From Apostichopus japonicus (taxonomy: Eukaryota; Echinodermata; Holothuroidea; Aspidochirotida; Stichopodidae), in contig NC_092583.1 of assembly GCF_037975245.1 (NCBI RefSeq), positions 17,816,764 to 17,880,763 on the forward strand: a DNA stretch of 64,000 bases, read 5' to 3'. The notes beneath the pieces were generated by a model, which was not told where the DNA came from, did not search any database, and worked only from the letters and a program-made list of their open reading frames with translations. Position 1 is the first letter of the stretch, and every line of letters starts with the position of its first letter. The position numbers and the translations under genes were made by a program. This document shows positions 1 to 64,000 of the stretch, piece by piece.

Positions 1-929
1 CTCAAGAAAAAAAAAAGGTGAAACATATGCAACTAGGTCCTATTCAGTTTATCAGCACAATAATGGAGTTCATTGCAACTAATAAATCAGTCTCCTGCAT
101 TTTGAAAGTTTATAGCATATCAGCCTGCATAGCCATTCTCATTTATAGACTACCAATTCATGTAACCACTTCTTGGCTGATGTTTTATCTTATTATTGAT
201 AGGTGCACAATGATATAGAAATTGAAGGCATTTGCCAAAATATTACAACATCATAGGCTTCATAGATGTACATGATGTGATCTGTTCTAAAAGAATTATA
301 CAAAATCAAAGTGATACTTCTGATAGTGAGATGTTTGCCCATAAAATACCATATCATGTATCTATGTTGTCTTTAAAAATTATATTGTTCAGGGCACTCG
401 TCATGTATAATCTTCAGTAATTTTTAGTATCGGAAAAAAGCAAAATCTAGCATTATTATCAAACGAAATGAACTTCCCTGAACATGATGAACTTTGGTGA
501 CAAATTAGTTTATGAACAAGCTGACTGAGACATTGCCATGAATATATCAAACATGACGATATTAGTAGATAAGTTATAATATTTATAAATATTGTACAGT
601 AGATGTATTCTACTAACATACAGTAGAAATTGTTGCACATCACTACAGTACTTTAGGTTTGCACTGGATTAGTAAATGAACCATTTTTTAATCCTTGCAG
701 AGTTGACATCAAAAACCAGATGTGATTAATTTATGCTGTCAAAAGCAACTGTAACTAGTAGTGTTATTACTGTATGTTCAAAATTAATGTGAAATGTTGA
801 CTAAAGTAATGTGCATAATGTGGTATTCAGTACAGCGACTTGCCAATTGGAAAGATTCATTATAGTATCTATACAGTATGCTGTCTGATATAATATCAAC
901 TTTGTTTGATTTGTCTTTTTCGGTTGAAG

Positions 930-1808
930 GTGTGAGCCCAATAATGAAACTAAAGAGGTTGGCATTCAAACAGACACACCAGAAAAGACGCCCACAACAG
1001 AGGCTCTACTTCCACCAGAGGCTGATGCAGCGGTGCAACCGAGCAGCTGTACCCCAGTGGAGACTGGTAATTTGTTCTTTATTATGTTCATACTGTACTG
1101 TGATCATTCCATGCTGCAACTAGGTCTACAGTTCTGTCTGGTATCTGCAGCCTATTAGGACTATATATATGATTAACAGGATTTAGAACATTGAACACAA
1201 TTATATTTGGAATGTTTCCTCATTATTCACTATGGGTTCCTCCAGTCTGTTGGAAGGGATTGGGGTGTGCAAAATGGGAAATTTGGTTTTATTTTATTGT
1301 TCAGTGCTGACTATAGTATCTGTAATATGTCCCACTAGGAACAAATTTCACTTGTATGTCATGCTCTGTGCCATATAAGACCTTCATATTATTATGCTCA
1401 CTGTTTCATTTTGTGGTAAAAGAAAATTCTGTTGCAAAAACTTTGTATTCTGTGTAAGTATCATATTTGCCCAAGTTGTTTAACAAAAACATGTCAAACA
1501 TGATATGTTTTTAGTAGACCTCCACATTTTAAATGACCACTTCTAGGTAATTACATCTTTAAGACCAAGTTTTCTTTCTTCTCCAGGGCTTCTTGAAACT
1601 TGAACACAATTAAAGTATTTTTACTGTTAGAATAATTGCCATAAAGACTGTAAGATGTGTGTTGTATATTAACATAGTTTCTTACTCATCAACAGATACA
1701 GCCTCAACTTCTACACCAGTAACACCACAAAAGCAGAAATGGCCAGGTCCATCGTGCCAGCTGTCCCCAGTAATTAACTGGGTTTCCTCAATAAATGAGA
1801 AACCGTAA
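930..1808 (+). CDS. Two exons of an unrecognised gene (partial, 5' end outside window)
   Basis: Exon a is 930-1066, after a pyrimidine-rich acceptor (tttttcggttgaag). It reads openly as an acidic, Thr/Pro-rich segment containing KEVGIQTDTPEKTPTTEALL. It ends in phase 1 at ACTG|gtaatt. Exon b starts at 1696 after catcaacag and continues in the same frame, giving ...TPQKQKWPGPSCQLSPVINW and then VSSINEKP. Exon b either ends at the donor CC|gtaagt (1804) or runs into the TAA at 1806-1808, which overlaps that donor; an AATAAA lies at 2074-2079. The composition suggests a disordered region and I recognise no domain. It could be the end of an upstream gene or upstream exons of the zinc-finger gene at 5733. 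No clear further exon was found between 1809 and 5732. Confidence 0.5.
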
Positions 1809-2073
1809 GTACTTTTCATCTATTTTATTCATTAACTTCATGTGAGTAAACTGTATCCACCTTCAGTGCATTTCCCATTGAAGTGACACTGATTGTTGGA
1901 GGTACAATCATACAATGTTTCTTCAGCATGCATTTCATGTTTTGCTGATGTGTACTACAAGAAACGTGTAGACCCTTTTATTCGGGTACCAGGAAATCTT
2001 CCTTTACAACCACTTCTTCAAGCAGCTTATCCTTTTGTTTGATAGTCAAGGAATTAGTCATGGACAATAACTA

Positions 2074-2079
2074 AATAAA
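2074..2079 (+). terminator. Candidate polyadenylation signal AATAAA
   Basis: The hexamer lies 266 bases after the TAA that would end the exon at 1696. It is only meaningful if that exon is terminal. AATAAA occurs often by chance in DNA this AT-rich. Confidence 0.25.
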
Positions 2080-2491
2080 GCCTCTTTTCCTGTTGTTCTC
2101 TCATGTTTGTTTATTTCTGTAGAAGTAGTAGCACAGAGTTTATCAGTCTCATGAATATTAATGAGGTCACAGGGTCAAATGTAAACATTTGCAGAATTGA
2201 TACATACTTTATGTAAAGGTGGTGGTAGTTAGCAGGTGCATGATAATGTTTGTTCAATGTGATATTATGCACGTATATTAGGGGCAGGGCTTGAGTTGAT
2301 TTTTGCAAAAAAATAGCTTGTAAACATGGTAAGATAACATATTTTAGTAGCTAGGTCCACAGTCTGTGAAAGAACCTTGCTGATCAAATTAATCAACAAT
2401 GACGAAAGCTTGGGATTATAATCTCAAATGGCAAGGAATCACAATAAGCCCCACTGGCTTTCTGGTTAATTGGTAGAGATCTAATATTAGG

Positions 2492-3021
2492 CAGACCTGT
2501 CAACCTGTTTGACCCCAAAATAGGGAGAATAACATTTTTCAGGGCCAAAAAATAGGGAGAATAAGGGGAAAATAGGGAGGTTGGTAATTTTCAACTGAAA
2601 TGATATACATACTCCTAAATAAGTATACTGTAAAGTCTACTTATGCAATACAGTGATCCAATCAGCATTTCTTGTTGTAGTTTACAGCAGCTTGCTTGCT
2701 TTCTACAGGGTTTCTTTAGTAGGGTTCCATTTGAAACAGGGAACAGTGGACTCTGACTTCATGCCTAGTATGCTAGATAGAGTCCCATCAAGCTTGAGAC
2801 TTGACCAACTGTCTGTCTTGTTCTTGCGAACTACACTGAATAGCCTTTCCTGTCCAGCGTTACTGTGGGGAATTACTAAAGCATAGGACTAATTGTTGGC
2901 TGTTTTCAGATATGTCGCATGTGATGAAACATTAAAAAACCGGGAGAATAGAATATGACACCGGGAGATTCGGGTAAAAACCGGGAGTCTCCCGGTAAAA
3001 TCAGGAGAGTTGACGGGTCTG
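2492..3021. mobile_element. 530-bp non-autonomous DNA transposon with terminal inverted repeats and a 6-bp target duplication
   Basis: The left end reads CAGACCTGTCAAC and the right end GTTGACGGGTCTG, an imperfect inverted pair. The hexamer ATTAGG lies directly outside both ends (2486-2491 and 3022-3027), as expected for a target-site duplication. Subterminal sequence is rich in 'agggagaat' on the left and in 'ccgggag' motifs on the right. A 77-codon open frame inside (2653-2886) has no recognisable transposase domain. A CAG...CTG end would suit hAT-like elements, but hAT elements normally duplicate 8 bp, so the superfamily is left open. Confidence 0.7.
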
Positions 3022-3027
3022 ATTAGG

Positions 3028-5732
3028 TGCACAAAAAGGTGTAGGGTTTCTGATGTAGAAAGTTCACTGGGGGCTTTAGTGTGGGTGATCTCCTGAAACT
3101 AAGAAGTTGGGAGGTTTCTGGAAAGTGTGATGTAAGAACTTCCTGCCTTTGCTGATAGCTAAGATATACAGTAGTATGTTCCTAGAGTAAAGTGACATAA
3201 TGGTCAAATGCTCTCTGTTATAATTGCCTCTCCCTCAAAAACTTTGGTCCCCAAATGTGAAAAGGAAAAGTAGGAATATAGATACAGCAAACACTAAGAA
3301 TTAATAAAGTGTGTTTTCACAACAGGATGTAATGGTATGCATGGGATTATGATGGATAATCCCTCCTCTCCCTCTATCTGCAAGGCACTCGACACCCATT
3401 CCAGCACCACAGCCCTAACTTTACTGGTTCTCCAGACTCCTGTGGTCTTGGATTATTTAATTTCTAGTGAAGTCAACCCAAACTAGAATTTACTTCATAC
3501 CATGTACAATGAACTATGCTAGGATAAAAGAAATGCAGTCCATAACAGAATTAATCTAGTTAGACAACCAACAAGCACAACTGACAAACTGTACACAAAT
3601 CTCAACCCTGAATACTGTTCAATGTTTTTTGCCTAGCCTATGAGTATGAGCTTTAACTCAACCCTGAATACTGTTCACTGTTTATCTGCCTAGACTCCAC
3701 TTGCCTATGCCAAACCTTCTTTTTTACCATTTTACACCCTGAAGGGTGAGCTATGTACATTTAGTCGAGCAGCAGGACATAATTAATAGAACTAGCACCC
3801 GCACTATTTCTTTGTCTTAAGGGGAAGTAAGGAAACGTCATGTTATTCAGTTGCATACATGCAATCAGGAAGAAGTTTCTAGTCCTTGCCAGTATCAGCT
3901 TTGCTGCCAGACCCTTTTGCCCCGTTCCCTTATTTGCATTTGGACTGGTCAAGATAAAACAGCATTGAGTTATGGCAATGTTATTTGCAATGTTTATTTT
4001 ATAGTTTGAAACTTGTACTGCTACTGGCAGTACTGCATAAATTAGTAGGCCTACAGTAGGTTACGTCTAACTGTACTATGTAAACCTATGAGTGAAAGTC
4101 ATGTTAGCCAAACTACTTTATCAAAGGCTTTATTTTATGAGATATTTTTCTGGACAACTTCAGCAGCTGCTTATGTTAGAATTCCGTGAGTAAAGAAAGA
4201 TCCATAATAGGCCTACTGTATTGTTACCTTTTAATCCTAAGCTATTGTTTTACTTTTGTATTGCCTATTTTTGGATCAACAGAATCTCACCTCGCTATAT
4301 CAGTTCAGTTAATATATTCCACATATACATAGACATACAAAAACAATGCAGTAATGGGTTATACAGGATACTAGAAAAAACATTAAATGTTTATCATATG
4401 TTTATTATATTATAGGCCCTGGGAATATAAAACAAGGATGTTAGTGAATGTTGTAAATGGACCAAAACAAACGAATGACATACTAATGCCTGGGAAAAGT
4501 GAATAATCATAACGCTGAGCCCTTCATAGATTAGAGCCTTCGACTAGAAGAAGAATAAAACGTTTTTCTATGTAGTCTAAGTCATGAGGCCTAGGCCAAA
4601 GCATATACACAATAACTACCCAAATAACTTAATTATTGCAACACGTCAAAAGAATTTATCTTCTACAAGCGAGCTACACTTTCCTTACTCATTTAACACG
4701 ATAACAACATGATGCTGAAAGTTGGCATTTTAAAATTCTTTATTAATTTATAGGAGCTAGCCTACTAAAAGTACGTTTTGGACTTGATATTGTTGATGTT
4801 TTGATTTCCAGATCTCCCGCGCAAATCGAATTTTTACCTCGAGATGCTGTTATCATTTTTGTATTCATAAAATATTCCAACGACAACTCTACGAAATTAG
4901 ATTGATATGGCTACAAAAATGCTAGAAATGTTTAAATATGGTTACTGATGATATACTTAATTTTAGTGTTACGCGTCGGTATTGTAACAAATACGAAAGC
5001 TACTTTTCTGACTTTTGAGCTCAAACTAAGTCTCATACCAAACAAGAAGATTTATAAAACAACCATTGTAGATTAAAGTATCAGGAACATTTTAACGTTT
5101 CATTCATGTCAGTTGGTAATGTGAAATATTCGTTTACGTATGTGATAGTCAGCTGAACTCTACAGGGATCATCATATATGGAATCGTTGCTTTATTTTGA
5201 CCTGTTTTGACATTCACTATCATATGCATAGTGTACACATAAAACCCAGGATAGGTCCGTGGTGTTATTGTCAGTACGGATACCCTACAATGTGAACACA
5301 ACGTAAACTGTAATGTGGTGTGGTCTATCATTACACCGTTATACCGATACCAAATTAACTTCGGACTGGAGTTTTACTTACAGAACAGGGTGCTATGCAA
5401 TTGTATTAAGGACTAGGCTTTTACATGTGTTAGTGTTACACTGACTCACAGTATCATAAGTCCCACTTATTTCAGTTGCTCTTTGCTTTTTTGTAAGCAA
5501 CTTCGGCTTCGGTACCTATGGCTAAAATGCCCATGCATGGATTGGTATGAATAATAAGTATCATGGCTTTTACCATAATTGTCATTTGTAGTGTGTTACA
5601 CAAAAGTGTGAACTTAATCTAAGTGACCTGGGATTCACATTTAGGATTAAGGTTCATTGGTTGAGGCCCAAACTTAAACACCTTGGAGAAGTGAACTTAG
5701 TCACCCAACCATATTTTCTTATCAAAATCGTG
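3028..5732. other. Intergenic stretch, nothing recognised
   Basis: AT-rich sequence without an exon I can support. A short direct repeat ('ctcaaccctgaatactgttca') occurs near 3601 and 3657. The last few hundred bases are presumably promoter and 5' UTR of the gene starting at 5733. No TATA box or initiator could be singled out. Confidence 0.4.
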
Positions 5733-8700
5733 ATGGAAGCCGATGCTCATGTTGAAAAAGAAGAATCAGAACCACCAGGGTAAGAATATACAATACATTG
5801 ATGACACTCAGACATAGAATTTGTATGGAATATTGTTAACATACTATTTTAAATTCATTTAATACTTGTACCACAGTAACTTTGTTTCAGGCTGAGCCTT
5901 GACAGAATTTCTTTAACTCATTTTTCTTATCCAATATGCTTGTTAAAATTAATTGACTTCCAGTCCCTTATTACTTTATTTATATCTGTTACCACCTAAC
6001 CTGGTTTTGGGGATATTCTCACCATTACAGGACAAGTGAAGATGTCAATGACTTTTTCAGCGAATATTGTTTCGCACCCGAAAACGAAGAACACAGAGAT
6101 GATGCTGTTACCTCTGAGGAATGCATTGCTGAGTTTCATGTTTCTGTAAACCAAGTAGAAGGAGTGCTACAGAATGATGAAAAGTTAGTACAAATTAATG
6201 ACAATTATAATCCAACTTGCAATTTAAATTTTTACTTGTGATTCTAATTGCCATATTTCAACAGTCAACTAAATAATTGAGATTTAGGCTCCAAGCTCTC
6301 TTTTACAAAAGAGTATAATCAGAAAAATATTGCATTGTTATTTAAGTGTGATGTATTTGATGTGTACAATTGTTGCAATCTTCCAAATTCAACTTATTCA
6401 TTGCCTGTGACAATTGTTCTTCATTTGCAATTCATTTCTCTGAAACAAAGTTAGTTTAGGTTTGTATGAAAACCAAAGTGGTTGTGAAATTAAATGAAAA
6501 GTTGCCTAGAAAATGACTCATGTTTACTTTAATATGAAAATATAACTCATTTAAAGCCCGAAGTCAAATAGAAATTATGCTAATGGAGTAATTTCAGATA
6601 CATTAACTAATTAAATAAACATTGTTCTGAATATATATATTCAGTTCATTGTTTTAATTGAGGTAACTGACTGCTATTCCATAGTAGTGGTATTGAGTCT
6701 ATAATTAGTTTTTTAGGTTCATTAACAATTTGGTCATAAATTGTATAAAACTGGGGGGGGGGGGGGGACATTGACTCATATATGCATCTTAACTGGTATG
6801 TCCTCCCAAAGAGGGACCGTATTAGGTATTTAGAACAGGGGATGGTGACCCTGGGGTATAGAAGATGACTCTTCATGTAGGTCTGGTACCTAGCATCTTC
6901 CCCAAGCAAACTATACAATTAATAACTACTGTTGAAGCTTGATATGAGGTTGGGTGCACCACTCCCACACCCCTGGATCCACCCTGCCACCTATTCTTGC
7001 TTACAGTTGTAGTCATTTGTCAATACTGCAACAACAACAACAACGATTTTTTTTTTTCATATTTCAGAAAACAGATCTGTGTTTTGTTCAATTTCTAGTG
7101 TTATTTTGCTATATATATGTTTCATTTTCCTCAACAGAGATTCTGACCATGAATTAAAAGTTAAATTGGAACCATCACCTGCCCCTCATGATGATATAGA
7201 AGAAACAGTTATGGATTGCAATAAATCTATTGATGAGGAGATGGTTGCTAACCGTGATGGATCATTAACATCTCTGTTGCAGTCAAGTCCTATTATAGAT
7301 TTAGTATCAACAGGTCCGGTGCCAGTATCTCAAGAACAATGTATGGAAGACTCAGTACTTAACTCAGTAGTACCAGCAAATACCCAAAGACCAACAGTCA
7401 TGAATCAGTCATTAACTACTGCTGCACCAGAGGTTATCTTGGATTCAGCTGTAGTCTGTGAATCCAATGATAAGTCAATCTCTCTGCTGTCTAGAAATGA
7501 TGCTTCCAGAGCTGAAATTCCATCTGCAGAGCTGGCGGTCAGGGATGGTTTACTTGAGCAATCCTCAAACTCTGCGAGTATGGTTCAACCAAGACAGGAT
7601 TCAAGCATTACAGTAGCTTCACAGATTAAGTCCAACACCTTTGTAGCTGCTTCTTATGCTAATAACAGTACTCCACCAGGCCATGAATCCCCTCTAAGTT
7701 GTGCAGTGAGGAAACCAGTTGTTTTACCACAAACTGTTACTGAATCTGTTGTTAACTCCTCACCAGTATCTGCTACTGGTTCCACTGTAAAGTCTGCTAC
7801 TCTCAGCAGATCAAATAATCTTCCAGTTTGTCCGCTCCAAACTCAGATTAAGGATTCGAATGTCAACGTACCTGTACCTTCAGCTGCACATAAAGGTGAT
7901 CCAGTCACACCTATTAATGGATTAACTGCTCCAAGAGCATCATCAGATGTTGCTCCACCTACTTCAGCAGCAGCAGATTGGAATATCAAATCTTCTCAAC
8001 CACCCTTGAATAAAGAAACAGTTTCATATGTGGCATCATCTAGGAAATCTGTTCAGTTGACTATTGGAGGGCAAACAAAGAAGGGATATTTATTTAGCAT
8101 ACCTGCCGGGTTGAGGAAGCCTCTGCAAAGTTCGGGTGATCTGAATGCTCCTGTCATTTATTTCATGAAAAAGACAGGAAATAGTGGCCAAAGGTGAGAT
8201 AGCCAAGACCACTACTCATGTGGTTGTGAAATTTAAATTAAAATTAAGATCATTCAATTAATTGTTAACTGATTGTAGTTTAGTGTGAGTAGATCATTCA
8301 AATGCTTGTGAACTCATTAGATTGAGATATAATTCCATTACTTGTGAACCCAATGTATTGTAATTTGATCATTCTAATCATATTAAATTGAAATAAGGTG
8401 ATTGTTCAATTGATTTTGAATGCAGTCAATTAAAATACAAATTCATTCAATTGATTCTGACCCTGTTGAATTGAAATATTTAGAGCATTTAGTTGATTGT
8501 GAACCCATAAGAGTGAAATAAAAGATCAATCAATTGATTGAATGTAAACCCAAAGAATGACTACTTCATGAGCATGAAGATGCAAAATCTGTAACATTTG
8601 AGCCAAAAAGTGTCCAGAATCGACTATCTTTCATCCAACCTCCACCCATTTATCAGCTAGTAATAGGTAGCAGGTAAAAGATACTGGTATATGAACAGCA

Positions 8701-11700
8701 TTTAAATCACACACAAATTAAGTCAAGCTAATTTTGCTAATAGTTTCCGTCATAACGATATTTTTAATATATGAAAATGTATTGAACATTTTCTCCAGCA
8801 TATATAATAATAATATTAATAATGGGGTTTCATTCTTATATTTAATTATTCTAGGTTTGCCAGTAGTCCCTCCAATCAGCCACTGACGGTAGCTAACCTA
8901 CAAGGACAATATTCCAGGTATGGGTAGTGCTTCTTCTTTCCTTCTCACATCAGTGATCATTTAATTGACTCACAGATGATGAGTTGAGTAGAAAGTAAGG
9001 CATTGTATGGTGACACTTATTGTATTCAGGTTTGCTTGAAATGTAAAATATATCAAATTTTAAATTTGATCTGAAATTTATACCTATTGAGCTTCTTTCC
9101 CGTTGTAAGATGATACAATGTCAGTTTTAGGTTGATGCCCTACCAATCTTACTTTTCAAGTCCAGGTTTAATTTCTGATATCCAGATATTCTTAAATTTC
9201 AGTTGGTGAAAGAATGACACACATCTGTTTGGGGTCATTGAATTGGAACTTTGCCAAAACCAAGACCCCCTAACCCTCGTCTTGGCTTCATTGTGATCTG
9301 ATGGTTGTTAACAAAATCATTATAAACATTAGTAACATAAATGTGTTTATAGTACAATATTTTGATGTTCATCATCTTCAGGCCAGTTGATTCAAGTAAA
9401 CCCTCAGGAAGTACCGAGAGACCACCACCAAGTATAAGCAGTGTAAATCAATCTGTGATCACAACTCCAGCAAATGCATCCATCAATCCTCCTTCACAAA
9501 TAATGAGTGCTCCAGTAAGACCAGTTGTGGCCTCCACTGATAGGCTTGGACAGTCACATGATTCCAGTAATGGTGAGGCTGTATCTGTCAGTTCCAGCCC
9601 CGGAGCAGTGCAGATGACAACTAACAACAACAATGGCAATACTGTAACTCCTTGTAAAGTGCTAACCCTACCTTGGAGGTGAGAAATAACATTACAGAAT
9701 ATTAGTCAAGTTTTTGCCATAAAGATATTAATATATGAATTGTTGCCAGATGGACATAATCTCAATTGAGAGAAGATACTGATGTTTGGCAACCTTATTT
9801 GTTTCTTCATGCATTCTTCTGTTTGTCCACCAATTGCATTGAGTTTGATGAGTATGTACATAATCCTGAGTATTTCGAGTATGGGTGTGATCCTGAGTTT
9901 ATTGGGTATATACGTGATCCTGTAAAGGACTCATAAACCAAATGACCTGATATGTAGGGGCTGTCATGTCACAACTCTGTCTATAAAGGGACTCATAGAC
10001 CATATGGCCTGATATGTAGGGGCTGTCATGTCACAACTCTGTCTATAAAGGGACTCATAGACCATATGACCTGATATGTAGGGGCTGTCATGTCACAACT
10101 CTGTCTATAAAGGGACTCATAGACCATATGACCTGATATGTAGGGGCTGTCATGTCACAACTCTGTCTATAAAGGGACTCATAGACCATATGGCCTGATA
10201 TGTAGGGGCTGTCATGTCACAACTCTGTCTATAAAGGGACTCATAGACCATATGGCCTGATATGTAGGGGCTGTCATGTCACAACTCTGTCTATAAAGGG
10301 ACTCATAGACCATATGGCCTATGCTATTGCTATATCTGATGGATGTCTTGCAGTCAAATGTTTCTATGTTAGATAAGATTGGACATTAAAGCCTCAGTAT
10401 TAGGTGGATGACCTGCAGTCAAATGTTTATGTGTTTACTGGACAGTATTGACTATAATATGCTTATTGGACAATATTGACTATATTATGCTTAAAGTCAT
10501 CCTGATTAAGAATCATTAAGTCATTTGCATATATTAATATCCTAGAGTTGGATATAATTTGTTTTGCTGTTCTCCTCTACAGCTGTGCTCCTGGATTATA
10601 CACAGTCATCCCTTCACCTATTGTACAACCCAATGATACTCAAAAGAACAACCAACCAGCAATCGGGTAGGTAGTTAACATGTCTGACCCATATTATGGT
10701 TGCACTCTGAATTATTATGGTTTTCAATAGTGCATACTGAAAGTTATTGCTGTGGTATTTCTTGCAGACACCATGAAATATTTGACCAAATAAAACATTA
10801 AGTACTGAGTGGTATGACTGACACATTAGGTACCGAGTGGCATGACTGACACATTCAGTACTGAGTGGTATGACTGACACATTGAGCACTGAGTGGTATG
10901 ACTGACACATTGAGCCCTGAGTGGTATGACTGACACATTGAGCACTGAGTGGTATGACTGACACATTGAGTACTGAGTGGTATGACTGATACATTGAGTA
11001 CTGAGTGGTATGACTGACACATTGAGCCCTGAGTGGTATGACTGACACATTGAGCACTGAGTGGTATGACTGACACATTGAGCCCTGAGTGGTATGACTG
11101 ACACATTGAGCACTGAGTGGTATGACTGACACATTGAGTACTGAGTGGTATGACTGATACATTAAGTACTGAGTGGTATGACTGACACATTGAGCCCTGA
11201 GTGGTATGACTGACACATTGAGCACTGAGTGGTATGACTGATACATTGAGTACTGAGTGGTATGACTGACACATTGAGCCCTGAGTGGTATGACTGACAC
11301 ATTGAGCACTGAGTGGTATGACTGACACATTGAGCCCTGAGTGGTATGACTGACACATTGAGCACTGAGTGGTATGACTGACACATTGAGTACTGAGTGG
11401 TATGACTGATACATTGAGTACTGAGTGGTATGACTGACACATTGAGCCCTGAGTGGTATGACTGACACATTGAGCTCTGTGTGGTATGACTGACACATTG
11501 AGAACTGAGTGGTATGACTTGCACATTGAGTACTGAGTGGTATGACTGACACATTGAGTATTGAGTGGTATGACTGACACATTGAGTACTGAGTGGTATG
11601 ACTGACACATTGAGTACTGAGTGGTATGACTGACACATTGAGTACTGAGTGGTATGACTGACACATTCAGTACTGAGTGGTATGACTGACACATTGAGTA

Positions 11701-14700
11701 CTGAGTGGTATGACTGATACATTGAGTACTGAGTGGTATGACTGACACATTGAGCCCTGAGTGGTATGACTGACACATTGAGCACTGAGTGGTATGACTG
11801 ACACATTGAGCCCTGAGTGGTATGACTGACACATTGAGCACTGAGTGGTATGACTGACACATTGAGTACTGAGTGGTATGACTGATACATTGAGTACTGA
11901 GTGGTATGACTGACACATTGAGCCCTGAGTGGTATGACTGACACATTGAGCCCTGAGTGGTATGACTGACACATTGAGCACTGAGTGGTATGACTGGCAC
12001 ATTGAGTACTGAGTGGTATGACTGACACATTGAGTACTGAGTGGTATGACTGACACATTGAGTACTGAGTGGTATAACTGACACATTGAGTACTGAGTGG
12101 TATGACTGGCACATTGAGTACTGAGTGGTATGACTGACACATTCAGTACTGAGTGGTATGACTGACACATTCAGTACTGAGTGGTATGACTGACACATTC
12201 AGTACTGAGTGGTATGACTGACACATTGAGTACTGAGTGGTATGACTGATACATTAAGTACTGAGTGGTATGGTTGATGAGCAGGGTTTTACAATCTCTC
12301 TGTTGGAAATTTACTGAGAATAGCTTACTAAAGCTAATTACTTGAAAATTGAAAAATATTGTTTTGGGAAAATATTATCCAAATTTGAGCAAGTCCCGAA
12401 AAATGTATTCCAAACCTGTTTTCAAGGTATAAATAATTATTAGGTATGCCACATGTCAGGTAGTACATAATAAACAGTTTCCTTCTGTGGAATTCATGTT
12501 AAAAACACATTCATTCTTTGATATCAGTCAACCATTGACTACAAACATTACTAGGCACTCTCCTATCTTCTTCAATATTTTGAAATCATCTGTTGACACA
12601 TTTACAGGTGGAGTTTATTCCAACTGTCAATAGGACTCGGTCTTCTTACCAAGACTGGATCTATCAGGAGTATGACCTTGTAGTCCACATAACCAATCCA
12701 AAACAATTATGATTTGTTTTTTTGTTTCTTTCCTGTTTAATGTTCCTCCTTTTATATTTCACACAAGATTTGCATCTCTTTGCCAATATGATACTGTGAG
12801 TGGTAACTGTTGTTGTTCACTGTTTGCAACCTATATGCCCATTGTATGTCAGTCAGTCAGTCAGTCAGTCAGGGGTTTTCAGTCAGTCACTCAATTTTTC
12901 AGTAAATTGTGTCATTGATAAAAAAAATGATATTCACCAAAAGGCTGGTCTAAGCTACTCACAATAGTTGTTCTTTCAACATTATCTGGTACTATAGTAT
13001 GCTGTTAATGGTAGGCACTTCAAACAATGTTTCTATTTTCATGTTTAATATTTAGATCACAGAGCGATCCCACCAAGCAGACATCCTGCCATGGCCCAAT
13101 ACTCCTCCAGAACACCTACACTCACAAGTTAACTCCTGAATTAAAGAGAAAGGTATTCCTTGCAAAAATGGCCAAATTAAAGCCAAAAGAAGGATTAAAG
13201 GTATCACCAACTGAAGTCCAGAGAAAGGCATATCTTATAAAGTTAGGTGGATCAAAGAAAAAGAAGGATTTAAAATCCAAACAGGGTTTAACAAAGAATG
13301 CCAGAAAAGCAGTAAACATTAGAGCTGAACCAAGCACTAAAGGTCAACCCAAGAAGACTTTTGCCAGACCAGCCCAGAATAGGATTCGAAAAACCCCAAA
13401 GGAGAGAAAGGAAACACCACCACTTGAGAGGCCTTACAGGATTTACAATTTGAGAGAGATACAGAGGTTAGAAGGTTTCACTAAAGGACCAAGATTGAAG
13501 AAGGAAGGGTAAGCACTAATGAAAGGTTAACAATTGATTGAGGCTTCTTTCAAGCAGCTGTAAGGCAACTGGTTGCATTTCTATTGTATACCCTTGAGCA
13601 CAGCATATACAATTAACTAGTTACATTAATGTTGCAAGAGGATTTATCATTCCTTGGGAAGCCTGTTACTCTTCTTTGCTATAAACATTGAACATGATCT
13701 AATATAGCTATTACTTCACTTTGAAAGTAGATGTAATGAAGCATAATCTACTTTTTGTGTAAATAGTATTTTTAGTTCAAGTCAAGATTAGTTGTAAACT
13801 TTTTGTATTTTTATATTTTATATATTGATGAACTAGTTACATCATCAGTACACTTCAGTACATCATCAGTACACTTCAGTACATCATGATTAAACAGCAA
13901 GTCAGCAGTGTCTACTTGGTGTGCTTCCATGCCCTTTAAGAGGAAATTGAGATAATATGCCATAACACATTGAACTATTTTATATTGCCGATATTAGTGG
14001 CCAATTTTCATATGTCACTCACTTTTCAAGCTACTTCAAGCTACTTTCAATCTCCTTGAATTGATAGGGATGATCTCAAGAGCAAACATATCAACACTAC
14101 AAAAGCTAAAACTGTTTATTGTTTCCTCCGCAGGGACTCGGTGGCATGGAGAGCAATGGTGAAGACTTACCAATGTAAGCTTTGCAATTATAATACAACG
14201 TCCCCTCGTTCCATATGCCATCACCTGATCAAAAAACACAAGAAGGTTGTTGGTCCACTGTATGATACACTTTCTAATGAGAAGCTGCCCAATTCACAAT
14301 CAGTTTTGCTTGATTTTGTTCTGGGAAATGATGTAACTTTTACTACAGGTTTGACTGATGAGGATGAGAAGAAACAAGCAAATGAAGTTGCTGTAAGCAA
14401 AAGTTCTGCCTCAGAATTTGCTGGTAAGGAAAATGAATCAGAAAGTCTAAGTGGGACAAAAACTATTCCTATGGAAATAGAAAGTGTACCATGTACTCAA
14501 GCAACCAATCACAATCAAGTTAACAGCACAGCTGAAGCGTATTCAAAACAAGGCTGTGTGGAGCAACCTAATTGGTCTGATTCACATTCTAACAGTGTTG
14601 ACATGCAGTTAGCCAGTCAAGTGCCACTAGACATTCAACAACTCAATCAGAAGGAAGCAGACAGCTCCTCTGATATGCAAACAACCAATCAGAAGCTTCC

Positions 14701-15580
14701 AGACAGTTTCCTTGATATGCAAGCAACCAATCAGAAGCTTATAGACGGTGTTCCTGTTACCAAACCAACCAATCTGAAACAACCAGAAAGTGCCTCTGCT
14801 ACCCAAACAACCAATGAGATCGACAGTGTTGGTAATATCTCAATAACAATTCCTCCATCTGATGTCAATACTACCAACCAGGAGTTACAAATCAAAAAGG
14901 TCCAAAGTGAAAAACAGATTGATAAAGAAATGGACAACAACATTTCACAAGAGAGTCTTTTCCTAGAAACTAACACTTTATTACCTGTTATTAGAAAATA
15001 CACATATGTTACCATTAAATGTCCAAAATGCAATTTGAAAGTGGGAATGTTCAAACTATCCGGTCGGCACAGGTGTGAAAGGACTAGCAAAGATATACTA
15101 TGTGAAGACTGTGGCATAGTGACCTCACTCACCACTTATCGCCGACATTACCAGATAGTACATTGCAAGAGTAAACCAGTCAAAAAAGTCAAATGTTCTC
15201 TTTGCGAAAAGGAAGTTTTTGAGAAGACTATGAGAAAGCACATGACAAGACATCACAGTGGTAAAAACTGGCAGGTGAAATGTCCTATATGTGGTAAGCA
15301 ACTAGCATCCTCCCATCAGCTCCGTAAACATGAAGCAATCCATCGAGCTGAACTGCCACACAAATGTAACATCTGCTACCGTAGTTTTGCCCAGCGGACA
15401 AACATGACTAACCACATGAGGCAGCACACCGGTGAACAACCATATAAATGTGATCACTGCTCCAAGTGTTTCACACACAAAGTCAGTTTGAAAACTCATC
15501 TCAAAAAGTACCATGGCATTGACCTTTGGAAAGAAGGTCACACAGGAGGTGGTAGACCAAAAAAGACCAAAAAGGATTAA
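5733..15580 (+). CDS. C2H2 zinc-finger protein A, eight coding exons, 1199 residues
   Basis: Exons are 5733-5779, 6031-6183, 7138-8193, 8855-8917, 9382-9678, 10583-10666, 13056-13508 and 14134-15580. All have GT-AG borders and all seven introns are phase 2; the sum is exactly 1200 codons including stop. The start ATG has G at -3 and +4. Exon 3 encodes a Ser/Thr/Val-rich, probably disordered segment. Exon 7 is very basic (Lys/Arg). The last exon opens with one C2H2 finger at about residues 732-753, then a TNQ-rich linker, a C-x2-C...H-x-C knuckle near 1014-1032, and about five C2H2 fingers to 1180. One linker is the classical HTGEQPY. It ends with a basic, AT-hook-like GGGRPKKTKK. This architecture implies a nuclear DNA-binding regulator; the target is unknown. 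Its last exon is paralogous to the gene at 28543-32539. The frame stays open upstream of the ATG to a weak acceptor-like site at 5644, so an upstream exon is not excluded. Confidence 0.85.
8250..8560. repeat. Degenerate short repeat 'gatcattcaattgattgtgaaccc' in intron 3
   Basis: Variants of a 24-bp phrase (gatcattc, caattgatt, tgtgaaccc) recur six or seven times with 40-55 bp spacing. The copies are too diverged for a fixed unit. It looks like an old decayed minisatellite in the intron between exons 3 and 4 of zinc-finger gene A. Confidence 0.5.
9927..10320. repeat. 62-bp tandem repeat, about 6 copies (intron 5 of zinc-finger gene A)
   Basis: The unit begins ggactcatagaccatatggc and ends in 'ctgtctataaag'. 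Copies are nearly identical apart from 'atgacc'/'atggcc' variation, suggesting recent expansion or homogenisation. Confidence 0.95.
10801..12271. repeat. 28-bp minisatellite, about 52 copies, with higher-order structure (intron 6 of zinc-finger gene A)
   Basis: The unit is built on 'gtggtatgactgacacattg' followed by ag(TAC/CAC/CCC)tga. The variable triplet changes between units, and a rarer unit has 'gactgatacatt'. The rare units sit at 10988, 11156, 11240, 11408, 11716 and 11884. Three of the gaps are exactly 168 bp (6 units), so a six-unit higher-order block has been copied. The minus strand lacks stops in all frames, which gives long but artefactual open frames of up to 447 codons. Confidence 0.97.
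13840..13888. repeat. 21-bp direct repeat, about 2.5 copies (intron 7)
   Basis: The phrase 'acatcatcagtacacttcagt' is repeated back to back in the last intron of zinc-finger gene A. Confidence 0.7.
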
Positions 15581-16139
15581 ATTCATATTCTACTCGGCAC
15601 TGTAAAAGGACAAGAGGTTCTGTCATACCCAATGGGTTAGAGAGGAGCAAAATGCATCCCCCCTTACCATCCTTTAGAATAACTGATGGGAAGATCTCCA
15701 AACTCCAGTTGTACTTTTCCCTTATACACAATGGCTACTGCTGCATTGGTATTAAATTATATATGTATTTATAGTATAGAAATTGCTCACTCTAGTTTAA
15801 AAGCATTTTTAAGTTGTTGTTCTTGTATTTTTCTACTCGCCAAAGTTTTCCACAATAATAGTATGACTCTTGCCATTTCAGTGTTTATGCCATTGTAGCC
15901 AAAAGATATAACCATAACAGAGCATTAGGCACACTCAACAAGATATTCTTTGTTCTACTTAACGATTATATTCTTCTAGATCTCAGGTAGCACACAGCGA
16001 ACATTTTAACCTGTAAATATTTTTATCAGGTACAACAAAAGTGTACTTCGTATATCTCTAGTTAATTGTATTTCTTACCTAATTTTTTATTCCTAAAGGA
16101 ATCTATGCGTTGGTGATGACATGTGTTTCACAATTTGAC

Positions 16140-16630
16140 ACCAAATGACTGTTGACCTCCACCAAAAACAATAGGCATCTTGTACTCAATGTGGTACTTC
16201 TACACACCACCCAAGCTTCCCTTCTTGAGATATCATGTTTACAAGGTTAGCACAAATTAACCCCTGGTGACCCCACATGACCTTTAACCTCCACTGTGGT
16301 ATTTCTACACACCCAAACATGAGATCTGCCCAAGCTTCCCTTCTTGAGATATCATGTTTACAAGGTTAGCACAAACTAACCCCTGGTGACCCCACATGAC
16401 CTTTAACCTCCACTGTGGTATTTCTACACACCCAAACTTGAGATCTGCCCAAGCTTCCCTTCTGGAGATATCATGTTTACAAGGTTTTCATAAGTTGACC
16501 CCTAGTGACCCCAAATGACCTCCATAAAGAACAATAGGCTTCTTGTACTTAATGTGGTACATCTACACACCAAAATGAAATTGGTCTAACCTTTCATTCT
16601 TGAGATATGGTGTTTACAAGCTTGGTATCA
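16140..16630. repeat. 119-bp tandem repeat, about 3 full copies plus diverged flanks
   Basis: The marker 'aagcttccctt' occurs at 16213, 16332 and 16451, exactly 119 bp apart. Units contain 'catgacctttaacctcc' and 'gagatatcatgtttacaagg'. The array lies between the convergent 3' ends of zinc-finger gene A (15580) and PM20D1 (16987). Related 'tgacctttgacctcc' phrases occur near 29986 and 58310, so the unit derives from a dispersed repeat family. Confidence 0.85.
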
Positions 16631-16883
16631 CAAACTCATCACACATACGCCATCATGATAACAAAGGTTACGATTACCCTCAAAAACCAAAATTATCTGA
16701 ATTGATCTTGTTACACATGAACCCCATTTTATGGTGCCACTGATGTGGCTGTCCTCAGAATAATTTGAACTAGGTGCAAACTGTACAGTAGGCTATACTT
16801 CCAGGATACAAGTGTGTAATCCTAGAAGTCTAAAAGCCTTAGTTTCTCTAACCATTTGCTTTTTTCAAGTATTTTTGTACAGA

Positions 16884-16889
16884 AATAAA
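16884..16889 (+). terminator. Candidate polyadenylation signal AATAAA downstream of zinc-finger gene A
   Basis: This AATAAA is 1.3 kb past the stop at 15580. On the opposite strand an AATAAA (plus-strand tttatt near 16086) could serve PM20D1; if both are used, the two 3' UTRs overlap. Transcript data would be needed to decide. Confidence 0.2.
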
Positions 16890-16986
16890 CAGTCCTAAAA
16901 GCAACAATCTTAATTGTATTTTGTACTCATTTACTAATGTTGTGTGGTTTGAGACATGGCATTGCACACACTTCCAGCATTATTGA

Positions 16987-19900
16987 TTATAATTCCTCTA
17001 CATGGCTATGCTTAGGCATAGTTGTAGCTGCATCAGCATTCACCATAACATGATAGTAAAAATTAATTGTCTCTTGGAGATTTATAAGGCTGATTCTTTC
17101 GTTGATGCCATGGAAACGCTGAAGATCACTCGGTAGCATAAACGTTGGACAAACACGGTATATCTGTTTGGTCATATTCCAGTAAAACTTTGTATCTGTG
17201 TTTCCTATGGACATACCTGAGTTTGGAACAATAAGTTAATAAATGGTGAAAAAAGGAGCACCAACACCCTTTTAACAAATATTCATTCAGTGTGTAATGG
17301 TTATTGTGGCATGGCTACCATGACGGAGGGTCACGGCTACTGCACAGGGAGGGTCATGGCTACTGTGACAGGGAGGGTCACGGCTACCGTGACAGGGAGG
17401 GTCACGGCTACCGTGACAGGGAGGGTCACTGCTACCGTGAAAAATTTGGGGCCAATACTTATAATTCAGAAGTGTAGCAGGTTAATCCAGTGATAACTTA
17501 TTGTTGCCAGGCAACATAAGACAACAGTTATGAAACTAGAGCAGTTAGTCTGGGTATAAGTTTCATGGTTTATCTTTTAAATCTTACAAAATCCTAATTT
17601 TAGTATTTTGAACATAATTGGTCTATCTTGCATATTTGAAGACAACTTTCAATTCATTTTAGTTACAGAATAATGGATCCACACTTGTATCAACAATAGT
17701 TATTCAAATATGGACACACATTGATATCATAAAATCTTTCATATTGTAATTTTCTGCCCAGAATTGTTACATAAACATATAACCAAGCTGTAAGCACTAT
17801 ATCCAGTTGGGTCTTTCAACTGATAATGAATTTCAGGGAATCATTTAGATAAGCATTTTTTACATTTATTGATCTGTTTATTATAAGAAAATGAAAATTC
17901 TTCTTTGTTGTGAATCAATTTGGTAATTTTGCCATGCAATAACTAATTCCCTGAGCTGTTTTTAAGTTAAAAGTAAATCAAATTTACCTGGTGCAATAAG
18001 TGCTGTTGGGAAGACTTGCTTGAGGCTGCGGGCTATCACTTGGTATCCAAAGACTTCATCCCCGTACGGTGAGATAGGTGCGGGATCAATATCCCACTCC
18101 TCTCTTTGCTGAATCTTCACTCTGGGATCACTGATCAGTTTCCGATCATATTCAATAACCTAAACAGAAAATATAGCAATTGAGGCACTGGCAGTATAAA
18201 CGTACTGATGAAGAATGCTTTAACATTTATAGAATGCGTAATGAACAACTCAAAAACACAGCAGGGAAACTGATACATCACAACATGACTTAATCAAAGA
18301 TTCATTTCTAAGGTCAGCCTTGTCTATGGAGAAAAATTACAAGAATCAGTCTTCACACCCTCCCCCCAACCCCCCCCCCCCCCCAACCTCAAATGGAGTG
18401 ATCTGTCTAACAGCTCACTATTGATTGTAACTATTGATTATAACTTTCAGAATATGTGGGTGTATATAGTGATTTCCAAAGATTGTGATATTAATTATGA
18501 ATACTGGTTTTTACCAATATTCAAGACACTATAACATTACATTAACCTGTCCATAACAACTTGAATAAGTATAGCTACTGACATATGACATCAAATTGAG
18601 GATATATTGGTGAGACACAATGACATAGACTGCTAGTCAAAGGAAAACCAGGAAGGTTACCTATTTGAGAGATATATACATGCCTTGTGCAGGAGGTCGT
18701 ACTGGATTGAGGACAGTGGACTGAATAGCCAGACTGTCCATCACATTTCTGGTCAGCCTTATTTGAATATACTCACTGTCTGAATTGACTGGGCAGGATG
18801 AATGCGATGGTTAATCACACCCCAAGCAGCTGGTGGCAAAACATTGATCTGTAAAACATAATATCATTCATTTACAGGTATTACAAACTTACCATAGCAA
18901 CACTAAATGAACATATTGGCTGATTAATGTAAAACAAAACTGTTAAATTTGTTAACCAAAAACCATTAAAGGGTAGAGAATTACCTTAGTGCCTCCTCCA
19001 ACCATAGTGACGCTTGAAGTAGTTCGAATTGCTGCATTAGTGGATGGTTTCTGTGACAAGAACCTACAATCAGAAATAGCAATCCACATGAAGGTTACTT
19101 CCAATATGGTATACAAGTAATTTTACTATTCTCAATTTAAATCGATTGGTGTCCTCCTATAGTCTGTGACACTTCTTCCAAAAATGAATATCATTCAACC
19201 TATCGGTAAAGAGAAAAGGTTATAATGGGTGTGACAGTTCCCTGGTCACAAATTTTGAAATTTCTTACATTTCAGAGTATTCACAAATTGTCAAAAGTTT
19301 GCTATTATTGACAATTTGATCTTTTTTAGCATAAGAAATATCAGCACATATTTTCAAATAATAATCCAGCAATTATCTTGTTGGAAGTTCTTATTGGAAC
19401 AACTAGATATTTTTAGTCATTGATTATTGTAACAACATAGCATAATGGGTGAGACAGCTCCCTGGTCCGTGGCACAAATTTCCACCATGAATACTTCTAG
19501 AAGATAACATTAACTAGGAGTGTGACATCAAGGCTTAACAGTATAGTCTCAGTTTCTTAACCTGATGTATACATCATCATGCATATGTGCATTTTACATT
19601 TGCCTGTTGTATGAGACTGCAAAGTTAACCAAAGCTTACACAAATATATGAACAATGACACCTACTGTCTTGTTTGTTACCCATCACCATTAGCTATGAC
19701 TAACAATGTAACAAACATCTCCAACACACAGGTAACCCTACTTAGAAAAGAGGTCACAGCTATACCTACCAGGTCACTAATGGACTGAAAAACCATAAGT
19801 TAGTTAGCACAAACTTGAGAGGAAAAGCAGCCTGCCAGAGAATATTGAGACATTACAGATAATTAGTTCTATTTAAAGGTTAGTATCACACAGAGCTTGG

Positions 19901-22900
19901 CAATAGAGAGGAAATACTTGGAGAAACAGGTAATCCTGGGTGCTGTAAATCTATGAGGTCCAACCACCACCTTTAACCTGTATGATAAGAAAAGTGATGT
20001 AATCAGGAGAGTCCACACCAACTATCCCTTACCTCTACCCTCTCCTGAGAAGTCAAATAATGACCACAAAATATGCCACTATTTCCCTCTTGTATTTCCC
20101 TTTGCATCAAAATAATTGTGATAGGCAGGTGGCAATGATAAAGATAATCAAATCTTGGCAATAAGACATGAAAATATTAGTTACATCAAATTAACATTAT
20201 TTTGTTCCATGATCCATTCATCCCCCAGAGCCAGTTTGCCACTCCCTGCTAACCTTTTACAAAGTAATGTGTCATTAAGTTGCTCCTTGTAAGTATCCTT
20301 ACTACAGTGCTTACCTCTGGAGCTAAAGCTTCAAGTAAAGCTTTCTCTGGGCCACGACCAAACATGACAGGATGTTGATTTTGTTCAATTCTGTCAATAG
20401 GAAATGTGAAAATAGCTACAAATTGAATGCCATTTACAAGCACACACACACACATAGATATACCACAAACATACAAATGTATGCATGCTATCATGATAGC
20501 AAATGTCACTGATAACATCATACCAAACTCAAACCTCTTTAAAGAGGTAACAATTGTTAGCTGCATCTGAAGTATTTGACAGGGTCATATCTCTCATTTG
20601 AAACAACTCGTTCTGAAAGTTTGACATTTCAACTGATAAAATGTATAAACTTTCTGTGAAAAACAAAAATGTTCTTCAAAATTTCACTGGTTTGAATACA
20701 TTTCCTTCACCTGGATTATAATTTACTTCTGCCTCTGAGTAGAGGTTCAAATAGGATTCATCACCCAGCAGTCCTGTGCAACAACAGGAATGATTTGATA
20801 AGAGTATGAACCTGATGATGTATTTCTGAGGATATTCGAGACAACACATCATTTTCTTAAGGTGCCCTCAATCATATTATATGTCTTCCATTATAAGTTA
20901 ATCTGACAGGAGCATGCTTTAGAAACACTCAGCAGAACTAGCTAGCCTTCATGAAGTGCAGTCTGTCCAGTAATGGTTAAGATATACAATATGAAGTTTT
21001 ACCTGGATAAAGCCTTTGCAAGAACACCAATGTTAGACTCCTTTCCTGGCATTGATGAATGACCGGATGGAATGTCCTCAACAGAGACATTTAATGTAAC
21101 CGCTCCCTTCTCTGCGACACCGATTCTGAAAGGAGATTTAGAGTCAGAGTACCGTAATGGAAGGACTGTATATATATGTACACAGAGGTACAATTAGAGA
21201 CAACCATTATTATTTGCTTAGTGGCCTTCAAAATGTCTGCCTACTGCCTACCTCTGGATTTTATCCGATGGGACAATTTCATTGGTCTGTCTAATTATTG
21301 TAACATACACTGTGGTTTCCTGCCAGTTCCATAAGCAGACATAGCAATGCTCAGCACACTTTCCTTGCAGTTAAAGTTTACTGACGATTTTCCCTGTGGT
21401 AACGTCTACGGTTTAGAAGTACGCCTCAAAAGCTGGCTGGAGAAGCCCAGATATCAAAAAGGCATAAGAAAAGTTCTTGTTAGAATTTACCACTTACAAG
21501 GCCACGGCTGGTTCTACCCAATCAAGGACCCCCTTAAGTACAGTCATTCCCTCATCCAGAAGAAACTGAAGGTCTTCGGTACGAGCTGCAAGCACTTTAC
21601 TAATTGCTTCGGCTCCTTGGTGGCCAGACACCTGCAAATTCAGTAAATCATTTGACGTACTTTTATCCATGAAATAAGAAATGATAAGTTAGGCAGAATT
21701 TACCAAAAACTGCAACTGCGCTTGATCGTCAAATTGATATAAAATTGATATTTTAACCAATTCACATATATATGTAATAAATATTTCAGCCAATTCATAT
21801 ATATATGTAATACATATTTCAACCAATTCACATATATGTCATACATATTTCAACCAATTCACATACATAGGTGATACATATTTCAACCAATTCACATATT
21901 ATATGGGATACACATTTCAAACAATTCACATACATAGGTGATACATATTTCAACCAATTCACATATATGTGTCATACATATTTCAACCAATTCACATACA
22001 TAGGTGATACATATTTCAACCAATTAACATATTATATGTGATACATATTTCAACCAATTCACATATATATATGTGACTCATATTTACACCAGAATGACTA
22101 CTTTGGAATACATACTCCAACATCTAGGAATTTGTCTAAATCATTTACCTCTTCATCATGGCCTAGTCCGATAAAGAATGACCTGTGTGGGGGATTTCCA
22201 CTCTTCAAACGAAATTCCAATGCCTCCATGATACCCTACTGGAAATAAATTACAAACATAGACAAAGGGTTACTGGTGGCCTCCAAAAAACCATAAGAAG
22301 GATTCACCCAACGCCTCCATGATACCCTACTGGAAATAAATTACAAACATAGACATAGGGTTACTGGTGGCCTCCAAAAAACCATAAGAAGGATTCACCC
22401 AACGCCTCACACTAACCATGCACAGTTGCTCAGTCTTTAGACATTACTTGAACTATATAATTGAATTACCTTTTTAATCACAAATCGAGTTAGATTATTA
22501 CCAAGTACAACTTGTACAAATGTGTTATTTTGTCAACTATTCCTTATAATATACTTTCAGCACACAGTGTCTGTGACTAGAAACATAACATTGAATATAT
22601 GGAAATTATTGCCTATATTATTTCCTTTAGGCTACAGCTATGGATAATGTTTCAATGAATAACAAACCTTGCCTGGACAAAACAAAATTGATACCATTGC
22701 TTGATAAGTTAGTGTAATTGAGGGGTGAAAAGTAGGAAAACCATGGATGGACACATTGAGTCACTTACCACAATTGTATTTTTATTATCAATTGTACCTC
22801 GTCCATAAAGATATCCATCCTTAATTCTTCCTTCAAATGGTGGCACTTCCCAAATTTGATCATCTACAGGGACAACATCCATGTGTCCCATTAAGAGATA

Positions 22901-23612
22901 GGGTTTCAAGGAGGGATCAGACCCCTGTACTGTGTACAAGAGACTGTAAGTATTGACTACTTCTCTTTTGATGAACTTTGAACTGTGAATATGGGGATAT
23001 GCTGTAGAGAAAGAACAAAAATATATCACTGCTTGGCATAAAAACAATTCATGAGATGATTAAAGTCAGCTGGTTATTATTAGTTTGACTGCAAATGTTT
23101 AATTTGTTATCATAATATCATTTCGCCACAAACTAGTTAATTGTACATGTATTTAAGTGAGTATATAATCAATATGTTCCAAAGTATTAACATACTCAAT
23201 TATCAATTCATCATTTTGCATAAAATTACTACTTATTTAAGTCAACATTCTAACCTTTCAATAGCATCTCCATACTCATATGATAGTATTTCATAACAAA
23301 TTGCAGAAAAGACAATGTTCATGACTCATTTAACTTACATTTTTCTAACAAATGATGTACTTGTTTAATTTCTGCAAGCATGATATTGGAAGAGCTCCAG
23401 GCGATGGTTTTGATTTGCAGTATCTCCTGAAAGTTTGAGATCATGGCATCTGTTAACTTAATGAAGTCTGCATCTGAAGGAGAACATTGGCCAACATTTG
23501 GTTGCTGGGAGGGGTAAGTCAATGTCCTAATCAACATCAAAGTTACCAAGACAATGAGTCCCACAAAGAAAACCTTTGACAGATAGCTGAATATCCCTGT
23601 CATTCTGCACAT
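16987..23612 (-). CDS. PM20D1: PM20D1-type M20 metallopeptidase (N-fatty-acyl-amino-acid synthase/hydrolase), 513 residues
   Basis: Eleven coding exons, read right to left: 23612-23339, 23001-22769, 22235-22149, 21631-21498, 21125-21003, 20390-20315, 19831-19770, 19063-18985, 18848-18777, 18159-17988, 17216-16987. Phases agree throughout and sum to 514 codons with stop; the human protein is about 502 residues. M20 hallmarks are present: metal ligand and HxD in [10 protein letters not shown], bridging Asp in [10 protein letters not shown], catalytic and metal Glu in GLGHDEE, a metal Asp in FLLDEG, GHSS of the lid domain, and the C-terminal His in RFHGINE. Residues 5-28 form a hydrophobic segment (signal anchor or signal peptide), placing the enzyme in the secretory route. 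The family reversibly condenses fatty acids with amino acids and hydrolyses the products. An acceptor (cacag) at 23620 just before the ATG suggests a further 5' UTR exon. Two exon borders carry local duplications (22222-22408 and 23591-23750). Confidence 0.95.
17313..17442. repeat. 24-bp tandem repeat, about 5 copies (last intron of PM20D1)
   Basis: The unit is 'gggagggtcacggctaccgt' plus 'gaca'. It is GC-rich compared with its surroundings and lies between the last two coding exons of PM20D1. Confidence 0.9.
21755..22085. repeat. Tandem repeat of about 33-37 bp, roughly 9 copies (PM20D1 intron)
   Basis: The phrase 'atttcaaccaattcacatat' recurs with a variable AT-rich spacer (atatgtaatac, acataggtgatac, ttatatgtgatac). 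It ends about 60 bp before the exon at 22149-22235. Confidence 0.9.
22222..22408. repeat. 91-bp tandem duplication spanning a PM20D1 splice acceptor
   Basis: gcctccatgataccctactg begins at 22222 and again at 22313, and the downstream sequence matches for the whole 91 bp with very few differences. Copy 1 contains the first 14 bases of coding exon 22149-22235 and its acceptor. Copy 2 therefore carries a second complete acceptor and exon stub 91 bp upstream in the transcript. Confidence 0.95.
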
Positions 23613-23750
23613 TAAGAACCTGTGAATGAAAATAGTTAAATATAAACATCAATAGCTTACATGAATTGCATATATCCCTGTCAGCCTGTACATTAGAGCC
23701 TGCAAATGAAAATAGTTAAATCTAAATATCAATATCTTACATGAATTGTA
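23591..23750. repeat. 81-bp tandem duplication covering the PM20D1 start-codon exon border
   Basis: Plus-strand 'atatccctgtca' occurs at 23591 and 23672, followed by similar sequence including 'tgaatgaaaatagttaaat' / 'aaatgaaaatagttaaat'. On the minus strand both copies hold an acceptor (ttcacag / tttgcag), an ATG and the codons for a short RMTG/RLTG-like stretch. The copies differ at several sites, so this is older than the 91-bp duplication. Confidence 0.85.
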
Positions 23751-23762
23751 AAACAGGGATCC

Positions 23763-24132
23763 TTAAAGGCATTGAAGACTCGCCCCAAACCGCGTGCCGC
23801 CCTCTGAAAAAGTTAACTTTCGTTGCTTGCAAGTGAAGTTTTTTTCTTGTCCCTACAAAATGCAGACAGTAATGAAACGTGATACCTTGTTATATTTTAT
23901 CTAGACCTAAGATGTCCATCGCTGCTATATACACTGTGATGTGGGTATATTGACCGTAGCTGCATGTATTGACGTACTGTACACTAGTGTCTAATTACCG
24001 ACGGTAGCAAGCTGTGTTTGTATTTTCTGGGATCGATGGTGGTGTCTAACACTTCTGTTACATCTCATTCGAAACTAGGTCAGATTACCGGCATGAGACA
24101 TTTCTTTGTGCGCAAGTCTTCACTCCCTTTAA
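23763..24132. mobile_element. TTAA-flanked MITE, family 1, copy 1 (370 bp)
   Basis: It begins TTAAAGGCATTGAAGACTCG and ends with the inverted form (gcgcaagtcttcactccctttaa). TTAA stands at both borders, as expected for a TTAA target duplication. An inverted relative lies at 33130-33496 and aligns over its whole length. No coding capacity is seen. TTAA duplications are typical of piggyBac and Kolobok elements, and I cannot choose between them. It lies 150 bp upstream of the PM20D1 start codon. Confidence 0.85.
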
Positions 24133-27100
24133 AGCTCCAAAATATTCATATTATATATCAATGATGATCATGGATGAAACAACTACACACTAAGGTATAA
24201 AAGAAAGAACGAATATTAACTTCTGTAACTTTCTTTGATCTTTTGTATTGTAGTCTCACTTACTATCCGGGTATACAATTGAAGTAGTCTACTTATAACA
24301 AACTGTGCAATACTGACTTTATAATTCTGTCATAGGACCTAAGTTATTATATAAATATGCCTCAGAAAGTATCATTTGCTTTCTTTTTAATTATTTCTTG
24401 GGAGGTACCCCAAGACCTGCCTACTGTACATGGGAATTAACATGAAATATGCAACCACCAAAACACTCAGAGGCCCTCATATTTCCACCATCCCTTTAAA
24501 AGTATAGTTTCAGTCGATAGCCCTTGATATCAAAATTGACTCAAAGTGAGATTGGAGGGGGGGGGGGGTCAACATTGATATCATGTTGATTTGGAAGATA
24601 TGGACAAATAACACATAACTGATACAATACTAATACCACAACATGCCAATGACTGACTGAACAAAGACCAGTTCTTGCAAATTATACAAGGCTCCATATA
24701 GCATTGCTTGTGTGTGCCCTATACCTTCATCTTCGAGTTGTTAGTAAGACCTAAACTAGGTCTTTCATAGCCTCACGTAATGCCCTGGCCTAACTTGGGC
24801 CTAATGTTATTCTTTATTTATCATAGTATTACTGGTGATTATCCACCGCCCCTTACATTTTCGTAATCTGCTATTGTAGAGTTTAAATGTTCTACCAAGT
24901 ACCAGTTGAATCGTGGATGAGCCCGTGTTACTGTCGTGACATGAAATCTTGTGACACTGATTTGATCACCCCAAGAGCACAGCACCACTCCAATGTTCAC
25001 CCTAGCGAAATTGTCGGGCATGCAATGATTGCAGGTAATACGTCACCATGCTACTCTCTAAAAGTATGTTTGTTCTAACCGTACATTAGAGCCAAATACC
25101 TAGGTTACGCTACCGAGCACGAGAGATGTGTAACGCACAGTACGAAAGTCAAGGTGAGCTATCTCAATCTATCAATTGATAAGAATCAGACAAAAGAAAT
25201 AGCTCAGTACCTTGGTCTCTTACTACGTGATTGCGCAATATCCAGGGGCTTCTAACTGCAGCTCCCTGGATGGCATACCACGAGTACGTCACTTTGTCGG
25301 CGTCTGTGATTCCCCCCCCCCCCCACCCTTCCTATGTACAAACCTTGCCACAAGCGTCCGGTACGCTTGTCTCATCAAATGTACCTACTTGCTACCCATC
25401 TGCGCATATATCGGCCTTTGTTTTCAAAATAGTGGTAAATTAGGTTCCGACCCCAACGCATTTTGCTACGGTATTCCATACAATGTTCGGTTCCTCGAAA
25501 GTTACCAAATCGGATGCATTTTCTGGACAATTGAATGAGAGAAAACTCACTGCAATGAAATGGCTTGGCAATGATTAAACAATAAGGACCGTTTGAGAAC
25601 TATGTACGTCTGATACATAACAATTTAATATAACATGGGCTGAATAATTCAATCCTTTCTGTTACTTTAAAACAGAGGTATTCATTCCTTGTATGTGCAG
25701 TTCTGTAAAATCACCAAAGTTGTTTGTTTGCAAGAACAATTGATCTAAAAGATCAACTGATATTGATCTCCACACCTCCTTTATCCATAACTCTTGGCTA
25801 GAACTTTGAAGATTAGTTTTGCTTCTTTCATATCACAGCTTTTCTCAGTTACCATCTAGCCTCTAAAGTTTCATCTTGTGATGTGGTATTACATCAACTG
25901 AGGTCAGGTACTAAGAAAGCTTAAGATAGAAAATGATGAGCAAACATTAAGACTGGTTGCCCATGTATTCAAATTATATCTCAAACAGCTTATAACTTAA
26001 TATAAAACATACTGAAATACACACAACTCTAGTTATCAAATTCTTTAAGGTCCAAACCCAGATGTGAGCAGTACCATAGCCTCCCAAGATCTCCCCACAA
26101 AGGATGACCAACTTGTCACAGCCCATTGTCATTATACAAATATATATTGAACAGTGGTCAATCAGAAAAAGAAAATGAAAACTGCACTGAAAGATACCTC
26201 TACAAATTAATATAACATTTGCTCCCCCCCCCCCCCCCCCCAACCCGCCTCCCGTTTCTATTCATATGTTTCAAATATAACGATAAAGCTAATTCCTTAT
26301 TGAAAAGAATGAAGGAAAATAAAGGAGAGATTGGAATTCTGATAAAAGTACTAGATATTTCTGAGATATTTCAACAGATTTATAATTATTTCTGATGTGG
26401 CACAAAGTTAAACAATCTTCCTGTCTAAAGCTAAACTTTCTAAGCTTTCTGAGATATAAAAAATGTATAAAAAAAAAGAAGATGGGCAGCTCAGCAGTAT
26501 AAACCACTGCCAATTCTCTATAGTTTTGGCACATGATATGGACAGTGGTTATGTTACTTACATTAGCAGCAAATGTTTGTAAATGACATTTAGGCATTAG
26601 AAAGAGTTAATTGTGGCACTTCCATGAAGGGCCTCCAAGGGCCCAGGCTTTAAATAACATTCAAATTAATAGCTCATGATACTCAAGATATGAATTGTAA
26701 CCTTCGGTCCAATGACTTCTCTCAATAGTATATTCCTTCCTTTACATTCTAGCCATTCCCCTCAGTATGGTTTAATCCCTGGGTGAAGTCACCTAGACTA
26801 ACAAAAGGTTAATTTAGTACACTGCTTGAATATTAGAGACATGCTTTAATAAATATGTAACAATATCAGACAATACCTGTATTAATACATGATGAAGCAA
26901 CATTATAAATGGTAAAAACTTTGCAATGTGTCTAGCATAAAAATATTGTGAGTACATTTTCAAGTATGATACATCATTTTGTCACACAAAATTACTGTAT
27001 ATCTTAATATGAACCATATTATAACACTAAGGTCAATCTAGAACAACCCTCTTTGTCAATTTACAGCCACGATTTATTTAAATATCTGTACAAATTTGTA

Positions 27101-27369
27101 ATAATACTGAATGGGAGATCAACTTCTCACTTGAAAAGTGGACTTACACTGTACAAACTATACATACTTGTTATACTGTAAAATAAAACTGACTGCTCGA
27201 GAAAGATATTAGTTATCTGATATGGTAGGACAATATGCAACATCATCAACCTAACAACGAGACATGATTTATATACAACTCTCCCGGAAGCAACCTTGTC
27301 TTATAAATTATTATCATTGTCTATACCAGACTTATTTATATATAGTTAATCACAAGCCACATTACCTTG
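24133..27369. other. Intergenic stretch, nothing recognised
   Basis: No exon with both splice borders and a recognisable product was found on either strand. It contains homopolymer C or G runs near 24557, 25313 and 26222. Part of 24840-25540 is less AT-rich and could be a promoter of unknown direction, but nothing specific supports that. Confidence 0.35.
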
Positions 27370-28140
27370 CATTAAATTACCAGTAATGGCATATAAATTC
27401 TGACTGGTACCTTCAGCAAAGAATTGGCTATATAGGGATCACCACCAGCTAACAGATGGATGATAGCTCAGTTTGTAGAAGCACAGGACATATCAATTAC
27501 CAGTAATATCTTCTGAGTTTTCACTGGTACCTTCAGCAAAGATTTGGCTATATAGGGATCACCACCAGCTAACAGATGGATCATAGCTCAGTTTGTAGAA
27601 GCACAGGACATATCAATTACCAGTAATATCTTCTGTGTTTTCACTGGTACCTTCAGCAAAGATTTGGCTATATAGGGATCACCACCAGCAAACAGATGGA
27701 TCATAGCTCAGTTTGTAGAAGCACAGGACATATCAATTACCAGTAATAGCTTCTGAGTTTTGACTGGTACCTTCAGCAAAGATTTGGCTATATAGGAATC
27801 ACCACCAGCTAACAGATGGATCATAGCTCAGTTTGTAGAAGCACAGGACATATCAATTAACATTAATAGCTTCTGAGTTTTCACTGGTACCTTCAGCAAA
27901 GATTTGGCAATATAGGGATCACAACCAGCTAACAGATGGATCATAGCTCAGTTTGTAGAACCACAGGACATATCAATTACCAGTAAGATCTTCTGAGTTC
28001 TGACTGGTACCTTCAGCAAAGCATTGGCTATATAGGGATCACCACCAGCTAACAGATGGATCCTAGTTCAGTTTGTAGAAGCACAGGACATATGATTCTG
28101 AGGTCATTGGTTCAAATATACATTCTAGCCCTAAATTCTT
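27370..28140. repeat. 120-bp tandem repeat, six copies, containing a tRNA-like (SINE head) segment
   Basis: Period is exactly 120 bp. Each unit contains 'tggatcatagctcagtttgt' 'agaagcacaggacatat', which looks like a Pol III A box within a tRNA-derived head. Only after the last unit does the sequence continue into a B-box-like 'ggtcattggttcaaat' (about 28102-28117). The array thus looks like a tandem amplification of the 5' half of a tRNA-derived SINE plus its flank. Confidence 0.85.
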
Positions 28141-28542
28141 TGCTCTTTCCAAATTTATTTATAGTTTCCCAATCAGTTTGGCACTGTTCATTTATTTAAT
28201 TTCTTATTTAAATTCAGCACTTGTACAAAGGATAATTACAATGATGATGTCAAATGCTTGGCTTAGACATGATGTTTTGATGTTACTTCATTGTTTCATA
28301 TTTATACTAACAACATCAGCTATAAGTAGTATTCTGTTATCTATGGCAACAAACTAGTTAATAGTTGTTATGTTAAACTTCTGTCTCAGTATTAAGTGTG
28401 AATTTTCTGGAAATTTCAATATGGTATTGAAATGTACCATGAGCTTAAAATGTACTGTATTTAATGGTCTGTAACACAGTAACATGGTAATTCCAATAAA
28501 TCAGCATATTCATTTGTTATCCAACCAGAAATTCTCATCACC

Positions 28543-31500
28543 TCAATTTCCAACGTCCATATTCTTCTCTTCGTCTGCATCCTTTGGTTTTGGTCTGCCG
28601 CCCCCAGTTTGGCCTTGTTTCCAAAGATCAATTCCATGTTGTTTCTTGAGATGGTTTTTTAAACTGACCTTGTGAGTGAATGCCCTTAGGCAATGATCAC
28701 AGCTGTATGGCTGTTCTCCAGTATGCTGTCGAATGTGGTGATGCATGTTTGATTTCTGAGAGAACCCTCTCTGACAAAAAGGACATTTGAAAGGCAATTC
28801 AACTCTGTGAATGATCTCATGTCTTCTAAGATGCTCCTTGGTGGACATCATCTTACCACACATCCCACATGCAACCTTATGTAGTTCCCTCTCGTGGACA
28901 TAGCGGAAATGTTTGAAGAGAGCTGAGGCAGTCATTTCCTTATTGCAATGCTTACATCTTGCTCTAGCCTTGCCTTTGTTGTGTACTTGCCTCACATGGT
29001 TTCCATACCCATTGTTCCTGTAATACTTTCCACATATTTCACAGAGGGTTACTCCAGTGTTTGCAGCACAGTGGTGTAAATTTGTCAACCTTTGACCTTT
29101 AATTTTAGAATGACATTTATTACAATGCTTGTCCACATGCATCCATCTTCTTATGTAGGTAATAAACTCCTCCATTTCTATCAGTGAAAATTCTGAAAAA
29201 GGCTCATTTTTTGAGAGATTTGTTCCGTTTTTTGTCAATCCCTTGAGAGAGTTCTTTTCTTTCATTTGCCCTCTTGAAACCTCGTCATTCTGGAGTCCTT
29301 CCAATCTGCTTTTAGGAGTTTCACCCAAACTATTCATTTCTTTATCTTTGCCAGTCTGATTGGTTACACCAGTATCCATGACAACCTGACCATCTCCTTG
29401 ATTGGCTGTAGCAATTTCCTCCTCAGTGTTATTGCTTTTACCTTGATTGATGGTGGCTGTTTCACCTAACGCTGGCTCATCACTCCCTTCATGCTTATAA
29501 ACCTGTTCACTGTCTGTAACAGGGTCATTGTAGACTGGCACTACAAAAGTTTCATCAAAATCCTCAACACCTGTCTTTGTCTTGTCTAAGACTGACTTGT
29601 CTTCCTCCGCTGCTGCTGCTGCTAATTTCCCATTTTCTTTTGACTTTGAAGTTTCAACGACAAACTTTAGCAAACTTTCTTCAGATCCAGGAACTGTCTC
29701 TTTGTCTAGATATTCTTGGAGGGGCTCAACTATATCAGGATGGGCAAGCAGAAGGTGATCACAGGCAAAAACAGGAGAGGTTGTCTGAAATTCACAGACC
29801 TTACAGCTGAAAGTGATCTCCATTTCCCTCCAAGATATTGCCCTGTATGGAATGAAGGAAACACAGTAGACTTGAAAGGTACCAAACCTTTACCAGAAAG
29901 CCACATCTACTGCAAGCAACAATCATGAAACTCATGCTTACCATCTTTTCAAGGATTTTACACACTAAACTCTTTTTAACTCAAATGACCTTTGACCTAA
30001 AAAGTTCTTGACCTCAAATAGTATGAACCACATATTGAGTATAATATACAATCAAGATTTCATTCTAAAGTTATCACATGTAGTTTGTTAAGTCTTTAAC
30101 CTTTCATGTCCTTCAAATGTCCTTTGACCTCCCAAGAAATATCACTTAGGCTGGAGCTTGGGCTGAACACCAAACAGCAACAATTTGGCTAATGTTCAAT
30201 TTCATACATTTTAAGACGATAGTTGGGGTGTGGATGGGTGCGTGTGCATAGTAGCACACTTCTGAAAGACAGGACGGTTAATAGTTGCCATTAGTGATGT
30301 GGGTTACTCAAATGGTTACTGCACTGTAGCTGCGTTATGGATTAATGTAATGTTCATTGCTTAAGCATATCTTTTTGGTTGCGGAACACATCTTGACCAG
30401 GAAGAGCAAAATGCTTCCATAGGTCAACAAACTGCTGCTCTTACCACTTTGGAGGATTTCTTGGTTTCTTTACTTTGGGAGGTGTTGAATCATTGGTATC
30501 CCTTTCCTCTTGAAGTGAGTCAGTATTGGTATCACTAACCAGATCAAACTCTTCTTTGAGTCTTGCCTCTTGACCAGGAGATATGTCTTGTATAGTTCCA
30601 CCAGCAGTCATTTCGTCAGCCAATTCATACATTAACGTTACTGCTGGAGTCTCATCAGGTACTAAAGAGAAATGTTTCAAACACAAAGATTTTCTACCAA
30701 AATTTGCAAGAGTAAAGATTTTCAAATCCAAGCCATTCATATATCTTACTAAGAAAGTTCTTTGAAAGTTGCACACAGCTTAACTCAGAAAAGACTACAC
30801 CATGAGTACAAAATCACTAAGGGAGCAATGTCTTCTAAAGCAGGGGAGGGGAGTGGCTAAATTAAGGTGAAGAATTCCAAAGAGGAACAATACTAACATA
30901 CTGCTAAATACAGTGTGTCACTGTATACATGGCAACAGTATACATGGCTATAGCTATACATAGCTATAGAATCACTGGTATAAATTCCACACCAATGAAG
31001 GAGGAAGCAACAAACAATCTGAAAACTCATTCTTGTTTCTAATGCCCACCTTTTGTTTTTTTCCGATCAGTACCTGCTGATTTTTTCTGAGACCTTTTCC
31101 TTTTACGTGTGGACACCATAGTTTTTCTTCTAGGCAGACTGCTCTCTGGAACTGTTTCAACTGTTACTTGGTTTTTATCCCTGTAGAGACAAATTACTGA
31201 GGTATTAATAGGAAGCTTGCATTACTGTATTAATACTTAATATAATATACCAGATGAATAATACTTTATTATAATACCTCAAACTCTGAGAGAAAAGAAT
31301 ATTTAGCCTGAAACAGTCTTCTGTGTTACTTCAGCAACAAGTACCAACAAAAAGTCCAATTTAAACCTAACTTAGAGTGAGGTACTTTGTGTTGAATTGT
31401 ATTTTTATGTCACTGTTACCAAGCCATAATACTCAGGCATAAATCAACATCCCTTAATGTAAATAAAAGATCTGTGTGCTTAAAATACTTTGGCAGCAAC

Positions 31501-32539
31501 ACAGAACATTGTAAAACCACATTTTCAATGTAATTTTACTTTCCATTGGCAAATCTATGAAAGTTTTCCCCTGATTCCATCTTTCCTAGTGCAATATGGT
31601 GGACTACAGAGAACTTTATCTTTCATTTTACAACCAAGGACGATACCACCTGATTGTTGTATGTTCAGCACAAATTGCAACTTAAACCATTTGCTGTTTC
31701 AGAACACACAGATCCAAACAGGCCTTGCCTGAATGTCAGTGTCACTGAAACTGCAGAGAAACAAAATAAAATTAAAATAAAATAAAATAATATAAACAAA
31801 ATAAAATTATGGTATCAGGTTAATATGAGCCATCATGAAAAGGTACAGGTTTATAACAAACTATTTCCCAATTACCCAATTACAACCCCCCCCCCTCTAC
31901 CCCTACCCCCCACTTCAGGTGAGAATTCACACAAAGTAAAATTTAATACTTGCTTTAATTATGCATTAAATATTAAACCATCAAAATGAAACTGTATGAA
32001 CTCAAACAATCGCTCAAGGGCATGTACCTTCATTGAGAGGATTACTGCTCTTTATATTACCCTTAATGTCACTAAACAATTTGGAATACTAGAATCTGCA
32101 TATTACACCTTGTCAGCTTTCAGGAACTTTAAGGAACTTACCTGGCCGCAATACGTTGAGATGGTGCACGCCTTCTAGCGATGGGTTCATCACATTTTAC
32201 AGCTGATTCCCTCTCCCCAGATGTTTTATTGCTGTCATCAATAGTTGCTTGTCCCTTCATAAGAGAAGACTGAGTCAAACTGGAGACAAATAGAGGCTGT
32301 TCTAAAGCATGCAGTCGACTCATGCAAGTTTGCATATCACAATGTACTTTGTGTACATCCAACAGATGATGGGCTAGTTCCTCATTAGTCCATCCACCTC
32401 TGTCTCTCAGATCTTCCCATTTATCAATGGCTTCCTCCAGAGTGATAAGAGTCCTTTCATGTTTCTTGGATTTTGACTTCTTAGATTTGTGAAGCTTGAC
32501 CTTTAGTCTATCACTGTGCAATCCTTTTACAGAAGACAT
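28543..32539 (-). CDS. C2H2 zinc-finger protein B, four coding exons, 681 residues
   Basis: Exons are 32539-32142, 31180-31050, 30661-30445 and 29842-28543, in consistent phase (2, 1, 2), summing to 682 codons with stop. Exon 1 starts with a Lys/Ser-rich stretch (KLHKSKKSKSKKHER), then a likely helical domain (EEAIDKWEDLRDRGGWTNEE). Exon 2 is basic (TRKRKRSQKKS), a probable nuclear localisation signal. Exon 3 is acidic. The last exon begins AISWREMEITFSC, matching SVAWRAMVKTYQC of zinc-finger gene A, followed by one C2H2 finger, a TNQ/TANQ-rich linker, a C-x2-C...H-x-C knuckle and five C2H2 fingers. It ends GIDLWKQGQTGGGRPKP, nearly identical to gene A. The start ATG is the first in-frame Met of exon 1. 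A nuclear DNA-binding role is inferred; the target is unknown. Confidence 0.85.
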
Positions 32540-33129
32540 TTTGTTGAAATATTAATTGGACCCAGGAAAGAAAGAAATAATTATCACTCAGCAACTTTAA
32601 ATATTTCACAATAGCGGGCTGACAGATATATTGTTTCCAATTCTTTCCTCCATGATCCTTAGGGAAAGTTGCTTAATACCATTACATCTGTAAAAAAACA
32701 AGAATCAGTAAAACTGTAACAATTGCAATAGTATGAAAGGATAAACGGAGTCAAACCCATTTTACATTCATCCAAGTTTTCCTTTTTCATAAATATAGTA
32801 CAAATAAAGCACAAATTTCACTCAACCTCTGTTCTGGGTGGAGACGTGATCACACTGTGGCATCAAAACTATATTAATAATTATCTATATATTAATGATA
32901 TATATTAATAATATAATATAATAATAATATAATTTGCTAACATAGCCAGCGGAACCAACATAGCCATGGAGATAGCTAACGTTGAACTTCAAAGATTTTC
33001 AAAAACAGATCTGTAAATGGTGTATGCCTAGGCTTGTTGAGTTGTTCTCAAAAGCAATTTGTGAAAGAGAGATTTTGCTCAAAAGTTTTACCTAGCTTAG
33101 CCTGACAGCGACAATAAAGGCACCATTGG

Positions 33130-33496
33130 TTAAAGGGTGTGAAGACTCGCGCACAAAGAAACGTCTCATGCCGGTAATCTGACCTAGTTTCGAATGAGGT
33201 GTAACAGAAGTGTTAGACACCACCATTGATCCCAGAAAATACACACACAGCTTGCTACCGTCGGTAATTAGACCCTAGTGTACAGTCAATACATACAGCT
33301 ATGGTCAATACCCACAACACAGTGTACATAGCAGCAATGGACATCTCAAGTCTAGATAAAAGATAACAAGGTATCACGTTTCATTACTGTCTGCATTTTA
33401 TAGCGACATGAAAAAAACTTCACTCTGCAAGCAACGGAAGGTTAACTTTTTCAGAGGGCGGCACACGGTTTGGGGCGAGTCTTCAATTGCCTTTAA
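33130..33496. mobile_element. TTAA-flanked MITE, family 1, copy 2 (367 bp, inverted to copy 1)
   Basis: It starts TTAAAGGGTGTGAAGACTCG and ends 'gagtcttcaattgcctttaa', and aligns along its length with the reverse complement of 23763-24132. TTAA lies at both borders. It sits about 590 bp upstream of the start codon of zinc-finger gene B. No coding capacity is seen. Confidence 0.85.
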
Positions 33497-34450
33497 GCCT
33501 TGGTTTTGTTCACGCGTTGCCTGGCTTTCTGCAATTACTCCTATTCCATATAGTTGTACCAACTACCACACTAATAATTGTTTTGCTCAAATTCAAACAG
33601 GTAAACAGTAGGCTGGCCAGGTTGTATGTAGGCAGGCTATGTGTACTGAAGGCTAGGACCTGCCAGACTCGCATCGAGTTAGACCCCGACAGTTAACACT
33701 GGAGAATGCTAGGCAACTAGTGTACGTACGGGTAATGCAAATTAGGCATAGGCTACAGTTTCTTAATACTGGTTAGAGGAACGGATGAAGGAAAGAACTT
33801 AGGCCTAGCCTAGTAAAGCGTAATGTAGACCAGCCAATGACTATAGTATAACGCCAGGCTAAGTGTAGGCTACTACGCCTAAATCTGAAGCAAGCAGACA
33901 GCCTGTTGTGAAATTGTGTATCATCCAAAACATTGAAAGTTAAGAACGATACGAAGATTTGAACATCGGCTTGAACGCTTAGCGTCAGACGTAACCCATA
34001 TTAATTCCGTCAAAGTTTGGTCATTAGTGATCGAAGTGCAAGCAGGGTAGGTTTTAATTATATGAACTCACCAGTACTTTAAGAGAAACGCATACGACAT
34101 GTTTAATAATTACTACATACTGAAAATAAATATAAACAACACAATAGATCAACACTATATGTTCACCAAGCATATATCGCAGCAGACGATTGAAGGCGCT
34201 ATTGACAAACGGATGAACCGAGACGTATATATATGAACAGCTGAATGGAATTACGTCATATATATAGTAAATACGAATAATGCACCAATATATGGTTTCA
34301 TTATTATTGTTTTATAAACACAATGACTATGGTGCTGAAATATCCACTGTGGGTGGTCAAGTTCATGAATATTTGTCTGTGACTTTTTGCCTAGCTGAAT
34401 TATTTTTCATTGGAAAAGTTCGATAACTACTTTCGTACATATGTTATTTA

Positions 34451-36090
34451 GCCTCTGAAGAAGATCCTGAAACGTCAGGCCAACTTACTTTTACACATTC
34501 TCTTACACAGGCTCTCTAGTGGATAAGCAGTTTGTTAACAGTTTTATTTTATTTTACTTCCGTACGTATCAGAAGGTAAGAACTGATCCATCCTGCCAGG
34601 GGCAACAGCTTTGTTTATCAATGTTGAAGTCGAGTCCTGGTCCTTTGCGTCCGAGCACTGCATCTTTTGCAATTACGAGTCCGGGTTTCTTGACCGATGC
34701 CGAGTTTCTTGATTCTCACACCAAGTTATAAGCTAACAAATGTAAAGCTGGATTATAATCCTAACCGGGTCATGCCAAAGACCTGAACAAAATAAAATTC
34801 GAAACCCGATCACGTTCAACCACTGGCGTTTTCCTACTAATACTCTGCACAGTACTCTTGGTGTCCTAAAAGTCAACGATGTTCAAATTTCCATGATGTG
34901 TACTTTTATTTACAATGCACTGCCTCGTGTCTTTCGAAATATTGTACACCCAAGATATGGGTGAGATATCCCAGAGGTCACGAGAACAAATGTAATATTC
35001 TCTGTCACTAGACACCTCTCTAAACATGGAAAGTTTCTGCTAAACAATTACTGTTATAAAATATGTAATAATCTCCCAAATGGTATTAGACATTCGAAAT
35101 CATGTGCTTCATTTAGGTATCAACTAAAGAGTTATCTAACTTCCAAGTACCGTGGTTGATAATATTGTCAATTTTGTTTTGTACATTTTGTTTTTCTTTC
35201 TTACTTTGTTCTGTTATTTTCTGTCTTCTTCTTTAGGGTTACTAGCTTTGATAAACATTTTATTTTTTTCTAGTATCCTGTTTATACCATTACTGCACTG
35301 TTTTTGTCTATGTATATACGAAATATATTTACTGAACTGAATTGACCATGGGACTTTGCTGCCTTCTTACCCGGACGCCGCCTGCAGATTTATCATTGCA
35401 ATGATAAATGTGAACTGGGTTTAGAAGGACATGGGTGTATTCCTGCCTTCCAGGGCGTCACTGGATCACTGAATGAGCAGAAATGAGCAAACAAATTTTT
35501 ATTGTAATGTAAGTCTACTTCATATTCCTTGAACTTACTTTTAAGAAGATATAATACGACAGGATGCTACATATGAAATACCGTTATAAGACCGTTCCAA
35601 GACTAAAATGTTAAACGACCAATTGTGCACTAACAAAAATAGATATCTGCTTGAGAAATACTTTCCCTCCTCGGCCCATAATTGTTTTTTAAATTCATTG
35701 AAAAAACTTTCAGAAGAATAGACTCACACAAGCATGAGAAATAGTTTATATTATTTCCCCAGTCCCACCTCGGTACCTGCCCCTCACAAGCTCCCAATTA
35801 AAGAGGATAGTCCACGGGGAATTTAGCGACTCATGAAAGAAGAACATCCAGGCTGTCAAGAGAACTTTGCATGTAATTCCGGCATTAAATTTTTAATTAA
35901 AATTGTCACAGTTTGTACCATAAGTTAAATTCAAACAAACGTGTGATGTCATTGTTGCGTACTGACAGCAAAATATTTTAACATGTTAGCTGTTAGCAAA
36001 GTGCTTATCCACTAAAGAGCCTGTGTAAGAGAATGTGTAAAAGTTAAATGGCCTGACGTTTCGATCCTAGCAGGATCTTCTTCAGAGGCT
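34451..36090. mobile_element. 1.6-kb composite repeat with about 100-bp inverted ends and an internal reverse-transcriptase tail fragment
   Basis: The left end reads gcctctgaagaagatcctga and then 'aacgtcaggcc' ... 'acacattctcttacacaggctct' ... 'gtggataagca'. The right end is its reverse complement, with the additional core GATCCTAGCAGGATC (36063-36077), a 6-bp-stem hairpin shortened in the left copy. A third, solitary copy of the end lies at 61290-61355. Inside, about 34800-35160 on the + strand resembles the C-terminal tail of non-LTR retrotransposon reverse transcriptases (NALPRVFRN, and NNLPNGIRHSKSCASFRYQL), with at least one internal stop. The element is therefore dead or composite. Confidence 0.6.
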
Positions 36091-36343
36091 GAACACATGT
36101 TGTTATTCTATTTTCTTTCACTGTGTTGTTTTGAACTTAGGGCCCATTGTGGGATCCAATACGAACCCTTAATAGCCTGAGTAATTATCTATGATATGCA
36201 TCATTTCGGGAAGGACATGTTAGTTAAACGTCCATCTATGCCCTTCGAAAGTGACGAATTTAGCATGCAATGCAGTGGAGCAATTAATTGAGGTACGACA
36301 CCAATGGACTATGTTGAAGCGTATGGATAAGAATATTGCCTAT

Positions 36344-36999
36344 TTAAAGGAATGTTTTAGAGAAAAATGGGATCCAGTCCGTCCGGTCAAATCATGTTTT
36401 GTGATGAATTTTAGTTTCTGTGATAGAGTGCTTGAAATGTTGGCCTGTCCTGCCAGAAAATTTTAATCCAACACTGACTTACGTGGAGACGTGACGTCAG
36501 TGCGGCTAATTGGTCAGAAGCGATCTGAGCTTGGCCTTAATACAATACACAGGAATGTGTACAGACTTCGCATATGCTTGTGAGTCAAAAAATCTCTCAA
36601 ATAACAAATATCTGAACAACATATTATGAAGAAAACCGAGCTAGGGAATTTTGGAACGTTTTAGCTCTCCAAAAGATTGCTAACTTGCAACTTCTCTAGG
36701 AAATTTCAATCTAAATCGCTATTTTATTTTCAGTAAATCGCTATTTTTAACTTTCCTCGCTACAGTGTAGCATGCTAATGATAGCGTCTTTGTAGCCACC
36801 GAAACGAATTGCTGCAATGGCGTCACCGTCGCTCATCGTTCTCCACTGATCAAAATATATTAGATTAAGTTGGCGCGAGGTTCAAATATTCACTTCTCCT
36901 GATTCATAGGATGAAAAATCCCCGAACTAGAACTGTAGCGCTGAAAAAATATGGAGTTTTTCATACACCCAAAAGACTGCCACTAAAAAAATCCTTTAA
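36344..36999. mobile_element. TTAA-flanked MITE, family 2, copy 1 (656 bp)
   Basis: It begins TTAAAGGAATGTTTTAGAG and ends 'ccactaaaaaaatcctttaa', giving inverted termini with TTAA at each border. The interior aligns with the reverse complement of 52615-53259, including the shared phrases 'ggcctgtcctgccagaaaat' and 'acacaggaatgtgtacagac'. Short open frames inside it are not genes. It lies 350 bp upstream of NDUFB3. Confidence 0.85.
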
Positions 37000-37351
37000 A
37001 TTTGCGTTCAGTTTTATAACAGATTCCGTCACAATGATTCATTCGAAATATAAACTATTCAAGCTTATTGCACTTTCTTTATCGGAAAATATATTGACTA
37101 TGTTTATAGGCTATAGCTTCGCACCCATGGGTCCTACTTCGCATCCAATTGGGGCAGTGGGGGGGGGGGGGTAAAACCCGTTGATGTGAAAGACATTCTA
37201 CACAACTGTATATTATATGTATTGTTGTAGAGCTTTTCAGGAATGAGGATTTAATTACATATTTGGCGTTCCATACTTCGCAACCCAACAATCAAAGAAC
37301 TGACCTGCTCCCACTAGCTCTCCAACAGGGTTTATCTGTCAGTTGCGAAAG

Positions 37352-38997
37352 ATGGGGAAAACTGGTAAGCTACCCTATCATATTCCAGATTGGAAAACAT
37401 GGAAAGTTGAAGATGTTCCAGAACTAATGTCGCTCAAGCAAAGGCTTGCTGCGAAAGGACTGAAGGACCCGTGGATTCGGTAAGGCCTGCCTAACAACAC
37501 TAACTAAGTTAGTCCTAGCCTATGCCTTACTGTAACAATGTAGCCTAGGCTAGATTACCAATATCAGTTTGTCCAATTGCTTGATTAAATTTGTATGTAG
37601 AATACCGTAGTTTTGGGTGTTCCCTTAAATTTGTGTACTGTGTTTTACACATTTAGCTGCACGATAGGCAATGTATTTGCTGTGTTCATTAGTCAAGTTG
37701 TAATCACTTTTTCAATGGCAATTTTCAAAAGCCTTAACAGAAAGGCCAAAATTCATTATTATTGCACCCATTTACTAGTGGTATTATACAATAAACTTCA
37801 ATGCATGCATGAAGTTATGGAAAGTTTTCCTTACTAGGTGCAGTTTGAAGTATAAGTCTTTCAATTTTCAGCAGAATTTGATCAAACCATCAGTGAAATC
37901 ACACAACTATACAGCTGAGCAACATCAGTGAGATCCAGATCACTGCTATCCTTTAAAGAACATTAATGCCCCCTATTCAAGACCGGAAAGGATGTATGTA
38001 TGTATACACATGTATCTGTGTATGTATGCATAATGAAGTATAAAACCATTTAGGCTAGACCAAGTAGTGTTACCAGACTTGCTAAGGCTCTGTTAGCTCA
38101 ATCTGCTAGTAACATGTGCCGGATGGTTGTCCAAATCTCTCCAGTTTGATACATGTCACTAAACATGGCCATTGTATAAGTTGGCAGAGGATTTACAGAA
38201 AGTCTGACAACTGCAATTGGTCCACCAGATGACATATTATAGCCTAAAGTGAATGATGCCCTAACTCCTGATAAAAGTGAATATTGCAGTCTCATAAACA
38301 ATAGCACATAGCTTTCATGTCCAGATTTGAACTGTATTATGGTGTGAGAGGTTGAGTTATACTGTCACTGCCCATTAGCTTGTTATACTTGGGAGTTGAG
38401 TTAGAAGCCATCAATGGACATGCTTTTTGTGAGATCCAGTTATACTTAACTATGAATCACTCCATACATGCCAACAAGTGAGGAAGGCTGATAATTCAAA
38501 TTTGTATAAAGCATGATTTCACGGCCAACTAGAGGTTTGCAAGCATTCCTCAGCTGATGCAAATATTTGTAAGATATTGCATCAATTCAAATTCCCAGTC
38601 ACAACAAAACTGACAGTACGTGTTGTAATGCAAAAACTATGCTTTATTAGAGCTTCCCATATTTCTTTCTTTAAAAGAATGTTAAAATCTGCAATTATAA
38701 CAAATTCATTGCTTTGAGATATTCATGTAATAGCTTGAAAACTTGATAGATGAAAAATAAATAAAAACTATTTCACAGCACAGATTTATTGTAGGTCAGC
38801 TCACATTTTGAACATAAGTAATCAATCAGCCTATCTCATTTTCTTATAGGAATGAAGTGTGGAGATTTCAGCCAGGAATGGGAAAGATGCCGTGGTATAA
38901 GTTAGTTTTCAAAGGCTTTGGATTGGGTGCTGGAGCCTTCATCATTGCTGTTGGACTTGAGAAATTATTTTGGAAAGATGATGACCATGGTCATTAA
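37352..38997 (+). CDS. NDUFB3: NADH dehydrogenase 1 beta subcomplex subunit 3 (complex I accessory subunit B12), 91 residues
   Basis: Two coding exons: 37352-37479 (phase 2 donor CG|gtaagg) and 38850-38997 (acceptor ttcttatag). The protein starts MGKTGKLPYHIPDWKTWKVE, close to the N-terminal half of animal NDUFB3, and continues with LAAKGLKDPWIRNEVWRF. It then has a single membrane segment (about residues 63-82, with GFGLGAGAFIIAVGLEKLF) and an acidic/His tail ending DDDHGH. The length is close to the 98 residues of the human protein. It is a single-pass accessory subunit in the membrane arm of respiratory complex I at the inner mitochondrial membrane. The ATG at 37352 has A at -3 and G at +4. 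Its 3' end faces the 3' end of hyccin. Confidence 0.95.
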
Positions 38998-39368
38998 TGA
39001 GTGTGCTTGTAACCTCTCAAGACTTGAAAGACTATTAGAGAAAATGTTTATGAATTGAAATTTGCTGCTCTGCTCAGAGTTCACAGGCGTACGATAGAGC
39101 GATGGAAATATTCAGCACCTTGGAAATCCACAGGAAATCTCCTCCCCGTCTTCATCGTAGAAGAGAATAGTTCCTGTGTCCAATCCAAACAGAGAGACTA
39201 AGCTTACAGGCAATGCTTATGTACCAAACCATTCTCGGCTATAATGTATACGTGGCTTACTATGAAATTATGAAAGGATCTCCAGCCACTGGCAGCCAGT
39301 TTGACAATGTCATTAAGAGATATATCATATATATATTAATACATATGTATGTAAGATAATGGAAAGCA

Positions 39369-39374
39369 AATAAA
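39369..39374 (+). terminator. Candidate polyadenylation signal AATAAA for NDUFB3
   Basis: The hexamer lies about 370 bases past the NDUFB3 stop, within 'agcaaataaatgtag'. The distance suits a short 3' UTR, but there is no transcript evidence. Confidence 0.35.
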
Positions 39375-41280
39375 TGTAGTCTTCTACTGTACCATGCCAT
39401 ACTTTGAAGAAAAACTGCAAGTGATGGTGAAACTTGAGGTTGAATGCTTCTCACATGTGTCTTGGTCAAACCATTGAGATATATTCAAGCATATTGTATT
39501 TCAATTACTTCTTAAGCTGCAACTATGACACACATGAGAGTAGCATGTTTTTGTATTTAACTTGCAACCTCTATTAAACAAAGTCTTGTATAGCACTTGA
39601 ACTTATGTCTGTCATGTTCACATGGCTTAATGGAAGAAATCTCTGTTTTATCATGTTTTATCAAGCCAAATATCTTAATGCCAATTTGTGATGTTTAAGT
39701 GCTAGGAATAACAAGAAGTGTTAAGATATGTCACTTGTGGCTTTAATGCCACCCTCAGAGCTGCAAGTTGCTTAATTGAGACAATTATCTTATAATTGTC
39801 TTGGAGTAATTTTGATGATTAGAATGTGTCTGTTTTGGTATGCTTAAGTTGTAGCAGTAATGTTAATCTTTAAATTTGACATTAAATGACTGATTTATTG
39901 CCTATCTAAGAGCAGTCATCTTATCTATATAAAAGCTAAGAGACTATCTAAGAGCAGTTAAAGTATGTTATCTTAGATCTTACTTTCTGTGGATTTTCAA
40001 AGGCTTTTTGAAAACAAAAGAAATGAAAGGAACACTTTTAGCTATATCTCTTGATGTTTTCTTTTATTCTCCCAACAATTTCAAGATAATTGAGTGACAA
40101 AAAAATTAGCACAACATAAATCTGACAGCAGCAAAACAAAAGTTTTTGTGCATGAAAGAAAGAATAACAATTTGATAAATATCCTTTTAAATTATGCAAA
40201 ATCTTTTATTGCTGCTTTTAACAGATACAGTAGGTAGAAGATACATTGTTTTGAATATATGTACAATAACATCAAACTAAGTTTTTGTTATCTCAACTGA
40301 TAAATCCTATGGATGATGTAAAAAACAGCATCTGATACCTTTGTTGGAATTATTTTGGTAAGGCATGAAGAGGTTATAAGTAATAAAGGGTTAAAGAATA
40401 TTCTGATCAAAAGGGTCAGAGGCCATCAAGATGCATCTCACACATGATACCTTCCTTGATTAACTGGTATCCTTTTGTGTAATGGATTGGCAAAGCAAAA
40501 TATTGCTTTTCCGAAATAATGACCTGCCAAATATATGAGCACAAGTTAATAACTTGTAGATATATCAAAATTAGTATTTACTTACAATACTACACACCAA
40601 AACAATGAGAGGCCAAAGTTCTTTAATATTTCACAAGCCAGTATGGCTAGAATGGCAAACTGGACCTTTTAACATTGCACTCCATTGAACAATGCACTAG
40701 TTCCTTCAGTGATGAAGGGCGAATCTGTGAGAAAAGGATTGAGTTAGTATAATGGCAGTATTCAAACAACCCAATGCTTTAAGCAATACAGTAAAACTGT
40801 CAAAGTATTTCAGCACTTAATTCTAAAACAGCCAAACCAATCCAGCCCAAGCAACAAGTCAAGAGATCTAAAAATAAACGCAAAGTTAAATTTAATTTAT
40901 CTGACCCTGATCCATGTCAGAGGATTCAAAACTTTTCAGTTGTGACCACCCCCTTTCCCTGGCTATTTTTTAGTAACTAAAGGTGGTTTAATGAAATGCA
41001 AAATGTGGATTATGGCAGTAGGCATCTTACAAGTTCTGTGTAATATACTATTCATTTTACAGGTGTTGACATTCTGCCACTGCTTACATTAAATCTATAG
41101 TTTGATGACATCTACTCATGAAGGACCAATGTTAGTACTTGATTTTTATGTTAACCTGGCTTTAGAGAATTCATTTAACTCTAATCATTGAGCAATATTG
41201 ATCAACAGTGCTAGGTCATTTAAACTGTGTTGGAACCAACCTAGAAGTGACTAACCTCTAAGTGGTATCAATTCCTTACA
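39375..41280. other. Downstream of NDUFB3, nothing recognised
   Basis: AT-rich sequence without supportable exons or an array. It is the left part of the 4.7-kb spacer between the convergent NDUFB3 and hyccin genes. Confidence 0.35.
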
Positions 41281-41299
41281 TAACTTCCTACATGAAGAC

Positions 41300-41695
41300 T
41301 TTAGAAACTTTAAGTCTGTTATCTAGGCCCACCCTCCAACATATACTTTAAGTCTGTTATCTAGGCCCACCCTCCAACATAAACTTTAAGTCTGCTATCT
41401 AGGCCCACCCTCCAACATAAACTTAAAGTCTGGTATCTAGGCCCAAACTCCAACATATACTTTAAGTCTGATATCTAGGCCCATCCTCCAACATAAACTT
41501 AAAGTCTGGTATCTAGGCCCACCCTCCAACATATACTTTAAGTCTGATATCTAGGCCCATCCTCCAACATAAACTTAAAGTCTGGTATCTAGGCCCACCC
41601 TCCAACATATACTTTAAGTCTGTTATCTAGGCCCACCCTCCAACATGTACTTTAAGTCTGTTATCTAGGCCCACACTCCAACATATACTTTTTAA
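41300..41695. repeat. 38-bp tandem repeat, about 10 copies
   Basis: Unit: 'actttaagtctgttatctag' followed by 'gcccaccctccaacatat'. Variants (ttatct/gatatct/ggtatct) alternate, so several neighbouring pairs form 76-bp dimers. Confidence 0.95.
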
Positions 41696-42909
41696 AGTTT
41701 AGATAAACCAATGATATAGTTCCACCTTTTTTGTATATTAAAACAATTCAAAATAAACAAATGCTTCAATTAATCAGAATTTTACAGTTTACAATAGATA
41801 ATAGAAGTCTTTTTAAGAGTAACAAATGTCACATTTTTACAAATGTTTGACATTTGCTGCCGTTTATCTAAAATAATGTCAGGTGCATAGAAAAAAAGCT
41901 CTCTGGAAAGACTTTTTTCATGAAAGAAAAGAATTTAAAACGCATTGACTTTCATTAACCTTCGATTTAAATTGACATATTAATATCACTATATAGTCAT
42001 AAGAAAAATCTTTATCTTTTGGATGAAACGATTTTCATTTGACTGATTAAACAATCATGGTGTCTATCACACCGTAGTAACTTTAAAGGTAGGTTCCTGG
42101 TTATTATCACAATAATCTAATTAGCCTTGGTAAAGGTAATGTGAATAATCCATAATTATGTTGAACTTACGAATGTTCAACATAATTGCTTAGATATGAT
42201 ACATATTTCATTAATTAATTTTAATGAGGAGGACAAGGACAAACTGAAAGGGATGGGCATGAAATTGATCTTGCATTATGCAATACAGCAGTGGAAAATG
42301 TAAATATAACCAAAGTAGTTAAACATGCACATTGTCGACCTGCAACGCTTAAATATCACAAGTACAGTAGACTCCATATATACTAAATCAACTATTCCTT
42401 GGTTCTTCTTTCAATCATTCAGAGAGGTCATTGTTTCAGTTGATTCATGGTTGAATAAAACACATGGCTCCAATAATATAGGGTTTTGCGGATGGCTTTA
42501 ATAGGGTTTTAAAATAATTTTTTGGGATACTCATGGGCAGCATTTTACCCACCTGTGGGTTAAGAAAGTACAATCAATTCAGTCACTTTTCAAGGTGTTT
42601 GTTGATCTATCCCACCCTACTCTATTTAAACATGGCTTACACTTTGAGCTTAAAAATTTTCCTGCAATAAATTGTGTGGTCAGTTAAAGACTAATTCAGG
42701 AGTCTGGTTTATCTACATATATGTGGAGATTAGAATCAGAGGACAGTAATAACTAGGTCACATAGTAACTACATACCATTACTTATCATTATTAAATACA
42801 TTATTTATCATTATATAAACATTTGCTTCTGAAAAGTGTTAAAAACTGAAATTGTACAAACATGTTGAATTATTTTTTGGAGCTGCTTTCTCATATTCCC
42901 CTCTGTAAA

Positions 42910-43475
42910 ATGCATCTCTATGTCATACCTGACTGCTGGCTGGAACCATATAGTCATAGCATGCATATCCAGATCATACCTGACTGCTGGCTGGAACCAT
43001 ATAGTCATAGCATGCATTTCCATGTCATACCTGACTACTGGCTGGAACCATATAGTCATAGCATGCATCTCCATGTCATACCTGACTGCTGGCTGGAACC
43101 ATATAGTCATAGCATGCATATCCAGATCATACCTGACTGCTGGCTGGAACCATATAGTCATAGCATGCATCTCCATGTCATACCTGACTGCTGGCTGGAA
43201 CCATATAGTCATAGCATGCATATCCAGATCATACCTGACTGCTGGCTGGAACCATATAGTCATAGCATGCATCTCCATGTCATACCTGACTGCTGGCTGG
43301 AACCATATAGTCATAGCATGCATCTCCATGTCATACCTGACTGCTGGCTGGAACCATATAGTCATAGCATGCATCTCCATGTCATACCTGACTGCTGGCT
43401 GGAACCATATAGTCATAGCATGCATCTCCATGTCATACCTGACTGCTGGCTGGAACCATATAGTTATTGCCTGAC
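42910..43475. repeat. 51-bp tandem repeat, 11 copies, just downstream of the hyccin stop
   Basis: Unit: 'gtcatacctgactgctggct' 'ggaaccatatagtcatagcatgcat' plus 'ctccat'. A second unit type has 'atccagatcatacc', and the two types partly alternate. The unit length (17 codons) and absence of stops give open frames on both strands, which are by-products. On the - strand the array begins 200 bp after the hyccin stop codon and could be transcribed in the 3' UTR. Confidence 0.95.
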
Positions 43476-43673
43476 CTTTCACTCTGTTGATTAGCACTGT
43501 ACATAACACAGAATTGTTTCACACTTGTTGATATTACAGACTTCATAGACTGCAGATATCCTCATATGATGATTCTATGTTGAGAAGATCACCAATCTGA
43601 AGAACACCTTTAAGCTAACTAAGTATGAGGATATCATAGTTTATAGTTATTCATTTCAGGCAAACAAATAAAT

Positions 43674-46600
43674 TCAGAAACTTGTTTCGATACTAGAGAG
43701 ATTGAGTTCCAGATTTTCCTTCATCCTCCCTTTCATTCTATCATCTGATGATCTGACATTTTCTCCATTACCAATGAGGAGAGAATTACTTGTCATGTGT
43801 TCCTGGTGATTGCCAGTATCTTTTCCGTTTTTGCTGACATTTTTTGCTGAGTTCTTGTCATCATTATTTGATGCACCAACTTTTCGCTCTTCTCTGTTGA
43901 CGGATCCATGCCCTTTGCCCTGTAACTTATGCCTCTGATTGTTGGCTACCACCAATCTGTGCATACTGTCTGTTTGTTTTCCATTCTGCACCGTGTCTGT
44001 TCCATCTGTGGTGGGGATTGTGCTAATGCTCTCTATTGTCACTGTTATTGTCGTGATTTCTGCAAACAAGTTGTTGAGAAATAGTTTTAAAGACTTGCAT
44101 CAAATAGTTTACTGGAATGAGTAAATTTCAATCAACCTTAACACTAAATAACAGTTTCAAGATAGGAATACCCAATCCTATCATCTTCTTAGCATAAAGT
44201 GCATATATTTTGGCAGGTCTCTGGTTACTTACACCTACCGACCTGTTTAATGTAAGAGATGCTTTTCATGTGTATAGACCTACAGAACTTTCTTGTTTAT
44301 TCTGTAAAGAGTAGTGTATGCTCAACAACACCTAGGGTTACCATATTTTATTAAAGGTTGTCTTGCCAAACACCTAGGGTTACCATATTTTACTTCAGGT
44401 TGTCTTGCCAAACACCAAGGGTTACCATAGTATATTTAAGGTTGTCTTACCAAACACCTATGGTTACCATATTTTATCTAAGGTTGTCTTGCCAAACACC
44501 TAGGGTTACCATATTTTACTTAAGGTTGTCTTACCAAACACCTATGGTTACCATATTTTATCTAAGGTTGTCTTGCCAAACACCTAGGGTTACCATATTT
44601 TATTGAAAGTTGTCTTGCCAAACACCTAAGCTTACCATATTTTATCTAAGGTTGTCTTGCCATATACCTAGGGTTACCATATTTTACTTAAGGTTGTCTT
44701 GCCAAACACCTAGGGTTACCATATTTTATTTAAGGTTGTCTTGCCATATACCTAGGGTTACCATATTTTACTTAAGGTTGTCTTGCCAAACACCTAGGGT
44801 TACCATATTTTATTCAAGGTTTTCTTGCCAAACACCTAGGGTTACCATATTTTATTTAAGGTTGACTTGCCAAACACCTAGGGTTACCATATTTTATCTA
44901 TGGTTGTCCTGCCAAACACCTATGGTTACCATATTTTATTAAAGTTTGTCCTGTTGTACATAGGATTAGGAACAAAAATGTCCTTCCCATCAACAATGGT
45001 AAGTAGTCAATAACTGTAGATTTCAATGTTATTTTATGCCACACAATTTCATAAACATAAGTGGTCGCTGAAGTATAGGAACAAGTGCTGTCCAAGAAAT
45101 GTTATCATACACTACCTGGCACTCCCACCCTCCCATCACAATTACTTTTAGTCGATGGCTGTCAAATAAAATATACAGTACAGTGATGTAAATTGATATC
45201 ACATGCAAGTAATGCATTTGACATCAATTAACTTGCATACTGTTAACACTGTGTACTATATGATTACATAATACCATGCATACACATACTATGCACTGCT
45301 GTACAATCAATAATCAGACTCCTGTAATAAGTTCTTTCATAATACATGCACAAACATAAAATGTTGGCTAGTACTACAAAGACTCTCCGAAAGAATCTCT
45401 TATGAGCTTGAAATCTTCTAATTTATGCGGGTAAATTTATCAGAAAGTCATTTTTCTCTAAATCACTTGCCAAAGTTAAGAAATTTACACAAGTAAATCC
45501 TCTCCAACACAGCTGTCATTGCTTCATGATACCTGCATTTGTATGTATCATATAACGACAATGACACTCACATTCATTTTCTGAACACTCAATTAACTGT
45601 GAAATGTTGTATCAAGGGATATATGACATGGCCCTAATAAAACTATTTCTGCCATTGTATGATCCCTTTCAGGATCTAGTAAACCAAGCTTAAGAGGTTA
45701 TGAGAGGAGATTCTGATCACAGCAAGATGTGGTACAATGATCACTGCATGAACAAATATGCTATATTTAAACAATATCCAAACAGTAAAACCACACCTGG
45801 CAGCCCATCAACAGAAAAACAAAGCACAAGAGAAAAGATGCAGTCAAAGAACTTAACAAACAGACAATTCATCCTCTCTAAAACACACGTCTCCTTCACT
45901 ACAAACAGTTACGAAACCCCATGCATATTCAAACATGACATATTGACACAAAGTTTTCAGTTGTTTAACCAGGAGCATTCATAAGCTAATGAGCTTGTTA
46001 ACAATTATAATCTATAACATGGAACATGGCTTTCTGATGAACTGGGCTAGAAAAAGTGACATTGAGTTTAGAATTTCCTTCTACAGTGATCAACATAATA
46101 GTAGAATGCAACAGTCCAATATGGCCTGAAGACAAATGTTTGCTGTTTTAGCTGCTGTTGGGTCATGTACTGTGGGTGGAAAGGATGCTGGAGGAGGGGG
46201 GGGGGGGGGTTGGCATGACAGCAAACTTGAAGGTTACTAAGGCAACTTGTTTATTCCAAACCATGGTAAAATCTACAGAGTTTCCTTGTTACTATCATTC
46301 ATTAGTAAGAATATTCCAGTTATAGGACGTACTCTTTGGGTATCTGAGTATGACATGTGCAATTAATACACCATGTATAATATGACGTGCACTGGCTTAA
46401 TCATTGTACGTAGTATTTCAAGGTAACATATGTGGTACTGCATGTACAATGTACTTCTGGTCAGCGATGAAGACTGCATGGACAATATACTTCTGGTCAG
46501 CGATGAAGACTGCATGTACAATATACTTCTGGTCAGCGATGAAGACTACATGTACAATATACTTCTGGTCAGCGATGAAGACTGCATGGACAATATACTT

Positions 46601-49600
46601 CTGGTCAGCGATGAAGACTGCATGTACAATATACTTCTGGTCAGCGATGAAGACTGCATGGACAATATACTTCTGGTCAGCGATGAAGACTGCTTGGACA
46701 ATATACTTCTGGTCAGCGATGAAGACTGCATGTACAATATACTTCTGGTCAGCGATGAAGACTGCATGGACAATATACTTCTGGTCAGCGATGAAGACTA
46801 CATGGACAATATACTTCTGGTCAGCGATGAAGACTGCATGTACCATATATTTCTGGTCAGCGATGAAGACTTCATGGACAATATACTTCTGGTCAGCGAT
46901 GAAGACTACATGTACAATATACTTCTGGTCAGCGATGAAGACTGCATGGACAATATACTTCTGGTCAGCGAGGAAGAGGCTACATTAGCTTTGAGTAAGC
47001 AAGCCTGATATGAATGAGCTATCATTACCTGATATTTAATCCCAAACAGAGACCATGGGGATGGGGAGAGGCTGTCATTACCTGATACTTAAGCACAGAG
47101 ACCATGGGAATGGGGTGAGGCTTTAATTACCTGATACTTAAGCACAGAGACCATGGGGATGGGGAGAGGCTGTCATTACCTGATACTTAAGCACAGAGAT
47201 CAAGGGGTTGGGGAAAGGCTTCCATTACCTTATATTTTATCCCCAACAGAGATCACAGGGACATGGATGGGCTTGTCACAAATCCATGCTGTCAGATGTC
47301 ATGTGATTACTGCTATTAATGAGTGCAGTGGTACAAGTGATATATACTGCATGTTTGAAACATTTGATGACTTAAGTAGATGAAGAGCCTAGTGTCAGAT
47401 TCAGAATCCTACCAGATAAGAGATTCAGTATGATACCAGATCATATTTGTGCTAGCCATTTTCCTGTTCTTTTCTCTTCATTAATGATAACTTGGATATT
47501 GAAGTCCTAATGTTGTGTTACTTAAGACTTCAATTCCATTATACAAGGATATAACTTACAACCAAACCCAACATAAACAGAAAGAAGTCTTCAAGTAGGT
47601 GGGTATGAATAACCCATAAATGAAAATGGTACCTTTGCTTGAAGACTGTTCATGTCACAAACCAGCTCTCAATTATCATAAATTAGGACTTTTAATAATA
47701 CAGAGGATGCAAACACACAGCAGATAGCATTGTGCAGACATAGCAATGCAAACAAACCCTACCTCACTGAGGTGGAAGGAAGCAACCATAGAGAACTCTT
47801 AATGAAAAGCAAACTTATTTTCCATCTTTCCAAATTTAGAAGATGAAATACAAAGCACACAGTGAGGGGTAAAAAAGCACTACTGCAAGGTATGGCCGGT
47901 GGGTGGAGAGAGGTGGGGGGCATAGTCACAATAAGAGCATCTTGCAACACAGAGTAGCGTTGACAATATGAGCAGCAAGACCGCATAGCCTCAACAGTAA
48001 GTTAACAGTATGCACAAATATGCAATATTGACAAAGTTTATTACAGAGGAGGAAATGTTCAAGCAATGGGGAGGATGGCCAGAGATGAGAAGTAACTTAC
48101 CAGTAGGCAGAGAATCGGACCATAGAAGGTAGAGTAAAAAAATTATTACAATGTAACATGAAGGTTGTAGTTAACCATTTAAGAAATAACAGATGACATA
48201 AAAAAAATAGTAATAATAAACAAATTACCCTGGAAACTACAATATAAATGAACAGAACAGTTAAGATGTTAAAAGAGCATAATGTATTTCAAATAAAGCT
48301 TATTGTAATTTCAGCTAGAGATTCTGATTTGCTAAAACCAGACAAACCTATAGCAACTCTAGTAAGAGACACTCATTGCTACAACTATTCAATTTTATTG
48401 TGGCTCTGTTGAGTTAAAATTCACCGCTGTAACTCTACGACCTGCATGCAACTCTAAACAGAGACTCAACAGCTATCTCTATACGAAAGTACGGCATGCG
48501 AACCAGAGACACTCACTGCTAACTATATACAAAAGAAGGGCAATGCTAACCAGAGACACTCACTGCTAACTATATACAAAGGAAGGGCAGTGCTAACCAG
48601 AGACACTCACTGCTAACTATATACAAAAGAAGGGCAGTGCTAACCAGAGACACTCACTGCTAACTAACTATATACAAAAGAAGGGCAGTGCTAACCAGAG
48701 ACACTCACTGCTAACTATATACAAAGGAAGGGCAGTGCTAACCAGAGACACTCACTGCTAACTATATACAAAGGAAGGGCAGTGCTAACCAGAGACACTC
48801 ACTGCTAACTATATACAAAAGAAGGGCAGTGCTAACCAGAGACACTCACTGCTAACTAGATACAAAAGAAGGGCGATGCTAACCAGAGACACTCACTGCT
48901 AACTAGATACAAAAAAAGGGCAATGCTAACCAGAGACACTCACTGCTAACTATACAAAAGAAGGGCAATGCTAACCAGAGACACTCACTGCTAACTATAT
49001 ACAAAAGAAGGGCAGTGTTAACCAGAGACACTCACTGCTAACTATATACAAAAGAAGGGCAATGCTAACCAGAGACACTCACTGCTAACTATATACAAAA
49101 GAAGGGCAGTGCTAACCAGAGACACTCACTGCTAACTATATACAAAAGAAGGGCAGTGCTAACCAGAGACACTCACTGCTAACTATATACAAAGGAAGGG
49201 CAGTGCTAACCAGAGACACTCACTGCTAACTATATACAAAAGAAGGGCAGTGCTAACCAGAGACACTCACTGCTAACTAGATACAAAAGAAGGGCGATGC
49301 TAACCAGAGACACTCACTGCTAACTAGATACAAAAAAAGGGCAATGCTAACCAGAGACACTCACTGCTAACTATACAAAAGAAGGGCAATGCTAACCAGA
49401 GACACTCACTGCTAACTATATACAAAAGAAGGGCAGTGTTAACCAGAGACACTCACTGCTAACTATATACAAAAGAAGGGCAATGCTAACCAGAGACACT
49501 CACTGCTAACTATATACAAAAGAAGGGCAATACTAACCAGAGACACTCACTGCTAACTATACAAAAGAAGGGCAATGCTAACCAGAGACACTCACTGCTA

Positions 49601-52600
49601 ACTATATACAAAAGAAGGGCAATGCTAACCAGAGACACTCACTGCTAACTATACAAAAGAAGGGCATTGCTAACCAGAGACACAGCTACCTCTCTACGAA
49701 AGTAGGGCAAGTAGGGTTACATTTGATATTGTTTTGGAAAAACAAAATTCAAAAGCTGTATAAAGGTCCATTAACACTGTACAAAAACTGGCATTTTCAC
49801 AAAGTACCAAAGGTAATCCATCAACGTTAATTGCTAACTCAACAACATACCCGTCTATATTCATAATTCATTGACGAATATCATTAAACAAAATGAGCAG
49901 ACATTAAATGAGTCATTAAATACCCATCAATGCCATAAATATTTCAAAACATAATTTATGGACGGCGACTAATGGGGAAGCCTCCAAAGTCATTGATACA
50001 AAAAAAGGAAGTTTATTGAGCAATTCAAACTGTATAGAAATATATTAACTACAAAGGCTGCTACCCAAAGCAGCGTTTTGAGTTGGGTTTCATTAAATAT
50101 TTCTGTAATGAATATTCTTTGCTTTGATGCAAACTTTCAAATTTTGTAGCTTACTTGTATTTTCCTTTTCCATTTTGTGTGGCAAGAATATATTCATTGG
50201 CATGATGCAAAATTTTGTAGATAGTTTTGTAGATACTAGATATACTAAAACTTATATTGCAAAAACAAAACAGAACTTTGCTATGGCATAATACAGGCTT
50301 GCTTGTATTACTAGTTATGCATTCTGCTACATTTTATTTCATTAGATGAAAACTTGCATATTTTTAATTTGTGGTAATCAATGACATTCCCACACACTAC
50401 ATGAACAATTGCAATGCATATAAGTTCTTGTTAATAACATGATGACAAATAGTTTTCCTGTTGTTTTAGTCAAATTTAAGTATGAACCATTAAGAATGGA
50501 AATAGGGAAAAAATATCGCCTCGTTATATTTATTGGGAAAGAGTTTTGCTGAACTTATGTTGTTGGATGTGTATTTAAATCAAGAAAATAAAAACAACTG
50601 GAAAAGATGTCTACTTAAGATGGTCTTCAATTGCCTTTGTACAGACTTAAGTATATATCATAATATTAACATTACCATAACTTTAGTGATTCACATTAAC
50701 TGCTATGGATACAGCAGTTATCAGCCCCTTCATCCACCAAGTAATTAGTATATGAAACTTGTGTTTTGACTTGCTGGTGTGGAATACTTGTTTAAAAGAT
50801 TGCGATTGTAAAATTGGGGGTGACAACAAACCTCGACTTTTGGATGATTTAAAGGAAGCTCCAGTGATTGGTGCCCTCGTAACCAACGGCGATGCTGGTG
50901 TGAGAGCAATGTTTATACCCACAGGACCATCCTGCGGTCCGCCAGATGGATTGGTATCTAAGGAATGTTTAATTGCGTTGGTAACCTGATGGTCAAAGAC
51001 AAGAGGTTGACATTTAACGTTCAGGGTGTTAAAAGAAGGATATATTGGTGCTACTTATGAAGCGTTTATAATGAAACCTGCTGGCTATTCCCCTGTTGAT
51101 ACTCTGATCCAAAAATTAATAATATACAATTAAATAAAATGATGAAGTATTTTCCTAAACAAAGCCACAGACTCTTCCTTTACTACAAGAGAGGCTTTTG
51201 GTCTCTCTCATAAAACAAAGTATGAATATTACCTTAACGACCTACTCCCCCTTAAAATAGTTTAAATATTTTAGAAAATGAATTGATGCTTTACCAGGAG
51301 TACATCAGAAAACATCTCATGCTGAGCCCGGAAGTGAATGGCTTCTAAAGCTTCCTGACCAGCTGAGCCAAACCCATTAAATCTGATAAGAGACAAAAAT
51401 ATTTAAAAAAATACCATAACATAGCATCATTATAATCAAATTCCCCCATTGAGTGAACACTTCAAGGTACACAATGTCATGAAATATGGCTGTGTGGACT
51501 AGTTAAAGGTGGTATAGACATGATGGAGCAGAATTCAAGAGATTGTTACACAGTACCAGGATGAGGGCCACAAGATGGGGGAGTCAGAACTGGACTCTGC
51601 AGTATTTTCATAAGTCTTCTGAAATTACTTGCTAAATAGAGACAGGTTAGAGTAACAGCAGAAAGCTTTATACCCAACACAGTCAAAGTGATTGGTACCT
51701 GATGAGAGATGAGTTTATATACTGAGAATATGGACTTCGCAAAGATGGTTGTCCAACAAGGTCATAGTGTAATGGAAGGTGTGCCAGAATGTTGTTATTG
51801 CATGAGAAGACAGGTTTCTCTTGTTTTGGTTGTCTTAAGCAGCCCTACTTAGAAATGAAATCTAATAAATTATTAGACAAAGAGTAGTTATGTCAGGACA
51901 TATTTATACTTACATAATATAGTACAATGACTGTAACAATTCTGTCAGAAATTCAGAATTGATTGGTATCCTGGGCTCAAGAAATGATAAATTTAATTCA
52001 AGATCTCCACCTATCCTTTCTTGCAAATCTTTGGTACGTCGCTGGAATCCTGATTTACAAATTCTAGAAGAAAAATTCAACAAAGAGTAAAATAGGCTAT
52101 GGCTGCATTGGTATTATGTGACAGCTGAAAGTTTATTTTGATTCATATATCTCCACATTTCATCAATATCTTTCATAAATACAACTGCAGCAGCTCAACC
52201 AGCATGCAAGACAAGGATCCCCCATCCTTGTGCTGACCTTCCCCCCTCCCCCCCCCAGAGATACAATTATCCCACAGTTGGCCTTGTCAGTTCATTATAA
52301 CAAAAACAAAGTCTGTCTCACTTTGTATATGCCAATAAGCTGCACCAGGTATTAAAATCTGCTCTGAGAGTGTCCATGGTTATAGAAATGTTTGTTTGTA
52401 CCAGTCATTGTTTTAATGTAACAGAACAAACCATTAAGAAAAGGTTGTGCTTTATGTGGATGTGAGTTGTAAAGAAGCTGCAATAAACTATTAAACACAT
52501 TGCTGTACCAATCAATCTAGTGAGATAGTCAAACTTCATCAATTTAAACTTTCATACTTCACCTAACAAATTGTTTTTACACCTGTCTCACCTAAAAGTG

Positions 52601-55600
52601 TTGCCATTGGTATATTAAAGGAACTATTTAGTGGCAGTCTATTGGGTATATGAAAACAAATCCATAATTTTTTCATCGCCACAGTCCTAGTCCTAACTAG
52701 TGAATTTTTGAACCTTGCATCAACTTAATCTACTATATTTTGAACAGTGGAGAATGATGAGCGACTGTGACGTCATCGCGGCATTTTGTTTTTGGGGCTG
52801 CAGGGACACGATCATTAGCAAGCTGCACTGTAGAGAGGAAAGTTAATTTCTAAAGGAGTAAAATAGCGATGAAGTTGCAAGTTAGCAATCTTTTGAAGAG
52901 TTTAAAACGTTCAAGAATTCCCTAACTTGGTTTTCTTCATAATATGTTGTTCTGATATTTGTTATTTGAGCAATTTTTTGAATCACAGCCGTATGCAAAG
53001 TCTGTACACATTCCTGTGTATGGTATTAAGGCCAAGCATAGAGTGAGATCAGATCGCTTCTGACCAATAAGCCGCACTGATGTCACGTCTCGACGTAAGT
53101 CAGTGTTGGATTCAAATTTTCTGGCAGGACAGGCCAACAATTCAAGCACTCTATCATGGAACTAAAATTCATCACAGGGCAAGGCTTAGGGCGATATAAA
53201 ACAAAATATGATATGACCGGAAGGACTGGATCCCATTTTTCACTAAACAATTCCTTTAATAATAGATGGCAAAACTCACTCAGAACAAGTCTTGCAGAAA
53301 AACTGAAAACTAATATGATGGTAAAAGCCTATATCACCGTTGAAAAGTCGAAGTAATTCATTCATCACCAAAAACCTGTGAAAAGAAGAAGTAATATAAA
53401 TTAGATAAGCTGTGCATTATATTATATGAATTCAACTGTTTAATAACTAAATTCAGTCAAGTGTATTACCCTCTTCAATTACTATTTATGTCAAAGTGTA
53501 GTTATATTGTGAACCTCTCCAGTTACTACCTAAGGCCTTGTACCAACTGCCGACAATGTTCATTATAATTTTCTAATTTCGCAGTTGGTTGCACTGCAAG
53601 CCACATAGATCACCAGTCTGCCAGATGGGATGTTAATCTCTTTGTGATTCATGCAGCTCTTAACTATCCTTCATTTTTGTTCTTTTTCATCTTTTTCTTC
53701 ATGCTTTAAAAATCCAAAAATAAGGACAAAATCCCACAAAGATGAAGCTTTGTAGTGGCTACATCTAAAACTCACATTTTAGTAGTAAGATGTAAGTTGT
53801 TAAGATAGGTGGTTAATGAAAGTTACTTGGTAGTTTAAACACCATATGTTCATATTGAGCAGTGTTAAGATAGGTGGTTAATGAAAGTTACATGGTAGTT
53901 TAAAACACCATATGTTCATATTGAGCAGTGTTCAGGTAGGTAGTTAATGAAAGTTACATGTTAGTTTTAAACACCATTTGTTCATATTGAGCAGTGTTAA
54001 GATAGGTGGTTAATGGAGATTACATAGTAGTGCAAAGCACCATATGTTCATATTGAGCAGTGTTAAGATAGGTGGTTAATGAAAGTTACATGGTAGTTTA
54101 AAACACGATATGTTCATATTGAGCAGTGTTCAGGTAGGTGGTTAATGAAAGTTACATGGTAGTTTAAAACACCATATGTTCATATTGAGCAGTGTTAAGA
54201 TAGGTGGTTAATGAAAGTTATATGGTAGTTCAAAACACCATATGTTCATATTGAGCAGTGTTAAGATAGGTGGTTAATGGAGGTTGCATGGTAGTTTAAA
54301 ACACCATATACTCATATTGAGCAGTGTTAAGATAGGTGGTTAATGAAAGTTACATGGTAGTTTAAAACACCATATGTTCATACTGAGCAGTGTTAAGATA
54401 GGTGGTTAATGAAAGTTACATGGTAGTTTAAAACACCATATGTTCATACTGAGCAGTGTTAAGATAGGTGGTTAATGAAAGTTACATGGTAGTTTAAAAC
54501 ACCATATGTTCATATTGAGCAGTGTTAAGATAGGTGGTTAAAATGGAGGTTACATGGTAGTGAAAAGCACCATATGTTCATATCGGTCTGCTCAATCTCT
54601 TCTTGGACAACAGTTGTACCAAACATCAACTGGTACACATGCACCTTCCCTGATAAATAGTTATAACTCAAACCCAAAATGTTTGCTCCATTATCACCCA
54701 TCCATTAACAGTTCCTATCAAAATACTTTCTGCTCATGTTTTGAGAGAAAAATTGTTCAAAACCACACTTGAAAGTAGAAAAGGTGGGTAGAACAAAGCC
54801 CCCCCCCCCACCCCACCTCTCCTCCATATTTATCTCATGTCAACTAATATACTATACCTGTTGTGTGCTGTGATTGAGTCTATCTCTGGTAATGGTGCCC
54901 TGGTAACCAGTCATGTAAACTTATATACTAAACCTGTTGTGTGCTGTGATTGAGTCTAGCTCTGGTAATGGTGCCCTGGTTACCAGTCATGTAAACTTAT
55001 ATACTGTACCTGTTGTGTGCTGTGATTGAGTCTAGCTCTGGTAATGGTGCCCTGGTTACCAGTCATGTAAACTTATATACTGTACCTGTTGTGTGCTGTG
55101 ATTGAGTCTAGCTCTGGTAATGGTGCCCTGGTTACCAGTCATGTAACCTTATATACTGTACCTGTTGTGTGCTGTGATTGAGTCTAGCTCTGGTAATGGT
55201 GCCCTGGTTACCAGTCATGTAAACTTATATACTGTACCTGTTGTGTGCTGTGATTGAGTCTAGCTCTGGTAATGGTGTGCTTGTCACCAGTCATGTAAAC
55301 TTATATATTATACCTGTTGTGTGCTGTGATTGAGTCTAGCTCTGGTAATGGTGTGCTTGTTACCAGTCATGTAAACTTATATATTATACCTGTTGCGTGC
55401 TGTGATTGAGCCTAGCTCTGGTAATGGTGCCCTGGTTACCAGTCATGTAAACTTATATATCATACCTGTTGTGTGCTGTGATTGAGCCTAGCTCTGGTAA
55501 TGGTGCCCTGGTTACCAGTCATGTAAACTTATATATTATACCTGTTGTGTGCTGTGATTGAGCCTAGCTCTGGTAATGGTGCCCTGGTTACCAGTCATGT

Positions 55601-58600
55601 AAACTTATATACTATACCTGTTGTGTGCTGTGATTGAGTCTAGCTCTGGTAATGGTGCCCTGGTTACCAGTCATGTAAACTTATATATTATACCTGTTGT
55701 GTGCTGTGATTGAGCCTAGCTCTGGTAATGGTGCCCTGGTTACCAGTCATGTAAACTTATATACTGTACCTGTTGTGTGCTGTGATTGAGCCAAGCTCTG
55801 GTAATGGTGTGCTTGTTACCAGTCATGTTAACTTATATATTATACCTGTTGTGTGCTGTGATTGAGCCTAGCTCTGGTAATGGTGCCCTGGTTACCAGTC
55901 ATGTAAACTTATATATTGTACCTGTTGTGTGCTGTGATTGAGCCTAGCTCTGGTAATGGTGTGCTTGTTACCAGTCATGTAAACTTATATATTATACCTG
56001 TTGTGTGCTGTGATTGAGCCTAGCTCTGGTTATGGTGCCCTGGTTACCAGTCATGTAAACTTATATATTATACCTGTTGTGTGCTGTGATTGAGCCTAGC
56101 TCTGGTAATGGTGCCCTGGTTACCAGTCATGTAAACTTATATACTATACCTGTTGTGTGCTGTGATTGAGTCTAGCTCTGGTAATGATGCCCTGGTTACC
56201 AGTCATGTAAACTTATATACTGTACCTGTTGTGTGCTGTGATTGAGTCTAGCTCTGGTAATGGTGCTCTGGTAACCAGTCTGTGCTCACTTTCTTGGTGG
56301 AGATTCAGATGATCTGATATTGCAAGTTGTATAGATGGCTGACAAAAAGGAAAGAAAGAACATGCTTTAGTAATATTGGAATTGAGATTGACAACTATAG
56401 TCAGCAATTTTCATACATCATCATTATTTTATACTGTTGGGTATTATACACCATAATAGTTCACACACAGAGAGATATATGGAAAGAGCACTGATGCTTT
56501 CAACATTTCAAGACTATGATAAAACCATGTAAGCACAATCATTAATACACTGTAGAATCGGTTTCTTCTTGCTTTACATTTACTTTGCATATATTACACA
56601 TTCACAATATGCTGAAATATGGCCTACAGGATGATAACAAGATTGCAACCATTGTTATCAACGATGTGTGATCCTCTTTCGTTGTTTGTTAATACCCTAC
56701 TTTATTGTTGTAAAAACTCTGAGCAATAATTTAATACATCCCTTCATATCAAACATAGGTCAATCAAAGATGAAATCAAACACCATATCTCCACTCATAA
56801 ATTTGTAAGGCATTGCAAACATGATATTTGAGATCAGAAATGTGTCATCAATTTCTATAGATTCTGTTTCCCTTCCAAATTTGATACAAATGCTAAACTT
56901 GCTGTTTAGCACTCTAGGATGTGAACCCAATGTCTGTCAAACAATAAATTTGGAATTTCTATTTATAATCTGCAATAAAATTGCACTTGTTGTCACATAT
57001 TAAAGGTTTTATTTGCTTCAAAGTGATACTCTAAATCAATGCTAGATTCTCAACTGAGAGTTTCCTTCTATGAAATGTCTTAGCATAAGTTAAAGGTTTA
57101 CTGAGGGTGTAACAAACAGCTAAACTATCACTTAAGGAAGAAGCGTGACAAAATGAGCTTACCTCATGATATATGGAAGGTTTACCTAATGAGGGAATCC
57201 TCACAACCTCTGCTCGTGAGGTACCATCAACTTCTAATGCCGCCTGGTTTATATAACAAGAAGAAAGAACCTTTAAAATGAATGTTGTTAACACTATTAA
57301 CATTAAATGATGTATTAAAGATTATTATGAACCATCTCTTACTTTCTCATCATCAGCTTCTTAAGGCTAGCAACAACAACAACAACATTTTAAACAAAAA
57401 AATAGACTATTAATTATTAACTTTTTTTATTAATAAGAGTTGGCAGACAAGACTAAGACATAAATTCTGTATTCCATTAAATGTGTAAAGTAATCTGTAT
57501 TCATGCTGGTCGGCTAGTACATGTCCTTCTAATAAGGAACAAGGAGTTTATTGATCAAACTCCATCATGCTGGTCTAATAGTACCTGTCCCCTAATAAGA
57601 ACCAAGGAATTTATAAAATGAAGCACATTGGTCAAACTCCTAGCTTCATGGCATATTCCGTTGTTGGTAAGATATTATCAGATTAAAGTTTATTCATTAC
57701 TGAAAGAGGATTTGAGTAAAATAATGGGTATCAGTTAGTCCTTGTTTACATCTGAACAGATAAACTAACAGAGAGTAAAAAAAATTAAACTTACCAAATT
57801 ATATATTCCAAGGAGCAAAGCTTCCATTGGTCCACACTCCTGTAACAAAAGGCAATACAAAGAATAAACTGCTTAACTGATATATGTTCCAAGTTGTGAT
57901 ACAATACAAACCTGTGCAGCTTCTCATTTCAAACATATTTTTGTCCATATCCATAAAGCACTACAATTAGGATATTTATGATAGAAACTAACAAGCTTAG
58001 TGATTCCCTGCTATAATGACATCATTAAACAGTTGCAAACAAGACTTTTTGATCATTACTGACATATAGTAATCAACAAGGTTGTGGTACTCATACAGAT
58101 AAGTACAAAGAGCATCCAGCATAAAATTGCAGTTGTTAGGTGTATAACATTTTCACAAATTTGGCCCCCGTTGATCTCCAATCACCTTTGACTTCCACCT
58201 ACTTCACTAGTGTTACAGTGGGTAGTAAGTGTAGAAATACATAGGAAGCATTAAGGTCAACTCAACTGAACTAGTGTACAGTTTTCAGACTTTGACCTCT
58301 GTTGACACAAATGATCTTTGACCTTCACAGAAAAGGATATGGTTGGTTTCATCAATAAGCAGGATGTACATACCAAGTATGAAGTTCTTTCATCACATAC
58401 TTTTTGAGTTATAGCGTAAACAAGCCAAGGCATAACACACACACACACACGCACACACACACGACATTGTATAGATTCCTTTTGCCTTTGGCATGGAATC
58501 AAAAAAGTACTTTAAATCTTTGTAAACATCCCAACAGGAAGTACTAAAAGGTGAAAACTCATAATAATATCCTGAATATCATATATCCTATAGATAGTAA

Positions 58601-59881
58601 CAGTACAAACTATTTATACACTAACATACTGTATATAAATCATATATAATACAGATAGTATTAGGAGCATGTAAATACTCAGATCATTACACGGTCTGCC
58701 AGTAACCATGATGTTACTGCAACTGCTACAGTAGGCTATACTGTACACCCATAGCCATAACCTCCTCACTGTATTAAACTCCTACCTACAGTTTACTATC
58801 CATAAGGGCTACAGTATGCTGTACACCCATAGCAGATCTACCAACAGCCATAACCCCCTCACTATCCACTATCCCTCACATCCCTTTCCTTCAGACCTAA
58901 TAAGTATTATTTACACTTCCACCAATCCCCATCCCTTTCCTTCAGACCTAAAATGTAGACTCCTATAATAACACTGTCATAAATAAACTGATAAATTCCA
59001 AACATTTTTCTAGGAGTGTTAGCTCAGTGGTTAACCCCGGTGCCTTCCAATCATAAGGTCCCCAGTTCGAGTCACTCCAAGATTAATGTATGTCGTCCAG
59101 TTACAGAGTTGTTGACAATTAACAATTCATAATCATGGACATTAATTATGAATCTAAGAGTCTGACTTCGATCAGCTTGCGGCTTTGATAAGACAATGAA
59201 GCTTCTTCGCGAGTTCCTGCTTGCAGGAGGATCTCAAATACATACAAACATACATACATGTGAACCACGATGATTGTATTCAGTAAAATTGTTTATTTGT
59301 GAAATAATATTTATATGGGTATTAACTAGCATTTATCTAGGATTTTTGTGTTTTCATGTAATATTCACACAGATTGGACTGATACCACAGAACCTAAAAA
59401 ACATAATAAATCCTTGAGGTTAAGAACCACTTGTATAATCCAAGGGAAGAGATTGTTGATTGTTACTACAAAGCTTTGTGCTCCACAAACATGAACAGTG
59501 TTTCCTTTCTAAACTGTCAATGTGTTAGACCTGCTTTACTCCAGAATATTCTATGTCATACCAAGGTAATGTTACACTGGTTTTGCTTGAATATATATAT
59601 ATATATTTATGTTGTTGGTCATCCTTGCTGAGTAACTTTGGTGGACTAAGGTAACATGTTACTATTTGTTGGTACTTAACCTCCCCTGCAATGGTCAAAT
59701 GGTAACAACAACAAAAAACATACCAGATTAGATTATTCAAATGTGTTCTTACCGTCCGAGAAAAGGAACATTTTAGATACTGGAAGATGATAACTGGAAT
59801 AAACTGGAGGGTAAATCTTTGTAAGTCCAATAAACTAGATTTATAGAATTCAAATAATTGACTATACACTGGTGCAAGATG
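43674..59881 (-). CDS. HYCC: Hyccin (FAM126 family), component of the PI4KA plasma-membrane complex; 413 residues found, N-terminus missing
   Basis: Exons, right to left: 59881-59753, 57839-57795, 57243-57163, 56338-56226, 53375-53280, 52063-51914, 51382-51295, 50985-50832, 44059-43674. Phases agree and sum to 414 codons with stop. Matches to hyccin recalled from the family: YSQLFEFYKS...LQRFTLQFIP, PMEALLLGIYNL, RIPSLGKPSIYHE, LPELDSITAHNR, FQFFCKTCSEICKSGFQ, RIPINSEFLTELLQSLYYI, ALEAIHFRAQHEMF and VTNAIK. Hyccin stabilises the PI4KA-TTC7 complex that makes PI4P at the plasma membrane. The last exon encodes a Ser/Asn/Lys-rich, probably disordered tail ending MKENLELNLSSIETSF. The donor at 50832 was chosen because its phase fits the last exon; that junction is the weakest. 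About 50-60 N-terminal residues, with the start codon, were not located. Introns hold six tandem arrays and one MITE. Confidence 0.9.
44340..44950. repeat. 42-bp tandem repeat, about 14 copies (last hyccin intron)
   Basis: Unit: 'ggttgtcttgccaaacacct' 'agggttaccatattttatctaa'. Most units contain TAGGGTTA, a telomere-like octamer. The length is a multiple of three, so it yields an artefactual open frame on the + strand. Confidence 0.95.
46192..46211. repeat. Poly(G) run in the last hyccin intron
   Basis: A near-continuous run of about 18 G. Comparable G or C homopolymers occur near 6752, 18368, 24557, 25313, 26222, 37149 and 52240. Confidence 0.8.
46440..46975. repeat. 36-bp tandem repeat, 15 copies (last hyccin intron)
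   Basis: Unit: 'atgaagactgcatggacaat' 'atacttctggtcagcg', with 'tgtaca'/'tggaca' alternating between units. The unit is 12 codons with no stops in several frames, giving open frames of 192-194 codons on the + strand and 142 on the - strand. It lies inside an intron and is not treated as coding. Confidence 0.95.
47047..47250. repeat. 49-bp tandem repeat, about 4 copies (last hyccin intron)
   Basis: 'cagagaccatgg' markers at 47047, 47096, 47145 and a diverged one at 47194, exactly 49 bp apart. Units also contain 'cattacctgatacttaagca'. Confidence 0.9.
48495..49690. repeat. 45-47-bp tandem repeat, about 25 copies, with a 421-bp higher-order duplication (last hyccin intron)
   Basis: Unit: 'gctaaccagagacactcact' 'gctaactatatacaaaagaagggcagt'. 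A run of distinctive variant units (gggcgatgct, then aactagatac with aaaaaaaggg, then a 45-bp unit with 'aactatacaaaag') occurs twice, marked by gggcgatgct at 48871 and 49292. A nine-unit block has therefore been copied. Confidence 0.95.
52615..53259. mobile_element. TTAA-flanked MITE, family 2, copy 2 (645 bp, inverted to copy 1)
   Basis: It begins TTAAAGGAACTATTTAGTG and ends 'cactaaacaattcctttaa', a 19-bp inverted terminal pair with two mismatches, TTAA at both borders. It aligns throughout with the reverse complement of 36344-36999. It lies in a hyccin intron, with its end only 20 bp from the splice donor of exon 53280-53375. Confidence 0.9.
53795..54590. repeat. 66-67-bp tandem repeat, about 12 copies (hyccin intron)
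   Basis: Unit: 'gtgttaagataggtggttaa' 'tgaaagttacatggtagttt' 'aaaacaccatatgttcatattgagca'. Copies vary at scattered sites (ttcaggtagg, gaggtt, tactgag). Confidence 0.95.
54850..56290. repeat. 76-bp minisatellite, about 19 units, made of a hyccin exon end and its splice donor
   Basis: On the - strand each unit holds about 54 bp matching the 3' end of hyccin exon 56338-56226 (through 'gactcaatcacagcacacaa' 'cag'), then a 5' splice site 'gtatag/gtacag', then about 22 bp of intron ('tatataagtttacatg'). The unit nearest 56226 is the real exon end. Units differ mainly by gcc/gtc, ccctgg/gtgctt and the bases after the donor. All the copies lie in the following intron. Confidence 0.95.
59013..59255 (+). 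mobile_element. tRNA-derived SINE
   Basis: The head 'ggagtgttagctcagtggtt' contains an A box, and 'ggtccccagttcgagtcact' contains a B box (GTTCGAGTC). The ends of the head could pair as an acceptor stem (GGAGTG/CACTCC). It is followed by about 170 bp of unrelated body with 'cttgcaggaggatctcaaat' and a tail of 'cata' repeats. The body and tail make this a SINE rather than a working tRNA gene. Confidence 0.75.
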
Positions 59882-62525
59882 CTGAAATGAGAAGAAAAAT
59901 AAAGAAAACCCTTTTAATGGGCTTGAGCAGTCTTGAATTCTTTTTTGCTGTTCTTTAAATATTGCCCATCATCCAAACAATGTAAGGAAAGTCTGTAACA
60001 TTTTCCTTTTAGCCTTTGATGTAAAATGGGAAATGTTCATTTACACTAAGTATTTAATTTAAATACATATAATTGAAATCGTAGTGAGTTGGAAATTATA
60101 TATTGAGTTTGAAAACATATATATATCTATATATATATATATAAAAGCAATATTGTTATTAACTGTTTGATACTAGCCAAGGCCAATAGATATACAATCT
60201 TTACTGCCAGTAAAAGTTGAACATATCATATCCATGGTGAGTATATGCTTGCAGAGATGAGCAGGAAGAAGGATGGGAGAGATACACGCAACATGTTTGT
60301 TAGAATATTCCTGTGACTGTCTAAAAAAAGGACATCTGATATAAACTGCAACTTTCTCCCTGTTTTATTGAATTACTCTGCAAACAAATATCAAATCTGT
60401 GCTATATAATATGATAATGCCATATAGTCCACTACTGCATCAATACTGTGCCACATAATTCAATCTGTGTCATAGGACTTTATCTGCTATTATACATAAA
60501 GTATTTCTAGCTGCCCTTTAACTGTTCTATTTCGTTGAAAGTGTTTTGCTGTTTTATTCTTAGTCATTGCATTTATCAGTCACTTAATAGTTGAGGATCT
60601 ATTGTCATTTGTTATACACAATAATTTGGATAGACTCCAATTTAAATGAACACTTAAAGAGTTTATGTAATGTTTTAAGATTTCATACACAAAGCACAGC
60701 AACCTACAGCCAGAAAATTTAATTTCACTCATGAATGCATACAGAACCTTGCACAAGTCTGAGTTTATTAGAATAAAAAAGTAAAATTAACAAATGTGTA
60801 GAATGGATTGAGAGCTATTACTTTCATTAAATTCAAGGGATTGAACTGTCAATGAGATTGATATCAGACAGAACCAAGCCATGTTGTTCATCTGCATATA
60901 TTCCACTTGTCAGTTAAAATACTGAAGTTGGAACTGTAATTATCCTTTAATTATAATCAAGTAACTTGATAGTAACTGGCAATCAGTATGTAACATCGTA
61001 GCCTGAGAAATTAAAACAGCATCATAATCTTTTCAATTTCATAAAGTTGTTTTGATCATACCTAGCTGACTATCAAAAGAAAACATGCCTTCATCTATTT
61101 GTGTCAAGTCCAAATGTTTTTATTTAAAGTTTTTTCAAGCTTTGTCTTTTAGCTCAAATAGTTCTCACTCTAGATTCTTTTATTTGCTACTGAATTGTTT
61201 ATTTAAAAAATCTCCACAATTTGGTTGAAGTCAAGATTATGACATTCATAATTAGCATCTGATTAGATCACTTATTACACAACCTATATAGTATGTGTAA
61301 AAGTAAGTTGGCCTGACGTTTCGATCCTAGCAGGATCTTCTTCAAAGGCTAAAATGTTTACCTATATAGTAAACAGTGTTTACAACACCCTTCCTAACTC
61401 TTCCCATACTGAGCCACAATCCCTATTTACATAAATGCCTTTAATCCCTTCCAATAAATATCTCCTTTCCAGTGACATTCTGCAATGAAAATAAGACCCA
61501 ATGTACCATTGAAATGTGCCACAATAGTGTGCATGGTATATTGATTTCAACACAACAATGGCTGAATCACAACTTCGCTGGTGTTTAGGTATTCCTTTGA
61601 TATCAGTGGAGATCAATCTCTCTGAGTATGTAAAGTAAACTATATATGTATAGTATGTAGAATCAATCAATCAATATGCTGCATCAATTCCTGGAAAGTA
61701 CTGTACCAGGGAGCTGTTCCCTGCTGTAGTAATGGTTTGGAATTCTTCTTCCATTATCACGCATACACAGAATCGCTGTGTATACAATGTATGACAAAAT
61801 TAGTCTATCAAACATCATTTATGCAGAGAACATAGAATACTGACAATTTTTACCCACTTTGGATCTTTCCAGCATATTTGGGATAAAAACATGTTCTTTT
61901 AACTTGGGGGCTATAACGGTGTATACATGCAATGATAAGCCTATGCGGTGACCTAGTTGTGCTAATATATATATTGTATACATGCAAGCTTAGTTCAAAG
62001 GGTTTCCACCTGAGAGTGGGAAATTGTGTCAATTCATACAATGTAGCAATTGAAACTTCAAATAATATATTTGTATCAAATTACATTAAATTACAATAAC
62101 CAATTAAAGGTTTTACATACTATAAGATGCAACTATGAATGCAGACAAAACTCCATGAACACTGATTGACATGTTCGATTGCCATGTTTTGTACCCAAAT
62201 GAACAAGTTCTTTCTGAAAAATGTCCCTTTTTTGTTGGTATTTTGCCATTTTCCAGCCTCTACCTCTTTACTTTTCAAGGTTTCACCAACAATTAGTATG
62301 AAGAAGATATTACAATTTACCACAATAAGCTAATGCAAGAGAGAAGGTTTAGTAGCAAATTTACTTTCCCAATTGATATATATACTAGTAAATGATCAAT
62401 GAAACAGTCAGAACTGGACTAGTGTGCAAATACCTCTGAGGGCATTTTTAACCTAAACTTTTCCACTCACATTAATAAATATGTTTGATCCTCCAACAAG
62501 CAATAAGGATCGTTATCTAAGCACT
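59882..62525. other. Upstream part of hyccin (large intron or 5' region), no exon identified apart from the SINE-free sequence
   Basis: Hyccin must have coding exon(s) for its first 50-60 residues upstream of 59881 on the - strand, but none was identified with confidence here. Two spliceable short segments (61431-61479 and 62471-62516) were considered and set aside. The rest is AT-rich sequence with short AT microsatellites near 60120. Confidence 0.35.
61290..61355 (+). repeat. Solitary copy of the hairpin end motif found at 34451 and 36090
   Basis: 'ggcctgacgtttcgatccta' 'gcaggatcttcttcaaaggct' matches the right end of the 34451-36090 element almost exactly, preceded by the same 'gtgtaaaagt'. 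GATCCTAGCAGGATC (61323-61337) forms a short hairpin. No inverted partner was seen nearby. Confidence 0.8.
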
Positions 62526-62529
62526 GTCT

Positions 62530-63815
62530 AATCTGTATCATGCACAGCACTAAGCACTGTCTATACTGTATCATGCAGTGTGCACTTTATGTAAACTGTA
62601 TCATGTAGAGTGCTATGCACTTTATGTAAACTGTATCATGTAGAGTGCTATGCACTTTATGTAAACTGTATCATGTAGTGTGCTATGCACTTTATGTAAA
62701 CTGTATCATGTAGAGTGCTATGCACTTTATGTAAACTGTATCATGTAGAGTGCTATGCACTTTATGTAAACTGTATCATGTAGTGTGCTATGCACTTTAT
62801 GTAAACTGTATCATGTAGAGTGCTATGCACTTTATGTAAACTGTATCATGTAGAATGCTATGCACTTTATGTAAACTGTATCATGTAGAGTGCTATGCAC
62901 TTTATGTAAACTGTATCATGTAGTGTGCTATGCACTTTATGTAAACTGTATCATGTAGAGTGCTATGCACTTTATGTAAACTGTATCATGTAGAGTGCTA
63001 TGCACTTTATGTAAACTGTATCATGTAGAGTGCTATGCACTTCATGTAAACTGTATCATGTAGAGTGCTATGCACTTTATGTAAACTGTATCATGTAGAG
63101 TGCTATGCACTGTCTGAATTGTATCATGTAGTGTGCTATGCACTTTATGTAAACTGTATCATGTAGAGTGCTATGCACTGTCTAAATTGTATCATGTAGA
63201 GTGATATGCACTACATCTTAACTGTATCATGTAGAGTGCTTTGCACTGTCTGAATTGTATCATGTAGTGTGCTATGCACTTTATGTAAACTGTATCATGT
63301 AGAGTGCTATGCACTTTATGTAAACTGTATCATGTAGAGTGCTATGCACTTCATGTAAACTGTATCATGTAGAGTGCTATGCACTTTATGTAAACTGTAT
63401 CATGTAGAGTGCTATGCACTTTATGTAAACTGTATCATGTAGAGTGCTATGCACTTTATGTAAACTGTATCATGTAGAGTGCTATGCACTTTATGTAAAC
63501 TGTATCATGTAGAGTGCTATGCACTTTATGTAAACTGTATCATGTAGAGTGCTATGCACTTTATGTAAACTGTATCTGTAGAGTGCTATGCACTGTCTGA
63601 ATTGTATCATGTAGAGTGCTATGCACTTTATGTAAACTGTATCATGTAGAGTGCTATGCACTTCATGTAAACTGTATCATGTAGAGTGCTATGCACTGTC
63701 TGAATTGTATCATGTAGTGTGCTATGCACTTTATGTAAACTGTATCATGTAGAGTGCTATGCACTTTATGTAAACTGTATCATGTAGTGTGCTTTGCACT
63801 GCATCATTTAGAGTA
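62530..63815. repeat. 35-bp tandem repeat, about 36 copies, close to the right edge
   Basis: Unit: 'tgtatcatgtagagtgctat' 'gcactttatgtaaac'. Variants include gtgtgc/gagtgc, 'ttcatg' and a shorter 'gcactgtctgaattgtatc' form that recurs at 63106, 63240, 63590 and 63696. It ends about 190 bp before the window edge. Confidence 0.97.
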
Positions 63816-64000
63816 CAAACCTCCCTGAGAAGAATACTGCAATCTACTGTACATATCCCGTCAACATCACACAACTACTTTAACATATATTTACAAGTAA
63901 CCTAGCAGATTCCCCATTTATACACCTAGGTAAAGTGAGGCAAGTGAGATTAAATGTCTTGGTCCACGGACATGTAATAATTCATCCAAAGTGCAATCTT

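Follow-up and report, generated by a model that had tools for sequence, protein, structure and literature searches.

A tandem ladder of splice donors at a predicted hyccin exon end in Apostichopus japonicus, and the frequency of such arrays at sampled exon boundaries

The hyccin locus and its 76-bp ladder

The window analysed here, a 64,000 bp stretch of the Apostichopus japonicus genome, carries on its minus strand a gene that sequence comparison identifies as hyccin. An exon at 59881–59753 (beginning HLAPVYSQLFEFYKSS) matches the hyccin/FAM126A chains in PDB at ~3e-8 and also Pfam family PF09790, and it lies three exons upstream of the exon with the ladder (56338–56226); its ends, and those of the upstream neighbour of the ladder exon (57243–57163, ending LEVDGTSRAEVVRIPSLGKPSIYHE; also minus strand), are putative and placed by AG/GT. 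The ladder exon codes for PSIQLAISDHLNLHQESEHRLVTRAPLPELDSITAHN, ending with SITAHN and the AG of a split Arg codon, and the next exon (53375–53282, 3′ end approximate) begins GTTTTTGGTGATGAATG, with FLVMNELL after the split Arg. These two exons are assigned to hyccin from their position and from weak single matches (E 0.53 and 0.10) to what we take to be the human hyccin sequence, where MLTAQNR presumably corresponds to SITAHNR and FEVLTFLL to FLVMNELL. A PDB search with the ladder exon alone returned one non-significant match (E 1.1).

The intron between 56226 and 53375 is ~2.85 kb long, and ~76% of it consists of two minisatellites, as calculated from the spans reported by TRF. One of these (53798–54583, no strand assigned), with 11.9 copies of a 66-bp unit, touches neither exon. 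The other is reported by TRF at 54835–56280, with a period of 76, 19.0 copies, 95% match and 0% indels, and unit-by-unit alignment resolves it into 19 units on the minus strand (54835–56278), each with 53 nt of exon-end sequence and then 23 nt of intron, starting at the GT donor. Unit 0 (56203–56278) is the genuine hyccin exon end with its genuine donor, and units 1–18 (54835–56202) are decoy copies, 92–97% identical to unit 0 in a strictly periodic 1.44-kb repeat; this periodicity and identity together exclude a chance match. The acceptor AG of the intron (53376–53377) is outside the array, ~1.5 kb beyond it. A first-pass annotation of the window had proposed a minisatellite at this exon end, with units made of exon end, donor and intron start and the true donor followed by 18 near-identical ones. 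The alignment bears this out, including the match of the units to the exon end, on which the annotation had said its proposal would turn; only the exonic part needs correcting, from ~54 to 53 nt. When the exon end plus three units was used to search the genome (671,581,487 bases in 35 contigs; match counts from genome searches are lower bounds), at least nine matches were found, and all nine that were listed are inside the hyccin array. In a comparison of columns, units 0 and 18 both have T at position 6, unlike the decoy consensus, and both have G at position 59, but the decoys split 9 to 9 there.

The copy number given here is that of the assembled sequence, and an array of this type could have been collapsed or inflated in assembly. 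We regard this as extremely improbable, given that the copies carry distinct variants and that the HiFi reads average 14.7 kb. The A. japonicus PacBio HiFi assembly is described, in the available text, as having a mean read length of 14,729, a size of 671.60 Mb in 34 scaffolds, and 23 chromosomes of 18.21–46.02 Mb (PMC10344927). Assembly error at the array is unlikely because single HiFi reads would span it, provided that our sequence is that assembly.

CAG/GT is present in all 19 units, and thus in 18 of 18 decoys, which agrees with the ~19 potential 5′ splice sites originally noted. The predicted U1 duplex of the true donor (CAG/GTACAG, 56220–56228, minus strand) has an energy of -9.4 kcal/mol, as do those of the best decoys; the decoys range from -7.1 to -9.4 kcal/mol, with eight of the 18 tying the true donor (the U1 sequence used is the one we take to be correct). 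Since the true donor is predicted to be no stronger than the decoys, the choice between them would have to depend on position and not on strength. Translation past the true donor gives RYSI followed by an in-frame TAA, so that use of a later donor would truncate hyccin, and would not add repeated peptide as the first-pass annotation supposed.

These features could be read as those of a functional ladder, in which decoys compete for U1 and divert transcripts to early-stop products, with the array length setting the fraction diverted. The intact CAG/GT of all decoys and the predicted ties in U1 pairing are in keeping with such a role, as is a stop after four codons of read-through, reminiscent of unproductive splicing. 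However, 17 of the 76 columns vary among the decoys, donor positions +3 to +6 all vary (+4 and +6 being among the most variable columns), and the invariance of CAG/GT is not significant by column count (P 0.27). Comparable arrays also occur at exon ends of unrelated genes at about the chance frequency (see below). We consider a functional ladder very unlikely, and a splicing function, which had been suggested earlier, is not indicated, as the exon-end rate is close to that of random noncoding points and the donor invariance is within chance.

Recursive (ratchet) splice sites consist of a polypyrimidine tract and AG/GT, and the hyccin units resemble them in that each has CAG/GT. We reject recursive splicing here, as there is no polypyrimidine tract before the AG; the longest pyrimidine run is 3 nt in each of the 19 units, and no acceptor-like site was found in any of them, consistent with the original description of the donors as having no matching acceptors.

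Splice-site arrays at other exon boundaries

Besides the hyccin array, the window has 23 minisatellite arrays (TRF score ≥50, units ≥15 bp), which make up ~15% of it. A 2-copy 80-bp repeat at 23591–23748 (minus strand) spans a likely acceptor and exon start beside an M20-peptidase exon; the exon concerned (23322–23648) has no Pfam family match and presumably belongs to the M20-peptidase gene. Arrays at 42910–43464 and 47046–47234 contain CAG/GTATG- and CAG/GTAATG-like strings, but no coding exon was seen to enter them. A 120-bp array at 27375–28093 was rejected as a boundary ladder, its unit looking by eye tRNA/SINE-derived and not exonic. A 28-bp minisatellite at 10795–12272 (~53 copies) has several open minus-strand frames of up to 447 aa and is probably no gene. 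We also note two C2H2 zinc-finger reading frames (14060–15580 and 28543–29889) that run in opposite directions and closely resemble each other at the C-terminal end; they are perhaps an inverted duplication.

We determined how often exon ends carry such arrays in a sample of 160 stretches with 216 exon hits to myosin, kinesin and kinase domains, each with ~300 bp on either side. The matches listed for the three families number 70 (myosin), 126 (kinesin) and 134 (kinase), of which 70, 104 and 42 respectively were fetched as exon stretches; 30 further kinase matches were taken as ~3.6-kb loci and serve as a control outside the boundary sample, and the remaining 22 kinesin and 62 kinase matches lie outside the analysis. 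In this sample of three gene families, where some hit ends may be no true splice junction, 10 of 432 exon ends (95% interval 1.1–4.2%), or 10 of 216 exon hits (95% interval 2.2–8.3%), have a tandem array whose terminal copy spans the boundary. Seven are donor ladders (L032, L057, L087, L146, L161, L162, and L105 at 2610–2827) and three are acceptor ladders (L080, L139, and L105 at 370–687). The count excludes the window's hyccin and M20-peptidase arrays and a ladder in one of the control loci (L017), as well as arrays that lie close to a boundary without crossing it (L058, L089, L104, L108, L115, L116, L121, L150), a short repeat of low score in L105 (2229–2264), and repeats internal to L090 and to a second exon of L139. 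The ten are not fully independent and fall in six gene regions: L032, L057 and L087 each belong to a different exon of a single myosin gene region on contig C4, both L105 arrays are in one kinesin gene, and L161 and L162 are duplicates with 96% identity. Exonic bases inside the array number only 4 in L087 and 7 in L032. The earlier view that minisatellites capturing a splice site are unusual does not hold for this genome at this frequency, and the kind already has a name in amphioxus (see below).

In L017 (1854–2354), ~97 kb from the window, a kinase exon end is followed by a 31-bp array. Fourteen of its 15 downstream copies keep the GTAAGT donor, and the stop met by read-through in the right frame is the TAA inside GTAAGT. 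The related locus L018 has no array at the corresponding exon end. L139 (106–314) is a striking instance, in which a kinesin exon is preceded by an acceptor ladder of five tandem 3′ splice sites with a 42-bp unit; each acceptor combines CAG with a pyrimidine tract and a branch-site-like sequence that equals or closely resembles TACTAAC. L161 and L162, on contig C11, encode a kinase (CDK-like by eye) and have in common a ladder of 70-bp units at the exon end, which extends to the edge of the fetched stretch; because the ladder is common to both, it is either older than the duplication or was copied with it.

Following the decoys through 13 ladders (the ten of the sample, hyccin, L017 and the likely M20-peptidase acceptor), we find that 54 of 57 retain GT or AG, where ~50 are expected from unit identity; in the compound array of L087 one copy only was followed. 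The three decoys with a lost dinucleotide are in L017, L087 and L105 (2610–2827). Over the 13 ladders there is thus no sign of decoy removal, and no significant sign of decoy retention either, as is also the case for hyccin on its own.

As a null we used random noncoding points in the window and the 30 kinase loci, cut to the geometry of the sample; these points skip known coding stretches, and unrecognised exons may remain among them. In one draw 63 of 3000 points hit an array's terminal copy, giving 9.1 expected of 432, and in a larger draw 137 of 6000, giving 9.9, compared to 10 observed; with at least 10 bp required on either side of the boundary, 8 were observed and 8.6 expected. The sampled exon ends show neither attraction nor avoidance of arrays, their rate being close to chance, with the random-point rate resting on few arrays (23 + 26 in 173 kb) and a roughly twofold excess or deficit compatible with the 95% interval.

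The choice of null matters for this conclusion. The array rate in the flanks of L031–L190 is 0.0064, as against 0.0163 and 0.0182 in the long controls (the window and the kinase loci, respectively), and multiplied by 432 it predicts only ~2.8, so that on this basis, and contrary to the reading above, the 10 observed are an excess. Such an excess would be expected if splice junctions seed minisatellites, for instance through R-loops or U1-bound nascent RNA, a possibility to which the 10 boundary arrays among 216 exon hits, the clustering of three in one myosin region and two in one kinesin gene, and the presence of the same kind in amphioxus, as described in the available text (PMC3087553), also lend some weight. 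We think that the low flank rate is a bias arising from arrays cut off in the 300-bp flanks, and random points from long sequence were used as the null for that reason. Against geometry-matched points the 10 are what chance provides, and we consider seeding by junctions unlikely.

Exons themselves are avoided. Only 12 of the 216 exon hits are touched by any array, compared to 39.5 in matched random segments (P 2e-7), and an array lies wholly inside an exon hit in 2 instances versus 7.4 expected (P 0.04). Ten of the 12 are the boundary ladders, and the other two are the internal repeats of L090 (a stop-rich, doubtful hit) and of the second exon of L139. Arrays are excluded from exons unless the exon stays whole at the array edge.

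Relation to known systems and a proposed origin

The kind of array found in hyccin is already known from amphioxus, where the name 'mirage' dates from Adh work in 2002, as related in citing papers including PMC3087553. In the available text of two such papers, amphioxus mirages are described in Adh3, the globins BflGb6 and BflGb9, TnC and PGBD5, at either the 5′ or the 3′ boundary, with AG/GT in many of the copies, not in all (PMC3087553, PMC3902484). They are minisatellite-like tandem duplications of an exon-intron boundary (PMC3087553), as is the hyccin array, whose unit spans exon end, donor and intron and whose copies carry splice signals. Allelic and somatic instability is reported in amphioxus. 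Authors also report mRNAs that are undisturbed by mirages for Adh3 and globin (PMC3087553) and for Adh and TnC, with this only suggested for PGBD5 (PMC3902484). The departures are of three types: the host here is an echinoderm and not a cephalochordate; there are 19 units in hyccin, whereas two BflGb6 haplotypes have 6 and 3 (PMC3087553, available text); and a rate over 432 exon ends is compared here with a random-point null. Among the literature matches listed there was no published report of an echinoderm mirage (most subscription journals lie outside the literature covered) and no precedent for a boundary-array rate set against a random-point null. It is the scale, 10 of 432 exon ends, that is new. 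The hyccin copies are also similar to those in intron gain by tandem genomic duplication, where, in the available text, tandem copies contain AG/GT (PMC3443670). Unlike in that process, they sit within an intron and create no new one, and intron gain by AGGT duplication was rejected here, as the donor is in unit 0 but the acceptor is outside the array.

A simple explanation, and one that we consider probable, is that the hyccin ladder is a mirage in which ordinary minisatellite birth chanced on an exon boundary and was tolerated through use of the exon-proximal site. This builds on the anatomy of the array, the in-frame stop, the intact decoys, the near-chance rate at exon ends and the depletion of arrays in exons, all observed directly; from these we infer how the array was born, that the exon-proximal donor is chosen, and what becomes of mis-spliced transcripts. 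In a minisatellite-rich genome, tandem duplication of a short local segment would by chance have covered the exon end and its donor, and the segment would then have amplified. Purifying selection would act on the exon-joined copy alone, with the other 18 drifting in the intron. The duplication would be tolerated since the exon-proximal donor would be the one spliced to the next exon and the downstream donors would be removed with the intron. Any transcript made from a later donor would meet its stop after four codons, and would be either lost or truncated. In classic work with duplicated donors, abundant U1 can reportedly let the intron-proximal copy prevail; this is the opposite of what the explanation requires, and it counts against it.

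Implications for splice-site choice

We suggest, tentatively and with slightly less than even confidence, that several percent of exons in this genome (10 of 216 in the sample) carry mostly intact splice-site ladders that selection neither purges nor preserves. If so, the choice of exon-proximal sites would be so robust that duplicate donors and acceptors are in effect neutral, and thousands of natural splice-site competition experiments would be present in the genome, a figure extrapolated from three gene families. How the spliceosome chooses among equal splice sites is an old question, and it has been studied mainly with engineered duplications. With ladders of 2–19 copies in hyccin, myosin, kinesin and kinase genes, RNA-seq could test the candidate rules of choice, such as first come, proximity to the acceptor, or exon definition. 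Their chance-level frequency is a warning against inferring function from any single ladder. The hyccin ladder is ordinary for this genome, yet it is a good natural test of splice-site choice.
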